A DNA stretch of 64,000 bases, taken from NCBI GenBank assembly GCA_031277855.1, contig JAITLO010000049.1:1-64000 (forward strand), written 5' to 3'. The notes beneath the pieces were generated by a model, which worked only from the letters and a program-made list of their open reading frames with translations, was not told the origin of the DNA and made no database searches. Below are positions 1 to 64,000 of this stretch, piece by piece; the stretch's first letter is position 1, and every line of letters starts with the position of its first letter. Position numbers and translations under genes: made by a program. This DNA is from Acidovorax sp. (GTDB taxonomy: Bacteria; Pseudomonadota; Gammaproteobacteria; Burkholderiales; Burkholderiaceae_C).

Positions 1-103
1 TGATCTTGGTCAGGCGGGGCACTTCCATAGCGGAGGTGTAGCCGAACTTTTCTTTCAGTTCAGCCGCGATCTTTTCGCGATAGAGTTTTTGCAGTCGTGC
101 CAT
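1..103 (-). CDS. rplE: Ribosomal protein L5, N-terminal part (cut by window edge)
   Basis: This is the first 34 codons of large-subunit ribosomal protein L5, which binds 5S rRNA and helps form the central protuberance of the 50S subunit. The visible N-terminus reads [20 protein letters not shown], typical of L5, and runs off the left edge of the window. It starts 10 bases after the rplX stop codon in the same direction. The order rplN-rplX-rplE is the standard spc-operon order, so the identification is secure although most of the gene is missing. Confidence 0.93.
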
Positions 104-113
104 GTGTTACTCC

Positions 114-434
114 TCAGGCAGCCTTGATTTCAGCGCCGCTGGACTTGAACACGCGAGCACGCGTGCCGTCTGCGTTCACCTTGATGCCCACGCGATCGGC
201 CTTGCCGGTCGCAGCATTGAAGATGGCCACGTTGGACTGGTGGATAGGCATGGCCTTTTCCACGATGCCGCCGGTAGTGCCCTTCATGGGGTTCGGCTTG
301 ACGTGCTTCTTCACCAGGTTGATGCCTTCCACGACCACGTGGGAGTCATCCTTGCGCAGCGAAACCACGCCACGCTTGCCCTTGTCACGGCCAGTCAGCA
401 CGATGACTTCGTCGCCCTTGCGAATCTTGTTCAT
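114..434 (-). CDS. rplX: Ribosomal protein L24
   Basis: L24 is an early-assembly protein of the 50S subunit and contacts 23S rRNA near the exit tunnel. The 106-residue product has the expected N-terminal KOW-type segment ([20 protein letters not shown], about residues 4-23) and the usual length. It lies between rplN (13 bases upstream) and rplE (10 bases downstream), so the three are co-transcribed. Nothing unusual was seen. Confidence 0.97.
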
Positions 435-447
435 GATGTGCTTTCCT

Positions 448-816
448 TTAGAGAACTTCAGGCGCCAGGGACACGATCTTCATGAACTTTTCGGTACGCA
501 GTTCACGGGTCACGGGGCCAAAGATGCGGGTGCCGATGGGCTCCAGCTTGGCGTTCAGCAGCACGGCGGCATTGCCGTCGAACTTCACGAGCGAGCCGTC
601 TGCACGACGAATGCCCTTGGCAGTGCGCACCACCACAGCGCTGTAAACCTCGCCTTTTTTGACGCGGCCACGCGGAGCGGCTTCTTTGATGCTCACCTTG
701 ATGATGTCGCCAACACTTGCGTAACGGCGATGCGAGCCGCCCAGCACCTTGATGCACTGGACAGACTTCGCGCCGGTGTTGTCGGCAACCTCTAAACGAG
801 ATTCTGTTTGGATCAT
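448..816 (-). CDS. rplN: Ribosomal protein L14
   Basis: L14 is a universally conserved 50S protein at the subunit interface. The 122-residue product starts [20 protein letters not shown], a near-invariant L14 N-terminus, and has the normal length. It is the first gene of this block. Upstream there is no rpsQ within the window; instead there is a 412-base gap containing a plausible promoter, so the spc operon appears to be split here, with rplN leading its own transcript. The ribosome-binding site just before the ATG is weak. Confidence 0.97.
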
Positions 817-982
817 TTCAATATTCCCAACTTGCTCCAGCTATTCCGAACAGCCCCAGAGAACTTCTCAAGGGCCGAACAAAGCAGCCAGTCAGTCTTG
901 GGCCCGTCGTCCACCTCTCGGCTCATTCCGAAAGGCTTCCCGCTGGGCAGAAACTTTCACGCTTTTACACGTGAAGCAGAGT

Positions 983-1011
983 AGTGTCGCACAAATCCCT
1001 TTGTGCGTCAA
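983..1011 (-). promoter_or_regulatory. Putative promoter of the rplN operon with a palindrome as spacer
   Basis: Read on the minus strand there is TTGACG (1011-1006), exactly 17 bases, then GACACT (988-983). This is a good -35 and a fair -10, about 160 bases before rplN. The spacer and its edge form a perfect palindrome, GCACAAA-TCCC-TTTGTGC, at 989-1006 on the plus strand. No other promoter-like pair of this quality was found in 817-1228. The promoter call is inferred from sequence alone. Confidence 0.5.
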
Positions 1012-1228
1012 TCCCTTACCTTGAATATGGCGTGCTTTGCAGCCCTGCCAGACGCCACTCCAGAGGCACCTTCGGAACACGCCTGCAACGCTGCACACAT
1101 CTCCATAAAAAAGAGAGCAACCACAGTGCGCGGATTATTGATTTCAAAGAATTTTCATCTTGAAAATCAATCTACAAGCACTGTGACTGCTCCTGTTCTT
1201 GAAGGGCCCTCAGGCCCCTCGCCCGGGC
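1012..1228. other. Gene-free stretch between glpD and the rplN promoter
   Basis: No coding region is supported here. The stretch holds an AT-rich perfect inverted repeat, ATTTTCA-tct-TGAAAAT (1151-1167), and a short GC hairpin, GGGCC-CTCA-GGCCC (about 1204-1217), just past the glpD stop. The latter could help end glpD transcription but has no clear T-run. The rest shows no recognisable element. Confidence 0.4.
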
Positions 1229-2833
1229 TTACACCGGCAGATACTGCTGGGCCAGCGCCAGGAAGGCATCCAGACCCACATCGCGGCCCAGTTCTTCTTG
1301 CATGATGGCCGCCACGCGCGGCGCCACCTGGGCTGCCAGTTGCGCATCCAGGAACAGCAGGCGGCTGCGGCGGGCCAGCATGTCTTCCACGCTGCGCGCG
1401 TACTCATGGCGCACGGCAAAGCGCACCATGGCTTCGTCCAGCGCCAGGCCTGGCGCCAAGGCCACACCTGCACCAGGCAGGGCTTGCACGACCTGGGCCT
1501 CGGTGCCGTAGCTGTGCAGGCCCTGCTTGTCCGCCATGCTTTGGCGGGCGCCCACCGCCACGGCGGCTGCGGGCGCACCCACCAGCGGCAGGTGCACGGT
1601 CACGCCGCCGGCGCGGGCATCCAGCAGGCCGCTGGTAAAGCACTCCTTGAGCACATCCTCGGCCATGGCGCGGTAGGTGGTCCACTTGCCGCCGGTGACG
1701 GTGACCAGACCGGACTTGCTGGTCAGCACCGTGTGCTCGCGGCTGATCTTCTTGGTGTTCTCGCCATCGTCGTCCTGGGGTTTGACCAGGGGACGCAGCC
1801 CCACCCAGATGCTGCGGATATCGGCACGCGTGGGCTTGCGGCTGAGGTAGTTGCCGGCCTCGCGCAAGATGAAATCAATTTCCTCAGGAAAGGCCAGCGG
1901 CTCGCGCGCCAGGTCGTGGCGTGGGGTGTCGGTGGTGCCCAGAATGACCTTGCCCAGCCATGGCACGGCAAACAGCACGCGGCCATCGGCGGTCTTGGGC
2001 ACCAACAGAGCGTGATCGGACGGCAGAAACTCACGATCCACCACCACGTGCACGCCCTGGCTGGGCGCCACCATGGGCTTGACGGGTTTGCCCAGCAGCT
2101 CGGCATCCTGCTGGCGGAACAGATCCACCCAGGGCCCGGTGGCATTCACCACGCAGCGTGCCTTGACGGTAAAGCGGCGGCCGGTTTCAGCGTCTTCACA
2201 GACCACGCCAGCCACCTTGCCGGCCTCATGCACCAGCTCCTTGGCCGGGCAGTAGTTCACCAGCAGCGCACCCTTGGCTGCGGCCGTGCGGGCCAGCGCC
2301 AGCGCCAGGCGGGCATCGTCAAACTGGCCATCCCAGTACTTGACGCCACCCTTGAGCCCCTGGCTGCGCACCGTGGGCAGATAGCGCAAGGTCTTGTCGC
2401 GGCTGAGGAATTCGGTGCGACCCAGGCCGTCCTTGCCTGCCAGGGCGTCATACATCTTCAGCCCGGCGCCGTAGAAAGGCGTATCCAGCAGGCGGTAAGA
2501 CGGCATCACAAACGGCAGCGGCTGCGCCAGGTGCGGGGCATTGTTCAGCAGCGTGCTGCGTTCATGCAAAGCCTCTCGCACCAGGGCGATATTGCCCTGG
2601 GCCAGATAACGCACGCCGCCATGCACCAGCTTGGTGGCGCGCGAAGACGTGCCCTTGGCAAAGTCGTCCGACTCCAGCAGCACCACCTTGAAGCCACGCG
2701 CCACCGCATCCAGGGCCGTGCCCAGGCCCGTGGCCCCACCGCCGATGATGGCCAGGTCATAGGTCTCGGGAGCAGCCAAACGCTCCAGCAGGGCAGCGCG
2801 GTCGGTGGACAAAGGGGTGGTGGAGGTGTTCAT
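1229..2833 (-). CDS. glpD: Glycerol-3-phosphate dehydrogenase (FAD)
   Basis: GlpD oxidises sn-glycerol 3-phosphate to dihydroxyacetone phosphate at the cytoplasmic membrane and passes electrons to quinone. The 534-residue product has the FAD-binding Rossmann motif near the N-terminus (DLAIIGGGATGLGTALDA, about residues 26-43). It also has the family segments GTSSRATKLVHGGVRYL and TVTGGKWTTYRAMAED, and a C-terminal helical domain. Length is normal. It lies downstream of the glycerol ABC transporter genes in the same direction but behind a strong terminator (2993-3023). It probably also has its own promoter in 2834-2992, where several TTTCG elements resemble those in front of glpS/glpR. Confidence 0.96.
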   Translation of the reverse strand: MNTSTTPLSTDRAALLERLAAPETYDLAIIGGGATGLGTALDAVARGFKVVLLESDDFAKGTSSRATKLVHGGVRYLAQGNIALVREALHERSTLLNNAPHLAQPLPFVMPSYRLLDTPFYGAGLKMYDALAGKDGLGRTEFLSRDKTLRYLPTVRSQGLKGGVKYWDGQFDDARLALALARTAAAKGALLVNYCPAKELVHEAGKVAGVVCEDAETGRRFTVKARCVVNATGPWVDLFRQQDAELLGKPVKPMVAPSQGVHVVVDREFLPSDHALLVPKTADGRVLFAVPWLGKVILGTTDTPRHDLAREPLAFPEEIDFILREAGNYLSRKPTRADIRSIWVGLRPLVKPQDDDGENTKKISREHTVLTSKSGLVTVTGGKWTTYRAMAEDVLKECFTSGLLDARAGGVTVHLPLVGAPAAAVAVGARQSMADKQGLHSYGTEAQVVQALPGAGVALAPGLALDEAMVRFAVRHEYARSVEDMLARRSRLLFLDAQLAAQVAPRVAAIMQEELGRDVGLDAFLALAQQYLPV

Positions 2834-2906
2834 GGGCAGAAATCAGAAGAAGCGCCGTGCTGCGGTACGGACCGCACGGTGAGCGGCGATTGCAAGTGTT
2901 TTTGCA

Positions 2907-2962
2907 TTTTCGCTCTTTTTCGGTTTTTGTGCGAATTTCGCCTGCCACATGTTTCGTTTGTG
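2907..2962. promoter_or_regulatory. Cluster of TTTCG elements upstream of glpD (candidate GlpR sites)
   Basis: Four TTTCG cores fall within about 50 bases: TTTTCG (2907-2912), TTTTTCGG (2916-2923), ATTTCG (2935-2940) and TGTTTCGTTTGTG (2950-2962). Similar elements occur in the glpS-glpR divergent region. DeoR-family GlpR regulators bind TTCG-containing repeats in other proteobacteria. Assignment to GlpR here is inference. Confidence 0.35.
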
Positions 2963-2992
2963 ATCGTTATCAGGCAAAAAACCCACAATACG

Positions 2993-3023
2993 AAAAACAA
3001 GCGGCCCACCGCCGCTTGTTTTT
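2993..3023 (-). terminator. Strong intrinsic terminator after glpV
   Basis: A perfect 13-base inverted repeat (AAAAACAAGCGGC, loop CCACC, GCCGCTTGTTTTT) starts 21 bases past the glpV stop. On the minus strand it reads as a GC-rich stem followed by TTTTT. It separates the transporter genes from glpD. Confidence 0.88.
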
Positions 3024-3044
3024 ACCTGCTCCAGATGACAGCTG

Positions 3045-4778
3045 TCAGCGCACCTTGCCGTTTTTCCAGGCATTCAGCAAATTGTCATAGGCAATGGTCT
3101 CGCCCTTGGGCTTTTCATTGGCCAGCTTCTTCCAGGGCGCCTGGCTGTCACTCAACCACTTGTTGGGGTCACCCTTGGGATTGAGCTTGGGTGCGCAATG
3201 CGCCATGCCGGCGCGCTGCAGCCGGGCCATGACCTGGTCCATTTCCTCGGCCAGCGTGTCCATGGCGGCCTGTGGCGTTTTCTCGCCGGTCACGGCCTGG
3301 GCCACATTTTTCCACCACAGCTGGGCCAGCTTGGGGTAGTCGGGCACATTGGTGCCGGTGGGCGTCCAGGCCACGCGCGCGGGGCTGCGGTAGAACTCCA
3401 CCAGCCCGCCCAGCTTGGGCGCCATATCGGTCATGGCCTTGGAGCGGATGTCGGACTCGCGAATCGGCGTCAGACCGACCATGGTCTTTTTCAAGCTGGT
3501 GGTCTTGGCCGTGACGAACTGGGCATAGAGCCAGGCGGCGGCCTTGCGGTTGGCGTCATGGTCTTTGAAGAAGGTCCAGCTGCCCACGTCCTGGTAGCCG
3601 TTTTGCATGCCCTGCTTCCAGTACGGACCGTTGGGGCCGGGCGCCATGCGCCATTTGGGCGTGCCGTCGGCATTCACCACGGGCAGGCCGGGCTTGGTCA
3701 TGTCGGCCGTGAAGCCGGTGTACCAGAAGATCTGCTGGGCAATATGGCCCTGGGCCGGCACGGGGCCGGACTCGCCAAAGGTCATGCCCATGGCCTCCTT
3801 GGGCGCGTACTTTTTCATCCAGTCCACATATTTGGTCAGTGCATAGACGGCAGCCGGCGAGTTGGTGGCGCCGCCGCGCGAGACAGAGGCCCCCACGGGC
3901 GTGCATTTGTCATCGGCCACGCGAATACCCCATTCATCCACCGGCATGCCGTTGGGAATGCCCTTGTCGGCCGCACCAGCCATGGACAGCCAAGCATCGG
4001 TGAAACGCCAGCCCAGCGATGGATCTTTCTTGCCGTAGTCCATATGGCCGTAAATGGGCTTGCCGTCGATGTTCTTCACATCGTTGGTGAAGAACTCGGC
4101 AATGTCTTCGTAAGCGCTCCAGTTCAAGGGCACGCCCAGCTCATAGCCGTACTTGGCCTTGAACTTGTCCTTGAGGTCCTTGCGCGCAAACAGGTCGGCG
4201 CGGAACCAGTAGAGGTTGGCGAATTGCTGGTCGGGCAGCTGATAGAGCTTGCCATCGGGCGCCGTGGTGAAGCTGGTGCCGATGAAGTCCTTGATGTCCA
4301 GCCCGGGATTGGTGAATTCCTTGCCCTCACCGGCCATGTAGTCGGTGAGGTTCATGATCTTGCCGTAGCGGTAGTGGGTACCAATCAGGTCGGAGTCGGA
4401 AATCCAGCCGTCGTAAATACTCTTGCCCGACTGCATAGAGGTCTGCAGCTTCTCCACCACATCGCCTTCCTGGATCAGGTCGTGCGTCACCTTGATGCCG
4501 GTGATCTCGGCAAAGGCCTTGGCCAGGGTCTTGCTTTCGTACTCGTGCGTGGTCAGTGTCTCGGACACCACGGAGATTTCCCTCACTCCCTTGGCCTGCA
4601 GTTTTTTAGCGGCCTCGATGAACCACTTCATCTCGGCCATTTGCTGGTCTTTGCTCAAGGTGCTGGGCTGGAATTCGCTGTCCACCCAGCGCTTGGCCTC
4701 GGCTTCGCCGGCCCAGGCGGAATGGCCCGCCACCAATGCCGCAGCGGCAAAGGCAATGGCCCGAAATTGCACGTTCAT
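3045..4778 (-). CDS. glpV: Glycerol ABC transporter, periplasmic substrate-binding protein
   Basis: This 577-residue protein is the binding component of a glycerol importer of the GlpSTPQUV type described in rhizobia. It has a Sec signal peptide (cleavage probably after SAWA, residue 23). A long solute-binding fold follows, resembling large family-1 sugar-binding proteins (YQLPDQQFANLYWFRADLF, GWRFTDAWLSMAGA). Its size and the adjacent DUF2160 gene, two permeases and two ATPases fit the glycerol system rather than a generic sugar transporter. The start follows a good ribosome-binding site (CAGGAG). It is the last gene before a strong terminator. A 230-base gap containing a dispersed repeat separates it from glpU. 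Confidence 0.85.
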   Translation of the reverse strand: MNVQFRAIAFAAAALVAGHSAWAGEAEAKRWVDSEFQPSTLSKDQQMAEMKWFIEAAKKLQAKGVREISVVSETLTTHEYESKTLAKAFAEITGIKVTHDLIQEGDVVEKLQTSMQSGKSIYDGWISDSDLIGTHYRYGKIMNLTDYMAGEGKEFTNPGLDIKDFIGTSFTTAPDGKLYQLPDQQFANLYWFRADLFARKDLKDKFKAKYGYELGVPLNWSAYEDIAEFFTNDVKNIDGKPIYGHMDYGKKDPSLGWRFTDAWLSMAGAADKGIPNGMPVDEWGIRVADDKCTPVGASVSRGGATNSPAAVYALTKYVDWMKKYAPKEAMGMTFGESGPVPAQGHIAQQIFWYTGFTADMTKPGLPVVNADGTPKWRMAPGPNGPYWKQGMQNGYQDVGSWTFFKDHDANRKAAAWLYAQFVTAKTTSLKKTMVGLTPIRESDIRSKAMTDMAPKLGGLVEFYRSPARVAWTPTGTNVPDYPKLAQLWWKNVAQAVTGEKTPQAAMDTLAEEMDQVMARLQRAGMAHCAPKLNPKGDPNKWLSDSQAPWKKLANEKPKGETIAYDNLLNAWKNGKVR

Positions 4779-4911
4779 AGCTGTCTCCTGTTGGTGTATT
4801 TAGCAAGCACTCCCCGCCTTTATTCACATTCAGGCCACGGGGGAGAATCGGGCCTGTTGAAAACCGATACTTACTGCGCGGACCACCACCCATACCCACA
4901 CCGGCGAGCCC

Positions 4912-5008
4912 ATCAGGGACAGCCAGCAAGGGCCTACGCCGGCCGCACCGCCCCGCAGCGAGGCTGTCGTCCCCCTTCCAGGGGGAAGCGGCGCAGCCGC
5001 TCAGGGGG
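4912..5008 (-). repeat. Dispersed stop-abutting repeat, copy A (after glpU)
   Basis: This copy starts directly after the glpU stop codon and, on the minus strand, begins CCCCCTGAGCGGCTGCGCCG. It contains the segment GACGACAGCCTCGC and ends with the conserved block GGCGTAGGCCCTTGC. About 90 of its bases align with copy D at 45801-45897. It contains two possible hairpins (GCGGC-TGC-GCCGC, and a C-run paired with a G-run). The remainder of the gap (4779-4911) holds only the glpV ribosome-binding site. Confidence 0.75.
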
Positions 5009-5317
5009 TCAGCCTTTTCTCATCACGATGGCCAGCACCAGCATGGACAGCCCAAAGCTGATCCACACCGAAGGCTCTTCAGCCAAGGCAAACCACTGCA
5101 CCATCTTCTCGCCCAGCCCCACCCAGGCCAGATTGATATAGGCCGCCAGCAGCAGGCCCATGAAGAGGCGATCACCCCGCGTGGTCGCCATGGGCAACCA
5201 GCCCTTGCGCAGCGTGGTGGGGGACTTGATCTCCCACCATGTCATCCCCACCAGCATCAGCGCGATGCATACAAAAAACACCGCCACCGGCGTGGTCCAA
5301 GCCATCCAAGAAAACAT
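5009..5317 (-). CDS. glpU: Small DUF2160 membrane protein of the glycerol transporter
   Basis: The 102-residue protein is a DUF2160-type integral membrane protein. It has three hydrophobic segments, at about residues 9-26, 51-67 and 83-98. It starts MFSWMAWTTPVAV, two bases downstream of the glpQ stop. In rhizobial glycerol operons a small membrane gene, glpU, occupies the same position between the second permease and the binding protein. Its molecular role is not established. A longer in-frame reading upstream would run back into glpQ and is not believable. Confidence 0.8.
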   Translation of the reverse strand: MFSWMAWTTPVAVFFVCIALMLVGMTWWEIKSPTTLRKGWLPMATTRGDRLFMGLLLAAYINLAWVGLGEKMVQWFALAEEPSVWISFGLSMLVLAIVMRKG

Positions 5318-5319
5318 GG

Positions 5320-6124
5320 TCAGACCCTCCCCATCGCAAAGCCCTTGGCGATGTAGTGCCGCACAAACCAGATCACCACCGCACCGGGCAGGATGGTCAG
5401 CACACCGGCGGCGGCCAGCGTGGCCCAGTCCATGCCGGAGGCGCTCACCGTGCGCGTCATGGTCGCCACAATCGGCTTGGCATTCACGCTGGTCAGCGTG
5501 CGTGCCAGCAGCAATTCGACCCAGCTGAACATGAAGCAAAAAAACGCTGCCACGCCCACGCCGGCCTTGATCAAAGGCAGAAAGATGGTGAGAAAAAAGC
5601 GCGGAAAGCTGTAGCCATCGATATAGGCGGTTTCGTCGATTTCACGCGGTATGCCACTCATGAATCCTTCCAGAATCCACACCGCCAGCGGCACGTTGAA
5701 CAGCAAATGCGCCAGCGCCACGGCAATGTGCGTGTCCATCAGGCCCACGGTGGTGTAGAGCTGGAAAAACGGCAGCAAAAACACGGCGGGCGGCGTCATG
5801 CGGTTGGTGAGCAACCAGAAGAACACATGCTTGTCGCCCAGAAAGCGGTAACGTGAAAAAGCATAGGCCGCAGGCAGGGCCACGGCCAGCGAGATCACGC
5901 TGTTGATGGCCACATAGATCAGGCTGTTGATATAGCCGCCATACCAGGAGGGGTCGGTCAGAATGGTCTGGTAATTGGCCCAGGTGAACTGCTGGGGCCA
6001 CAGCGAAAAGCTGGACAGAATCTCCTCATTGGTCTTGAAGCTCATGTTCACCATCCAGTAAATGGGCAACACGGCAAACACCAGGTAAAGCAGCAGAAAC
6101 AGGCTGCGTTTATGAAAGCGGCTT

Positions 6125-6132
<8 letters not shown>
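5320..6132 (-). CDS. glpQ: Glycerol ABC transporter permease
   Basis: This 270-residue inner-membrane permease of the MalG type has six predicted transmembrane segments. Its cytoplasmic EAA loop, which contacts the ATPase, is modified (EIDETAYIDGYSFPRFFLTI, about residues 158-177). It overlaps the end of glpP by eight bases and is followed two bases later by glpU. This spacing indicates translational coupling in a tight transporter operon. It pairs with GlpP to form the membrane channel. Confidence 0.87.
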
Positions 6133-8103
<1,971 letters not shown>

Positions 8104-8106
8104 GGC

Positions 8107-9213
8107 TTAGTTCCGGCTTTCTGCCTGCGGCAGTTGCAGTAGGCCACCACCGCTGCCATTGGCCTGCTCGCTCTCAAACACATAGCAGTCCAAGGGCGAC
8201 AGGTAAACGCTGATGGGCTGGTTGATTTCCACCTTGTGCACCCCTGTCAGCTGCGCCACCCAGTCGCCCCAGGGCAGTTGCACATGCACAAAGGTGTCGG
8301 AGCCCGAAATCTCCGCCAGATGCACCTGGCCACGCAGCGCCACATCGCCGGGCCCGGCCTGCAGCCGCAGCGCATGGGCTCTCACCCCCAGCACCGCTGT
8401 GCCCTGGTTCTGGCCCGGGTCCAAGGGGTGGAGCAGGTCCAGCACGCTGCCATCAGGCAGTTGCATCTGCCTGCCACCCTGCACCAATTGCACCTGCGCC
8501 AAATTGATGGGCGGGTCGCTAAAGGCTCTGGCCACGCGCAGCGAGCGCGGCGCATGGAAGACCTGGGCCGTTGGGCCGTATTGCAGCAGCTCGCCCGCAT
8601 CCAGCACGGCGGTATAGCCGCCCAACAGCAAGGCCTCGCCCGGCTCGGTGGTGGCATAGACCACGGTGGAGCGGCCTGCATCGAATAGCTGGCCCAGCTC
8701 CTCGCGCAGGCCTTCGCGCAGCTTGTAGTCCAGGTTCACCAGGGGTTCGTCCAGCAGCATCAGCGGGGCGTCTTTGGCCAAGGCCCTGGCCAGGGCCACA
8801 CGCTGCTGCTGGCCGCCGGAGAGTTCGGCGGGCAGGCGGTCCAGGAACATATCAATGTGCAAACGCTTGGCCAGCGCGCGTACCTTGCTTTCCATATCAG
8901 ACTCACCGCGCAGCTTCAGCGGCGAGGCAATGTTCTGTGCCACCGTCATCGCCGGGTAGTTGATGAACTGCTGGTAGACCATGGCCACATTGCGCTGGCG
9001 CACCGGCATGCCGGTCACGTTCTGCCCATCCACCAACACCTGGCCGCTGGTGGGTGCATCCAGCCCGGCCATGATGCGCATCAGGCTGGTCTTGCCGGCC
9101 TGGGTGGCGCCCAGCAGCACGGTGACGGCATGGCTTTGCAAGGCAAGATTCAAGGGGTAGAGCCAGGTCTGCCCCCCAACGCGTTGCACCACGTTCTCCA
9201 ACACCAGCTGCAT
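8107..9213 (-). CDS. glpS: Glycerol ABC transporter ATPase lacking the switch histidine
   Basis: This 368-residue ATPase subunit leads the transporter operon. Walker A is GATQAGKTS (about 35-43), the signature is a perfect LSGGQQQR (131-138) and Walker B is LMLLDEP (151-157). The H-loop position reads YATTEPGEA (186-194), with no histidine. The start at 9213 was chosen because GAGAGG lies five bases upstream and the ABC domain begins at once (MQLVLENVV). A reading from 9288 would add 25 residues without a ribosome-binding site. Transcription diverges from glpR. Confidence 0.87.
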   Translation of the reverse strand: MQLVLENVVQRVGGQTWLYPLNLALQSHAVTVLLGATQAGKTSLMRIMAGLDAPTSGQVLVDGQNVTGMPVRQRNVAMVYQQFINYPAMTVAQNIASPLKLRGESDMESKVRALAKRLHIDMFLDRLPAELSGGQQQRVALARALAKDAPLMLLDEPLVNLDYKLREGLREELGQLFDAGRSTVVYATTEPGEALLLGGYTAVLDAGELLQYGPTAQVFHAPRSLRVARAFSDPPINLAQVQLVQGGRQMQLPDGSVLDLLHPLDPGQNQGTAVLGVRAHALRLQAGPGDVALRGQVHLAEISGSDTFVHVQLPWGDWVAQLTGVHKVEINQPISVYLSPLDCYVFESEQANGSGGGLLQLPQAESRN

Positions 9214-9275
9214 CGCCACCTCTCTGCTCCGCACCGGGAGCCTCTGTGTACTTGCACGTCGTAGAAAGCTGTTGC

Positions 9276-9355
9276 TTTCGGTTTGCATGAGTTTTTGTTC
9301 TTTTTCGCCGCTACCCCATAGAAAATTACCCTAGGACATGTTCGTTTTACTTCGG
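9276..9355. promoter_or_regulatory. glpS/glpR divergent control region with TTCG elements
   Basis: The 234-base gap between the divergent glpS and glpR starts contains TTTCGGTTTG (9276-9285), TTTTTCG (9300-9306) and ATGTTCGTTTTACTTCGG (9338-9355). The last resembles half-sites of GlpR operators (ATGTTCG) and shares TTTCG cores with the glpD upstream cluster. A DeoR-type regulator is encoded immediately to the right, so autoregulation and control of the transporter are likely. No clean -35/-10 pair could be fixed. Confidence 0.4.
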
Positions 9356-9447
9356 TCTACATTGCACATACATGCCGCAATTGCACTGCTGCGTGCGCTA
9401 TAAAGCAGCCGGGTTTTCTTTTTTCCACCCTTTGCCCTTTTTGCGCC

Positions 9448-10218
9448 GTGAACTCCAACCCCCGCCAACTGCAACTGCTTGAAGAAGTCCGCCATCGCCA
9501 ATCCGCCACCGTGGAGCAACTGGCCGATATCCTGGGGGTGACCCTGCAGACCGTGCGCCGGGACGTGCAGAAGATGGCGGACATGGGCCTCTTGGTGCGT
9601 TTTCACGGCGGCGTGCGCATGCCCAGCGCCACCGTGGAAAACATTGCCCACCCGCAGCGCCTGACCATGAATGCCGAGGGCAAGGCCCGCATTGCCCAGG
9701 CGATTGCCCAGTCCATTCCCAATGGCTGCTCGCTGATCCTCAACATCGGCACCACCACCGAGGCCGTGGCCAAGGCGCTGTTGCGCCACCAGGGCCTGCG
9801 CGTGATCACCAACAACCTGAACGTGGCCGCCATCCTCAGCAGCAATGCGGACTGCGAGGTCATCGTCGCCGGCGGCGTGGTGCGCACCCGCGACCGCGGC
9901 ATCGTGGGTGAGGCAGCGGTGGACTTCATCCGCCAGTTCAAGGTGGACATTGCCGTGATCGGCATCTCCGCCATCGAGGCCGATGGCTCGCTGCGCGACT
10001 TCGATCTGCGCGAGGTGAAAGTGGCGCAAACCATCATCCAGCAGTCGCGCGAGCTCTGGCTGGCCGCCGACCACAGCAAATTCGACCGCCAGGCCATGGT
10101 GCAAATGGCCACGCTGCAGCAGGTGGACCGGCTGTTCACCGATGCGCCGCCGCCGGCGCACTTCATTCCTTTGCTGGAGCAGGCCGAGGTGGAATACACC
10201 GTCGCCAGCAAAAGCTGA
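9448..10218 (+). CDS. glpR: DeoR-family glycerol regulon repressor
   Basis: This 256-residue transcription factor has an N-terminal helix-turn-helix (LADILGVTLQTVRRDVQKM, about 25-43). A DeoR C-terminal sugar-phosphate sensor domain follows (NIGTTTEAVAKALL, VGEAAVDFIRQF). By analogy with GlpR it should respond to glycerol 3-phosphate. It starts with GTG, preceded by a pyrimidine-rich stretch with no clear ribosome-binding site. It is divergent from the transporter operon and followed in the same direction by a GNAT gene and glpK. Confidence 0.88.
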   Translation: MNSNPRQLQLLEEVRHRQSATVEQLADILGVTLQTVRRDVQKMADMGLLVRFHGGVRMPSATVENIAHPQRLTMNAEGKARIAQAIAQSIPNGCSLILNIGTTTEAVAKALLRHQGLRVITNNLNVAAILSSNADCEVIVAGGVVRTRDRGIVGEAAVDFIRQFKVDIAVIGISAIEADGSLRDFDLREVKVAQTIIQQSRELWLAADHSKFDRQAMVQMATLQQVDRLFTDAPPPAHFIPLLEQAEVEYTVASKS

Positions 10219-10285
10219 GCGCCTGCACTGTGGTCTGCGGACAGCACCTAGCCACCTGCAACGCGTTTGCCTCTATCCTCCAGCC

Positions 10286-10801
10286 ATGAAGACCGATCTG
10301 CTTGCCGCTTCGGGCCCTGGCACGGCCACCCACCATATTCGCCCCGCGCAGCTGGCCGATGCCGCAGGCATCAGCGCCCTGCTGCAGAACATGGGCTGGT
10401 TTGCCGCCTATGAAGGCCGCAGCGCGGCCCAGAATGCCGAGGCCGTGCAGGCCTTGCTGCAGGCCCAGGCGCAGACCGATCGCAGCCTGCTGCTGGTGGC
10501 CCAAGACGCCCAGCAACGCATTGTGGGCTACTGCGCCGTGCACTGGCTGCCCGCCGCCATCATCCAGGGCTGGGAAGCCTATCTGAGCGAGCTGTTTGTG
10601 GCCGATGCCGCACGCGGTCTGGGCCTGGGCAGCCGCCTGCTGGATACGGCCGTGCAAGCCGCACGCCAGCAAGGCTGCGCGCGCATCTGGCTGGTAAACA
10701 ACCGCCAACGCAGCTCCTACGAGCGCGGCTTTTACGCCAAGCTGGGCTGGAGCGAGCAAAGCCAGATGGCACGCTTTGTACTGCCTCTGACATCCATCTG
10801 A
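10286..10801 (+). CDS. GNAT family N-acetyltransferase
   Basis: The 171-residue product has a GNAT fold with the acetyl-CoA pyrophosphate-binding motif [11 protein letters not shown] (about residues 111-121). The segment preceding it ([13 protein letters not shown]) forms beta-strand 4. The substrate cannot be told. It sits between glpR and glpK with short gaps on both sides (67 and 37 bases), so it is probably co-expressed with them. GNAT enzymes are not a usual part of glycerol operons. The ATG at 10286 was chosen because the upstream reading overlaps glpR in another frame. Confidence 0.8.
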
Positions 10802-10838
10802 ATTTCAGGCCGCCGCTGGCCTGTGTGAACCCCGATTT

Positions 10839-12335
10839 ATGACGACCTATCTGCTTGCCCTGGACCAGGGCACTTCCAGCTCCCGCTCCATTGTGTTTGA
10901 TGCCCAGGGCCGCCTGGTGGCCTCGGCCCAGCTGGAGCTGCCCCAGATCTACCCGCGTCCGGGCTGGGTGGAACATGACCCGCGCGAAATCTGGCGCACC
11001 CAGCTGAGCACGGCCAAAGAGGCCCTGGCCAAGGCCGGGCTCACAGCCCGCGACATCCGCGCCGTGGGCATTACCAACCAGCGCGAAACCACGGTGGTGT
11101 GGAACCGCAAAACCGGCCAGCCCATCCACCACGCCATCGTCTGGCAAGACCGCCGCGCCGAGCCCATCTGCGCAGCCCTGCGCGAAGCCGGCATGGCCGA
11201 GAGCATTCAGCAAAAAACCGGTCTGCTGATCGACGCCTATTTCTCCGGCAGCAAGCTGCAGTGGCTGCTGGACCATGTGCCCGGTGCCCGCGCCGCGGCC
11301 GAGGCAGGTGATCTGGCCTTTGGCACCGTAGACAGCTGGCTGGTCTGGCAGCTCACCGGTGGCAAGCGCCATGTCACCGATGTCAGCAATGCCAGCCGCA
11401 CCATGCTGTTCAACGTCCACAGCAACCAGTGGGACGAGGAGCTGCTGGCCGCCCTGCACATTCCCAAGAGCCTGCTACCCGAAGTCCTGCCCTCGGCCGC
11501 CGACTTTGGCCGCACCGCAGCCGATGTGCTGGGTGGCGAGATCGCCATCGGCGGCGTGGCCGGCGACCAGCAGAGCGCCCTCTTCGGCCAGGCTTGTTTC
11601 TCGGCCGGCATGGCCAAGAACACCTATGGCACGGGCTGCTTCATGCTGATGCACACCGGTGGCAACTTTCAGCAATCCGCCAATGGCTTGCTAACCACCT
11701 CGGCGGCCCAGGCAAGCACCACACCCCAATTCGCGTTGGAGGGCAGCGTGTTTGTGGGCGGCGCCGTGGTGCAGTGGCTGCGCGACGGCCTGCGCGCCAT
11801 CGAGCACAGCGGCCAGGTGCAGCAGCTGGCAGAGTCCGTGCCCGACAGCGGCGGTGTGATGCTGGTGCCCGCCTTCACCGGCCTGGGAGCCCCCTACTGG
11901 AAGCCCGATGCCCGCGGCACCATCACCGGCCTCACCCGCGGCTCCACCATGGCCCATATCGCCCGCGCGGCGCTGGAATCCATTGCCTACCAAAGCGCGG
12001 CCCTGCTGCTGGCTATGAGCCGCGACGCCGTGGCCAACGGCGGTGCTGCCGTCAGTGAGCTGCGTGTGGACGGCGGCGCCTGCGTGAACAATTTGCTGAT
12101 GCAGTTCCAGGCCGATTTGCTGGGCATTCCCGTGGTGCGCCCGGCCTGCGTGGAAACCACCGCCCTGGGCGCGGCCTATCTGGCCGGCCTGTCCACCGGC
12201 ATCTACCAAAGCACCGAAGAGCTGTCCGCGCTGTGGCAGGCCGAGCGCCGCTTTATGCCCACCATGGACCAGCAACGCGCCGAGGAGCTGATGGCGCGCT
12301 GGGAGCATGCCGTCGCGCAGACGGTGATGGAGTGA
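10839..12335 (+). CDS. glpK: Glycerol kinase
   Basis: GlpK phosphorylates imported glycerol to glycerol 3-phosphate, trapping it in the cell. The 498-residue product has the FGGY-kinase N-terminal phosphate motif ([15 protein letters not shown], residues 6-20). It also has the glycerol kinase segments [11 protein letters not shown] and [12 protein letters not shown], and normal length. It completes the glp set on this locus. The C-terminal stop is followed within a few bases by a dispersed repeat copy. Confidence 0.97.
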
Positions 12336-12337
12336 CA

Positions 12338-12440
12338 CCCCCCTGAGTCGCCTGCGGCGCCTTCCCCGTAGCCCGGCGCCCCCGCTCTCGCTTCGCTTGC
12401 GCTCGCGGGCAAGGGGACGCTGCCAGCGCTGACCTGGGTT
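12338..12440 (+). repeat. Dispersed stop-abutting repeat, copy B (after glpK)
   Basis: Three bases after the glpK TGA the sequence reads CCCCCCTGAGTCGCCTGCGG and continues with GCGCCTTCCCC, matching the start of copies C and D in the same orientation relative to the upstream gene. The middle is diverged or replaced, with a CGCTCGCGGGCAAGGGGACG block shared with copy C. The right boundary is approximate. Confidence 0.6.
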
Positions 12441-12799
12441 ACAAGGCGGCCCTGGCGCGGCAGCCCTGGCGAAAGGGGCTCTGCATGCGACAGGGGACAG
12501 TTTGCCCTGTGCCTTGGATGTTGCCCCTTCCCCCACCGGGGGAAAGTGGGGATGGGGGCCTGCCTTCGGTCTCACTCGCCCGCTTGCGGGAGAGGGGAGA
12601 GGGGAGAGGGTTGGCCAACGGCGCCTGCACAGCTTGTCTAAAAGCAGAGCATCTATCGCGTGCATGTATTGGGTTTGTCGTAGATTTTTATTCCAAACCC
12701 ATAAGCCAAGCGCATATATCGCTACCATTTTCTTGAGCACTATTGCCCGTGCCGCGCCACAATGGAAGCTCTGCAGTCCTTTCTCATCACCAGCCCTTT
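12441..12799. other. Gene-free stretch before proC
   Basis: No coding region is supported. The left half is GC-rich and repeat-like, with C-run/G-run hairpins around 12525-12550 and GAGAGGGGAGAGG tracts around 12590-12608. The right half (about 12640-12740) is distinctly more AT-rich and contains TGGGTTTG (12670-12677) facing CAAACCCA (12694-12701). The proC promoter is presumably in this part, but no convincing -35/-10 pair was found. Confidence 0.4.
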
Positions 12800-13630
12800 A
12801 TGAGCACTCCTGCCTCTCTTCCCCGCGCCATCGCCTTTATTGGCGGCGGCAATATGGCCAGCGCCATCATCGGTGGCCTGATCGCCCAGGGCCTGCCGGC
12901 CGAACGCATCACCGTGGTCGAGCCTTTTGAGGCCGCACGCGATGCGCTGCGCAGCAAGTTCGGCATAGAAGCCCTGCCCTCGGCCACCGACGCACTGCAA
13001 GCGGCCGAGCTGGTGGTCTGGGCCACCAAGCCCCAGACCTTCAAGGACGCGGCTGCGGCCGTCGCCCCTTTCACCGGCCAGGCCCTGCATTTGAGCGTGG
13101 CCGCCGGCATCACCACCGACAGCGTGGCCCAGTGGCTGGGCAGCCACCGCGTGGTGCGCGCCATGCCCAACACCCCAGCCCTGGTGGGCAAGGGCATGAC
13201 CGGCCTGTATGCCCGTGCCGAGGTGGAAGCTACCGGACGCGCCCAGGTGGAAGGCGTGATCGCCAGCACCGGCCAATTCGTCTGGGTGGCGCAGGAAGAC
13301 CAGCTGGATGCCGTGACGGCCTTGTCCGGCTCCGGCCCGGCCTATGTGTTTCTGTTCCTCGAAGCCATGACCCAGGCCGGCGTGGACATGGGCTTGCCGC
13401 AAGCCCAGGCCTACCAGTTGGCCGTGGCCACCTTCCAAGGCGCATCGGAACTGGCGGCCCGCTCCGACGAGCCTGCCAGCGTGCTGCGCGAGCGCGTCAC
13501 CAGCAAGGGCGGCACCACCCATGCCGCCATCACCCATATGCAAGCCACCCAGGTGCCAGAGCATTTTGTGCAGGCCATGCGCAATGCCGAAAGCCGGGCC
13601 AAGGAGCTGGCGGCTGAATTCGGGAAATAA
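12800..13630 (+). CDS. proC: Pyrroline-5-carboxylate reductase
   Basis: ProC catalyses the last step of proline synthesis, reducing 1-pyrroline-5-carboxylate to proline with NAD(P)H. The 276-residue product has the Rossmann motif IAFIGGGNMASAIIGGL near the start and the conserved RAMPNTPALVGKGMTGLYA. The C-terminal dimerisation domain contains GSGPAYVF and the catalytic-region TSKGGTTHAAI. Length is normal. The ATG at 12800 gives the family N-terminus; an in-frame codon farther upstream is not supported. It is a single gene, convergent with ubiA. Confidence 0.95.
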   Translation: MSTPASLPRAIAFIGGGNMASAIIGGLIAQGLPAERITVVEPFEAARDALRSKFGIEALPSATDALQAAELVVWATKPQTFKDAAAAVAPFTGQALHLSVAAGITTDSVAQWLGSHRVVRAMPNTPALVGKGMTGLYARAEVEATGRAQVEGVIASTGQFVWVAQEDQLDAVTALSGSGPAYVFLFLEAMTQAGVDMGLPQAQAYQLAVATFQGASELAARSDEPASVLRERVTSKGGTTHAAITHMQATQVPEHFVQAMRNAESRAKELAAEFGK

Positions 13631-13637
13631 AGACACG

Positions 13638-13753
13638 CCCCTGAGTCGCTGCGCGCCTTCCCCTCGCTCTTCGCTCGCTGCGCTCGCGGGCAAGGGGACG
13701 ACACCAGCGCGGCGGGGCGGCGCGGCCGGCATAGGCCCTTGCGCGGTGTCTCT
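13638..13753 (+). repeat. Dispersed stop-abutting repeat, copy C (after proC)
   Basis: Starting seven bases after the proC stop, the sequence reads GCCCCTGAGTCGCTGCGCGC. It continues with a GGGGCGGCGCGGCCGGCATA block and GGCCCTTGC, aligning with copy D over most of its length. It has an extra CGCTCTTCGCTCGCTGCG segment in the middle, shared with copy B. The remaining bases to the ubiA stop at 13866 contain nothing else recognisable. Confidence 0.7.
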
Positions 13754-13865
13754 CGCGAAAGAGGGCTCAGCATGCGGCGGAGAGAAACCGCGAGACGGCC
13801 AGCAAGGAGCTCTGTAGGCTGCGACCATCGCCCCCGGTGGAAAAGGCGCATAGCGCCTCACCGCA

Positions 13866-14753
13866 TTACTTCAACCCATAGCCCACAACCACGCCGGCAA
13901 AGATGGCAGCGCCAATCCAGTGGCTTTTGCTGAAGGCCACAAAACAGCCCTCGCGCGTGCGGTGGCGGATCAGCGTGAAATGCCAGGCAATCTGCGCTGC
14001 GGCCACGGCCATGCCCAGCCAGAAGGGCCAGCCCAGTTGCAAAGGTGCCAGCACCCAGGCAATCAGCCCCCAGCACAGCACAAAAAACGCCATGATGCCG
14101 GCCACATCAAAACGGCCCAAGGTGATGGCCGAGGTCTTCATGCCGATTTTGAGGTCGTCGTCACGGTCCACCATGGCGTATTCGGTGTCATAGGCCAGCA
14201 CCAAACACATATTCGCCAGCCACAGCACCCAGGCCGTGGCCGGCACCGTGCCGATGACGGCGGCAAAGGCGATGACGATGCCAAAGTTGAAGGCAATGCC
14301 CAGAAAGGCCTGGGGCATGGAGAAGAAGCGCTTGGTGAATGGGTAGAGGATGGTGAACAGCACGGCCGGCACCGACCAGGCCACGGCCTCCCAGCGCGTG
14401 GTCAGCACCAGACCCAGGGACACCAGGGTCAGCACCAGCCCCACCATTGCTGCCTCTTTCACGCTGACCTGGCCGCTGGTGATGGGCCGCTGCGTGGTGC
14501 GCTTCACATGTTTGTCAAAGTCGCGGTCGGCGATGTCGTTGATGGTGCAGCCGGCGCTGCGCATCAGCACCGTGCCCAGTACAAACACGGTCAGCAGATG
14601 CCAGCCGGGAAAGCCATCGGCCGCCACCCACAGTGCCACCAGCGTGGGCCAGACCAGCACCAGCCAGCCAGCGGGACGGTCCCAGCGGACCAGGTCCATG
14701 TACAGCGCAAAACGGCTGCGACGTGGGGCAGCAGTGGACGGGGAGGCATTCAT
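13866..14753 (-). CDS. ubiA: 4-hydroxybenzoate octaprenyltransferase
   Basis: UbiA is an inner-membrane prenyltransferase that attaches the polyprenyl tail to 4-hydroxybenzoate in ubiquinone synthesis. The 295-residue product has both metal-diphosphate-binding motifs, [16 protein letters not shown] (about 71-86) and [16 protein letters not shown] (about 185-200). It has about eight hydrophobic segments. It lies downstream of recG-oxyR, as in other betaproteobacteria, but here two genes (dps and a PAP2 phosphatase) intervene. Confidence 0.95.
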
Positions 14754-14850
14754 ATCTCAAACCATTCAAAAACCGGCCCGCTGCACATGCACACCATGGC
14801 GCAGACCGTGGGGGATTGTGCATCGCACATGCAGTACCCAGAGCCTGGCA

Positions 14851-15657
14851 TCAAACCGCAAACAGGCTGTTGCGGCGCGCAGCCGCCTTGCGTGCCAGCT
14901 CGGTCACGCCAATCACCAGGGCCAGCCATGCCAGGCCCAGCAGCCAGCCAGCCAGCACATCGCTCACATAGTGCACGCCCAACAGCACACGGCTGATGCC
15001 CACGCCCAGCACCACGGCCACGGTGAGCGCCACCACCCCATAGGGACTTGCGGGCCTTGCAGGCCGCGCCAACAGCAGCCACACCCAGGCCAGCAGGCCG
15101 TAGCACACCAAGGTGCCAGCGCTGTGGCCACTGGGGAAGCTATAGCCCTGCTCCACAGCCCAGCCCATTTCGGGCCGCGCACGGGCCACCAGGTGTTTGA
15201 TGATGCGTATCCACAGGCCCACACCGGCAACCCCCACCACCCAGGCACCCAGCAGCAGCCAGGAGCGGCGGTACAGCAGCCACAGACAGGCCAGCGCGCC
15301 CAGGGCCGCCATCCAGCCCACATGGCCTAGTTGGGTCCAGACATGCGCCAGGGGCATCCAGAAAGCATCGCCCTGGGTTTGCACCCAGGCCTGAACCCGG
15401 TGGTCCAGCGCCATCCATTGCGCACTGGCGCTGCTCGGCACGGCCGCAGGCTCCAGCCCCTGCGCCATGCTCCATGCCATGCCACCCATGGTGAGCGAAG
15501 CCAGCACCCCCAGGGCCAGCCAGCGCCATGCCGGGCCTTGCACATGGGCAGGATAGCTGCGCAATCCCAGGCGCTGGTGCACAAAAAAGCCGCCCACGGC
15601 GGCCATCAAAAGCAGCGCCAGCAGGGGCGCTGCATAGGTATCGATCCACTGCATCAT
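14851..15657 (-). CDS. PAP2 superfamily membrane phosphatase
   Basis: The 268-residue protein has five to six hydrophobic segments and all three motifs of the type 2 phosphatidic acid phosphatase family: KHLVARARP (motif 1), FPSGHS (motif 2) and SRVLLGVHYVSD (motif 3, catalytic histidine and aspartate). Members dephosphorylate lipid phosphates such as undecaprenyl diphosphate or phosphatidylglycerol phosphate in the periplasm. The exact substrate cannot be read from the sequence. It lies 25 bases after dps and about 100 bases before ubiA, in the same direction. Confidence 0.85.
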   Translation of the reverse strand: MMQWIDTYAAPLLALLLMAAVGGFFVHQRLGLRSYPAHVQGPAWRWLALGVLASLTMGGMAWSMAQGLEPAAVPSSASAQWMALDHRVQAWVQTQGDAFWMPLAHVWTQLGHVGWMAALGALACLWLLYRRSWLLLGAWVVGVAGVGLWIRIIKHLVARARPEMGWAVEQGYSFPSGHSAGTLVCYGLLAWVWLLLARPARPASPYGVVALTVAVVLGVGISRVLLGVHYVSDVLAGWLLGLAWLALVIGVTELARKAAARRNSLFAV

Positions 15658-15682
15658 GGGATGCAGTGTGCCGATAAATCGC

Positions 15683-16222
15683 TCAGTCTTCCAACAGCGA
15701 ACGTAACATCCACGCGGTTTGCTCGTGGATTGTCAGGCGCTGGGTCAGCAGATCGGCCGTGGGTTCGTCGCTGGCCTTGTCGGCCAGGGGGAACAATTCG
15801 CGCGCCGTGCGGGCCACGGCCTCATGGCCTTGCACCAGGATGCGGACCATCTCGCCCGCCTTGGGCGGTGTGGCTGGCACATCGGGCAGGGTGGCCAGCT
15901 TGCCGAACTGGGCATAGGAGCCGGGCGCATAGTGGCCCAGCGAGCGGATGCGCTCGGCAATCGGGTCCACCGCATTCCACAGCTCGGTGTATTGCCCCAT
16001 GAACATGGTGTGCAAGGTGTTGAACATGGGCCCCGTCACATTCCAGTGGAAGTTGTGCGTGGTCAGGTACAGGGTGTAGGTATCGGCCAGCAGGCGCGAC
16101 AGGCCCTTGGCAATGGCTTCGCGGTCTTTCTCGCTGATGCCGATGTTGATGGCAGGCACGCTGGTGGCGATGCTATCGGGCTTGCTGATCTTGCTGGGGG
16201 TTTTGCGGGAATCCTTGGCCAT
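15683..16222 (-). CDS. dps: Dps-family DNA-protecting ferritin
   Basis: Dps assembles into dodecamers that oxidise and store iron with hydrogen peroxide and shield DNA during oxidative stress. The 179-residue product has the ferroxidase residues in [11 protein letters not shown] (two histidines) and [14 protein letters not shown] (D and E). A lysine-rich N-terminal tail ([14 protein letters not shown]) could bind DNA. It lies directly downstream of oxyR in the same direction. This fits peroxide control by OxyR, although no exact OxyR site was identified. The longer upstream reading was rejected because it enters non-conserved sequence. Confidence 0.92.
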
Positions 16223-16343
16223 GAATACACACTCCTTGAAAAGCGCCCCCTGTCGAGGGCTATGCAAAACTGTAGCGCCACCTGCGCGGCAGATGCTGCG
16301 CGCCGTCAAGTTTTTGCCTATGACGGCGATTCGCAAACATGCT

Positions 16344-17306
16344 TTAAGAGAGCCGGCTCACCCCGGTCAGTGCACAGGCATAGACCGCATTGCGCAGCGC
16401 GGCAATGGCTTCATAGCGGGTGAAGCTGCGGCGCCAGACCAGCACCACGCGGCGGCTGGGTGGCGGCACACCGTCTTCCTCGACGATGGGCAGATAGCGG
16501 ATATGGGGCTCGTCCGATTTGCGTCGGCGCGGTGTGTCCAGCGCATCCTTGGGCACGGACAGGCGCGGCACCAGGGTCACGCCCATGCCGGCCGCCACCA
16601 TGTGCTTGATGGTTTCCAGCGACGAGCCTTCAAACGTGCGGCGAATACCTTCGGCATTGCTGGCGTAGCGGGCAAACTCGGGGCAGACCTCGAGCACATG
16701 GTCGCGAAAGCAGTGGCCTGCACCCAGCAGCAGCATGGTCTCGTTCTTCAGGTCCTGGGTGGATACCGTGTTCTTCTGTGCCAGCGGATGGCTGCTGGGC
16801 ACAGCGGCCATAAAGGGCTCGTCATACAGCGGGGCAATGGCCAGGCCGGTGTCGGGGAAAGGTTCGGCCACGATGGCACAGTCAATCTCACCGGTGCGCA
16901 GCATCTCCAGCAGCTTGACGGTGAAATTCTCCTGCAGCATCAGCGGCATCTGCGGCGTGCGGTCTATGGAGTGGCGCACCAGGTCGGGCAGCAGATAAGG
17001 GCCGATGGTGTAGATCACGCCCAGGGTCAGCACGCCCGACAGCGGGTCTTTGCCGCGCTTGGCGATTTCCTTGATGGCCGCTGCCTGCTCCAGCACGCTT
17101 TGCGCCTGGCGCACGATTTCCTCACCCAGCGGCGTGACGGTGACTTCACCCGCGCTGCGCTCGAACAGCTTCACATCCAGCTCGTCTTCCAGCTTCTTGA
17201 TCGCCACAGACAACGTGGGCTGCGAAACATAGCAAGCATCAGCCGCACGGCCGAAATGCTTTTCTCGGGCAACCGCAACGATGTATTTCAATTCTGTGAG
17301 CGTCAT
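16344..17306 (-). CDS. oxyR: Hydrogen peroxide-sensing LysR-type regulator
   Basis: OxyR activates peroxide-defence genes on disulfide formation. The 320-residue protein has an N-terminal LysR helix-turn-helix ([20 protein letters not shown], about 17-36). Two redox cysteines, C199 and C208, lie in [14 protein letters not shown], with the same numbering and spacing as the E. coli protein. It sits between recG and dps in the same direction; recG-oxyR adjacency is common in betaproteobacteria. The 137-base gap behind recG could hold its promoter. Confidence 0.94.
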
Positions 17307-17444
17307 AGCGTCTTGGGGTTCTTGGCATGTAAAGAGAGCTGCTCATTGTGCATGCAGCCATGGAGTGCGGGCATCAAATACCTTTTTTTTTGCCACAGGT
17401 GTCAACCCATGGGAAATAGCCATACAGGCAGAGGTGTGGACACC

Positions 17445-19562
17445 TCATGCCTTCAGGTATTCGGCCTTGCCGCCCAGCCAACGTGAGATGTGCATTTCTG
17501 CCAGCAGTGCATGCTGCTCCAGCATGGAGGGCGCCAGCTCCCGCGCCCATTCCAGCAGGGCAACGTCCTGCTCCAGATCGGCAAAACGCAGCATGGCGGC
17601 ACCGGACTGGCGTGCCCCCAGAAACTCGCCCGGACCACGGATTTCCAGATCACGCCGGGCAATTTCGAAGCCGTCGTTGGTCTCGACCATGGCACGCAAG
17701 CGCTCCTTGCCTGTGTCAGACAAACGCCCGTTGTCATTCACCGCATAGAGCAGCACGCAGGCCGAGGCGGCCGCGCCGCGGCCCACGCGGCCACGCAGCT
17801 GGTGCAGCTGCGACAGGCCAAAGCGCTCGGCATGCTCGATCACCATCAGCGATGCATTGGGCACGTCCACGCCCACCTCGATCACCGTGGTGGACACCAG
17901 CACACCCATGATGCCGGCGGTGAACAACTCCATCACGGCCTTCTTCTCGGCCTGGGGCATGCGTGAATGCAGCAGGCCGACCATGACGCCGGGCAGGGCC
18001 TCGCTCAAATCAGTGTGGGTGGCCGTGGCGTTGGACAGATCCAGGGCCTCGCTTTCCTCAATCAGCGGGCAGACCCAGTACACCTGGCGGCCCGCCGCCA
18101 CCTGGGCACCGATGCGGGCGATGACCTCATCCTTGCGGCTGTCCGAGATCACCTTGGTCACGATGGGGGTGCGCCCCGGCGGCAGCTCGTCGATCACCGA
18201 CACATCCAGGTCGGCGTAATAGCTCATGGCCAGGGTGCGCGGGATGGGCGTGGCACTCATCATCAAGAGATGTGGCTCCAGCCCGACATGGGCCAGTTTC
18301 TGCCGCAGCGCCAGGCGCTGGGCCACGCCAAAACGGTGCTGCTCGTCGATCACGGCCAGGGCCAGGTTGTGGAACTCCACCTGCTGCTGAATGACGGCAT
18401 GCGTGCCCACCACCAGGGCGGCTTCGCCACTGGCCACCAGGGCCAGCATGGCAGCACGCTCCTTTTTCTTTTGCGCACCCGACAGCCAGGCCACTTTCTT
18501 ACCCAGCGGCGCCAGAATTGGCTCCAGCCAGCCCACCAGCTTGCCGAAGTGCTGCTCGGCCAGGATTTCGGTGGGCGCCATCAACGCGCATTGCCAGCCG
18601 GCCGCAATGCAGACCATGGCCGACATGGCGGCCACCACGGTCTTGCCCGAGCCCACATCGCCCTGCAGCAATCGGTGCATGGGCATGGGGCGCGCCATGT
18701 CGTCGGCGATTTCGCGGCAAACCCGCTGCTGTGCGCCCGTCAATCCAAAGGGCAGCACCGCCAGGAATTGCTCCACCAGCGTGGCTGCACCGGCTTGCGA
18801 CTGGGGCACGGTCAGCGACGGCGCCTTCAGCCGCGCGCGTTCACGTTTGGCCTGGTACTGGGACAGTTGCTGGGCCAGCAGCTCCTCGGCCTTGAGCCGC
18901 TGCCAGGCCGGGTGGCTGTGGTCTTCCAGCGTGGCCAGCGCCACATCGGGCGTGGGGTTGTGCAAAAACAGAAGCGCCTCGCGCAGACCCATCAAGGGCT
19001 GCAGCCCGGTTTCATTCCAATAAGGCAGCACCGGTGGCGGCGTGCCCGGCGGCAGGGTTTCGGGCAGCTGCACGCGCTGCAAGGCGCTGGCGATGGCCCG
19101 GCGCAGATAGGGCTGTGGTAGGCCGGCCGCCGTGGGGTAGATGGGCGTCAACGCCTGGGGCAGCTCGCCGCCGGCCAGCTTGAAGGCAGGGTGCAGCATT
19201 TGCCGCCCCCAGAAGCCGCCCTTGACCTCACCCCGTATGCGCAGCACGGCGCCCACGGCCATGGTTTTTTGCTGTGAAGGGTAGAAGCTGAAGAAGGTGA
19301 GCACACAAGTGCCCGTGCCGTCATCCACGGTGACTTTCAGCATGCGGCGCGGGCGCAACTGCACCTCGCTATGGGTCACCGTGGCTTCGATCTGCACCGT
19401 GTCGCCGTCGCGCGCATTCTTCAGCGGAATGATGCGGGTCTCGTCCTCATAGCGCAGCGGCAGGTGCAAGGCCAGGTCAATGTCGCGCACCAAGCCCAGT
19501 TTGTGCATAGCCTGTTGGGCTGCACTGGGGGTGGTTTTTTTGGCGGGCACTGAAGCGGACAT
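17445..19562 (-). CDS. recG: ATP-dependent DNA helicase RecG
   Basis: RecG remodels stalled forks and branch-migrates Holliday junctions. The 705-residue product has the N-terminal wedge/OB region. The superfamily 2 motor follows: Walker A GDVGSGKT, Walker B-type DEQHRFG, SATPIPRT (motif III), and the C-terminal GRVGRG (motif VI) region. The start at 19562 (MSASVPAKK) is preferred over an upstream start that adds 19 non-conserved residues. It is divergent from the HD-GYP gene. Confidence 0.96.
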   Translation of the reverse strand: MSASVPAKKTTPSAAQQAMHKLGLVRDIDLALHLPLRYEDETRIIPLKNARDGDTVQIEATVTHSEVQLRPRRMLKVTVDDGTGTCVLTFFSFYPSQQKTMAVGAVLRIRGEVKGGFWGRQMLHPAFKLAGGELPQALTPIYPTAAGLPQPYLRRAIASALQRVQLPETLPPGTPPPVLPYWNETGLQPLMGLREALLFLHNPTPDVALATLEDHSHPAWQRLKAEELLAQQLSQYQAKRERARLKAPSLTVPQSQAGAATLVEQFLAVLPFGLTGAQQRVCREIADDMARPMPMHRLLQGDVGSGKTVVAAMSAMVCIAAGWQCALMAPTEILAEQHFGKLVGWLEPILAPLGKKVAWLSGAQKKKERAAMLALVASGEAALVVGTHAVIQQQVEFHNLALAVIDEQHRFGVAQRLALRQKLAHVGLEPHLLMMSATPIPRTLAMSYYADLDVSVIDELPPGRTPIVTKVISDSRKDEVIARIGAQVAAGRQVYWVCPLIEESEALDLSNATATHTDLSEALPGVMVGLLHSRMPQAEKKAVMELFTAGIMGVLVSTTVIEVGVDVPNASLMVIEHAERFGLSQLHQLRGRVGRGAAASACVLLYAVNDNGRLSDTGKERLRAMVETNDGFEIARRDLEIRGPGEFLGARQSGAAMLRFADLEQDVALLEWARELAPSMLEQHALLAEMHISRWLGGKAEYLKA

Positions 19563-19657
19563 GAGGCGGATCAAAGGGCAGACAAGCTGCGACACAAATA
19601 CGGGAGGACAGGCTACCATGGCCTTCGTCTGGCTTTGGCCAAAGTGTTTTGCTTTGC

Positions 19658-20908
19658 ATGTTCAAGCGCATCTCCGTCCAACACCTCACCACGGGCATGT
19701 ACATCTATGAGATGTGCGGCCCCTGGATGTCCCATCCCTTCTGGCGCCGGGCCTTTCTGCTGACTTCGCCAGCCGATCTGCAGCGCCTGCGGCAAAGCCC
19801 TGTCACCGAGGTCTGGATCGACATACGTCGCGGCAAGGACATTCCATCCGATGTGCCCTGCGTGGTCTGGGACCCCGACAAGGGCAGCCCTCAGGCTGAG
19901 CCTGTGGCGGCACCGCCAGCAGCACCGCCACAGGCCATCATCAACACCACGCCAGCCACACTCGGCAAGGAACTGCACCAGGCCATGGCCTTGTGCGAAC
20001 AATCGCGTGAAGCCATGCTGGACATGTTCAGCGAGGCCCGCATGGGCAGCGCCATCAGCATGGACATGGCGGAGAGCCTGGTCAACGAGATCACCGGCTC
20101 CGTGCTGCGCAATCCCGACGCCCTGCTCAGCGTGGCGCGGCTGAAGACCGCCGACAACTACACCTATATGCACTCCGTGGCCGTCAGCGGCCTGATGGTG
20201 GCACTGGCCCGCAACCTGGGCATGAATGAGGCCCAGGCCCGGCGCGCCGGGCTGGCCGGCCTGCTGCACGATCTGGGCAAGGCCCGCATGGACCCCGCCA
20301 TTCTGAACAAGCCCGACAAGCTGAGCGACGAAGAGTTTGCCCATATGCAAGGCCACCCCCGCGCCAGCTACGAGATGCTGCTGGACAGCGCAGGCATTGA
20401 CGAGGCCGTGCTGGATGCCTGTTTGCACCACCATGAGCGCCTGGATGGTCGTGGCTACCCCGACGGTTTGGCCGGAGAAGAGATCAGTCTGCTGGCTCGC
20501 ATGACGGCCATCTGCGATGTCTACGATGCCATCACCTCGGACCGTCCCTACAAAAAAGGCTGGCCACCTGCGGTGTCACTCAAGCGCATGGCGGAGTGGA
20601 CCGACACCCATCTGGACAAGCGCCTATTCGAGACCTTTGTGCGTACCGTGGGTATCTACCCCGTGGGCTCGCTGGTACGTCTGCAATCAGGCCGGCTGGC
20701 CGTGGTCAGCGAGCCCTCTGCCAAAAGCCTGACGGCGCCGCGTGTGGTGGCCTTCTACTGCACCAAAAGCGAGAAGCTGCTCAACCCTCAGCTCCTGGAC
20801 CTGGCCCAGACCCGTCAAGACCGCATCGTGGCCCAGGAAGACCCTGCCAACTGGCCTTTCACCAACCTGGACAGTCTGTGGCACAAAGGGGTAGCAGCCA
20901 CGGCTTGA
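19658..20908 (+). CDS. HD-GYP domain cyclic di-GMP phosphodiesterase (DUF3391)
   Basis: This 416-residue cytoplasmic protein has an N-terminal DUF3391-type region (MFKRISVQHLTTGMYIYE). A linker and an HD-GYP domain follow. The metal-binding and signature residues are intact: LLHDLGK (HD), HHERLDGRGYP (GYP motif) and DVYDAITSDRPYK. It should therefore hydrolyse c-di-GMP. It faces a hemerythrin-GGDEF cyclase encoded convergently 74 bases away, which suggests opposing control of one signal pool. Start: ATG at 19658; a TTG nine bases earlier is less likely. Confidence 0.92.
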   Translation: MFKRISVQHLTTGMYIYEMCGPWMSHPFWRRAFLLTSPADLQRLRQSPVTEVWIDIRRGKDIPSDVPCVVWDPDKGSPQAEPVAAPPAAPPQAIINTTPATLGKELHQAMALCEQSREAMLDMFSEARMGSAISMDMAESLVNEITGSVLRNPDALLSVARLKTADNYTYMHSVAVSGLMVALARNLGMNEAQARRAGLAGLLHDLGKARMDPAILNKPDKLSDEEFAHMQGHPRASYEMLLDSAGIDEAVLDACLHHHERLDGRGYPDGLAGEEISLLARMTAICDVYDAITSDRPYKKGWPPAVSLKRMAEWTDTHLDKRLFETFVRTVGIYPVGSLVRLQSGRLAVVSEPSAKSLTAPRVVAFYCTKSEKLLNPQLLDLAQTRQDRIVAQEDPANWPFTNLDSLWHKGVAATA

Positions 20909-20910
20909 AA

Positions 20911-20982
20911 TAGTCCTGAGTCGCTGGTGACGCCCGGTAAGGCAAGCGGAAAACACCAGCACGGCAAGACAAGACCGTGCCG
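20911..20982 (+). repeat. Possible truncated stop-abutting repeat, copy E
   Basis: A few bases after the HD-GYP stop the sequence reads AGTCCTGAGTCGCTGG, matching the first bases of copies B-D in the same orientation. The rest is unrelated except for an inverted GCACGG...CCGTGC. It could instead be only a local hairpin between two convergent genes. Confidence 0.35.
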
Positions 20983-22152
20983 CTACAGCACCGGCACTGA
21001 GCCCTCTGACTCCGCGCATGCCAGTTGGCAGCCGTTGCGGCCCTGGGCCTTGGCGCGATAGAGGGCGGCATCGGCCAACGCCACCAGGTCGCCCGCTGAG
21101 ATGCGGCCCGATGGACCTGCCGGTGACACCAGGCTGGCAGCACCAGCGCTGACGGTCACATGCGGCCACACGGACGAGGCGCCGTGCACCAGATCCAGCG
21201 CCCGCACATTGCGCACCATCTGCTTGGCTACCGCCAAGGCGCCTTCGGCATCGGTATCGGGCAAGATCACGGCCAGCTCCTCCCCCCCATAGCGCGCGAC
21301 CAGGTCGGTCACGCGGTGCACACTGCGGCACAGCGCCTGGGCCACAGCCTGCAGGCAACGGTCGCCCTGCTGGTGGCCATGGTGGTCGTTGTAGCGTTTG
21401 AAATGGTCCACATCGACCATGACCAGCCCCACAGGCCGGCCGCTGCGGCCAGCCTGTGCACAGGCCTGTCGCAGACGCTCGTCAAAATAGGCGCGGTTGG
21501 CGATCTGCAGCAGCCCGTCGGTGCGGGACATGGACTCCAATCTGGCATTGGCCTGCTCCAGCTCCTGGGTGCGCTGCGCCACACGTTCCTCCAGATGCAG
21601 ATTGGCCTCGGCCAGCTGCATGTTCTGCTGCGACAGCACGGTGTAGAGCTTGCCAATCATCTTGAGCAAGGCCTGTGTACCGTTGTCATGGTTTTCGCGT
21701 TCCAGATCAAAAGCCTGGGTGGGTGGCATGCCCGCACGCACACAAGCGATCTGCCGTGCCATGGATTGGTCTATGCCCAGAATATGCAAGCCAAGCCACG
21801 AGGTGAGAAAGCCCACCAGTGTGGTGCCGGGGTCGCTCATTTTTTTGCGTTGGCGCCACAGCAGCGCCACCTGCTCCACAAATTGCTGGTGCAGATGCCG
21901 GTGGGGCACGATGTGTCTATCGTCCAGGCCATGCTCCACCATTAACGCCTCTTCCTCGGTGAAGTGGTATTCGGTATAGGCCAGCAAACGGCGGTAAATA
22001 TCCTCCAGCAAGCCATCGTTATCGCTTTCCTGCCGAAACAGCGCCGCATTGAGCTCATTGAACAAGTCCACCAAGGCGTGGTGCTGCGCATCGACCGAGT
22101 CCAGTTCGGTGATGAAGTTGTCGTCCCAGACAAAAGTGGTGTCCATGGCCAT
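20983..22152 (-). CDS. Bacteriohemerythrin-GGDEF diguanylate cyclase
   Basis: From the chosen start the product has 389 residues. The N-terminal half is a hemerythrin domain with the expected iron ligands (DAQHHALVDLFNEL, YHFTEEE, HRHLHQQF, LGLHILGID). A coiled-coil linker follows (about residues 160-205), then a GGDEF domain. The active-site motif is GGEEL in ARYGGEELAVIL, an accepted variant. The inhibitory I-site RVTD lies five residues before it. It should make c-di-GMP in response to oxygen or redox bound at the diiron site. The start is uncertain: ATG at 22146 or an upstream codon at 22263 are alternatives. Confidence 0.9.
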   Translation of the reverse strand: MAMDTTFVWDDNFITELDSVDAQHHALVDLFNELNAALFRQESDNDGLLEDIYRRLLAYTEYHFTEEEALMVEHGLDDRHIVPHRHLHQQFVEQVALLWRQRKKMSDPGTTLVGFLTSWLGLHILGIDQSMARQIACVRAGMPPTQAFDLERENHDNGTQALLKMIGKLYTVLSQQNMQLAEANLHLEERVAQRTQELEQANARLESMSRTDGLLQIANRAYFDERLRQACAQAGRSGRPVGLVMVDVDHFKRYNDHHGHQQGDRCLQAVAQALCRSVHRVTDLVARYGGEELAVILPDTDAEGALAVAKQMVRNVRALDLVHGASSVWPHVTVSAGAASLVSPAGPSGRISAGDLVALADAALYRAKAQGRNGCQLACAESEGSVPVL

Positions 22153-22376
22153 GCGCAGCACTTGTTTCAATAAGTAACCATCCAGTCTATCGTGCGATGG
22201 CCTGCGTCCACTGATGCTGCGCAAAAAGCGTGCACAAGCTGCTTTTTTCACCCTCATCATCACTACGATCTCAGGGTAATTCCCTGGACTCAGGCCTGCA
22301 CAGGGACAGGGATTTGCGACAATTGCCCTTTCGGTTCAGACCTTGGAACGGGCTTGTCCAGCCCTCAAGAACACGC

Positions 22377-23465
22377 ATGTCTTTCAGTCCCCGCGCCCAC
22401 ACCCTCAGTGATTTCGACTTTGCTCTGCCCGAGCACCTGATTGCCCAACACCCTGCCGCCGAACGCAGCGCCTCGCGCCTGCTTGATGGCCGCCAGCAGC
22501 CTTTTGTGGACCGCGTGTTCAAGGAGCTGCCCGAGCTGCTGCACGAGGGTGATCTGCTGGTCTTCAACGACACCAAAGTGGTCAAGGCCCGGGTGTTTGG
22601 CGAAAAGGCCAGCGGCGGCAAGCTGGAACTGCTGATAGAGCGCGTGCTCGAAGGCAACGAAGTCGTGGCCCATATGAAGGTCAGCAAAAAGCCGCTGCCC
22701 GGCGCCAAAATACATCTGCATGGCGGCAAGGGCCATGGCGGCTTTGATGGCGTGCTGCTGGGCCGTTGGCCCGATGAAAGCGGTCCTTTGTTCCGCTTCG
22801 CGCTAGAAGGCGATCATGGCGAAACCCCTTGGGAGCTGATGGAGCAGTTCGGCCATCTGCCGCTGCCCCCCTACATCGCCCGCAACCAGAACAGCGACGA
22901 AGACCCGGACGAAGCTGAAGACTCCGAACGCTACCAGACCGTGTTCGCCAGCCACCCTGGCGCCGTCGCAGCCCCCACCGCCGCCCTGCACTTCGATGCC
23001 CAGGTGCTGGCCGCGCTGAAGGACAAAGGCGTGGAAACCGCCTCCGTCACCCTGCATGTGGGTGCCGGCACCTTCCAGCCCGTGAAGGTGGAGAACCTGG
23101 CCGAGCACCAGATGCACAGCGAGTGGTACAACATTCCACTGACCACGCTGGCCGCGCTGGAGCGCTGCCGTCAGCGCAGAGGCCGCATCGTTGCTGTGGG
23201 CACCACCAGTGTGCGCACGCTGGAGTCCTGGGCCCGCACCGGACAGATTTCGGGTGACACCAACATCTTCATCACCCCCGGCTTTGAGTTCCGTGTGGTG
23301 GACTGCCTGGTCACCAACTTCCACCTGCCCAAGAGCACCTTGATGATGCTGGTCAGCGCCTTTTCCGGCTACAAACACATCATGGAGCTCTACCAGCACG
23401 CGGTGCAGAACGAATACCGTTTCTTCAGCTATGGCGACTCCATGCTGCTGGAGAGACGCCGCTGA
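22377..23465 (+). CDS. queA: S-adenosylmethionine:tRNA ribosyltransferase-isomerase
   Basis: QueA transfers and isomerises the ribosyl group of AdoMet onto preQ1-modified tRNA to form epoxyqueuosine. The 362-residue product has the family N-terminus ([16 protein letters not shown]), the [17 protein letters not shown] segment, the [10 protein letters not shown]-like [14 protein letters not shown] and the C-terminal [17 protein letters not shown]. It is followed by a strong terminator, so it is probably a single-gene unit. It is divergent from the hemerythrin-GGDEF gene. Confidence 0.95.
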
Positions 23466-23539
23466 GAGCCCAAACTCCATTAAAAACGGAAGCAGCCAAG
23501 GCTTTATAAGCGCAGCTTTCCGAAAATTGACCTCCAAAG

Positions 23540-23572
23540 GCAGTGAGAAACCACTCTCACTGCTTTTGCTTT
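23540..23572 (+). terminator. Intrinsic terminator after queA
   Basis: A 9-base perfect stem (GCAGTGAGA, loop AACCAC, TCTCACTGC) is followed by TTTTGCTTT, 75 bases after the queA stop. It separates queA from the Wzz-like genes. Confidence 0.82.
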
Positions 23573-23645
23573 CCAGGGCAGTCCATTAAATGGGATACAG
23601 GCCGCGCCGTCTGGCGCCACCCGGTGGGCACAACATTGCCAGGTG

Positions 23646-23674
23646 TTGACAGTTTTGTTAATCTCGTAACAATA
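23646..23674 (+). promoter_or_regulatory. Possible promoter of the first Wzz-like gene
   Basis: A consensus -35 TTGACA (23646-23651) precedes an AT-rich stretch (GTAACAATAAG) at the right distance for a -10 (ACAATA, 23669-23674, 17-base spacing). The -10 is a poor match. It lies about 25 bases before the start codon. Confidence 0.35.
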
Positions 23675-23698
23675 AGAAACTATTTAAGCCCGCGCCCC

Positions 23699-24526
23699 AT
23701 GAAATCCGAAAATACCAACCCAGATGCAGACATTGATCTGCTTGATGTACTGGTCATTATCTCCAGCCAGTTCAAGCTGATTTTATTGTGCGCCATACTG
23801 GGGGCTTTCATAGCTTGGATTTTGGCATATGCCCAAGCTACTATATACAGCAGCATATCCTCGCTCAATGTGGAAGCGCTGAAGCAAGATGAGAAATCAC
23901 CTAAGTTCAAAAGCGAGGTCATCGCAAGTCTGGTGAATGTCAATCAAGATTTTCGGGACCTGCTTCAAGAAGAATGGGGTGAACATGCCAGCATTACGGC
24001 TTCCGTCAGTCCCAGGGATCGCCTGCTCATCATCACTACTACCAGCAGCAGTCCCTCGAGGTCTCAGAAGCTCAATGAGTTGGTCCTCGAAAAAATCTAT
24101 GCCTACACCATGTCTCAAAGTCAAAAACATGAGTACGTGCGCACACTCATAGATAACGAGAAAAATCGTATTGTTCAAATAGAGGCAGCCGCTCGCAACT
24201 TGAAAGCCAAAGAAAATTCGAATAAAGACATAGAAGAAGAGATTATAGGAAACCTATTGCGCTACAAAACAGACCGAGAAATCAACATCATCCGGTTGCA
24301 AGAATCCATCGAGGGAATTACCCGCAACAACGTTATACAAGCCCCTAATCTACCTACCCAACCAGCCGGTACAAAAACGAGCATAAAGATCATATTGGGG
24401 GCTATAGGCGGCATGGTGCTTGCTCTTCCATGGATTTTGATTCTGCATTTCATACGCATGCAGTCTTTGGACAAAAAAACCCAGGAAAAATGGAAATTAG
24501 TAGCCAAAAATATCGGCTACAAATAA
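23699..24526 (+). CDS. Wzz-like polysaccharide co-polymerase (first of two)
   Basis: The 275-residue protein has the architecture of Wzz chain-length determinants. There is an N-terminal DIDLLDVLVIISSQ motif leading into a first transmembrane helix (about 22-45). A periplasmic, coiled-coil-rich middle (about 150-205) follows, then a proline-rich APNLPTQPAGTKTSIK segment and a second transmembrane helix (about 235-258). Wzz proteins set the chain length of O-antigen or exopolysaccharide. No polymerase, flippase or glycosyltransferase gene is nearby. The gene is clearly more AT-rich than its neighbours, suggesting transfer. The ATG at 23699 gives the conserved N-terminus. Confidence 0.78.
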   Translation: MKSENTNPDADIDLLDVLVIISSQFKLILLCAILGAFIAWILAYAQATIYSSISSLNVEALKQDEKSPKFKSEVIASLVNVNQDFRDLLQEEWGEHASITASVSPRDRLLIITTTSSSPSRSQKLNELVLEKIYAYTMSQSQKHEYVRTLIDNEKNRIVQIEAAARNLKAKENSNKDIEEEIIGNLLRYKTDREINIIRLQESIEGITRNNVIQAPNLPTQPAGTKTSIKIILGAIGGMVLALPWILILHFIRMQSLDKKTQEKWKLVAKNIGYK

Positions 24527-24618
24527 AAATCCTGATGTTGCAATTCAATGTAAATTAGCGCGGAGAAAGTAAAGTGGAATGCTAGATTGGGCGTTTTCCG
24601 TTTTGGTATTCCATACCC

Positions 24619-25503
24619 ATGCCACGTAGCACACCCGCAGTCCCAGCGCCCCCAGACGCAGCAGAAAAAACGGATGAGATTGACCTGCTGGATCTCTTGA
24701 TCGTGCTGGCCGAGCACCTCAAGTTGCTCACTATCACGCCACTGCTCATCGGTCTGCTTTGTCTGCTGGTGAGCCTGTGGCTGCCGAGAAGTTTTGAGAG
24801 TGTGTCCATACTGGATGCCGACAAATCCGGTGTCAGCGTCTCCCCCTCCGCCATCGTCAGCCTGAGCAATTCAGCCGACTTTCTGGAGGCTGTTGCACTC
24901 GATCTGGGTATTGCCCAAGACCGGTCGAAAGCCACACGAAACAAGCTAATGACCCAATTGGTAAGCGCCAGCATGGGGCGCCAGGACAAACTGGTGACCT
25001 TGCGCACCTTTGGCCCATCACCCGAAGAGGCGCAAACACTCAATGCGGCGGTATGGCGTCATCTGCGTCCACTCTCTGTTCCCCGTGGAGACGAGCTGCG
25101 CAGGCTACAAGGACTCTTGCAGACCGAACAGGATCGCCTGGCCGAGGGCAATCAGCTGGAGCAAACCATTACCCAGCAATTGCAAAAAGGCCATGTCACC
25201 GACCAGCTGGCCAGGCTATATGGCGAGCTGTTGGATGCCAACAGCAATCGCATGCGTGCCATTGTCACGCTGCAAGCCCAGATGGAAGGGCTGACCGATG
25301 AGGACATGGTGCAAACGCCCACGCTGCCCGAGCGCTCTGTCAAACCCAAACCCCTGCTGATTGCCACCATGGCCACGCTGACCAGCGCCATGCTGCTACT
25401 GCTGTTTGTACTGGCACGCCATGCCGTGCAAAACAGCTGGCAGCAACCGGAGCAAGCCAAAAAAATCGCACGCTTGCGCGCCGCCTTCGGCCGCAAGCCC
25501 TAG
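24619..25503 (+). CDS. Wzz-like polysaccharide co-polymerase (second of two)
   Basis: This 294-residue protein has the same layout as its upstream neighbour. It starts with an EIDLLDLLIVLAEHLKLL motif and a first transmembrane helix (about 36-56), followed by a long periplasmic region with a glutamine-rich helical part. A TPTLPERSVKPKPLL segment precedes a second transmembrane helix (about 248-270) and a basic tail. The two proteins are related in plan but quite diverged, and this gene has the G+C-rich codon use of the surrounding chromosome. It follows after 92 bases in the same direction. It could form mixed oligomers with the first protein. Confidence 0.72.
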   Translation: MPRSTPAVPAPPDAAEKTDEIDLLDLLIVLAEHLKLLTITPLLIGLLCLLVSLWLPRSFESVSILDADKSGVSVSPSAIVSLSNSADFLEAVALDLGIAQDRSKATRNKLMTQLVSASMGRQDKLVTLRTFGPSPEEAQTLNAAVWRHLRPLSVPRGDELRRLQGLLQTEQDRLAEGNQLEQTITQQLQKGHVTDQLARLYGELLDANSNRMRAIVTLQAQMEGLTDEDMVQTPTLPERSVKPKPLLIATMATLTSAMLLLLFVLARHAVQNSWQQPEQAKKIARLRAAFGRKP

Positions 25504-25521
25504 CCTAGCGACACGCCTTCA

Positions 25522-25546
25522 CAGTTGCTGCACGGGGCAGCAACTG
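25522..25546. terminator. Hairpin between two convergent genes
   Basis: A perfect 10-base stem (CAGTTGCTGC, loop ACGGG, GCAGCAACTG) fills the 45-base gap between the second Wzz-like gene and the siderophore ATPase gene, which converge. There is no T-run on either strand, so terminator function is plausible but unproven. Confidence 0.4.
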
Positions 25547-25548
25547 CG

Positions 25549-26307
25549 TCATGCAAAATAGTGGCACAGCCTTTGCCCCTGGATCTCATGCACCGAGACC
25601 GGGATGCCGTAAAGCTGGCTCAGCACCTCGCCACGCACCACGGCCTCGGGTGGACCGGCATGGGCCATGCGGCCGGCCTGCATGGCCAGAATGTGGTCGG
25701 CATAGCAGCTGGCAAAGTTGATGTCGTGCAGCACCACCACCACGGTCTTGCCACGCTCGTCCACCATGCGGCGTAGCAGCTTCATCATGGTCACGGCATG
25801 GGCCATGTCCAGATTGTTCAGCGGCTCGTCCAGCAAGATGTAAGGCGTGTCCTGGCATAACACCATAGCGATGTAGGCGCGCTGGCGCTGGCCGCCGGAA
25901 AGCTCGTCCAGAAAGCGCCCTGCCAGCTCCTGCAGCTGCAAATATTCCAGAGCCTCGTCCACATGGCGCAGGTCTTCCTCCGTCATGCGGCCCTTGCTGT
26001 GCGGAAAGCGGCCAAAACCCACCAGATCGCGCACCGTCAGGCGCAGCGTGCTCTGGTTGTCCTGGCGCAAAATGGCCATCACCCGCGCCAGCGCATCGCT
26101 GGCTGTGGAGGCCACATCCAGACCTGCCACGCTGGCACTGCCGCTGCTGATCGGCATCAGCCGGCTCACCAGCGACAGCAGCGTGCTCTTGCCCGCACCA
26201 TTGGGGCCGATGATGGCGGTGAACTGTTTTTCCGGAATCTGCACCGTCACCCCGTGCAGCACCGTGGTGCTGCCATGGCGCTTGACGATGTCCTGCGTCT
26301 GAATCAT
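25549..26307 (-). CDS. Ferric-siderophore ABC transporter ATPase
   Basis: The 252-residue ATPase has Walker A GPNGAGKST, signature LSGGQRQRAYIA, Walker B YILLDEPLNNLD and the switch histidine in VVLHDINFA. It belongs to the iron-siderophore/B12 importer group (YclP/VctC-like). It is the last gene of a four-gene operon, and its ATG at 26307 overlaps the stop of the upstream permease gene as ATGA. A longer upstream reading lies in another frame of the permease gene and is not real. Confidence 0.92.
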   Translation of the reverse strand: MIQTQDIVKRHGSTTVLHGVTVQIPEKQFTAIIGPNGAGKSTLLSLVSRLMPISSGSASVAGLDVASTASDALARVMAILRQDNQSTLRLTVRDLVGFGRFPHSKGRMTEEDLRHVDEALEYLQLQELAGRFLDELSGGQRQRAYIAMVLCQDTPYILLDEPLNNLDMAHAVTMMKLLRRMVDERGKTVVVVLHDINFASCYADHILAMQAGRMAHAGPPEAVVRGEVLSQLYGIPVSVHEIQGQRLCHYFA

Positions 26308-27317
26308 TGCTTTCCCTTGCGCATCAGCAGCGCGATAAAGACCAGGCCGCCCACAAACTCCACCACCACCGACAGCGCCGAGTTGAATCCCAAGATCCGC
26401 TCCAGCGCCACCTGGCCACCCAGCAGCATGATGGCGCCCCACAGCACCACGGCCGGCAACACCCAGGCGTGGCGGCGCGTGCCCATCCACTGGTAGGCCA
26501 TGTTCGCCACCAGCAGGCCAAAAAAGGTCACCGGCCCCACCAAGGCGGTCGATATGGCCACCATGGTGCACACCACCACCAGCAGTTGCAGCACCTGGCG
26601 GCGATAGTTCAGCCCCAGGTTGATGGCAGCCTCACGTCCCAGCGCCAGCACATCCAGCACATGGCGCTGTCGCCAGAAAAAAAGGCCGCCCAACAGCAGC
26701 AGAGCACCTGCAGGCAGCAGCAGCGGCGTCTGTATGGTGTTGAAGTTGGCAAACATGCGGTCCTGCAGCGTGGCGAACTCATTGGGGTCGATCATGCGCA
26801 TGGCAAAGCTGGTCAGGCTGCGAAACAAAATGCCCGCCACCATGCCCACCAACAGCATCAGATGCAGGCTGCTGGCATGGCCGGCAAACAGCCAGCGCAC
26901 CAGCAGCACGCTAAGCCCCGCCATGCAGACAATCTCCAGGCCAAACTTGGGCACCATGCCCAGGGCCACCACGCCCACAGCCCCCAGCGTCAACACCAGC
27001 ACGGCCTGCAGCAGCTGGTAGAGCGCATCCAGCCCCATCACCGCCGGCGTGAGAATGGTGTTGTGCGTCACGGTCTGGAACACCACGGTGGACATGCCCA
27101 GGGCCGCAGCCACCACCACCATGGCCGCCAGCTTGGTGCCACGGTGTTGCAGCACAAAGGCCCAGTCGGCCTCCACGCCCACGGTCATAAAGGCGGTCAC
27201 GGCCAGCAGGGCAAGCACGGCCAATACACCCAGGCGCCAGCCGGTGCGCTGCCACAAACCGGGTAACAGGCCCACGCTGGCAGATACCGCAGTTGGAGCT
27301 GCATTCGCTGTCTGCAT
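26304..27317 (-). CDS. Ferric-siderophore ABC transporter permease
   Basis: This 337-residue FecCD-family inner-membrane permease has about nine to ten hydrophobic segments. It has the family features near GMSTVVFQTVTHNTI and GLNYRRQVLQLLVV (GLNY segment before the ATPase-contact loop). It pairs with the second permease encoded just upstream (3-base gap) to form a heterodimeric channel. Confidence 0.9.
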   Translation of the reverse strand: MQTANAAPTAVSASVGLLPGLWQRTGWRLGVLAVLALLAVTAFMTVGVEADWAFVLQHRGTKLAAMVVVAAALGMSTVVFQTVTHNTILTPAVMGLDALYQLLQAVLVLTLGAVGVVALGMVPKFGLEIVCMAGLSVLLVRWLFAGHASSLHLMLLVGMVAGILFRSLTSFAMRMIDPNEFATLQDRMFANFNTIQTPLLLPAGALLLLGGLFFWRQRHVLDVLALGREAAINLGLNYRRQVLQLLVVVCTMVAISTALVGPVTFFGLLVANMAYQWMGTRRHAWVLPAVVLWGAIMLLGGQVALERILGFNSALSVVVEFVGGLVFIALLMRKGKQ

Positions 27318-27320
27318 GGC

Positions 27321-28361
27321 CTAGCCCTCCCGCTTTCTTTGGCGCAGCAAAATCACCAGGAACAGCGCGCTGCCCACCACACCCATCACCGTGCCCACGG
27401 GGATCTCATAGGGCGCAATCACCAGCCGCCCCACCAGGTCGCAGGCCAGGGTCAGGCCGGCACCGGCCGCAGCCACCCACAGCACGCTGCGGCGCACGTT
27501 GTCGCCCAGCAGCAGGCGCACCACATTCGGCACGATCAGGCCCACAAAAGGAATGCTACCCACCGTCACCACAATACAGGCCGTGACCACGGCCACCACC
27601 ACCAGGCCCTGCCAGACCAGGGCCTTGTAGTTCAGGCCCAGATTGGTGGCAAAAGACTCGCCCAGGCCTGCCACGGTGAAACGGTCGGCCGCCAGACAGG
27701 CCATCACGGTGACGGCCAGCGACAAATACAGCATCTCGTAGCGGCCATCGACAATGGCGGAGAAGTCCCCATTCGACCAGGCGCGCAACGACTGGATCAT
27801 CTCGTGCTGGTAGGCCAAGAACATGGTGCCCGCCTCGATCACCCCGGCCAGAATCAAGCCCACCAGGGGCACGATCCAGGCCGAACGCAGGCGAATGCGC
27901 GACAGCGCACCGATGAACAACCCCGTGCCCGCCAGCGCAAACAGCGCGGCCACTCCCATCTTGGCCATCACCGGCCAGTCCGGCGCCCACAGCATGCACA
28001 CCAGCATGCCCAACGTGGCCGACTCCACCGTGCCCACGGTGGAAGGCTCCACAAAGTGATTGCGTGCCAGCATCTGCATCAACAGCCCGGCCACGGCCAT
28101 GGCCGAACCTGCCAGCACCAGGGCCATGGTGCGCGGCACGCGCGAGTACATCAGCACCTGGGCCACCAGGTCGTCTTCGCTGCTGCTCCACAGCGTGTCC
28201 CAGTGCACATCGCTGACGCCCACGGCCAGGCTGCCCACGGCCAAAGCGGTCAACAAGACTGCGGCAAGCAGAATCCGGATGCCGCCCTGCAACCAGCGCT
28301 GCGGCGCGCGCGCGTGGCTGCAAGAGAGCGAAGAGACGAAGGGCTTAGCGGCCGAAGGCAT
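27321..28361 (-). CDS. Ferric-siderophore ABC transporter permease
   Basis: This 346-residue FecCD-family permease has about nine hydrophobic segments. Family motifs include SRVPRTMALVLAGSAMAVAG near the first third and LGLNYKALVWQGLVVVAVV. Its start overlaps the end of the binding-protein gene by 17 bases. Both permeases differ enough from each other to indicate a heterodimer of the CeuBC/VctDG type. Confidence 0.9.
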   Translation of the reverse strand: MPSAAKPFVSSLSCSHARAPQRWLQGGIRILLAAVLLTALAVGSLAVGVSDVHWDTLWSSSEDDLVAQVLMYSRVPRTMALVLAGSAMAVAGLLMQMLARNHFVEPSTVGTVESATLGMLVCMLWAPDWPVMAKMGVAALFALAGTGLFIGALSRIRLRSAWIVPLVGLILAGVIEAGTMFLAYQHEMIQSLRAWSNGDFSAIVDGRYEMLYLSLAVTVMACLAADRFTVAGLGESFATNLGLNYKALVWQGLVVVAVVTACIVVTVGSIPFVGLIVPNVVRLLLGDNVRRSVLWVAAAGAGLTLACDLVGRLVIAPYEIPVGTVMGVVGSALFLVILLRQRKREG

Positions 28362-29271
28362 CGGACAGCTGCTTCAGGTTCTCCCTGAGCGCGCCCGGGC
28401 CGGCGTTGGAGAGCAAATACCAGTTGGCCGCGTTCAGATAAATGATGTGCTGGTTGCGCCAGGCCTTGGTGGCGTGCACCAGCTTGTTGTCCAGCAGCTT
28501 GCGCGCCGAAGCGCCTTCGCGGCCGATGGCGGCATCGCGGTCCAGCACCAGCAACCAATCGGGATTGGTCTTGAGCAGGTACTCAAAAGACACGGCCTGG
28601 CCATGCTTGGAGACTTCGATCTTGTCCTTGACCGGCTGCACACCAAACACCGTATACAGCATGTCAAAACGCGAGCCCGGACCATAAACACTCATCTTGC
28701 CGCCATTGGTCATCAGCATCAGGCCCGAGCCCTGTTGCTGCGCCTTGGCCTTGACGGCGGCGATCTCCGATTCAATGGTTTTGATCTCCGCCTCGCCCTT
28801 TTGCGGCACGCCGTAGATGGTGGAAATCGCGCGGATGTTGCGGTAGATCTGCGTCAGCTGGTCACCGTCACCCACGGTCACATCCAGCACCGGTGCGAAC
28901 TTGGACAGCTCGGCAATCTTGGGCAGGGTGCGGTTGCCGGCAATGATGAGATCGGGCTTGAGCGCCTTGAGCTTTTCATAGTCGGGCTCGAACAGGCTGC
29001 CGATGTGGGGGTACTTGGTCTGGTCTTTGTACGCAGCCAGTAATGGGGGCAACGCCTGATTGGGCACGCCGTGCACGGCACCACCCAGGCTCTGGATGAT
29101 GTCCAGCGCGCCCAGGTCATAGACCACCACGGTCTTGGGCTGCAACGGCAGCGAGACCTCGCCCCGGCTGTCCTTCACCGTCACATCGGCCGCCTGCGCC
29201 GCCGACCACGACAGCGTCAATGCCAAGCCCAATCCCGCCAGCGTCTGGCGGCGCGTCCACAAACCTTGCAT
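28345..29271 (-). CDS. Siderophore-binding periplasmic protein
   Basis: This 308-residue solute-binding protein resembles the VctP/CeuE/YclQ group of iron-siderophore receptors (VVVYDLGALDIIQSLG, GSLFEPDYEKLKALKPDLII, GDGDQLTQIYRNIRAI). The start at 29271 gives a compact signal peptide with an arginine pair (MQGLWTRRQTLAGLGLALTL) and cleavage after AQA. A purine-rich AAAGGA lies about nine bases upstream. In-frame ATGs at 29280 and 29289 are alternatives. First gene of the operon, behind a Fur box. The ligand (catecholate or other) cannot be assigned. Confidence 0.88.
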   Translation of the reverse strand: MQGLWTRRQTLAGLGLALTLSWSAAQAADVTVKDSRGEVSLPLQPKTVVVYDLGALDIIQSLGGAVHGVPNQALPPLLAAYKDQTKYPHIGSLFEPDYEKLKALKPDLIIAGNRTLPKIAELSKFAPVLDVTVGDGDQLTQIYRNIRAISTIYGVPQKGEAEIKTIESEIAAVKAKAQQQGSGLMLMTNGGKMSVYGPGSRFDMLYTVFGVQPVKDKIEVSKHGQAVSFEYLLKTNPDWLLVLDRDAAIGREGASARKLLDNKLVHATKAWRNQHIIYLNAANWYLLSNAGPGALRENLKQLSDAFGR

Positions 29272-29318
29272 AGCTTCCATCCTTTGCATTGCACCGGGCC
29301 TTGCAGCCCCTTGAAACA

Positions 29319-29339
29319 ATTTTATGAGAATCATTCTCA
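29319..29339 (-). promoter_or_regulatory. Fur box over the siderophore operon promoter
   Basis: TGAGAATCATTCTCA (29325-29339) is a perfect 7-1-7 palindrome of the Fur type. It lies 54 bases upstream of the binding-protein start and overlaps the likely -10 (TAAAAT on the minus strand, 29324-29319). Iron-replete repression by Fur is the expected behaviour. The rest of the gap to the next gene (29340-29528) holds a 9-base-stem hairpin at 29462-29483 (GGCGCTGGG/CCCAGCGCC), downstream of the gamma-glutamyltransferase gene, and nothing else recognisable. Confidence 0.85.
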
Positions 29340-29528
29340 GTAAAAGTTCAATACCAATGCAGGATGTGCGATATCCATGCCTCCCGCTGCAAAACCAGCG
29401 CAGAGGGTGCAGGCACCAGGCCCTGGGACCATGCACACAACAGCGCAGGCCTGGGTAGCGAGGCGCTGGGCCGCCCCAGCGCCCTCTCCCCCTCAAGGCG
29501 TGTTCACGCTCTCAGAACCCATCAGGCC

Positions 29529-31148
29529 TCAATACGCCACTGCGCAGCCATCCTTGCGCGGATCAGAGCCGGCAATGTAGTGGCCCTGCGGATCGCGCAG
29601 CACCAGTTGGGCACCGCCGAAGGCAAACACACCATGGCCTTCCTCCACCGTCACGGCATGGCCGCGCGCGCGCAGTGCTTCCACCACGGCGGGGTCGAAG
29701 GCAGGCTCCACCGCCACGCCCTTGCCACCGGTCACACGCCAGCGTGGGGCATCGGCCGCAGCCTGGGGGTTTTGTCCATAGCGCAGCACGCGCAGCGCCA
29801 TCTGGGTGTGGCCCTGGCTTTGCATGGGGCCGCCCATGACGCCAAAAGCCATTTGCGGCTGCCCGTCCACCCCCATGGCAAAGGCTGGAATGATGGTGTG
29901 CGAAGGGCGCTTGTTCGGCGCCACCTGGTTGGGGTGGCCGGCCTCGGTGGTAAAGCCATGGCCGCGGTTTTGCAGGCTGATGCCGGTGCCCGGCACCACC
30001 ACCCCCGAGCCAAAGCCCATGTAGTTGGACTGGATGAAGGAGACCATCATGCCGTCGGCATCGGCCGCCGCCAGATAGACCGTGCCACCGGGGCGCGGAG
30101 CACCACAGCCCGGGTCGCCGGCCTGTTCGGTGTCGATCAAGGCAGCACGCCGGCGCAGATAGTCGGCGGCCAGCAATTCGTCCGGCGCCACCTGCATGGC
30201 GTCGGCATCGGCGTTGTAGGCCTGCAGATCGGCCAGCGCCAGCTTCATGGCCTCGATGCTGGCATGCACGGTTTCCACATCCTCTACCGGGTGCTGGCCC
30301 ACGCCGTGGATATCCAACATGCCCAGGGCCATCAGCGCGGCAATGCCCTGGCCATTGGGTGGAATCTCATGCACCACGCTGTCGCCAAAACGCTGGCTGA
30401 CGGTGCCCACCCAATCGCAGCGGTGTGCGGCCAGGTCTTGCTGCGTCATCGCCCCGCCACAGGCGGCTGCATGGGCTGCCATGCGCTCGGCCAGCTCGCC
30501 ACGGTAGAAGGCCTCGCCCTCGGTGGCGGCAATCAGCTCCAGCGTGCGCGCATGGGCTTCGCTGCGAAAAATCTCGCCAGCCCGCGGTGCATGCCCCTCG
30601 GGCATAAAGCACTCTGCAAAGCCCGGCTGCCCACCCAGCTTCTGCGCGCCCAGCTGCCACAGCGTGGCAATGGTGGGCGACACCGCAAAACCATTGCGGG
30701 CGTAGTCAATGGCGGGCTGTGCCAGATGCGCAAACGGCAGGCGGCCAAAGCGGCGCGACAGCTCCACCCAGGCCGACACCGCACCCGGCACGGTGACGGC
30801 ATCCCAGCCTTTTTCCGGAATACCGCCGCGTGCCGCGAAATACTCCGGCGTCCAGGCCGCCGGCGAACGGCCCGAGGCATTCAGGCCATGCAGCGCCTTG
30901 CCATCCCACAAAATGCAAAAGGCATCGCTGCCCAGGCCGCAGCCCGTGGGCTCCACCACGGTCAGCGCCATGGCCGAGGCAATGGCGGCATCCACGGCAT
31001 TGCCACCTGCCAGCAGCATGCGCAGCCCGGCCTGCGCGGCCAGAGGCTGCGAGGTGGACACCACATTGCGGCCCAGCACGGGCGAGCGGCGGGAGGCATG
31101 GGGCAAGGCCCAATCACGCACGGGCGACGCAGCGGTCGAATCGGTCAT
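29529..31148 (-). CDS. Gamma-glutamyltransferase family protein (cytoplasmic type)
   Basis: This 539-residue Ntn-hydrolase of the gamma-glutamyltranspeptidase family is normally made as a precursor that cleaves itself before a nucleophilic threonine. Family segments include LLAGGNAVDAAIASAMALTVVEP near the N-terminus and GGTVYLAAADADGMMVSFIQ, where the threonine should start the small subunit. A late GGPMQSQGHTQ segment is also present. There is no signal peptide, unlike periplasmic glutathione-cleaving Ggt, so a cytoplasmic acylase-like role is possible. It lies five bases after a Bug/TctC binding-protein gene in the same operon. A GTG one codon upstream is an alternative start. Confidence 0.87.
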   Translation of the reverse strand: MTDSTAASPVRDWALPHASRRSPVLGRNVVSTSQPLAAQAGLRMLLAGGNAVDAAIASAMALTVVEPTGCGLGSDAFCILWDGKALHGLNASGRSPAAWTPEYFAARGGIPEKGWDAVTVPGAVSAWVELSRRFGRLPFAHLAQPAIDYARNGFAVSPTIATLWQLGAQKLGGQPGFAECFMPEGHAPRAGEIFRSEAHARTLELIAATEGEAFYRGELAERMAAHAAACGGAMTQQDLAAHRCDWVGTVSQRFGDSVVHEIPPNGQGIAALMALGMLDIHGVGQHPVEDVETVHASIEAMKLALADLQAYNADADAMQVAPDELLAADYLRRRAALIDTEQAGDPGCGAPRPGGTVYLAAADADGMMVSFIQSNYMGFGSGVVVPGTGISLQNRGHGFTTEAGHPNQVAPNKRPSHTIIPAFAMGVDGQPQMAFGVMGGPMQSQGHTQMALRVLRYGQNPQAAADAPRWRVTGGKGVAVEPAFDPAVVEALRARGHAVTVEEGHGVFAFGGAQLVLRDPQGHYIAGSDPRKDGCAVAY

Positions 31149-31153
31149 CACAA

Positions 31154-32152
31154 CTACTCCAGAGAAATTTTTTGCTCGCGTATCACCTGGGCCCAGCGCT
31201 GGCTGTCTGCCGCCACCATGGCCGCAAATGCAGCCGGGCTGCCGGAGGCCGGCACAGCGCCCACCTGGGCCATGGCCTGGACCACCGCAGGCGCCTGCAC
31301 CGCCTGGGCAAAGGCCTGGTGTATGCGCGCCACCAGCGGTGCTGGCAACCGCGCAGGGCCGTACAAGCCAAACCAGGTGACGGCAGTGAAGCCCGGCAGG
31401 CCGGACTCGGCCACCGTGGGCAGCTCCGGCGCCAGCGGCGAACGCTGGCCACTGGTGACGGCCAGCGCCCGCACGCGCCCGGCGCGTGCCTGGGGCATGG
31501 CGGTGACGATGGAATCAAACAGCACATGCACCTGGCCCGCCGCCAGGTCTGTGATGGACTGGCCCGTGCCCTTGTAGGGCACATGAGTCAGCTCCATACC
31601 GGCGCGGGCGGCAAACTCCGCCCCGTTCAGGTGAACAATGGTGCCATTGCCACTGCTGGCGTAATTCAGCTGGCGCGGGTGGGCCTTGGCATAGCTGATC
31701 AGCTCGGCCACGGATTTCACCGGCAGCCCGGCCGTGACCAGCAGCACATTGGGCGCATCCGCCAGATGGGCAATGGGCGTGAAGTCGCGCACCGGGTCAT
31801 AGGCCAGGCGCGGCATCAGGTGCGGAGAAATGGCATGGGTGCTGGTGGTGGTCAGCAGCAAGGTGTAGCCATCGGCCGGAGCCTTGGCCACCTCGGCCGC
31901 GCCAATGGTGCCGCCAGCGCCGGTGCGGTTGTCCACCACCACCGACTGGCCCAGCGCCACGGCCACATTCTGGGCAACCACACGGGCCACCACATCGGTG
32001 GCTCCACCAGCGGGAAAGGGCACGACCAGCCGTAAAGACTTGCTGGGCCAGGCAGGCGTTTGCGCCTGAACCGCCAGCACCGGCCACAGCAATCCGCAGG
32101 CCAGGGCCATGGCAGCCCGCCGGCGGGCCCGGAAAGGGGAGGGAAAAGGCAT
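31154..32152 (-). CDS. Bug/TctC-family periplasmic solute-binding protein
   Basis: This 332-residue protein is of the tripartite tricarboxylate transporter receptor (Bug) family, which is greatly expanded in betaproteobacteria. It has a signal peptide ending in AVQAQ and typical motifs (WPSKSLRLVVPFPAGGATD, VVDNRTGAGGTIGA, ALAVTSGQRSP). The start is preceded by AGGAGA. No membrane components (TctA/TctB) are adjacent, as is usual for orphan Bug proteins. Co-transcription with the gamma-glutamyltransferase gene hints that it captures a carboxylate or amide processed by that enzyme. The ligand is unknown. Confidence 0.88.
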   Translation of the reverse strand: MPFPSPFRARRRAAMALACGLLWPVLAVQAQTPAWPSKSLRLVVPFPAGGATDVVARVVAQNVAVALGQSVVVDNRTGAGGTIGAAEVAKAPADGYTLLLTTTSTHAISPHLMPRLAYDPVRDFTPIAHLADAPNVLLVTAGLPVKSVAELISYAKAHPRQLNYASSGNGTIVHLNGAEFAARAGMELTHVPYKGTGQSITDLAAGQVHVLFDSIVTAMPQARAGRVRALAVTSGQRSPLAPELPTVAESGLPGFTAVTWFGLYGPARLPAPLVARIHQAFAQAVQAPAVVQAMAQVGAVPASGSPAAFAAMVAADSQRWAQVIREQKISLE

Positions 32153-32274
32153 ATGTCTCCTGTGCATCCGGGCTTGTGGTGCACCCGGTAGCGGGCATCT
32201 TAGAAAAGCCCTGCCATGCAGACCAGCAGCATTTTTGCAATCTACCATTGCTGTTTTGGCAAACCTCACTCCCC

Positions 32275-33183
32275 ATGCGCTCCGAACTGCTGCAGGACAC
32301 GGCCCTACGTTACTTTGCCGAGGTGGCCCGCAGCGGTTCGCTGACCGAGGCCTCCGAACGCCTGCATGTGGCCAGCTCGGCCCTGAGCCGGCAGATTGCC
32401 GGGCTGGAGCAGCGCATGGGCTGCGCCCTGTTCGAACGCCATCCGCGCGGCATGGTGTTGACGGCCGCGGGTGAAGTGCTGGCACGCCACGCCCGCCATG
32501 CCGCGCTGGATGCCGAGCGTGCGCTGGAAGACATTGCTGCCCTGCAAGGCCTGCGCAGCGGGCGGGTGCGCATTGCCACATCGGACGCTTTTGCCAGCGA
32601 GTTTCTGCCGCGGCTGTGTGCCCAGTTCCAAGGCAGCCACCAGGGCATACGCTTTGACATCCAGGTCTGGCCCACGCCCCAGGTGCCCGAACGGCTGCGC
32701 CTGGGAGAGGCCGATATCGGCCTGTGCTTCAGCCGGGCACCGGCGCCGGGTGTGGCCGTGGTCTGCCGCCTGCCCGCACCGGTGGTGGCCCTGGTTCCAC
32801 CCGGGCATGCACTGGCCACACAACGCAACACCACGCTGGCCGAGCTCTCGCGCCACCCTCTGGGTCTGCCGCCGGCCGATACGGCCGTGCGCCAGATTCT
32901 GGACATGGCCTGCAGCCGCCAGGGCCTGCTGCTGGAGCCGGTGATTGAAAGCAACCATGCCCAGACCTTGCTGCGCTTCGTCGCCGAAGGTGGCGGCCTG
33001 GCCGTGGGCAGCGAGATTGCGGCCCGCCACCTCCAGGCCACGGGTGCACTGCATGTGCTGCCGCTGCGCGACCGTGGCATGGAGCTGCGCGACATCGAGG
33101 TGCAAACACTGGCCGGGCGCCACCTGCCGCATGCGGCCCAGTCATTTCTGGCGCTGCTGCAGCAGCGCCTGCCCGCTCAATAA
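32275..33183 (+). CDS. LysR-family regulator, divergent from the Bug/GGT operon
   Basis: This 302-residue LysR-type regulator has an N-terminal helix-turn-helix (SLTEASERLHVASSALSRQI, about 22-41) and a substrate-binding C-terminal half. It is divergent from the Bug-protein gene with 122 bases between the starts, the standard arrangement for a regulator acting on its neighbour. Its stop codon overlaps the end of the convergent ung gene by seven bases. The start at 32275 (MRSELLQDTALRYF) fits the family. Confidence 0.88.
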   Translation: MRSELLQDTALRYFAEVARSGSLTEASERLHVASSALSRQIAGLEQRMGCALFERHPRGMVLTAAGEVLARHARHAALDAERALEDIAALQGLRSGRVRIATSDAFASEFLPRLCAQFQGSHQGIRFDIQVWPTPQVPERLRLGEADIGLCFSRAPAPGVAVVCRLPAPVVALVPPGHALATQRNTTLAELSRHPLGLPPADTAVRQILDMACSRQGLLLEPVIESNHAQTLLRFVAEGGGLAVGSEIAARHLQATGALHVLPLRDRGMELRDIEVQTLAGRHLPHAAQSFLALLQQRLPAQ

Positions 33184-33908
33184 CCGTGCTGCTCGCGAAA
33201 GCGCTTGGCCGCGCCAAAGTGGCCGTTGCCCATAAAGGGCACGGGCGGGCGCAGCGCGGACAGCGGCGAGGGGTGGTTGCTGGTCAGCACCAGGTGACCA
33301 CGGTCCTGGGGAATCAGCACGCGCTTGGACTGGGCATGGCTGCCCCACAGCATGAACACCGTGGGCCGGCCCTGCTCGGCCACCTGGCGAATGATGGCAT
33401 CGGTCAGCAGCTCCCAGCCGCGCTTGCTGTGGCTGGCGGCCTGGCCCTCTTCCACCGTCAAACAGGTGTTGAGCAGCAGCACACCGTTTTGCGCCCACTT
33501 CACCAGGCTGCCGCCCGGTTGCGGAAAGGGCGGAAAGGGCTGACCCAGATCGCGCTGGATTTCCTTGAAGATGTTTTGCAGCGAAGGCGGCAGGCGCACA
33601 CCCGAAGCCACGGAAAACGCCAGCCCCTCGGCCTGACCCCGGCCGTGGTAGGGGTCTTGCCCCAGTATGACCAGGCGCACATCTTCGGGCGCCGTCAGCT
33701 CCAGCGCACGCAGCGGCTGCGGCGGAAAGATGGCGGCGCCGTCGTCCAGGCGCTGCTGCAGATAGTCCAGCAGCTGCTGGCCGGTGGACGAGAAGAAGAA
33801 CGTATCCACCGCATCCTGCCAGCCCGGCGCCACGGCCCAATCGCTGGGATTGGCGCTCATCAATTGCGTAGCAGCTGCTGCGTTTGTATCGGTCATTTCA
33901 GGCCACAT
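33177..33908 (-). CDS. ung: Uracil-DNA glycosylase
   Basis: Ung removes uracil from DNA as the first step of base-excision repair. The 243-residue product has the catalytic water-activating motif GQDPYHGRGQAEGLAFSV and the DNA-intercalation loop region HPSPLSALRPPVPFMGNGHF. Length is normal. An ATG at 33896 is an alternative start. It follows trpC in the same direction, but a terminator-like hairpin lies between them. Confidence 0.95.
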   Translation of the reverse strand: MWPEMTDTNAAAATQLMSANPSDWAVAPGWQDAVDTFFFSSTGQQLLDYLQQRLDDGAAIFPPQPLRALELTAPEDVRLVILGQDPYHGRGQAEGLAFSVASGVRLPPSLQNIFKEIQRDLGQPFPPFPQPGGSLVKWAQNGVLLLNTCLTVEEGQAASHSKRGWELLTDAIIRQVAEQGRPTVFMLWGSHAQSKRVLIPQDRGHLVLTSNHPSPLSALRPPVPFMGNGHFGAAKRFREQHGY

Positions 33909-33920
33909 TCATACTCAAGA

Positions 33921-33972
33921 ACAAGAAAGGCAGGCACAGGCCGCTCACTTTTTTTGGGTGCGGCTTGCCTGC
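33921..33972 (-). terminator. Terminator-like hairpin after trpC
   Basis: On the minus strand a long interrupted stem (GCAGGCA paired with TGCCTGC, inside it GCCGC paired with GCGGC, 15-base loop) starts about 20 bases past the trpC stop. It is followed by a T-rich tract (CTTTCTTGTTCTTG). It probably ends the trp operon before ung. Confidence 0.55.
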
Positions 33973-33990
33973 ATGCCGGCGCGACCGGGT

Positions 33991-34827
33991 TTACTTCTTC
34001 GGGTGGGCGAACAGCGCGGCCAGGGCTTCACCCGGTTCATCCGCACGCATGAATGCTTCGCCGACCAAGAAGGCATTGATGCCCGCATCGCGCATGGTCT
34101 TCACATCGTCGCGGGTGAGGATGCCGGACTCGGTCACCAGCAGGCGATCGGCCGGCACATTCTTCTGCAGCGCCAGCGTGGTCTGGATGTCGACTTCAAA
34201 GCTGCGCAGATTGCGGTTGTTAATGCCCACCAGCGGGGTCTTGAGTTTGAGCGCACGCTCCAGCTCGGCGCCGTCGTGCACCTCCACCAGCACCGCCATG
34301 TCCAGGCTGCGGGCGATCTGCTCCATCTCGGCCGTCTGCGCGTCGTCTAGGCAGGCGGCAATCAGCAGCACCGCGTCGGCACCCATTACGCGCGACTCGT
34401 AGATCTGATAGGGGTCGACCATGAAGTCCTTGCGCAGCACCGGCAGCAAGGTGCTGGCGCGGGCCTGCTTCAAGAAGTCAGGCTCGCCCTGGAAGAACTG
34501 GCGGTCGGTCAGTACCGACAGGCAGGCCGCCGTGGCATTGCCGTGGATCTTGGCCTTGGTGTTGCTATTACCCACCATATAGCTTTGGGCGATGTCGGCG
34601 GGGTCGAAGTCCGCACGGATCACGCCCTTGCTGGGGCTGGCCTTTTTGATTTCGGCAATCACCGCAGCCTGGCCCTGCTCTATCTTGGCACGCATGGCGC
34701 CGATGAAGTCGCGCGTGCTGACGCGGCTTTCGGCGTCGCGGCGCATGGCTTCCAGCGGCATGCGCTTTTTGGCGGCTGCCACTTCCTCGACCTTGACGTC
34801 GCAGATTTTTTTCAGAATGTCGGACAT
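33991..34827 (-). CDS. trpC: Indole-3-glycerol phosphate synthase
   Basis: TrpC converts the carboxyphenylamino-deoxyribulose phosphate to indole-3-glycerol phosphate. The 278-residue beta/alpha-barrel has [51 protein letters not shown] and TESGI, carrying the catalytic lysines and glutamates. It is the last gene of the trp operon. It follows the stop of the TPR-protein gene after only two bases, and its ribosome-binding site (AAGGTGA) lies inside the end of that gene, so its expression depends on the inserted gene being transcribed. Confidence 0.96.
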
Positions 34828-34829
34828 TT

Positions 34830-36251
34830 TTATTCACCTTCGTGCGCTTGGCGCTGCTCAATTAATTCCTGCACTTGTGTTAACGCTTGGCGGCAATTTT
34901 TCTCTTTTACACAGTCAGTGCCCGCTGTAAACGCAACTAGCGCGCCTTCAAGGCAGCCCTTAGCCTCATGGAGATACCTTCTTTGCTCTAACGACTCATC
35001 ACTACTTAATCTGGCCAGATCACGCAACACACTGCCCAAGTTGTTTTGGGTCGACGCCCAGTCCATCGGTACACGCTCTCGGGTGCGCTCCTGCAACGCA
35101 GACCGGTAGGCATCTACCGACTGCTGCAGTAGGCCTGCATCGCCCTGCTGCTGGCCCAACACACTCAATACATTGCCTAAGTTGCTTTGGATCGCCGCCC
35201 AACTCATGGGCACACGCTCTCGGGTGCGCTCCTGCAATGCAGACCGGTAGGCTTGTTCAGCGCCCTTCAGCATCTGCGTATCTTTATTCCTGTAGCCCAA
35301 CGTCCACATCGCATCACCTTGGCTATGCAACGCATCGCCCAATCTAGCCCCACTGAGATGCTGAACAGCCTGCGTGAAACTCTTGAGGGCTTGTAATTCC
35401 CCTGCAAACTGAATATCAGGGTTGGATTGCTGACTAGCATCTCGGAGGCATGCATTTCCAAACGCCAACGCAGTTTCACCATCATTTGGCATTAGCTGTA
35501 GACGCTGCTGCCATAAAGACAGAGCCGTGTGCCAATCATTCCGGGCCTGTGCATCCAGTGCGTTAAGCCTTAACCGTTCATGCAGAGGTAGCAGCTCTAT
35601 CTTGGCCGCTGCATCTTGCATAGCACTCTGGACTTTGCGCGCTTGCTCAGTTCCTGGTTCAACATCGACAGCATTTATGCTGGCCACCACTGCCTTTATG
35701 TGGGCCAACCCATCTTCTGCACCTCTTTGGGCTGCGTGTGTGCGCTGCAATGATTGCTCCGCCTGAGCAAGCAGTTCTTCCAGCTTGCTGCGCATCTTCG
35801 TCATTTCAGCCTCATGTGCTTTGATGGTTTTTAGCTGATCACTGTAGTCTTGGCGTTGCTTGCGTGTCAAAAAGAAAGGGACGGCCACGCCAAAGATCGT
35901 CACCGCAATCCCCAGTGCAGCCAAAAGCATTCCAGCTCCTGCAATCCACCAATCTGCGGCCTTCTGAGAATTATTAACGGCTTGCACCACCTGCTCAGAC
36001 AGCTTCTGCACCTGCCCCCCCAGCAATCCCACCTCTTTCTCAACCTGCACCTTGAACGTACTCATCTCTGCAAAGCGTTGTGCCTCTTGGGCCTGCGCAA
36101 ACTGACGCAGTAAATCCTGCTGCGATGCAGTACCCTCTGAGATAGCAGCTAGAGGCGGTAATTCCGCTCCCACTGCGCCAAACACAGTGAATACACACAC
36201 TGCGATCATCGCGTTAACGCCATGCCGGATTTTCAAAAACAGATCGCGCAC
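34830..36251 (-). CDS. Membrane-anchored coiled-coil/TPR protein inserted in the trp operon
   Basis: This 473-residue protein has no known function. An N-terminal signal-like segment (about 12-29) is followed by a short region with heptad character. A transmembrane helix lies at about 101-128 ([20 protein letters not shown]) and a coiled coil at about 130-175. Tetratricopeptide repeats run from about 230 to 450, including two near-identical 47-residue units with [16 protein letters not shown]. This repeat type is common in bacterial scaffold-like TPR proteins. It starts with GTG behind a perfect AGGAGG five bases upstream. It lies between trpD and trpC, which are normally adjacent, and is less G+C-rich than its neighbours, suggesting later insertion. 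If the first segment is cleaved, the TPR part is probably cytoplasmic. Confidence 0.75.
35071..35252 (-). repeat. Tandem 141-base repeat inside the TPR gene
   Basis: The 41 bases 35071-35111 recur at 35212-35252 with a single C/T difference, and flanking bases are also similar, giving a period of 141 bases (47 codons). The near identity at the DNA level, including silent positions, points to recent duplication or gene conversion. The number of units may vary between strains. Confidence 0.85.
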
Positions 36252-36327
36252 CAGCGCCTCCTAATTTTTTGCTTCTTGTCTAATTCTCGGCTGCAACAAA
36301 GCATGCGGCTGTAGTGTGATGCTCTAG

Positions 36328-36504
36328 TCACGGAGCGGTGCATGGCCTGCTCGATCTTTTTGCTCCGTAAACGAGATTTACAACAAAGCTAAGAACTTCA
36401 CTTTTTGAGGGAACGATCAGGCCAACAACAGTGAACAGCAGGGAGATGCCCAGCACAATACAGGTGCCGGCATCGTTCCAGATGGGCGCATCCAGCAGAC
36501 TCAT
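36328..36504 (-). CDS. Small 58-residue membrane protein coupled to trpD
   Basis: An open frame starts at an ATG that overlaps the trpD stop as ATGA and ends at TGA (36330-36328). The product begins [13 protein letters not shown]. It has one hydrophobic helix ([18 protein letters not shown], about 15-32) and a second weakly hydrophobic stretch ([11 protein letters not shown]), with a basic tail. I do not recognise it. Translational coupling to trpD and one clean transmembrane segment argue for a real gene. It could also be the remnant of a larger membrane protein. The next gene, the TPR membrane protein, starts 76 bases later. Confidence 0.45.
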
Positions 36505-37538
36505 AGCTTGCTGGTGTAATCCACCAGCTGCTGCAGTTTTTGCAGCGCGGCGCCGCTGTCCAGCGCCTGCTGGGCACGTTGCAGCCCGTCTTCAATCGAC
36601 GAGGCCACCTGGGCCGCATACAGCGCGGCACCGGCGTTGAGGCAGACGATGTCGCGCGCCGGGCCTTGTTCGCCCTGCAGCACGCCCAGCAGCATGGCTT
36701 TGGATTCTTCGGGATTCTCCACCTTCAGCGCGCGGGTGCCTGCCATGCGCAGGCCAAAGTCCTCGGGGTGGATTTCGTATTCACGCACCACGCCGTCCTT
36801 GAGCTCGCCCACCAGGGTGCCGGCGCCCAGGCTGATTTCGTCCAGGCCGTCACGGCCATAGACCACCAGCGCATGCTCGGCGCCCAGGCGCTGCAGGGCA
36901 CGCACCTGGATGCCGACCAGGTCTTCGTGGAACACGCCCATCAGAATGTTGGGTGCACCAGCCGGGTTGGTCAGCGGGCCCAGGATATTGAAGATGGTGC
37001 GCACGCCCAGCTCCTTGCGCACCGGGGCCACATTCTTCATGGCCGGGTGGTGGTTGGGGGCGAACATGAATCCTATGCCCACATCGCGTATGCAGTCGGC
37101 GATTTGCGCGGGCTGCAGCATGATGTTGACGCCCAGGGCTTCCATGGCATCGGCGCTGCCGCTTTTGCTGCTGACGCTGCGCCCGCCATGCTTGCTGACC
37201 TTGCCGCCAGCGGCGGCGATCACAAAGGTAGAGCAGGTGGAGATGTTGAAGGTGTTGGCACCGTCGCCCCCCGTGCCCACGATGTCCACCAGGCCGGTGC
37301 TGTCATGCACCTGCACCTTGTTGGAGAACTCGCGCATCACCTCGGCGGCGGCGGCGATTTCGCCAATGGTTTCCTTCTTCACGCGCAGGCCGGTGACGAT
37401 GGCCGCCGTCATCACGGGCGAGAGCTCGCCACGCATGATCATGCGCATCAGCTGCAGCATTTCGTCGTGAAAGATTTCGCGGTGTTCGATGGTGCGCTGC
37501 AGCGCTTCCTGGGGGGTGATGGTGTTGATGCTCGCCAT
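36501..37538 (-). CDS. trpD: Anthranilate phosphoribosyltransferase
   Basis: TrpD transfers the phosphoribosyl group from PRPP to anthranilate. The 345-residue product has the PRPP-binding glycine-rich loop [19 protein letters not shown], the [21 protein letters not shown] segment and [14 protein letters not shown]. Length is normal. It is separated from trpG by 152 bases containing a terminator-like hairpin, so it may be expressed at a different level from trpE-trpG. Its stop overlaps the start of a small membrane ORF. Confidence 0.97.
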
Positions 37539-37645
37539 GGCCCGATTCCTTTGCTATTGCTTGTGCAGCTTCCGCTGCGCTTTACGCCTGGATATGCGAT
37601 TGTTTTTGCTTTGAAAACCAGGCCGCATGCGCAGAAACTGCTATC

Positions 37646-37682
37646 TAAAAACTGAAGGGCCGGCTGTGGTGCAGCGCGGCCC
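37646..37682 (-). terminator. Possible intra-operon terminator between trpG and trpD
   Basis: On the minus strand GGGCCGCGCTG and CAGCCGGCCC pair (one bulged base, 5-base loop), followed after five bases by GTTTTTAG. It starts within ten bases of the trpG stop. The T-run is short and displaced, so partial termination is the most that can be proposed. Confidence 0.4.
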
Positions 37683-37690
37683 GGGGTGGT

Positions 37691-38272
37691 TTATTTCTGT
37701 TCCAGAAAGTTCTTCAACATGGCGTGGCCATGCTCGGTCAGGATGCTTTCCGGGTGGAACTGCACGCCCTCCACCGCCAGCGTTTTGTGGCGCACGCCCT
37801 GGATCTCGCCATCCTCGCTGGTGGCGGTGATCTGCAGGCAGTCGGGAATGGTGGTTTTGTCTATCACCAGCGAGTGGTAGCGGTTGACGGTGAACTGTCC
37901 CGGCAAGTCAGCAAACACGCCTTGCTGGTCGGTGGTGATGACACTGGTCTTGCCATGCATTTGCTGCTGCGCGCGGATGATGTCGCCGCCAAAGGCCGCG
38001 CCAATGGCCTGGTGGCCCAGGCACACGCCCAGCAGCGGCAGCTTGCCGGCGAAATGCTGGATGGCCGCCACCGAGATGCCGGCCTCGGCCGGCGAGCAGG
38101 GGCCGGGCGAGACCACGATGCGCTCAATGCCTTTGTCGGCCACCAGCGCAATCACGGCCTCCAGCGTGGTTTCGTCGTTGCGCACCACGGTCACGTCAGC
38201 GCCCAGCTCGCCCAGGTACTGGACGATGTTGTAGGTAAAGCTGTCGTAGTTGTCGATCATCAAGAGCTTCAT
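37691..38272 (-). CDS. trpG: Anthranilate synthase glutamine amidotransferase subunit
   Basis: TrpG supplies ammonia from glutamine to TrpE. The 193-residue class I amidotransferase has [20 protein letters not shown] at the start, [11 protein letters not shown], the catalytic cysteine in [12 protein letters not shown], and the histidine-glutamate pair in [13 protein letters not shown]. Its ATG overlaps the chorismate mutase stop as ATGA, so the two are translationally coupled. Confidence 0.97.
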
Positions 38273-38622
38273 GCCGGCTCTCCTCTGGGTTGCAGGCCCT
38301 CGGCGCGCAGGCGGGCCAGCTCGTCATGCTCGTAGGCGATGTAGCACTCCATCATGGCGCGGTACAGGCGCTCGATCAGGTCGGCATTGCCGCCCTGGGC
38401 TTCGGCCATGGGGCGCACGCGGTCGATGATGGTCTGGATGCGGGCCTCGTCACGCACCAGGCTTTCATCGTTCTTCACCGTGGCGGCCTGGGTCATATAG
38501 CCGCTGCGTTCCACCAGCAGCGGCACCAGAATGTCGTCCAGCGCATTCACGCCGGCACGCACCTCGGCCATGGTGCTGCAGGTTTTCACTTTGTCTATTG
38601 CCTTGGGGGTTGCGCGCGTCAT
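38269..38622 (-). CDS. Chorismate mutase, AroQ/PchB-like
   Basis: This 117-residue all-helical protein is of the AroQ chorismate mutase fold, closest in appearance to the PchB-like group ([55 protein letters not shown]). It would convert chorismate to prephenate, the entry to phenylalanine and tyrosine, inside a tryptophan operon. It overlaps trpE by one base (TGATG) and trpG by four (ATGA), so it is tightly coupled to both anthranilate synthase subunits. The start at 38622 removes 24 non-conserved residues of a longer reading. Confidence 0.88.
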
Positions 38623-40133
38623 CACTCGAGTCCTTCTTCCACCAGTTCTGCGGCGCGCAACACGGCGCGCGCCTTGTGTTCTGTTTCTTTCCACTCCATC
38701 TCGGGAATGGAGTCGGCCACCACGCCGGCGGCGGCCTGTACATACAGCATGCCGTCCTTGATCACACCGGTGCGAATCGCAATGGCCATGTCCATATGGC
38801 CGGCAAAGCTCAGATAGCCCACGGCACCGCCATAAATACCGCGCTTGGTGGGCTCCAGCCTGTCGATGATTTCCATGGCGTGCACCTTGGGCGCACCCGA
38901 CAGCGTGCCAGCCGGGAAGGTGGCCTTGAGCACGTCCATGCTGGTCATACCGTCCTGCAGCACACCTTCTACGTTGCTGACGATGTGCATCACATGGCTG
39001 TAACGCTCGATCGCAAAGGCCTCGGTCACCTTGACCGTGCCGGTCTTGGCAATGCGGCCTATGTCGTTGCGCGCCAGGTCGATCAGCATCACATGTTCGG
39101 CACGCTCCTTGGGGTCGTTCACCAGTTCCTGCTCGGCCGCCTTGTCTTTTTCAGGTGTGGCGCCGCGCGGGCGGGTGCCGGCCAGGGGGCGTATGGTGAT
39201 TTTCTCGCCGCCGCCCTCGGCCTCGCTCATCTTCTCCTGGCGCACCAGGATTTCGGGGCTGGCCCCCACCACCTGGAAGTCTCCAAAGTGGTAGTAGTAC
39301 ATATAGGGCGAGGGATTGAGCGAGCGCAGCGCGCGGTACAGCGCCAGCGGCGACTCGGTATAGCGCTTGTGGATGCGCTGGCCCACCTGCACCTGCATGA
39401 AGTCGCCGGCGGCAATCAGCTCCTTGGCTTGCTCCACGGCCTTCAGGTAGTCCTGCTTGGCAAAGCTGCGCTGGGCCGGGTGGCTGTCGCCGCCCTTGAT
39501 CTGTGGCGCGCTCACCGAGTAGCGCAGCTGGTCCTTGAGCTGGCGCATGCGGCGCTTGGCCTTGCTATAGGCCTCGGCCTCGGCCGGGTTGGCGTAGACG
39601 ATGAAGTACAGCCGACCCGAGAGGTTGTCGATGACGGCCACCTCCTCACACTGCAGCAGCATGATGTCGGGCGTGCCCAGCGAGTCCGGAGGGCAGGAGG
39701 CCTCCAGCTTTTTTTCAATATAGCGCACGGCGTCATAGCCGAAGTAGCCGGCCAGGCCACCGCAAAAACGCGGCAGACCGGGCACCAGGGCTACCTTGAA
39801 GCGCTTTTGGTAGTCGGCAATAAAGTCCAGCGGGTTGCCGGCATGCGTCTCCACCACCACGCCATCGCTCACCACCTCGGTTTTGGCTTCAGCGCCAAAA
39901 CCGCTGGCGCGCAAAAAGCTGCGTGCCGGCAGACCGATAAAGCTGTAGCGCCCAAAGCGCTCGCCACCCACCACGGACTCCAGCAAAAAGCTGTATTTGC
40001 CGTCACCGCTGGCATGGGCCAGCTTGAGGTAGAGGGAGAGCGGGGTTTCGAGGTCGGCAAAGGCCTCGGTCACCAAGGGGATGCGGTTATAGCCTTCGCT
40101 GGCCAGGCTTTTGAATTCGAGTTCCGTGATCAC
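38622..40133 (-). CDS. trpE: Anthranilate synthase component I
   Basis: TrpE converts chorismate and ammonia to anthranilate, the committed step to tryptophan. The 503-residue product has the N-terminal tryptophan-feedback region (ETPLSLYLKLA, with the LLES element) and the C-terminal catalytic domain. The latter includes SPEILVR, RPLAGTRPRG, DLARNDIGR and FPAGTLSGAPKVHAMEII. It starts with GTG. It is the first structural gene of the operon and is preceded by a short Trp-containing leader ORF next to a promoter. Confidence 0.97.
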   Translation of the reverse strand: MITELEFKSLASEGYNRIPLVTEAFADLETPLSLYLKLAHASGDGKYSFLLESVVGGERFGRYSFIGLPARSFLRASGFGAEAKTEVVSDGVVVETHAGNPLDFIADYQKRFKVALVPGLPRFCGGLAGYFGYDAVRYIEKKLEASCPPDSLGTPDIMLLQCEEVAVIDNLSGRLYFIVYANPAEAEAYSKAKRRMRQLKDQLRYSVSAPQIKGGDSHPAQRSFAKQDYLKAVEQAKELIAAGDFMQVQVGQRIHKRYTESPLALYRALRSLNPSPYMYYYHFGDFQVVGASPEILVRQEKMSEAEGGGEKITIRPLAGTRPRGATPEKDKAAEQELVNDPKERAEHVMLIDLARNDIGRIAKTGTVKVTEAFAIERYSHVMHIVSNVEGVLQDGMTSMDVLKATFPAGTLSGAPKVHAMEIIDRLEPTKRGIYGGAVGYLSFAGHMDMAIAIRTGVIKDGMLYVQAAAGVVADSIPEMEWKETEHKARAVLRAAELVEEGLE

Positions 40134-40269
40134 AGGACAGGATTCCCATCGCGGGCGACGCTGTACGCAAAAGGCGGATTCAGCCGGCGCAGCGCCGCGG
40201 GTTCATTCATGGCCCCCGCTGCGGTGCAGGGGCTGAGGGTGCACGCGCGGCAGGGCACCCGCGTGCGGT
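40134..40269 (-). other. trpE leader region with competing hairpins
   Basis: This transcribed stretch between the leader ORF and trpE is very G+C-rich. It has overlapping stems: GCACGCG pairs with CGCGTGC, while the overlapping GGGTGC pairs with GCACCC. CGGCGC-T-GCGCCG is a perfect hairpin whose right half could instead pair (one G-U) with CTGGCGC over the second Trp codon of the leader ORF. A CCTTTTG tract follows, but not directly after a stem. Alternative folding is suggestive of attenuation; a classical terminator was not found. Confidence 0.35.
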
Positions 40270-40350
40270 TCAGGCGGTCATGAATGGCTTGCGCCAGGGC
40301 CAGGCTCCCCGGTCTGCGCAACCTGTGATGAACACGTGGTGAATGAACAT
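40270..40350 (-). CDS. trpL: Candidate trp leader peptide (26 residues, Trp-Pro-Trp)
   Basis: This short frame runs from ATG (40350-40348) to TGA (40272-40270) in front of trpE. It encodes 26 residues with W17-P18-W19, against a background where Trp codons are rare. Leader peptides of attenuated trp operons carry clustered Trp codons. There is no ribosome-binding site. Instead, the promoter -10 ends eight bases upstream, so transcription may begin at the ATG itself, as reported for rhizobial trpL. The call is by position and composition only. Confidence 0.5.
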   Translation of the reverse strand: MFIHHVFITGCADRGAWPWRKPFMTA

Positions 40351-40358
40351 AGCGCCAA

Positions 40359-40367
40359 AGTGTAGCA
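40359..40367 (-). promoter_or_regulatory. Extended -10 promoter of the trp operon
   Basis: On the minus strand TGCTACACT gives an extended -10 (TGn plus TACACT, 40364-40359). No good -35 lies at 16-18 bases; TTGCCT is 21 bases away. The expected start of transcription is at about 40350-40352. Confidence 0.5.
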
Positions 40368-40453
40368 AACCTGGGCGCTGTGTGGAGGCAAGCCCTGTGA
40401 CGGGCTTGTCAGCCAATGCAACGCGGCCCAGGCGGCAAGGGCTAAGGCTAGAG

Positions 40454-41743
40454 CTAGGCCTCCACCGCTTCCATGGCGTCCACCGGCTCCACCACCCCAT
40501 AGGCGGCCTGCCCCACCAGGGCGCGGTAGTAATTGGGCAGGGCAAACAGGGCGCCATGCACCTCGGGGTTGTAGTACTGCAGATCGCCCACACCCCGGGC
40601 CTGCAGGCGCTGGGCCGCAGCGGCGGGCGTCAGGCGCGAGGCATCCAGGCTGTCGGACACCACGGCCATGCCCCAGTACGCCCCATACAGCGGCACATAC
40701 AGGCCGTAGCAGCGCACCTTGAGGAATTGCTGCTGCAGCTCGGCCACCAGGTCTTGCACCTGCTCGGGGTGGAAGACCGGGCTGCCCAGGTGCAGCACCA
40801 GGGCCCCGCCCGGCGCCATGGCCCGGCGTATGCGTTGCCAGGCGCTGCCGGTGTACAGGCACTCGGCCGGCGTGTCGGGGTCGGTCAGGTCCATAAAGAC
40901 CAGGTCAAAGCGCTCCTCGGTCTGGTCCAGAAAGGCCATGCCGTCACCCTCCAGCACCTGCAGGCGCGGGTCGTCCCAGACGCCGCGGTGCACGGCTTGC
41001 AACTCGGTCTTGGCGATGGCGATCACCTCGCTGTCCAGCTCGGCCAGCACCACCTGTTCCAGCGTGTTGTGCTTGAGCAGCTCTTCGGCCGCACCACCGT
41101 CGCCACCGCCAATGATCAAGGCCTTTCGCGGCTGGGGGTGGGCCAGCGTGGCCGGATGCACCAGGGCCTCGTGGTAGAAGAATTCCTCGCGTTCCGAGGT
41201 CATGAAGCGACCATCCAGGCGCAACACCTTGCCAAAGCGCGGCGTGTCCAACAGCTCCAGCTGCTGGTAGGCCGTCTGGCGCCGCTGCAGCAGCTCGGCC
41301 TGCAGGCCAAAGCTGGCGTCCGGCGTCAAAGCCTCCGTCACCTGGCTGCCTTCACCCTCGCCCGCACCGCTGATGTCGCCACGCCACAGCTGCTGGCGCA
41401 CCACCCGGCGCGGCGCGTAGGCCGCCACCACACCCTCCATCAAGGCCTGGGCCTTGCCGGTGTTGTCGCCCGAGAAGTTGCACACATAGACGTCAATGGT
41501 GACGTTGCCGGTCTCCGGCCAGGTGTGAATCGCCAGGTGCGACTCGGCCAGCAAGACCGTTCCTGTCACCCCGCCGGGCTGGCCCTGGTAGGACGGAAAC
41601 TTCACCCACTGTGCGCCCACTTCGGTCAGCCCCGCGCTCAGCGTCTGTGCGGTACACAGGGCGGCGATCTGGGCGTCATCCAGCATCAAGTCATCGGAAC
41701 AACGGCAGTGGTAGAGGTCGGCGGTCAGGTGCAAGCCTTGCAT
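40454..41743 (-). CDS. Fused S-adenosylmethionine decarboxylase-spermidine synthase
   Basis: One 429-residue chain carries two enzymes of spermidine synthesis. Residues about 1-130 are a bacterial class 1b SpeD domain. It has the self-cleaving serine in LLAESHLAIHTWPE (which becomes the pyruvoyl group), the following catalytic histidine, and the cysteine in VYVCNF. Residues about 145-420 are a SpeE-type aminopropyltransferase with LIIGGGDGGAAEELLKH, VVLAELDSEVI and the catalytic aspartates in FMDLTDPDTP. Self-processing would split the chain inside the N-terminal domain, leaving SpeE attached to the alpha chain. The ATG at 41743 has AAGGAGA about nine bases upstream. No speA, speB or speC is nearby. 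Confidence 0.9.
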   Translation of the reverse strand: MQGLHLTADLYHCRCSDDLMLDDAQIAALCTAQTLSAGLTEVGAQWVKFPSYQGQPGGVTGTVLLAESHLAIHTWPETGNVTIDVYVCNFSGDNTGKAQALMEGVVAAYAPRRVVRQQLWRGDISGAGEGEGSQVTEALTPDASFGLQAELLQRRQTAYQQLELLDTPRFGKVLRLDGRFMTSEREEFFYHEALVHPATLAHPQPRKALIIGGGDGGAAEELLKHNTLEQVVLAELDSEVIAIAKTELQAVHRGVWDDPRLQVLEGDGMAFLDQTEERFDLVFMDLTDPDTPAECLYTGSAWQRIRRAMAPGGALVLHLGSPVFHPEQVQDLVAELQQQFLKVRCYGLYVPLYGAYWGMAVVSDSLDASRLTPAAAAQRLQARGVGDLQYYNPEVHGALFALPNYYRALVGQAAYGVVEPVDAMEAVEA

Positions 41744-41910
41744 GTCGGTGGGTTCTCCTTGTGTCACCGTGCGTGCTCTTTCTCACGCCAAGCGCAAGAA
41801 AAAAACGCACAAAAACGCAAGATGCTAACAACTTAAAAAGATATAGCCACCGATACACGCACAGTGCCTGCCAGTACTCTGGTCCAGCAGGCGGCTTTTG
41901 GGAGCCCGAT

Positions 41911-42645
41911 TCAAGCAGTGGCGGACACGACCTGGAGCTGAGTCAGGCTGTCCACATACCCGTCGGCATCCACACCTTTAATGGGCTGGCCGTGGTTGTA
42001 GCCATAGGACACCAGCACCACCGGGCAACCCGCAGCGCGCGCGGCCTGGGCATCGTTGCTGGAGTCGCCCAGCATCAGCGTGCGCGCGGGCGCACTGCCC
42101 AGGGCTTCACAGGTTTTGAGCAAGGGCAGCGGATCGGGCTTTTTCACCGGGAATGAGTCCCCGCCAAACACCTGTTCGAACAAGCCATCCAGACCCTTGG
42201 CTGCCAGCAGCGGCACGGTAAAGGCCATGGGTTTGTTGGTGACGCAAGCCAGGCGCAGGCCTGCGGCTTTCAGCGCCTGCAAGCCCTCCTTCACGCCGGC
42301 ATACACGGCGGAGTAGTCGCCGTTGATGGCAATGTAGTGGTGCTCGTAGCGTGCCAGCGCGGTGGGGAACAAGGCCTGCACCGCATCCGCCATATCCGCA
42401 TCCGACTGCCCGCAGCGCGGCAGCACATGGGCCAGCACGCTGCGCAGCAAATGCTCGGTGCCCTTGCCCACCATATGCTCCACCGCCGTGGCCAGCAGGC
42501 CGGGCAGCTTGAGGTCGTCCAGCATGCGGCGTATGGCCTCGGCGAAATCACCGATGGTGTCGACCATGGTGCCATCCAGGTCCACGATGGCGGCGTCCAC
42601 ATCAACGTGGGGAACATGGGAATGGGGGAAACGGATCAGGGTCAC
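41911..42645 (-). CDS. gph: Phosphoglycolate phosphatase
   Basis: This 244-residue HAD-family phosphatase has motif I DLDGTMVDT, motif II threonine/serine region CVTNKP, and motif III/IV lysine and aspartates in KKPDPLPLLKTCEALG and MLGDSSNDAQAARAAG. Gph removes phosphoglycolate formed during repair or by oxygenation. In many relatives it lies between rpe and trpE; here it is next to the SpeD-SpeE fusion gene and rpe is 16 kb away. The exact substrate is assigned from family resemblance. Confidence 0.88.
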   Translation of the reverse strand: MTLIRFPHSHVPHVDVDAAIVDLDGTMVDTIGDFAEAIRRMLDDLKLPGLLATAVEHMVGKGTEHLLRSVLAHVLPRCGQSDADMADAVQALFPTALARYEHHYIAINGDYSAVYAGVKEGLQALKAAGLRLACVTNKPMAFTVPLLAAKGLDGLFEQVFGGDSFPVKKPDPLPLLKTCEALGSAPARTLMLGDSSNDAQAARAAGCPVVLVSYGYNHGQPIKGVDADGYVDSLTQLQVVSATA

Positions 42646-42731
42646 GGTACAGACAGAGCAAATGCAAAGCGGTCTATCGTAAGCCCCTGGCTGAACCGGC
42701 CCCAGAAATCGGGGCCATGGAGTTGCAAGAC

Positions 42732-42754
42732 AAGCCCCAAAACGGGGGCTTTTA
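42732..42754. terminator. Bidirectional-type hairpin between metE and gph
   Basis: A perfect 7-base stem (AAGCCCC, loop AAAACG, GGGGCTT) followed by T on the plus strand lies about 180 bases past the metE stop and 87 bases before gph. The T-run is short. The rest of 42646-42933 shows no other element. Confidence 0.5.
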
Positions 42755-42933
42755 CGCTCTGCCGGAGCGGGCCTTCAAAGGCTAGCCCGAGGCCCAAGCC
42801 CACACCACAACGGCCAGACAGCGTTTGAGGCGCGACGTGTGCCCGCAGGCAGTGCTCTCGCACGGCAAGGGCGCACAACAAAGCATCAAGCGCTGTATGG
42901 CCGCCGTAATACGGCTCACAGCCCCAGCCTGAA

Positions 42934-45240
42934 TCAAACGCTCTGGCGCAGCGTCTTGGCGGCGGCCACCATCTGGGTCAGCGCAGCCACCACCTCCGGC
43001 CATTGCCGCGTCTTAAGACCGCAGTCCGGATTCACCCAGAGGCGTTGCGCCGGTATGCGCTCGGCAGCCTTTTGCATCAGCTTGACGATATGCGCCTCGG
43101 TCGGGATGTTGGGCGAGTGGATGTCGTAGACACCGGGACCGATCTCGTTGGGGTACTGGAAATGTTCGAAGGCGGCCAGCAGCTCCATATCCGAACGCGA
43201 GGTTTCGATGGTGATGACATCAGCATCCATATCGGCAATCGAGGCAATGATGTCGTTGAACTCCGAATAGCACATATGGGTGTGGATTTGCGTCTCATCC
43301 TGCACGCCGTTGGCGGTGATGCGGAAGGCCTCCACGGCCCAGTCCAGATAGGTTTTCCACTGCGATTTTCGCAGCGGCAGGCCTTCGCGCAGCGCTGCCT
43401 CGTCGATCTGGATCACGCGCACACCGGCTCGCTCCAGGTCCAGCACCTCCTGCCGCATCGCCAGCGCCAGCTGGTAGCAGGACAGCGAGCGCGGCTGGTC
43501 ATCACGCACAAATGACCAATTCAAAATGGTGACCGGGCCGGTCAGCATGCCCTTCATGGGCTTGCTCGTCAGCGACTGGGCGTAGGTGGTCCACTCCACC
43601 GTCATGGCCTTGCTGCCATGGTTTTGCCGGCTGATGTCGCCAAACAGAATCGGCGGCTTTACGCAGCGCGAACCATAGGACTGCACCCAGCCGAACTGGC
43701 TGAAGGCATAGCCATCGAGCTGTTCGCCAAAGTACTCCACCATGTCGTTGCGCTCGGCTTCGCCGTGCACCAGCACGTCCAGGCCCAGGGCTTCTTGCTC
43801 ACGCACGCTGCGCGCGATTTCGGCGCGCATCGCGGCCTGGTAGCCAGAGGCATCCAGGCGGCCGGCCTTGAAGGCGCTGCGGGCCTGGCGGATTTCTACG
43901 GTCTGCGGAAAAGAGCCAATCGTGGTGGTGGGAAAAACAGGCAGCTTGAGCAGCGCAGCCTGCTTGGCCGCACGCACGCTATAGGGCTGCTTGCGCTGAC
44001 CCAGCTGGGCCGTGATCTGTGCCACAGCGGCGCGCACCGCCGGGTTGTGCACACGCGGCGAGGCACGGCGTGCAGCCAGAGCGGCGGCATTGGCAGCCAG
44101 CTCGTTGCTCACTGAATCACGGCCTTGCGTGAGCGCCTTGCCCAGCACACGCAGCTCCTCCAGCTTTTGCAACGCAAAGGCCAGCCAGGACTTCACTTCC
44201 GCATCCAGCTTTTGCTCGCTGCGCAGGTCCACCGGCACATGCAGCAACGAGCACGAGGGTGCAATCCACAAGCGCTCGCCCAGGCGATCGGCCAGCGGTT
44301 CCACCCAGTCCAGCACGGCAGCCAGATCGGTCTTCCAGATATTGCGGCCGCTGATCACACCCACCGACAACACCTTGTGGCCGGGCAGCAGGCCTATCAG
44401 CTGCTGCACATCGTCACGGCTGCCGTTGACCGCATCCACATGCAGGCCGGCCACGGGCAGATTGGCCGCCAGGTGTTTGTTGTCCAGCAGCGGGCCGAAA
44501 TAGCTGGCCACCAGAATCTTGAGCTTGGCGCTTTTAAGCTGGTGGTAGGCTAGGTTGAAGGCGTGCTGCCAGTCGGCGTCCAGCTCGGTGACCAGAATCG
44601 GCTCGTCCATCTGCACCCATTCCACGCCCTGGGCTGCCAACAGTTCCAGCAGCTCAGCATATACCGGGAGCATGCGCTCCAGCAGCGCCAGCTTGTTGGA
44701 GTCGTCCTTGGCCTTGCCTATGGCCAGATAGGTCACGGGGCCTATCAGCACGGGCTTGGCCTTGACACCCTGGGCCTTGGCTTCTGCCAGTTGCTCCAGC
44801 AGGCGCGAGGCGTCCAGCTTGAACTGGGTGGTGGCGGTGAACTCGGGAACGATGTAGTGGTAGTTGGTGTCGAACCACTTGGTCATCTCGCCAGCGGCCA
44901 CACCACCGCAGCAAGCGCTGTGCTCCCCCCCGTCCTCAGCCGAGCGACCACGGGCCACGCGAAAGTAGTTGTCCAGCACATCGCCATGAAAGCCCTGCAC
45001 ACGCTCGGGCAGATGGCCCAGGGTGAAGCTGGTGTCCAGCACCTGGTCGTAAAAAGAAAAATCGCCCACGGGCACCAGATCCAGGCCTTGCTGGTCGGCC
45101 CAGTGGCGGGCACGCAGTTCGGCGCCCAATTGCTTCAAGGCATCACGCGATGTTTCGCCCCTCCAATAGGACTCCAGCGCGAACTTCAGTTCACGCTGGG
45201 CGCCGATGCGGGGAAAGCCGAGGTTGTGGATGGTCGTCAT
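42934..45240 (-). CDS. metE: Cobalamin-independent methionine synthase
   Basis: MetE transfers a methyl group from methyltetrahydropteroyl-triglutamate to homocysteine, the last step of methionine synthesis. The 768-residue product has the duplicated barrel structure. The N-terminal segment is [20 protein letters not shown]. The zinc-binding residues lie in the C-terminal half (HTHMCYSEF, a glutamate in [10 protein letters not shown], and the cysteine in [10 protein letters not shown]). The start at 45240 gives the family N-terminus. No adjacent metR regulator is present. Confidence 0.97.
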
Positions 45241-45302
45241 GGCAGGCTCACAGATACGGTTGCTGAGAAGGAATGCCCGCATGCTAGGCAAGCCAATCCA
45301 TG

Positions 45303-45344
45303 AAGTAAAATGGTCTTATCTCACATATCAATGAACACTGCTCA
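45303..45344 (-). promoter_or_regulatory. Possible metE promoter with a MetR-like site
   Basis: TGAACACTGCTCA (45332-45344) differs by one base from the MetR consensus TGAA-N5-TTCA and lies about 90 bases before metE. On the minus strand TTGATA (45331-45326) and TTACTT (45308-45303) are 17 bases apart. Both are weak assignments. Confidence 0.3.
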
Positions 45345-45635
45345 TAATAAAAAACACCCATATCCATCGGCCTTTCCATGCGCAAGCGCACTCTTCTGGC
45401 CATCGTCCATCAGGCTGCAAAGCACGAGGTACTGATCGCCGTCGATATGGGCAGCATGGCCCATCTGCGTGAAGCCAGCGCATGAAAAATCGGAAAGCCA
45501 GCCAGGCCTTGGCGAGCAGTCTTCGCCCCTCATGAAGCGCCAGCAGCGCTCCTCAAAGAGGAGCTACAAAAGCCTTCCAGGCTTGCGATAGACAGCCAAA
45601 ACACTGCAAAACCGGTACAGCACCGCCAACTCAAA
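45345..45635. other. Gene-free stretch between metE and the surface-protein operon
   Basis: No gene is supported. A 35-codon open frame (45378-45485, plus) and an overlapping antisense frame lack ribosome-binding sites and resemble nothing known. A partial copy of the downstream terminator stem (AGCCTTCCAGGCTTG, about 45570-45584) also occurs. Confidence 0.35.
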
Positions 45636-45671
45636 AAAAAGCCTTCCAGCACCAGGCCTGGAAGGCTTTTT
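45636..45671. terminator. Strong bidirectional terminator
   Basis: A perfect 14-base inverted repeat (AAAAAGCCTTCCAG, 8-base loop, CTGGAAGGCTTTTT) has T-runs on both strands. It lies about 230 bases past the end of the surface-protein operon (minus strand) and probably ends that transcript. The stretch 45672-45800 holds only CCCTCACCCCC/GGAGGGGCGAGGG-type low-complexity sequence. Confidence 0.85.
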
Positions 45672-45800
45672 CCCGCTGTCACAGCGGATCGCAAATCAAG
45701 CTACAAGCAGCCCCTCACCCCCACCCTCTCCCCGGAGGGGCGAGGGAGTAGAGCCAGGACGCAGCGCATAAAACCAGCGCAGCGCTGGCAGCGCCCCCAG

Positions 45801-45897
45801 ATCAGAGACAGCGAGCAAGGGCCTACGCCGGCCGCGCCGCCCCGCCGCGAGGCTGTCGTCCCCCTGGGGGGAAGGCGCCGCAGGCGACTCAGGGGGG
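45801..45897 (-). repeat. Dispersed stop-abutting repeat, copy D (after the barrel gene)
   Basis: Read on the minus strand it begins four bases after the TAA of the 1395-residue gene with CCCCCTGAGTCGCCTGCGGC. It continues with CTTCCCCCCAGGGGGACGAC, AGCCTCGCGGCGGGGCGGCG and GGCGTAGGCCCTTGC. It is the most complete copy and aligns with copy A over almost its full length. Confidence 0.75.
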
Positions 45898-45900
45898 AGG

Positions 45901-48900
45901 TTAAAAGGTACTCAGCACGTTGATAAACCAACCCCGGCTGCGGTAGGACAGGTCGGTCAAATCATCCGAGTAGTTGGTGAAGTTGTAGCCCACGCCTGCC
46001 TTCACATGCTTGCCCACATGCTTGTAGACGGCCACCAGCGCGCCGGCGCGGGCATCTTGCGCTTCCTTGGCGCGCAGATTGCGCACCTCGGTCACGATGT
46101 CCCACTCACGCACCCAGTGCCAGTCGGCACGCACCACCACCAGATCGGCGCGGCTGGAGAACCATTCGCCCTCGGTCTTGTTCATGCGCAACTTGCCCAC
46201 ACGCAGACCGTACTTGAAGCCCAGCGACAGCCAGGGCTTGACGTCCCAGATGGTGTCGATAGAGAAGATCTGGCTTTTCTGTGCGTAGTCGGCAATGCGG
46301 CCATTGCTGTCCAGCTGACCGGCCGTGGGCACGTTGTTGTAGCTGGTCAGCTTGACCAGGGTGTTCCAACGGTCGTTGTCCACGGGGCGGTAGGCAGCAC
46401 CCAGCACGGCTTCGTGGAAGTTGCCGTCGTAGAAAGCGCCTTCCGAATTGCTGCTGCGCGAGATGTTGAACTTGCCCAGCAGGCGCCATGCCTGGCTCAG
46501 TTGCTGGCCATAGCTGTTGCGCAGCAGCCAGGTGTCACGGGTCTGGCCATTGCTGTTTTTGTCGCGGCGCAGTTCCACGGCGCCGGCGTACTTCAGGCCT
46601 TCGTGCTTGTAACTGGTCGAGAAGCCCACGGCCTTGCGGTCGTAGTCACCACCGAGTGCATCGGTGATGGTGCCGAACTCCATCTTGGTGCCGAAGTTCC
46701 AGCGGTCGTTGGGTGCCAAGTCCACACCAAAAGCCTGCACCAGGCTTTGCGAGCCGGCGCCGTCGGTGGCGCGCACCTCGCCGAACAAACGCGTGGTGTC
46801 GTTGAGGCGGTAGTTGGAACCCGTCACCCAGCTGCCGTAACGGCCACGGTAGTTGCTGTCCGGATTCTCGCTTTCCAGGCGGTAGTTCAAATAGGCGTTG
46901 CTGCGGTCGCTGATGCGGTAGTCCGCGCCCAGCATGCCTCCGGTGCCCAGATTGCCGCCCGAGGCTTCGGCATTCAGCGCCCAGCGATCGTTCAGGCGCA
47001 ACTGGCCACCCACGCCCACGCGGTTGTTGGCATCACGCTCTTCCGTGCGCTCCACCGTGCCTTGCACAAAGCCGTAGAGGGACCAGTCTTCCTTCTCGCC
47101 GGGCTTGCCGCCATCCTTGAGCGGCACGTAATCCGCGCGCAGCTGCAGGTCGGTACGGGCACCGTTTTGCGACAGCGTGGGGCTGGCATTGGCCAACTTC
47201 ATATGGCGCTTGTCGTGGCGCATGCCGGCGGTGACGGCCCATTCCTCACCCAGCTGATGGCGCAAGCCCAGCTCGGCGTTGTTGGAACTTTGGTAGTCGC
47301 CCTCGCGGTCATCGGCCTTGGCCTGCAGCGTGGTTCGCTCGGTCAGCGGCAGCTGGGCCTTCAGGCCCATCTGGCGAATGGCCTCGCCGTTGTAGGCAAT
47401 CTGGCCAGGGGCCGAATAGCCTTTTTCCCGGTCCTGCACATAGGCGCTGACCGTGCCCTTGTGGTTGTCGGTGACCTCGGCCAGGTCCACCGTGGCCTCC
47501 ACGCGGTAGGCCTTGGCATCTGCCGCGCTGGCACCGTTGACGGGGTTGAAGCCATAGCCACCATCCACCGACGAGGTGGTGGTGATGTCGCTGACGCCGC
47601 TGGAACGGGCCACCTCGGCCTTGACCTGGGTGCCGGCTGCCACGCGTACCGTGGCATCCATGCCTTGCAGCGTCTGGCGGTATTCGTGCTCGCCCTGGCG
47701 GTAGCCCGTCAGGCCCACACGCAGATGGTCGTTCACCCAGTGGCTGACACGGCCGCCATAGGCCATGGAGTCCACCGCGCTCACGCCCGGCACGTATTCA
47801 TAGGTCACCACCAGGTGCAGCGGATTGCCCGACAGCGCGCTGGTGTAGACGATGCTGCCCGCCGATGCCGTGGACGGCAGGGGCGCGCTGAGCATGATGC
47901 GGCCCTGCAGGTAGTTGACCTCATAGTCCTGACCGGGTGCCAGTTGGCGGCGCTCGATGACGATGCCGGAGTCGCGGTCGCGCACTTCCACCCACACGCG
48001 TTCCGAACCCACGGTCACATCCTGGTGGCGCATGTAGTAAAGCGAGCCGCCCGTGCCACGGAATTCCTCACGTGCGCCCATGGTGCCGGGGTCGGCTGCA
48101 AAGGCGTCGAGGCCGGTGCGGCGCTCGCCGAAAGCCGTGGCGTCTTCCGAGCGCAGCTTGACGCGCGCGCCGTACAGGCCGCGCGAATACTGGATCAGCT
48201 CCGAGCCGCTCCACGAGGTCTGGAAGTTACCCCACATGACCTGGGAGTCGCCTTTTTCCAGGCGCACAAAGAACTTGCCCTGGGTGGGCGCATCGTCCAC
48301 CGTGGTGCTGTCGTCGCCATAGACCGGGTAGTAGGTGTCCGGGTCGATGCGGCGCAGCAGATAGCGCGGGTCCTTGGCGGTGAAGTTGCTGAACAGGTCT
48401 TTCAGCGGCTGCTCGCGCGTGTCGGCGGCGGCCGTCAGCAGCCATTCGCCCTTGATCTTGCCCTTGAGGTAGAAGGCACCGCGCCCGTCCACATAGGTGT
48501 TGTCGCGGTAGTGCTGCAGATCGTTGGTGACCAGCTCGGCCGGGCCGGTGGTCTTGTTCTGGCCTATGGTCAGATCGCCCACGGCCACATAGAACCAGTC
48601 GTTGTCGGGAATGGAGACGTTGCGGCGGAAGGTGGCCGTGCGGCCGTCCGTGCCCTTTACGCTCACATCCACACCATGTGGGCCGGTGGACAGAATCTGG
48701 CGCGCCACAAAGCGGCCGTTGTCATCCACGGGAATCTGCTGGCCCAGTACCGTGACGGTTTCACCGGGCTTGATCTTGGTGCCGCTGACGGTGATGGTGC
48801 CGCCGCGCACGGGGATGTTGCTGACCTGCAGCGCGTTCTCTCCCCAGCCCACCAGAGCCTCGCGACTGGGCTTGTCCAGATCGTTCAAAGGCCGCGCGCG

Positions 48901-50088
48901 GGTGGCGATGTTCAGCGACTTGGTGGCCGTTTCATCGAAGCGGCCCTTGCGGTCGTAAACACGCAGCACATAGATGTATTCGTCCTGGCCTTCCACCGGC
49001 ACGGTCCAGGCCGTGGTGGTTTCCCAGTGCAGCGGCAGCACGGCCAGGGCCTTGCCATCGGTGGGCTCTCCCTTGCGGAAGACGCGCACCTCGGCACGCT
49101 CAATCCAGCTGAGGTAGTTGCTCCAGCCACGGAACTGCACAGCCTCGCCGCGCAGCGTCACATCGGTGGTGGCCCAGACGTTCAGCGCCGGCTTGGCGGC
49201 CAGATCGTCGTACTTGATCTGGATGTCGGCACGCTCCAGGGCCACGTCCACGCAGCGCTGGCGGTCGGCCTCGTTCACGGCGGCACCTGACATGTCCTCG
49301 CCATCCACGGTGATGCGGAAGGGCAGATCGGCCGTATCCCGCACTGGGGCACAGGCGTCGGCAGGTGCGACCACGGCAGGCACGGGGGCTGCCACGGGTG
49401 CGGCGGCCTCATCCCACCACAGCGTGATGGCCACGCGGCGGTTCTGGGCCATGCCCTGGGGGTTGGCATTGCTGGCCACAGGCTGGGTCTCACCATGGCC
49501 GCTCATGGCCACGGCTTCGGCCGGCAGGCCCAGGCCACGGCGCAGATAGCTGGCCACGGCCAGGGCACGCGCTTCAGACAGGCCCTGGTTGTCGCGGAAC
49601 AAGCGCTTGGTTTGCGGTGCCAGGCGCTGGCTGTCGGTATGGCCAACCACGGCAATGCGCACGCCCTGCTTGCCCTTCAATTGGGCCACCACGGCATCCA
49701 GCGCAGCCAGTGCGGCCGGCGTCAGATCGGCCTTGCCGGAAGCAAACAAGGCCCCCGATGTATCCGACTCGGCCAAGGCCACGGCCTGCTGGGCCGGGGC
49801 CAGGGGCAGCGTGGCATTGGCGGCGCGCATGGCCTCGGCCTCGGCACGCGTCACCCCGGAAGGCAGGGCGTAGCCAAAGCCTTGCGGCACCTGTTCGGAC
49901 GGTGGCGGCATGGCCACCATCATCTGGCGCGCGTTGTCCACACGCTTGCCTTTGTCGGCTTCTGTCTCGGCCGCATCGGCCCAGGCCACACCACCACCCA
50001 GTAGCAGCAGGGCCGCTGCGCAGGCGATGGACGAACGACTCCACTCGGGACGCGCCGCAGCGCGCCCGCTTTGCTTCAACGGGTTCAT
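45901..50088 (-). CDS. Outer-membrane beta-barrel protein with N-terminal OmpA domain
   Basis: The 1395-residue protein has a signal peptide (about 1-37). An OmpA-like peptidoglycan-binding domain follows (about 111-225; VVGHTDSQRL, NQGLSEARALAVASYL, QNRRVAI). Beta-rich Ig/filament-like segments run to about 500 (NIPVRGGTITVSGTKIKPGE). The large C-terminal region is a beta-barrel with alternating aromatic strands, ending in the outer-membrane signature ...WFINVLSTF. The recurring segment DTYYPVYGDDSTT is typical of an uncharacterised family found with DUF11-repeat proteins. It overlaps the giant gene upstream by one base (TAATG). Likely role: anchor, secretion channel or assembly partner for the giant protein; this is inference. 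It has no plug or TonB box that I can see. Confidence 0.82.
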   Translation of the reverse strand: MNPLKQSGRAAARPEWSRSSIACAAALLLLGGGVAWADAAETEADKGKRVDNARQMMVAMPPPSEQVPQGFGYALPSGVTRAEAEAMRAANATLPLAPAQQAVALAESDTSGALFASGKADLTPAALAALDAVVAQLKGKQGVRIAVVGHTDSQRLAPQTKRLFRDNQGLSEARALAVASYLRRGLGLPAEAVAMSGHGETQPVASNANPQGMAQNRRVAITLWWDEAAAPVAAPVPAVVAPADACAPVRDTADLPFRITVDGEDMSGAAVNEADRQRCVDVALERADIQIKYDDLAAKPALNVWATTDVTLRGEAVQFRGWSNYLSWIERAEVRVFRKGEPTDGKALAVLPLHWETTTAWTVPVEGQDEYIYVLRVYDRKGRFDETATKSLNIATRARPLNDLDKPSREALVGWGENALQVSNIPVRGGTITVSGTKIKPGETVTVLGQQIPVDDNGRFVARQILSTGPHGVDVSVKGTDGRTATFRRNVSIPDNDWFYVAVGDLTIGQNKTTGPAELVTNDLQHYRDNTYVDGRGAFYLKGKIKGEWLLTAAADTREQPLKDLFSNFTAKDPRYLLRRIDPDTYYPVYGDDSTTVDDAPTQGKFFVRLEKGDSQVMWGNFQTSWSGSELIQYSRGLYGARVKLRSEDATAFGERRTGLDAFAADPGTMGAREEFRGTGGSLYYMRHQDVTVGSERVWVEVRDRDSGIVIERRQLAPGQDYEVNYLQGRIMLSAPLPSTASAGSIVYTSALSGNPLHLVVTYEYVPGVSAVDSMAYGGRVSHWVNDHLRVGLTGYRQGEHEYRQTLQGMDATVRVAAGTQVKAEVARSSGVSDITTTSSVDGGYGFNPVNGASAADAKAYRVEATVDLAEVTDNHKGTVSAYVQDREKGYSAPGQIAYNGEAIRQMGLKAQLPLTERTTLQAKADDREGDYQSSNNAELGLRHQLGEEWAVTAGMRHDKRHMKLANASPTLSQNGARTDLQLRADYVPLKDGGKPGEKEDWSLYGFVQGTVERTEERDANNRVGVGGQLRLNDRWALNAEASGGNLGTGGMLGADYRISDRSNAYLNYRLESENPDSNYRGRYGSWVTGSNYRLNDTTRLFGEVRATDGAGSQSLVQAFGVDLAPNDRWNFGTKMEFGTITDALGGDYDRKAVGFSTSYKHEGLKYAGAVELRRDKNSNGQTRDTWLLRNSYGQQLSQAWRLLGKFNISRSSNSEGAFYDGNFHEAVLGAAYRPVDNDRWNTLVKLTSYNNVPTAGQLDSNGRIADYAQKSQIFSIDTIWDVKPWLSLGFKYGLRVGKLRMNKTEGEWFSSRADLVVVRADWHWVREWDIVTEVRNLRAKEAQDARAGALVAVYKHVGKHVKAGVGYNFTNYSDDLTDLSYRSRGWFINVLSTF

Positions 50089-53000
50089 TAACGGACTCCT
50101 TCTGCCTTGCTCTGTTCAAAGGACTCCGTCTCGATCACCAGCGGTGGTGTGTCGTCCTCCTGTTGCTTTTTCTGCTGTGCCTGTTGGGCATAGCCATCCT
50201 GGATGCGCTGGGTCAGCGCCTTCAGACGCTGCTCGGCCACACCCTTGTCTTCGCCCGTCATGCGATAGGCGATACGCAGCACCGTGGGGCGCTCGGCCAG
50301 TTGCGTGAGCAACTGGGCAATTTGCTCGTCCCACTGCGCGGACAGCTGCTTGCCATCGTCTGCAAAGGCACGACCATCCACTTCCAGACGCAGCACCTTG
50401 TGCACCGTGGCGCCAAAGTTCAGCTTCACCATCTTGCCGCGGGTCACACGCACATCACGGGGGTTTTCCGTGGTCATGCGGTAGCCCGAAGGCAGGGTGC
50501 GCTCGTCCAGTTTCATCACAAAGTTGCTGCCGCGGTCCGCCTGCGGAATCGCTGCGCAAGCCACGTGGAAGCGGCCGTCGGCATCGGTGGTGACCAAGAG
50601 GCCACGCGCCGTCACCACACGCACATTGGGAATGCCTGGCTCGCCCTGGTCCTGGTAGCCGTTGGCGTTCTTGTCATCGAACACCTTGCCGATCAGGTCG
50701 GAGCAGTCAAAGGTCGGGTCGGGCGTCACACGCACCAGTGCACTGGCCACGTTGGAGATGCGCTCGTTCACCTGGCTGTTCAGCGCCCAGGCCTGGTTCA
50801 CGTATTCGCCCTCGCCCACACCGGCACCCACCACCAGCAGCAGCTGGTAGGTTTTCTTCTCGTTGGTGGCAAAGCCCTGGTTAGGCCAGGTCAGCTCGCG
50901 GCCATTGACCTCGGGCTCCACCGGCATCTTGTTCCAGGTGGCCGATCCCTTGCGGTAACGGAAGCCCGGAGGCAGCAGATCACGCACCCGCACATTGGCC
51001 AGCGCACCACCACTCATATTGGTGGCCGTGATGGTGTAGGGCACCAGATCACCCTTGGCCACATTCACCTTGGGCGTGGTCTTGGTCACCAAGATGGCAC
51101 CACCTGCCAGCACCGGGTCCAGCGGAATATGGTTGTTCAGGATTTCCGAAGAACCGCCACGGGTGATGTTGAAGCGCAGGTAGTACTGCGTGCTTTGCTG
51201 CGATGCTGCAAACGGCGCCGCACTAGCAAAACCTGTGGGAGTCGCCGGGCATGCCAGCGGGTCGTGCGCCACCTGCGACAGACCTGGCGCATCACGTTGG
51301 CCCTGGATTAGTGCCGGCACACCGCCGGGCAGCATCGTCACATTCAGCGTATTCACACAGGCCGGAATCATCACCGACTGACCGGGCAAATAGGCTGCAG
51401 GCGCCGACTGGATGGTCAGCACATATTCACCACTGGGGTAGTTGTTCTGCAGGATGAAGCTGTAGCGACCATCCGTGCCCGTGGTCTGGTTCTGGAAGCT
51501 TGCGCCGCCCACCAGGTGGGTGGATGGATCGAACACACCCGAACCATTGAAGGTGATGCCCACCACCGCGCCCGCCACCGGCTTGCGCGTCACAGCGTCA
51601 TACACCACGCCCTCGGGGTCCAGCGGCAGGTTTTGCTCCACCACCTGGTCGGCTGCTTTCAGCTTCAGGCCTGTGATCTGACCTCCACCGGCCGTACCGG
51701 CACCATCACCGGACGATGCCATGCTGGGCAGCACATTGCCATCCTTGGCGAAATGGATGTTGAACGTCGCACCATTCAGGCTGTCCGAAGTCGGCAGACC
51801 GGTTTCATGGCCGGGGCAATGCAGATTGTCGAACTGGTAGAAGCCATCGGCATTGGTCTGCACCGTGCAGATTTCCTGGCCCGTGCTGGTACTCAGGCGC
51901 ACGGTCCATCCATGCTGACCATCGGTGTTCATCGGATCGCGCACGCGGTCATGGCTGTGGTCCATGTACACATAGCCGTTCACGATGGGAGGCACCAGGC
52001 CTTGGGAGCCAGACCCCTGGCGCACACCAAACATATAGCCACTCAACTGACCACTGTGCGCCGCGATTTTTTCAGGCGTGACCACGATGCTGCCAATGGT
52101 GTTGTAGCCTGGCTGGGTGCCAAAGTAGCGGTTTTCCACCGTACCGTCGGCCTTGCCCGCTGTCTCGATGCCGTCGGTGTAATCCTTACCCTTGCCGGTG
52201 TAGTACTCGGTCAACTGGTTCTGGTTCTTCACCACGTCATACGTTCCGGGTGGCACGCCTTCAAATGCATAGCTGCCATCGGCCTTGGTCTTGGTCACGC
52301 ACTTGTCTGCACGTGCTGCACACCAAGCCGGGTCACCCGACTTGTCAACCAGCCTAACCTCCACGCCTTCCAGGCCCGGAGCGGCCTCTGGTGCCGTGCC
52401 CGATGTTTCCACATAGACCTTGCCGCTGATGGTGGCGCCGGTTTCCCCGAACAGATAGTCCGTATAGGCCTTGCCTCCAGACAGCTTGATGTCGCTGATG
52501 GTGTTGCATCGTGCTTCGTTGCACTGCTCTGTTGACGGTTTGCCACCACCCGTGCCGGCCTTGTCACGGCCATCCAGATAGCCGGAAGGTTGGCTCTCTA
52601 CCAAGTCATAGTCGCCATCCGGAATGCCCGAGAAGCTGAACGAACCATCAGGCTTCGTCTTGGTCTCATAGGACTTGGACGGATTGTTCTTATCCACCAA
52701 GGTCACCGTCACATCGCCGATACCTGGCTCGTTGCCAGAGCGGTCACCATTGTTGTCGGTGTCGATATACACCCAGCCCGAAAGCGTGTTGGCACTTTCC
52801 TGGAACAGATAGTCCACGGCATCCACGCTGCCGCCCACTTGCTTGGGCTGCAGCTTCACCGTGTCGATCTTGGAACTGGTGCTGTCCGATGCCGCATTGC
52901 TGGGCTTGCCACCATGGCTGCCCTCTTTGTTGAGCAGACTGCCGTAGCCTGCGGGCTGAACTTCCACCACCTGGTAGCTGCCTGCGGGCAGGTCAGGGAA

Positions 53001-56000
53001 CTTGAACACGCCCTTGTCGTCAGTAGTCACCTGGCAAGGCTTGCTGCCTTGCAAGGTCGTATAGCTCTCCGAAGGTGCTGCGCAAATCTGCGCGCCCGTA
53101 CCCGAGGTGCCGGTGATGTAGACCTTGACACCTTCCAAGGGCTTGTTGAATGCCTCTTGCTCAGGCTTGCTCACGGCCTCAACCTTGCCCGCCAGCGAAT
53201 ACAGGCGCTCACCAAAGTCAAAGCTGCCGTGCTTGGTCGCGTCATCCAGCACGATCTTGCTGAACTTGTTGTTTTCCACAACCACGTTCGGGCTACCGCT
53301 CTTGCGTGTGGTGCCGTCCGCATAGTCATTCAGCGGGTAAGCAGAGTTATCCGCCCCGGCTTCTTGCACCACGGTATAGCCCGTGGCATCGCTCAAGGGC
53401 AGCTCGGGGAACACATAGCTTCCGTCGGCAGCCGTGGTCACGGTGCAGCGTGCCGCACCGAGCTCCAAGCAGATATCCACGCCATTCGAGGTCTTGCCAG
53501 ACAGTGTGATCTTGACGCCGGCAATACCGGGCTCGGAACCACCTTCCACAAACACACGACCGGAAATGCTGCGTGCACCGGCACCACCACTGGTTTGAAA
53601 GCCGAAGTTGTGCTCGGCCTTTTGCTCCTCGCTGCCCAAGTTGACAGCAATGGACGTCGACGTCGTATCCGCTTGCTTGACCGCCGCGACCGAGGCGCCA
53701 ATATAGGTCAGTGCGGTCGACGATGTGACCTCAACCGTATAGCTGCCAGGCTTGAGCTTGTCGAACTTGTAGGCTCCGTTAACGGTTTTTTGCACCGGAA
53801 CAGAGACCTCGGCGCCGGTGTAGTCGCGCCCCTTCAGGGTAATGGTCTGCGCACTCAGCTGCTGATCCTTGCTGGCGTTACGCACGCCATCGCCGTCCAT
53901 GTCCTGGAAGGTGTTGCCGCTGATGGAGCCGGGCTTCACCTCGGCAAAGACGATGCCCTCCACCTTGCCACCGTCGGGTACAACGACCTTGGTAATGGAG
54001 TCATCTTTACCCTCTTCCGCAAAGGAAGTGGGCACCGTGCCAACCGGGGTGAAATCCTTGTAGTCCAGATAGCCTGTGGGCTGCTTCTGGGTAATGGTGT
54101 AGCCATTGCCATCCGACGGCGGAATGCCCTCGAAGCTAAAGCTGCCGCCATTGATCTTGGGTGTCGTGATTTCGACGTCATTGCCCCATTTGTCCTTGCC
54201 CTTCAGGGTGATGGACACATCCGAGGCAGGCACTGGAGGCCAGGACTTGAAGTCAGGGTTGGTGCTTAGGTCGGTATGGGGGGGGGCCACCACAACCTTG
54301 CCGCTCAATGTGGAGGGCTGCACGCTCACCTTCACCTCGGGCGTCTCCACCGGTTCTTTCGGCAAGAAGCTGGGGATACCCTCCTTGTCCACCGTGGGTC
54401 CTGCCAGAGCCTTGTTCTTCAACAAGGTGCCGGTGTAGCCCAGCTTGACACGTACCGGAATGGTGACCGTGGCCATCTCGTCTTTTTTCACTAACGGCAG
54501 CTCACAGGTCACCGTCTGACCTGATGTGGTGCACACCCCGTTCAATGTGCTGCTGACTTTTCCCCCAGGGACCAGCTCCAGATTCCCATCCAAGGTGTCT
54601 TTCACCACCACCTTGGCCGCAGCAGATGGCCCTGTGTTGCTGACCTTGATCAGGTATTCGAACGGTTGGCTCACAGTCACTGTGTCTGGATTGACACTTT
54701 TTTCGACCTTCAGCACGGCACGCGGCACCACCACAGTTTTTTGGGTGGTTTCGTTGTTGCTCGGGTTGGAGTCCGACGCAATACCGCCTTCCTCCGCGCC
54801 TACATAGGTTTCGCTGGAAAACACTTTGCCCTTGAGGGCATAGGTCTTGAAGCCTGACAGGCTTTCTGCCACGTTGTCAGAGGCTGCCACCTTGAATGGC
54901 AAGATGAATTTCTTGTTTTTATTGGCCTCCAGCACACCGCCGTCATCTGTCAATGCACATTTCCAGGCCCATTCCCCACCTGCAGGCGTCATCGGCAAGC
55001 ATGCCAAGCCGGCAGGGAAAGAAACGCTTTCCATACTGAAGCCCGTCTCCTCCGGAGGAATGCCCTTCAGATAAAAGCTCACATTGGTCGCTATCGACGG
55101 ACCTTTGTTGCTGACGATGAGTTCGTACTTCACCTCACCATTCAGCGGCGATGGGTCTTGAACCAAGCTGCCGTAGTTGTCCTCGATGGTGATCAGCAGG
55201 TCGACGCTTTCCTTTTTCACCTTGGCGATAGCATCGTTCTTATCGTTGGTGGTATCGGACTGCTTCGTGCTGGTTTCGATCGTGGATACGGAGAGATAGT
55301 CTGCACACTCGCTACGATCCAAAGCCATGCGCGCCATCCGGCCAGCAGGAGCCGTGCAGGTCTTGTCCAAAGCCAGATTGCCATAAGCATCGCCAAACTT
55401 GGGGGTCAGCTCGACCAGCATCTGCAGGCCTTCATTGGGAATCAGTGACCGCGTCATCTTGCACACCACAAAGCTATTGCTCAACGGTGTGCCTGACTCG
55501 ACAGAACATATCCCTGCATTGCCATCGGAAAGCCGCGGATTCTTCGCATCCATCAGCGACAAATCAACCGACTGGCGAACCACGACAGTGTCCGCTGCAT
55601 TGGCGCCCAGGTTGGCAAAATCCGTGCGGAATGTAGAGGCCACGCCAACTTGCATGGGCGTGGACGGTGGAATCACTTGGCTGACGGTGACATCTGCCAG
55701 TGCAGTGGGCGTTGTGCCCGGTGCACCACCTGGAGACTCTGTACCTTCATTGGGGATCTGTGTATCCACCGAGCTCACACTGAAGGTATTGGAGAGCTTG
55801 GTCACATCAAAAGGACGGCCCACCGTGATCTTGATGGAGGCTGTTGCTCCGTTGGACAGCATGCCCAATGTGCACTCCACCACAGGGTCGGTCACCGCCT
55901 TTTTTGGGCAGGTGGTTCCCGCAGGTGCCCCCGAGACATCCACTGTCACCTTGGTCGCATCGCCGACCTTGGGCTTGAACCACATAGGCAAGGTGTCGAC

Positions 56001-58013
56001 CACCTTGACCCCCGATGCGGCGTTCGGCCCATCGTTCTTGATGGTCAAGGTATAGACAATGGTGTCCTTCGTCGGATCACTGGAATCCGGTTGGTTCAGC
56101 TGCCCGGTCTTCCCCAGGCCCAATCCCGCCGTACCCGGCACACCTTTCAGTGTGGCGCTATACGTCGCAGGCGGCAACCCTGCTACCACTTGATCGACTG
56201 AAACAGTGTTGGTAATGGACTGGGTTCCCGTGCCCTCAGCCAGAGCATCGATCAGCAAAACAGGTAATGCGGCGCCGATAGCCAAATCTTCCGTCAGCGT
56301 GTAGCGACAAATAACCGTCATCGGTGCCATCGCACCTGCAGGGTCCGTACACGCCCACCCCACTCCCTGGTAGCCCGTGTATTTTTCGTAGCGGCCCAGT
56401 TGTTCTGTCACGGTGATCACGCGTGGATTTCCGGAGGCATCCAGCTTGGGCACTGCCGCCGTAGCCGTCTGCCCATCGTTTTTCACGGTGATCGTGCTTT
56501 GCAGCTTGTCGTTCCAAGTGGCGGGAATGTCATCACGCCACTTTCCACCAATAGATGCTTTTTTGCTCTTCCCGATGCTGAGCATCGGCTGCAACGGGTG
56601 AATGGTGTAAGCCACCACGGCATCCGTCAGCAGAAGCTGATCCACATTGGCAGGCTTGGAAGCGCTGACCTTGGCCGTATTGGTGCCAGACAACGCTGTC
56701 GTCGACTCCTGGGACTTCATCGTGAACAGGAAAGCTCCGCTTTGGTCCTGGTCCTTAGTGAGCGTGCCCACCAAGCAGCTGATGGAAGTGCCAGTGCTTG
56801 CGCTGTAAGCCCCCACCGTGCAGCGGTTGTCCGACGTTTTAACGTCGGTGAAATGCGCAGGCACGGTATCCGTGACGATGACATTGTCTGCCGTCACCAC
56901 CCCTGTATTCTTCGCGCCCAACTTCATGGTCACGCTTTGCCCCGCAACGATCTTCCCGGTACTTCCCTCCATCGTCTTGGTCGCTGCAAGCTTGATCACA
57001 GGCGTCACATTCACCGTCACCGACGCCTTGTTGTTATCGAGCTTGGTCTCCTTCACGGAGGTCACACCATCGCCCAATTTGACCGTCACGTCATTGATCT
57101 GGGTGCCACTGCTTTGCAGCACGCGGCCCGTGATGGCAATCGTTTTTTGAGCGCCAGCCGCCAGCGCACCCACCTCACAGGTCACTGTAGTACCGCTGCG
57201 GCTGCAGCCGCCTGGCACAGTGGAGACTTCAAGGTTGTTGGCTGCGGGCAAAGCATCGATCAGAACAACCGAGGGCGCAGCCACGTCCGTGCTGTGGTTG
57301 GTAACCACCATGGTGTAGGTCACCATGTCACCAGCATTCACAGGATTGGGGGACGCCGTCTTGGTGACGCCCAAATCCACCGTTTGCACCACAGTCAATT
57401 CGCTCTGCGTGATTTCCGTGGCCCAGCCACCATCCAAAGGCTTGCCTGCCGCAGCAAAGGCAAAGCTGCGGCGATTGCCAACACGCTCCCCCTTGGCAGT
57501 GAATTCAATAGGCCAAGTAGTGCCGGGAACCAAGACCTCATCGCGCTGGCAATACAGCATCGTGGTTTGCTGCAGCTCACTCATATCCGCCAGCATCCCA
57601 GACCCAATCATGTCCTCCTTGGGAGGCATCTGCCGATTGGGATCCCCAGCCAACACATCATAGGAACCGAAGGTACAACCCGAAGGCGCTGTGCCCGGCG
57701 AAAAATGAGGTGGCACAGTCAACAGCACATAAGTCGGCGCAACCGTTTTCATCGATTGAATAGAGGCCTTCAGCGTGCTGATACCCCCTACGCCAACCTC
57801 CGCTGACTCAACCAGATAATGCGTCACGGACACAGGAGAGTTCGACGCCGCCACGCTGATGCCCCACACGGCAGCGACCAAAAGGCCTAGCGCCAAAGCC
57901 CCTCCATGGATGGAGCGCCGCATGCGTCGCAGCCCCCCGCAGACAACGGCATACAGCTGTGCCACAAGGGGCAGCAACCGTCGACGGACCCAAGAAGGCG
58001 GGGAGTTCAACAT
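50088..58013 (-). CDS. Giant surface protein with DUF11 and SdrD-B/CnaB repeats
   Basis: The 2641-residue protein starts with an unusually long basic N-region before a hydrophobic helix (about 36-56, signal or anchor). DUF11-type repeats then run to about 1230 (TKTASPNPVNAGDMVTYTMV, KSVNPDTVTVSQPFEYLIKV). Six or more SdrD-B/CnaB-like repeats follow (about 1236-2100; GWVYIDTDNNGDRSGNEPGI, SGRVFVEGGSEPGIAGVKIT). Another DUF11 unit lies at about 2301-2420 and a final SdrD-B unit at about 2441-2530. The C-terminus (about 2539-2641) looks like a degenerate OmpA-type domain. Such repeats form long stalks in adhesins. No LPXTG or autotransporter barrel is present, so export or anchoring probably depends on the coupled downstream barrel protein. 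The repeat region is less G+C-rich than its surroundings. Confidence 0.85.
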   Translation of the reverse strand: MLNSPPSWVRRRLLPLVAQLYAVVCGGLRRMRRSIHGGALALGLLVAAVWGISVAASNSPVSVTHYLVESAEVGVGGISTLKASIQSMKTVAPTYVLLTVPPHFSPGTAPSGCTFGSYDVLAGDPNRQMPPKEDMIGSGMLADMSELQQTTMLYCQRDEVLVPGTTWPIEFTAKGERVGNRRSFAFAAAGKPLDGGWATEITQSELTVVQTVDLGVTKTASPNPVNAGDMVTYTMVVTNHSTDVAAPSVVLIDALPAANNLEVSTVPGGCSRSGTTVTCEVGALAAGAQKTIAITGRVLQSSGTQINDVTVKLGDGVTSVKETKLDNNKASVTVNVTPVIKLAATKTMEGSTGKIVAGQSVTMKLGAKNTGVVTADNVIVTDTVPAHFTDVKTSDNRCTVGAYSASTGTSISCLVGTLTKDQDQSGAFLFTMKSQESTTALSGTNTAKVSASKPANVDQLLLTDAVVAYTIHPLQPMLSIGKSKKASIGGKWRDDIPATWNDKLQSTITVKNDGQTATAAVPKLDASGNPRVITVTEQLGRYEKYTGYQGVGWACTDPAGAMAPMTVICRYTLTEDLAIGAALPVLLIDALAEGTGTQSITNTVSVDQVVAGLPPATYSATLKGVPGTAGLGLGKTGQLNQPDSSDPTKDTIVYTLTIKNDGPNAASGVKVVDTLPMWFKPKVGDATKVTVDVSGAPAGTTCPKKAVTDPVVECTLGMLSNGATASIKITVGRPFDVTKLSNTFSVSSVDTQIPNEGTESPGGAPGTTPTALADVTVSQVIPPSTPMQVGVASTFRTDFANLGANAADTVVVRQSVDLSLMDAKNPRLSDGNAGICSVESGTPLSNSFVVCKMTRSLIPNEGLQMLVELTPKFGDAYGNLALDKTCTAPAGRMARMALDRSECADYLSVSTIETSTKQSDTTNDKNDAIAKVKKESVDLLITIEDNYGSLVQDPSPLNGEVKYELIVSNKGPSIATNVSFYLKGIPPEETGFSMESVSFPAGLACLPMTPAGGEWAWKCALTDDGGVLEANKNKKFILPFKVAASDNVAESLSGFKTYALKGKVFSSETYVGAEEGGIASDSNPSNNETTQKTVVVPRAVLKVEKSVNPDTVTVSQPFEYLIKVSNTGPSAAAKVVVKDTLDGNLELVPGGKVSSTLNGVCTTSGQTVTCELPLVKKDEMATVTIPVRVKLGYTGTLLKNKALAGPTVDKEGIPSFLPKEPVETPEVKVSVQPSTLSGKVVVAPPHTDLSTNPDFKSWPPVPASDVSITLKGKDKWGNDVEITTPKINGGSFSFEGIPPSDGNGYTITQKQPTGYLDYKDFTPVGTVPTSFAEEGKDDSITKVVVPDGGKVEGIVFAEVKPGSISGNTFQDMDGDGVRNASKDQQLSAQTITLKGRDYTGAEVSVPVQKTVNGAYKFDKLKPGSYTVEVTSSTALTYIGASVAAVKQADTTSTSIAVNLGSEEQKAEHNFGFQTSGGAGARSISGRVFVEGGSEPGIAGVKITLSGKTSNGVDICLELGAARCTVTTAADGSYVFPELPLSDATGYTVVQEAGADNSAYPLNDYADGTTRKSGSPNVVVENNKFSKIVLDDATKHGSFDFGERLYSLAGKVEAVSKPEQEAFNKPLEGVKVYITGTSGTGAQICAAPSESYTTLQGSKPCQVTTDDKGVFKFPDLPAGSYQVVEVQPAGYGSLLNKEGSHGGKPSNAASDSTSSKIDTVKLQPKQVGGSVDAVDYLFQESANTLSGWVYIDTDNNGDRSGNEPGIGDVTVTLVDKNNPSKSYETKTKPDGSFSFSGIPDGDYDLVESQPSGYLDGRDKAGTGGGKPSTEQCNEARCNTISDIKLSGGKAYTDYLFGETGATISGKVYVETSGTAPEAAPGLEGVEVRLVDKSGDPAWCAARADKCVTKTKADGSYAFEGVPPGTYDVVKNQNQLTEYYTGKGKDYTDGIETAGKADGTVENRYFGTQPGYNTIGSIVVTPEKIAAHSGQLSGYMFGVRQGSGSQGLVPPIVNGYVYMDHSHDRVRDPMNTDGQHGWTVRLSTSTGQEICTVQTNADGFYQFDNLHCPGHETGLPTSDSLNGATFNIHFAKDGNVLPSMASSGDGAGTAGGGQITGLKLKAADQVVEQNLPLDPEGVVYDAVTRKPVAGAVVGITFNGSGVFDPSTHLVGGASFQNQTTGTDGRYSFILQNNYPSGEYVLTIQSAPAAYLPGQSVMIPACVNTLNVTMLPGGVPALIQGQRDAPGLSQVAHDPLACPATPTGFASAAPFAASQQSTQYYLRFNITRGGSSEILNNHIPLDPVLAGGAILVTKTTPKVNVAKGDLVPYTITATNMSGGALANVRVRDLLPPGFRYRKGSATWNKMPVEPEVNGRELTWPNQGFATNEKKTYQLLLVVGAGVGEGEYVNQAWALNSQVNERISNVASALVRVTPDPTFDCSDLIGKVFDDKNANGYQDQGEPGIPNVRVVTARGLLVTTDADGRFHVACAAIPQADRGSNFVMKLDERTLPSGYRMTTENPRDVRVTRGKMVKLNFGATVHKVLRLEVDGRAFADDGKQLSAQWDEQIAQLLTQLAERPTVLRIAYRMTGEDKGVAEQRLKALTQRIQDGYAQQAQQKKQQEDDTPPLVIETESFEQSKAEGVR

Positions 58014-58300
58014 GTAAAGCTTTCAGCAACCCAAAGTGATCACGCGCACGATCACCCAGGCAAGACAAAACGAAAAAAGGAACGGAATGGCCACACGTCA
58101 GGCGTGGACCATCAATCGACCAGCGGGCCGACAATTGGCTCGAATTTTAGGAATTGTCTGATTTACATGTAGGACGATGTCTATAAAGACACAATTTTTG
58201 ACTTTTAGATACTGAACTTTCTACTGTTTAACAACACTTACTATGTTGACGAAAAGATAAGAACGCGTAAACAAGAATATTTCGAACAAATACGAAAAAT
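58014..58300 (-). other. AT-rich upstream region of the giant surface gene
   Basis: No gene is supported. From about 58140 the sequence is strikingly AT-rich for this chromosome and contains TGTCT-ATAA-AGACA (58179-58192 region). The promoter or promoters of the surface operon are expected here. Several candidate -10 boxes exist, and none can be chosen with confidence. Confidence 0.4.
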
Positions 58301-58351
58301 AAAGAACTGCACACTGTGTGCATTCTTTGAACTGTCACAAGGTTTTGACAG
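58301..58351. promoter_or_regulatory. Two adjacent palindromes upstream of the surface operon
   Basis: TGCACACTGTGTGCA (58308-58322) is a perfect 7-1-7 palindrome, extended by AAAGAA on the left and TTCTTT on the right with one bulge. Ten bases later CTGTCA (58332-58337) faces TGACAG (58346-58351). Both lie about 300 bases before the giant gene. They could be operator sites for an unknown regulator or RNA hairpins. Confidence 0.4.
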
Positions 58352-58481
58352 GGCCTGAGGCTGCCCGGTCACGGGCTTCGGGGAGTGAGGTGCGAGATGT
58401 GCATGGCGAGCGGCATGAGCCATGTGCGCGGGAGTCCGGGGGCCTTTCAGCTCGGGCTCCAAGCCCCATCTCGCCAAAGAG

Positions 58482-58507
58482 AAAAAGGGATGGCCTTGCA
58501 CCATCCC
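58482..58507 (-). terminator. Intrinsic terminator after rpe
   Basis: On the minus strand GGGATGG, a 7-base loop and CCATCCC are followed directly by TTTTTCTC, 88 bases past the rpe stop. A second perfect inverted repeat (CTCAGCCTGG/CCAGGCTGAG, 58519-58540) lies just before it without a T-run. The stretch 58352-58481 holds nothing else recognisable. Confidence 0.75.
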
Positions 58508-58594
58508 ATGGCCATGTTCTCAGCCTGGCTCCAGGCTGAGCCCGCGCACCCTTTGCCGGCGGGCGAAGAGCGTGTGGAGGCTGTGCTTGGCTTG

Positions 58595-59278
58595 TTAAGC
58601 CGCCAGATTGGCACGCATGGTGTCGATCACGGCCTTGTAGTCGGGCTTGCCGAAGATGGCGCTGCCGGCCACAAAGGTGTCGGCGCCGGCATTGGCCACG
58701 GCGCGGATATTGGCTTCCTTGATGCCGCCATCCACTTCCAGGCGAATGTCCTTGCCAGAGGCTTCAATACGCTTGCGAGCGGCCTCCACCTTGCGCAAGG
58801 TGCTATCAATAAAGCTTTGACCGCCAAAACCGGGGTTCACGCTCATCAAGAGGATGAGATCGATGTCCTCGATCACCCAGTCCAGCACCTCCAGGGAGGC
58901 TGCGGGGTTGAACACCAGGCCGGCCTTGCAGCCATGGCTTTTGATGTTCTGGATGCTGCGGTGCACGTGCGCAGAAGCATCGGGGTGGAAGCTGATGAAA
59001 TCGGCGCCGGCCTTGGCAAAGGCGCTTGCCAGCTCGTCCACGGGCTGGACCATCAGGTGCACGTCGATGGGCACGGGCTTGCCATCGGGAGTCACTGCAT
59101 GGGGCTTGACGGCCTGGCAAATCATGGGGCCGAAGGTGAGGTTCGGCACATAGTGATTGTCCATCACGTCAAAGTGGATCCAGTCGGCGCCGGCGGCAAT
59201 GACGTTACGCACTTCTTCACCCAGGCGGGCGAAGTCGGCAGACAAGATAGAAGGGGCAATGCGGTAGGTGGGGCTCAT
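58595..59278 (-). CDS. rpe: Ribulose-phosphate 3-epimerase
   Basis: Rpe interconverts ribulose 5-phosphate and xylulose 5-phosphate in the pentose phosphate pathway. The 227-residue TIM barrel has [13 protein letters not shown] at the start, [17 protein letters not shown] (metal-binding histidine and aspartate), [20 protein letters not shown] and [11 protein letters not shown]. Length is normal. It is divergent from apaG with 31 bases between the starts, so promoters must overlap the coding ends. Confidence 0.96.
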
Positions 59279-59309
59279 GGCCGGACATTGTCGCAGTTAC
59301 CATTGCGCC

Positions 59310-59726
59310 ATGCCGACGAACGAGTTTCAGGTGGAAGTAGACACCCAGTACCTGCCCATGCAGTCCGATCCGGAGCAGGGTGTCTACCGCTTCGCCTACA
59401 CCATTACCATCACCAATCTGGGCAGCACGGCTGCGCAGCTGGTGGCACGCGAGTGGCATATTCTGGATGCCAAAGGGGGCGAGCAGCAGGTGCGCGGCCT
59501 GGGCGTGGTGGGGCGACAGCCCTTGCTGCAGCCCGGTGAATCGCACCGCTACACCAGTGGCTGCGAGCTGCCCACGCCCCAGGGCAGCATGCACGGCAGT
59601 TATCTGTGCGTGAACGAAGAGGCCGAAATCTTCCACACCCCCATTCCCTTGTTCGTGCTGGACGCACAAGACGCCAGCGACGGGTCTAGCCCCCTCGCTC
59701 CGCCGCCATCGCGCGTGCTGCACTGA
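59310..59726 (+). CDS. apaG: ApaG domain protein
   Basis: The 138-residue product is an ApaG protein with the fibronectin-III-like fold (YRFAYTITITNLGSTAAQLV, REWHILDAKG, VVGRQPLLQPGESHRYTSGC, MHGSYLC). ApaG is linked to dinucleoside tetraphosphate metabolism and cobalt/magnesium resistance in enterobacteria. Its biochemical role is not settled. It is about 12 residues longer than usual because of a proline/serine-rich C-terminal tail. The ATG at 59310 starts the conserved region; the longer reading overlaps rpe. Confidence 0.93.
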   Translation: MPTNEFQVEVDTQYLPMQSDPEQGVYRFAYTITITNLGSTAAQLVAREWHILDAKGGEQQVRGLGVVGRQPLLQPGESHRYTSGCELPTPQGSMHGSYLCVNEEAEIFHTPIPLFVLDAQDASDGSSPLAPPPSRVLH

Positions 59727-59747
59727 CGCCCCCATGCACTGGAACGC

Positions 59748-61712
59748 ATGAAGCGCAATACCTATGACCTGCCCCGCCTGCTGGCGGAACTAGACCCCCA
59801 TGCCGAGCTGGCCCAGCGCCATTTGTGGCTGATTCATGTCATTGCCTGGGTGCGCGCCGCGCGCCCCTCTACCGAAGCGGCCGTGGAGCGCGTGCGCCTG
59901 CTGCTGGATGCGCTGGAGGCCGACCCCGACGCAGCAGCCCGGCTACAGCTGTGGTGGCAGCACTGCATCAACACGGTGGACATCACCACGCTGCTGGCCG
60001 ATTTTGGCTTTGCGCCGCGCACGGCTTTCTTCAGCGAAGTCACCGAGCGACTGCGCTACAAGCTGCTGCCGCACACGCCGGAGACCATAGACGCCTCCGA
60101 GCTGTTTGTACTGGCCCTGCACGATGATTTTGATGTGCGCTGGTTGCAGGCGCTGGATGAGCCCCTGCTGCTGCGCCTGTCCGCGCTGCTGCAGCCCGAG
60201 GGCAGCGCCGGCGCCGGCTTCTGGCAGCACGCGCTGCTGGGCGCCATCACCTATTGCGCAGGGCAGATCCTGTCCACCGGCTTTGCGCCCGAACTGCGCT
60301 TGCGCATGAGCGAAGAGATTCGCGACGCCCAGCCTTTTCACGCCCTGATCCACGACGTGGAAAGTCTGCGCGTGGAGGTGGTGCACGGCCTGCGCACACC
60401 TGACCGGCTGGAGCAGGCCGAGGCCCGCCTGCGCGAACGACTGGACGCCTGCCGCGCCGCCGTGGGCTCGGTGTATGCGCATTTTGCCTCCGAGGGCATT
60501 TCCGTGGGCCTGGTGTTCCGCCTGCGCCAGCTGCGCACCCGCATCGTGCGCGTGCGCCAGCTGCTGGACTGTTTGCTGTCCGAGCGCCCCCAGGTAGAGG
60601 CCGCCCGCCTGCTGGCCGGCTTTGTCTCCGTGGGCCGCGACCGCCACAGCCTGCGTGCGCTGTATGACGCCAACTCCTCGCTGCTGGCCGCCAAGATCAC
60701 CGAGCGCAGCGCGGAAACCGGCGACCACTACATCACCCGCACCCCGCGTGAATACCTGGGCATGGTGCGCCGTGCTGCGGGCGGCGGTCTGGTGATGTCC
60801 TTCACCACGCTGATCAAGCTGGCCCTGCACGCGCTGGCGCTGTCGGCGTTCTGGGGCGGGTTTATTGCCGGGGTGAACTACGCCATCAGCTTTGTGCTGA
60901 TCCAGCTGCTGCATTTCACCGTCGCCACCAAGCAGCCGGCCATGACGGCCCCCGCCATGGCGGCCAAGCTCAAGGACCTGGAGGCCAGCAACGCCGTCGA
61001 AGAGTTTGTCGACGAAGTCGCCAACCTCACCCGCTCGCAGGTGGCTGCCATTCTGGGCAATGTGCTGGTGGTGGCTCCGGCGGCCTTGGGCCTGTCGCTG
61101 CTGTGTCTGCGCTTTTGGGGGCATGCACCACTGGATGCGACCCATGCCATGCAGACCCTGGATTCGCTGAGCCTGCTGGGCCCCTCGGTGCTATTTGCCG
61201 CCTTTACCGGCGTGCTGCTGTATGCCAGCAGTATTCTCGGTGGCTGGGCCGAGAACTGGTTTGTGCTGCGGCGCATGGACTCTGCCATTCGCTACAACCC
61301 CAGCATCACCCAATTGCTGGGCCGCAAGCGCGCACAGCGCTGGTCCGACTTTCTGCGCCAGAACATCTCGGGCTTCACCTCCAATATTTCGCTGGGCTTT
61401 ATGCTGGGCCTCACGCCCGCGATTGCGGGGTTTTTCGGACTGGGCCTGGAGGTGCGCCATGTCACACTGTCTTCAGGCCAGATCGGCGTGGCCACGGCCT
61501 CGCTGGGTTTAGGGGTGCTGCACCTGTCCGCTTTCTGGTGGGCTGTGGCCATGCTGCCCTTCAACGGCGCACTGAACGTGCTGGTCAGCTTCTCCCTGGC
61601 GTTCCGCACCGCCTTGCGGGCACACAACGTCACGGGCAAGGAGCGTTCACGCATTTATGCGGCCATCCGTCACCGTCTGCGCACCAGGCCTTTGAGCTTC
61701 TTCGCTCCCTGA
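59748..61712 (+). CDS. COG4389 membrane protein (usually annotated site-specific recombinase)
   Basis: The 654-residue protein matches the family commonly labelled site-specific recombinase (Gcr). The first 350 residues are helical and soluble-looking. The C-terminal 300 residues contain at least six hydrophobic segments (for example VLVVAPAALGLSLLCLRFWG and ISLGFMLGLTPAIAGFFGLG). I see no tyrosine-recombinase R-H-R-Y set and no serine-recombinase motif, so recombinase activity is doubtful. It follows apaG by 21 bases in the same direction. The function is unknown. Confidence 0.75.
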   Translation: MKRNTYDLPRLLAELDPHAELAQRHLWLIHVIAWVRAARPSTEAAVERVRLLLDALEADPDAAARLQLWWQHCINTVDITTLLADFGFAPRTAFFSEVTERLRYKLLPHTPETIDASELFVLALHDDFDVRWLQALDEPLLLRLSALLQPEGSAGAGFWQHALLGAITYCAGQILSTGFAPELRLRMSEEIRDAQPFHALIHDVESLRVEVVHGLRTPDRLEQAEARLRERLDACRAAVGSVYAHFASEGISVGLVFRLRQLRTRIVRVRQLLDCLLSERPQVEAARLLAGFVSVGRDRHSLRALYDANSSLLAAKITERSAETGDHYITRTPREYLGMVRRAAGGGLVMSFTTLIKLALHALALSAFWGGFIAGVNYAISFVLIQLLHFTVATKQPAMTAPAMAAKLKDLEASNAVEEFVDEVANLTRSQVAAILGNVLVVAPAALGLSLLCLRFWGHAPLDATHAMQTLDSLSLLGPSVLFAAFTGVLLYASSILGGWAENWFVLRRMDSAIRYNPSITQLLGRKRAQRWSDFLRQNISGFTSNISLGFMLGLTPAIAGFFGLGLEVRHVTLSSGQIGVATASLGLGVLHLSAFWWAVAMLPFNGALNVLVSFSLAFRTALRAHNVTGKERSRIYAAIRHRLRTRPLSFFAP

Positions 61713-61841
61713 CGTGCTCCATCGCCCTCTGCCGGAGGGCTGCGGTGGTGACCTTGCACCAGTGCGGTAGTTCATGGCGCCCGCCGCCTTCCCTTGCGGG
61801 ATGGCGGTGAGCCCGTATACAACGACAAACAAGGAGGTGCC

Positions 61842-63107
61842 ATGAGCGATATGCTGAGTTTTTGGTCCCAGTGGCTGCGCCCCTCGGCGGGCCTGCCCAC
61901 CGTGCAGTGGGCTTTGCTGCTGGCACTGGCTTCGATTGGTGGCTACTGGTGCCAACGCTTTACCGGCGTTCCCAAGGTGGTGGGCTATGCCGTGGTGGGC
62001 ACGTTGGCCGGCCTGCTGGGCATGACCGAGGCCCAATGGCCGCTGCATGGGCCGGTGCAGTTCCTGCTGGAGCTGGGTGTGGCCGTGGTGCTGTTTGAAT
62101 GTGGCGCACGCATCACATTGCGCTGGTTTCGCCACAACCCCATGGTGCTGGTGCAAAGCGTGCTGGAGTCGGCCCTGGCCTATGCCGCAGTGTTCTTTAC
62201 GTTGCGCTGGCTGGAGATGCCGGTCCCTGTTGCCTCCGCCATGGGCATGATTGCCATGGCTTCGTCTCCGCTGCTGCTGCGGCGTCTGAGTGACGATATG
62301 CATGCCAGCGGCCCGGTCACCGACCGCGCCATGGTGCTGGCCACCTTGTCCACGCTGTATGCGCTGACCTTGGGCAGCGCCAAGGCAGAAATCTTTGCCC
62401 GCCCCGCCAATTCGCTGCTGGATGACATCTCGCCCGTGCTGGTGGTACTGGGCGTGTCGGTGCTGATGGCCACCGTGCTGGCAGCGCTGATACGGCTGTC
62501 ACTGCGGGTGATGAGCCCCAGCAGCGAGAACACCTCCATCCTCATCCTGGCGCTGATTGCCGCGGCCTCTGCCGTGGCCGCCCACCTGGGCGGCTCGGCT
62601 CCGCTGGCCGCACTGCTGGCCGGCATGGTGCTCAAGCAGCTGCACCCCCGCCCCTGGGTCTGGCCGCGCCAACTGGGCACCGCCGCCAGCCTGCTGACCA
62701 TGCTGAGCTTTGTGCTGGTGGCCAGCGTGGCTGCCAGCGCGCCGTGGAATCTGTCGGTCACCCTGGCCGTGCTGGCCCTGGTGGCCGTGCGGCTGCTGGC
62801 CAAGACCGTGGGTGTCTCTTTGGGCAATATCGGCTCGGGCAGCAGCTGGCGCCAGTCGGTATGGGTGGCCGGTGCCATGGCCCCCATGTCGGCCGTGGCA
62901 TTGCTGCTGACCTCGCAGTTTGCCCATGCATCCCCCGAAGCAGGCCAGCTGATCGCCAGCCTGTCACTGCCCGCCATCTTGCTGCTGGAGCTGGCAGGCG
63001 CCATGCTGGCCACACTGGCCCTGTACCGCGCAGGCGAAGGCGTGGGCCGGCGCGGCATGCGACACAGCCAGTCGCAGCCCACCGAAGGAGACCGCCATGG
63101 CGCTTGA
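61842..63107 (+). CDS. Cation:proton antiporter (CPA2 type)
   Basis: The 421-residue protein has about twelve hydrophobic segments and the fold of the monovalent cation:proton antiporter-2 family ([32 protein letters not shown] with a membrane-embedded acidic residue, [16 protein letters not shown]). No C-terminal RCK/TrkA-N domain is present, so it is shorter than KefB/KefC. The start is defined by a perfect AAGGAGGT six bases upstream. The next gene starts before this one ends (11-base overlap). Ion specificity cannot be told. Confidence 0.85.
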
Positions 63108-64000
63108 AACCTTTCACACCTCGGAGCCCCTGACCCTGGGCGTGGAGCTGGAGCTGCAGCTGGTCAACACCCATGACTATGACCTGGCGCCCTATGCCGA
63201 GGACATGCTGCGGCTGATGCACAAAACGCCGCTGCCCGGCTCCGTGGTGCCGGAGATGACCAGCAGCATGATCGAGATCTCCACCGACATCTGCCACAGC
63301 GCGGCCGAGGTGCTGAGCCAGCTCACCCCCATACGCGACGCCCTGGTCAAGAGTGCAGACAAGCTCAATATCGCCGTGATTGGCGGCGGCACCCACCCCT
63401 TCCAACAGTGGCACCAGCAGCGCATCTACGACAAGCCGCGCTTTCAGGAGCTGTCGGCTTTGTATGGCTACCTCTCCAAGCAGTTCACCATCTTTGGCCA
63501 GCATGTGCACATAGGCTGCCCCGGCCCGGACCAGGCCCTGCTGATGCTGCACCGCATGAGCCGCTACATACCGCACTGCATTGCACTGTCGGCCAGCAGT
63601 CCTTATGTGCAGGGCCAGGACACGGCGTTTGACTCGGCGCGGCTGAATTCCGTGTTTGCCTTTCCGCTGTCGGGCCGCGCGCCCTGCGTGCTGACGTGGA
63701 AGGAATTCGAGCAGTACTTCGACAAAATGACCGCCACCGGCGTGGTCAAAAGCATGAAGGACTTTTACTGGGACATACGCCCCAAGCCCGAGTTCGGCAC
63801 CATCGAAATCCGCGTCTTCGACACCCCGCTGAGCATCGAGCGCGCCGCCGCCCTGGCCGGCTATGTGCAATCGCTGGCGGCCTGGTTTATCGACACCCAA
63901 CCCTTTACGCCGCAGGAAGACGACTACCTAGTCTACACCTACAACCGCTTCCAGGCCTGCCGCTTCGGGCTGGATGCGGTTTATGTGGACCCCGCCACCG
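63097..64000 (+). CDS. YbdK-type carboxylate-amine ligase (cut by window edge)
   Basis: The first 301 residues of a glutamate-cysteine ligase family 2 (YbdK-like) enzyme are visible. They include the ATP-grasp-like start [34 protein letters not shown] and GQHVHIGCP. Such enzymes form gamma-glutamyl-type bonds; in most bacteria the physiological product is not known. The ATG has GAAGGAG eight bases upstream and lies inside the end of the antiporter gene, so the two are translationally coupled. The C-terminus lies beyond the window. Confidence 0.88.

Follow-up and report, generated by a model that had tools for sequence, protein, structure and literature searches.

A giant DUF11 protein and an adjoining OmpA-barrel protein form a conserved pair in Pseudomonadota, a candidate surface-fibre system

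The ways in which Gram-negative bacteria export and retain giant fibres of isopeptide-type domains are, to our knowledge, largely open. A locus of Acidovorax sp. raises this question directly. In the stretch of 64,000 nucleotides analysed here (the window; contig JAITLO010000049.1), a gene for a 2641-residue repeat protein (positions 50088-58013 in the open reading frame list, minus strand) is followed by a gene for a 1395-residue protein with a barrel-like C-terminal region (45901..50088, minus strand). The TAA stop codon of the former and the ATG start codon of the latter share one base (TAATG) at the junction AGGAGTCCGTTAATG (50088..50100, minus strand), and the ribosome-binding-like AGGAG read in this sequence lies just 5´ of the ATG; the two genes are presumably translationally coupled. 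Both reading frames and their one-base overlap agree with a preliminary description of the locus. From their translations, the flanking genes look like metE and rpe. The giant gene is preceded by an AT-rich leader of 0.58 kb (58014..58590, minus strand; 51% G+C vs 62% in the window), in which no promoter-like site was found. At gathering scores, Rfam has no match in the window, including this leader. A scan of 45250-58700 was uninformative, with 2 promoter-like sites against 2.8 expected and 16 terminator-like sites against 11.0 (sd 3.5).

The giant protein (50088..58013, minus strand) is composed of DUF11 (CLIPPER), SdrD-B/CnaB and SpaA-type β domains. The Pfam scan places DUF11 in six stretches, SdrD_B in seven and SpaA in three, and the DUF11 matches reach E 3.1e-66 in Pfam and E 4.9e-46 in NCBIfam (TIGR01451). 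The giant is the sole DUF11 match in a search of the genome. A Sec-type signal region is located at residues 1-56 (57846..58013, minus strand), with a hydrophobic core at about 38-56; the signal peptides of both proteins were assigned by eye. The giant thus combines tandem DUF11 domains with a signal peptide in one long protein, the features that define DUF11/CLIPPER fibrillar surface proteins. DUF11 is described as an isopeptide stalk domain (PMC12617251, in excerpts), and a comparison by eye with this source indicates that the repeats of the giant, for example residues 213-334, retain Lys, Asp and Asn at isopeptide-forming places. Tandem repeats at the DNA level are limited to one minor array, so the protein repeats have diverged. 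No adhesive head domain scores above the Pfam cut-off, although a head of an unrecognised kind may be present.

The second protein comprises a signal peptide, an OmpA domain, an Ig-like region and a C-terminal barrel-like region, as delineated by the reading frame, Pfam and its relatives. The OmpA peptidoglycan-binding domain (PF00691, E 1e-18) spans residues 114-217 (49438..49749, minus strand) and carries both the GHTD motif and an LSxxRA motif (LSEARA), which together mark OmpA-family peptidoglycan-binding proteins. An Ig-like domain at residues 430-492 (48613..48801, minus strand) resembles Glucodextran_B; its score is below the Pfam cut-off in the window (24.6 bits vs 27) and reaches 52 bits at the corresponding place of the single-chain relative L115. 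Alignment of the relatives defines a common core at residues 292-1395 (45904..49215, minus strand), for which no Pfam or NCBIfam model scores above cut-off. The best 25 of 36 NCBIfam families for the protein are all OmpA-type matches at residues 91-245, and the relative L137, which has no OmpA domain, matches no NCBIfam family and, in Pfam, only DUF2490 below cut-off. The barrel profile found no sequence relative in the PDB apart from one chance match (E 0.7); homology to the type IX translocon SprA was compared at this level of sequence only.

The last part of the core, residues 841-1395 (45904..47568, minus strand), is rich in amphipathic strands and ends in Phe, whereas residues 501-840 score as a non-barrel β protein. 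The strand scanner counts 29 strands for the window protein and between 23 and 29 for 11 relatives, a crude count that shifts with the scanner setting and gives only the order of size, since five non-barrel stretches reach about 25-75% of the mean barrel density at the setting that best fits four barrel controls. These controls were E. coli LptD (23 counted), FhuA (22), BamA (17) and OmpF (17), for which we take the true numbers to be 26, 22, 16 and 16, with domain limits likewise assumed. Sub-cut-off Pfam matches include OMP_b-brl (E 0.0096 in the window and 1.5e-5 in L112) and Porin_4 (1.5e-4 in L115). These features suggest that the C-terminal region is probably an outer-membrane barrel. 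The signal peptide (by eye), the OmpA domain (Pfam) and the terminal Phe that the preliminary description had read in this protein are all present. In the genome, the barrel is found at this locus alone; five other matches are OmpA domains.

The giant itself carries a conserved C-terminal module. An iterated profile and the alignment of relatives define it at residues 2385-2608 (50190..50861, minus strand), and the last ~225 residues of the giant are 55-86% identical to those of the window among the first ten relatives. The module starts with the end of the last DUF11-like domain, which is followed by a terminal SdrD/CnaB domain, the ENPRDVRVTRGKM segment and a degenerate OmpA-like domain; the segment that joins the SdrD/CnaB domain to this remnant reads ENPRDVRVTRGKMVKLNFG. 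The degenerate domain covers residues of about 2540-2630 (50124..50396, minus strand) and lacks the GHTD peptidoglycan motif. Its OmpA-like assignment comes from profile comparison with the OmpA domains of the partner proteins, which gave 96.6% when OmpA-bearing intermediates were part of the set and 75% (E 2.4e-5) once these had been removed; the maximum in 30 shuffles was 2.6%. By this measure the tail is OmpA-like. It closes with the strand LVIETE (50124..50141, minus strand), a pattern that 35 of 40 short-tailed giants share close to their ends, counting L144 and the contig fragment L145. The giants end in the terminal SdrD/CnaB domain and most also have the degenerate OmpA-like domain; five from two-gene loci (L119, L137, L138, L139 and L143) retain just the CnaB part. 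In two-gene giants, the iterated profile matches the module at the C-terminal end; 19 of 25 natural single chains contain it on the N-terminal side of the barrel. The preliminary description had overlooked both the module and the single-chain forms, which were found among the relatives. It had also seen no recognisable secretion signal in the giant: Pfam bears this out for an autotransporter barrel, but the conserved module at the C-terminus had escaped it.

Are the two genes dedicated to each other? Relatives were gathered by a related-locus search (11 loci, one of which, L016, is an OmpA-only match) and by whole-genome searches of genus, class and phylum samples together with annotated plasmids. 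At E 1e-20, 49 of the 369 genomes in the class sample and 54 of the 398 in the phylum sample have the barrel. Nearly all long barrel matches and 15 of the short, diverged ones were retrieved as loci; 88 had a barrel of at least 150 bits, and the removal of two duplicate records left 86, with near-identical species counted singly and the window as one of them. A giant with the C-terminal module lies directly upstream of the barrel (overlapping or <70 bp apart, earliest starts taken) in 55 of the 86, including the rearranged L084; this definition requires the module in the neighbouring giant, and its presence in the 55 is therefore not independent evidence. Giant-type domains and the barrel are joined in one chain at 25 loci, and at L132, the sole case of its kind, the giant (L164) is located 46 bp downstream of the barrel. 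Giant and barrel thus adjoin or form one chain in 81 of the 86 loci. The remainder are four loci cut by a contig end (L046, L049, L100 and L152) and L151, which is split over several frames and has pieces of DUF11 type upstream. Independently of the definition, every barrel locus with intact flanks and frame has such a neighbour.

The genome counts point in the same direction. Nine of the 53 genomes in the genus sample have the module, and the same nine have the barrel. In the class sample, the module is present in 34 of 369 genomes, 33 of which have the barrel; the exception, G250, contains partial matches at contig ends only, and in G388 and G090 the two lie on different, fragmentary contigs. 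Sixteen barrel genomes of the class sample fall below the module threshold. Ten of these were viewed as whole neighbourhoods and comprise eight single chains with DUF11-like domains, one contig-end case and one broken frame; an eleventh, G266, is a fragment at a contig end. A DUF11 domain by itself occurs much more widely (120 of 339 class genomes), so the module rather than DUF11 marks the partner of the barrel. The preliminary description had called the genes a dedicated pair and had named homologues found mostly apart as the result that would speak against it; the counts bear out the pairing. The conservation is well supported by these sequence comparisons, and relatives of the pair, some of them fused, are spread across Pseudomonadota.

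The single chains keep a constant order of DUF11/SdrD-B domains, an OmpA domain where present, and the barrel. On the barrel tree (76 rows, quick method, LG+G4, no bootstrap), which was built after 12 duplicate, near-copy, truncated or broken loci had been dropped, the single-chain and two-gene labels require five changes, at least four of them on starred branches, compared with about 21 changes in shuffles. Among the single chains, L105 could owe its fused state to an assembly error of one base at a four-base overlap; the architectures of the others diverge further. A single-chain relative in genome G164 (contig C2; L110 and L140) has an open frame of 11777 residues with the barrel at its end, and L115 carries invasin-type Ig domains in its fibre.

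The position of the OmpA domain varies among the relatives. At 20 bits in the stretch available for each locus, the barrel protein has a single OmpA copy in 16 two-gene loci and in L084, and three copies in 11; OmpA also occurs within 16 single chains and on a third gene after the barrel at L119, L120, L137-L139, L143 and L159. In eight loci whose barrel protein has none, it is located on the C-terminus of the giant. Together with the contig fragment L146, nine giants have such a C-terminal domain; a GHTD/GHAD motif is present in 9/9 and the strict LSxxRA pattern in 2/9. At the same score, OmpA is absent from the stretch examined in 14 of the 54 two-gene loci and in 7 of the 25 single chains, although two of the former, L087 and L089, appear OmpA-bearing by eye; OmpA-mediated binding to the cell wall is accordingly predicted for part of the loci. 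Given the function of OmpA, its placement on the giant, the barrel protein or a third gene suggests that the C-terminus of the giant is periplasmic, and it favours the anchoring role that had been proposed for the barrel protein.

We consider it reasonably probable that the two genes form a dedicated surface-fibre system, in which the giant is exported by the barrel protein, which also fastens the C-terminal end of the giant to peptidoglycan. Both proteins would reach the periplasm via Sec. The second would insert into the outer membrane as a large β-barrel, and its periplasmic N-terminal part, with the OmpA and Ig-like domains, would bind peptidoglycan. The fibre of isopeptide-type β domains would then go through the barrel to the surface with its N-terminus outermost, while the terminal CnaB domain and the degenerate OmpA-like domain ending in LVIETE would remain periplasmic. 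The grip of the barrel protein on this module would tie the fibre to the cell wall. If extended, about 20 β domains would give a fibre estimated at roughly 80-90 nm. At the sequence level, the proposal draws on both genes, their conserved pairing, the module, the natural single chains and the varied placement of OmpA. Periplasmic tethering is fairly supported; export by the barrel protein is inferred. An outer-membrane location, contact between giant and barrel, peptidoglycan binding, passage through the barrel and adhesion are each expected from the proposal. The crude strand count, the loci with no OmpA domain at 20 bits, the five giants with the CnaB part only, the L144 giant with no adjoining barrel, the absence of the LVIETE-type strand from 5 of 40 short-tailed giants and the Acinetobacter DUF11 adhesin discussed below count against it.

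The strongest rival holds that the barrel is an anchor only: the giant would come to the surface along some other pathway, and the OmpA-like module at its C-terminus would attach to the barrel protein and peptidoglycan on the periplasmic side. The occurrence of OmpA on either partner or on a third gene fits this explanation, and TraA/TraB offers a precedent (PMC12045341, in excerpts). The single chains fit self-export better, as they unite barrel and fibre in one polypeptide. Moreover, the barrel core of about 1100 residues is retained at full length in most two-gene forms, and no alternative export route is evident, with no RTX family detected by Pfam (E up to 1) in either the giant or the barrel protein, a result that also sets the pair apart from type I RTX adhesins as far as RTX repeats are concerned. 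We regard an anchor-only role as unlikely. A second rival, in which the pair, with the giant mostly periplasmic, connects the outer membrane structurally to the cell wall or forms a surface layer, and has no role in surface adhesion, could account for the OmpA or OmpA-like domains on both window partners and for the lack of a recognised adhesive domain in the giant. Judged from domain size, a folded giant would far exceed the width of the periplasm, given that a single-chain frame reaches 11777 residues, and stalk domains of the isopeptide kind are characteristic of surface fibres (PMC12617251, in excerpts), which renders such a link very improbable.

The layout of the preferred export-and-anchor system recalls type V secretion. 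In type V systems, which enter via Sec, cargo and barrel are encoded together or as one chain, and both layouts are seen among the present relatives. The difference lies in the families. Neither protein has a TPS domain or a POTRA/ShlB family (Pfam, E up to 1; NCBIfam, the best 25 of 36 families for the barrel protein), the defining parts of type Vb cargo and partner, and the preliminary description was right to set the pair apart from classical two-partner systems. The type Va family PF03797 is absent from the window pair, from four single-chain relatives at E 0.001 and from three at E 0.01. No N-terminal intimin-type barrel of type Ve was found by Pfam, the barrel-like region here being C-terminal, and many single-chain relatives place an OmpA domain between cargo and barrel. 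A classical two-partner system or autotransporter of known class, for which the gene-pair and single-chain layouts, the terminal Phe and a chance-level match of the second protein to YadA_anchor (type Vc; E 0.12; 12.9 bits vs a cut-off of 22.7) might be cited, is barely plausible in view of these missing families, the OmpA-type NCBIfam matches and a barrel core that has no PDB relative by sequence. More tentatively, the relatives of the pair could represent an undescribed export-and-anchor class of Pseudomonadota, encoded by 1-3 genes, in which a barrel on the order of 24+ strands translocates an isopeptide fibre and clamps a C-terminal OmpA-like plug; as part of this reserved reading, the class would be type V-like in layout and show no recognisable sequence kinship.

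The YeeJ barrel of E. coli is on the N-terminal side of its passenger, and no intimin-type barrel family is present in the window pair (Pfam). We know of no single-chain TraAB. YeeJ, an inverse autotransporter, resembles the pair in that it is a very large surface adhesin, has a barrel and binds peptidoglycan (PMC5595812, in excerpts). The closest counterparts among known systems are TraAB and those DUF11 adhesins that have an OmpA-like anchor. TraA/TraB, the outer membrane exchange pair of myxobacteria, likewise combines a stalked surface protein and an outer-membrane β-barrel/OmpA partner that ties the complex to the cell wall, encoded in one operon; TraA differs in its Cys-rich stalk and MYXO-CTERM tag (PMC12045341, in excerpts). 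In TraB, the barrel is N-terminal and OmpA C-terminal, whereas the window protein has OmpA first and then the barrel, and the giant of the window ends in an OmpA-like module. The full-length TraB family NF033763 matches the barrel protein only at residues 123-226 (OmpA), with 35.8 bits where the cut-off is 700. The CLIPPER fibrillar adhesin B9T28_05395 of Acinetobacter silvestris shares the DUF11 isopeptide-type stalk and an OmpA-like C-terminal anchor with the giant, in which the anchor is degenerate and a barrel gene with its own OmpA domain adjoins; the excerpts of its description mention no barrel partner, so that such a stalk may surface otherwise (PMC12617251). A link to type XI secretion was rejected, as the DUF11 matches in excerpts of PMC12282271 were to DUF1194, bar one mention of DUF11. 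A search of the open-licence PMC literature returned no published description of the giant-barrel pair.

The family provides a sequence-recognisable cargo, marked by the C-terminal module, together with an adjoining partner in diverse Pseudomonadota, and its natural single-chain forms make the export-and-anchor idea directly testable. The module and the barrel also allow DUF11 giants of unassigned secretion route to be sorted into those with and those without a barrel partner. If export holds true, the pair would stand as a class of its own among type V-like systems.

Several loci show further arrangements. At L144 (10005-20000), a giant with the full module has no adjoining barrel, and a complete pair is located elsewhere in its genome, G352, where two giants may share one barrel. 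At L008 (14774-23482), the first pair is followed directly downstream by another DUF11 giant that has the beginning of the module, an arrangement that reads as tandem pairs in Accumulibacter. Two records of Comamonas avium (L013, 4635-13222; L084, 1142-9729) were taken as one locus, where the last third of the barrel gene (residues 974-1395) lies in opposite orientation at a distance of about 4-5 kb and the giant is spread over several frames; the sequence indicates an inversion or rearrangement within the pair. The barrel gene of L090 (13886-17167; G047) is split, and its last part is in a separate frame just downstream. On a plasmid of Eleftheria terrae (L141, 1-3336), genes with FecR and CHASE2 domains lie directly upstream of the pair and possibly regulate it. 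Diverged single-chain loci (L149, L150, L154, L155, L157, L160, L161 and L163) have small upstream proteins of 165-400 residues with one DUF11-like domain, which are possibly further subunits; of two from L157, Pfam identifies one as DUF11 and gives no match for the other.
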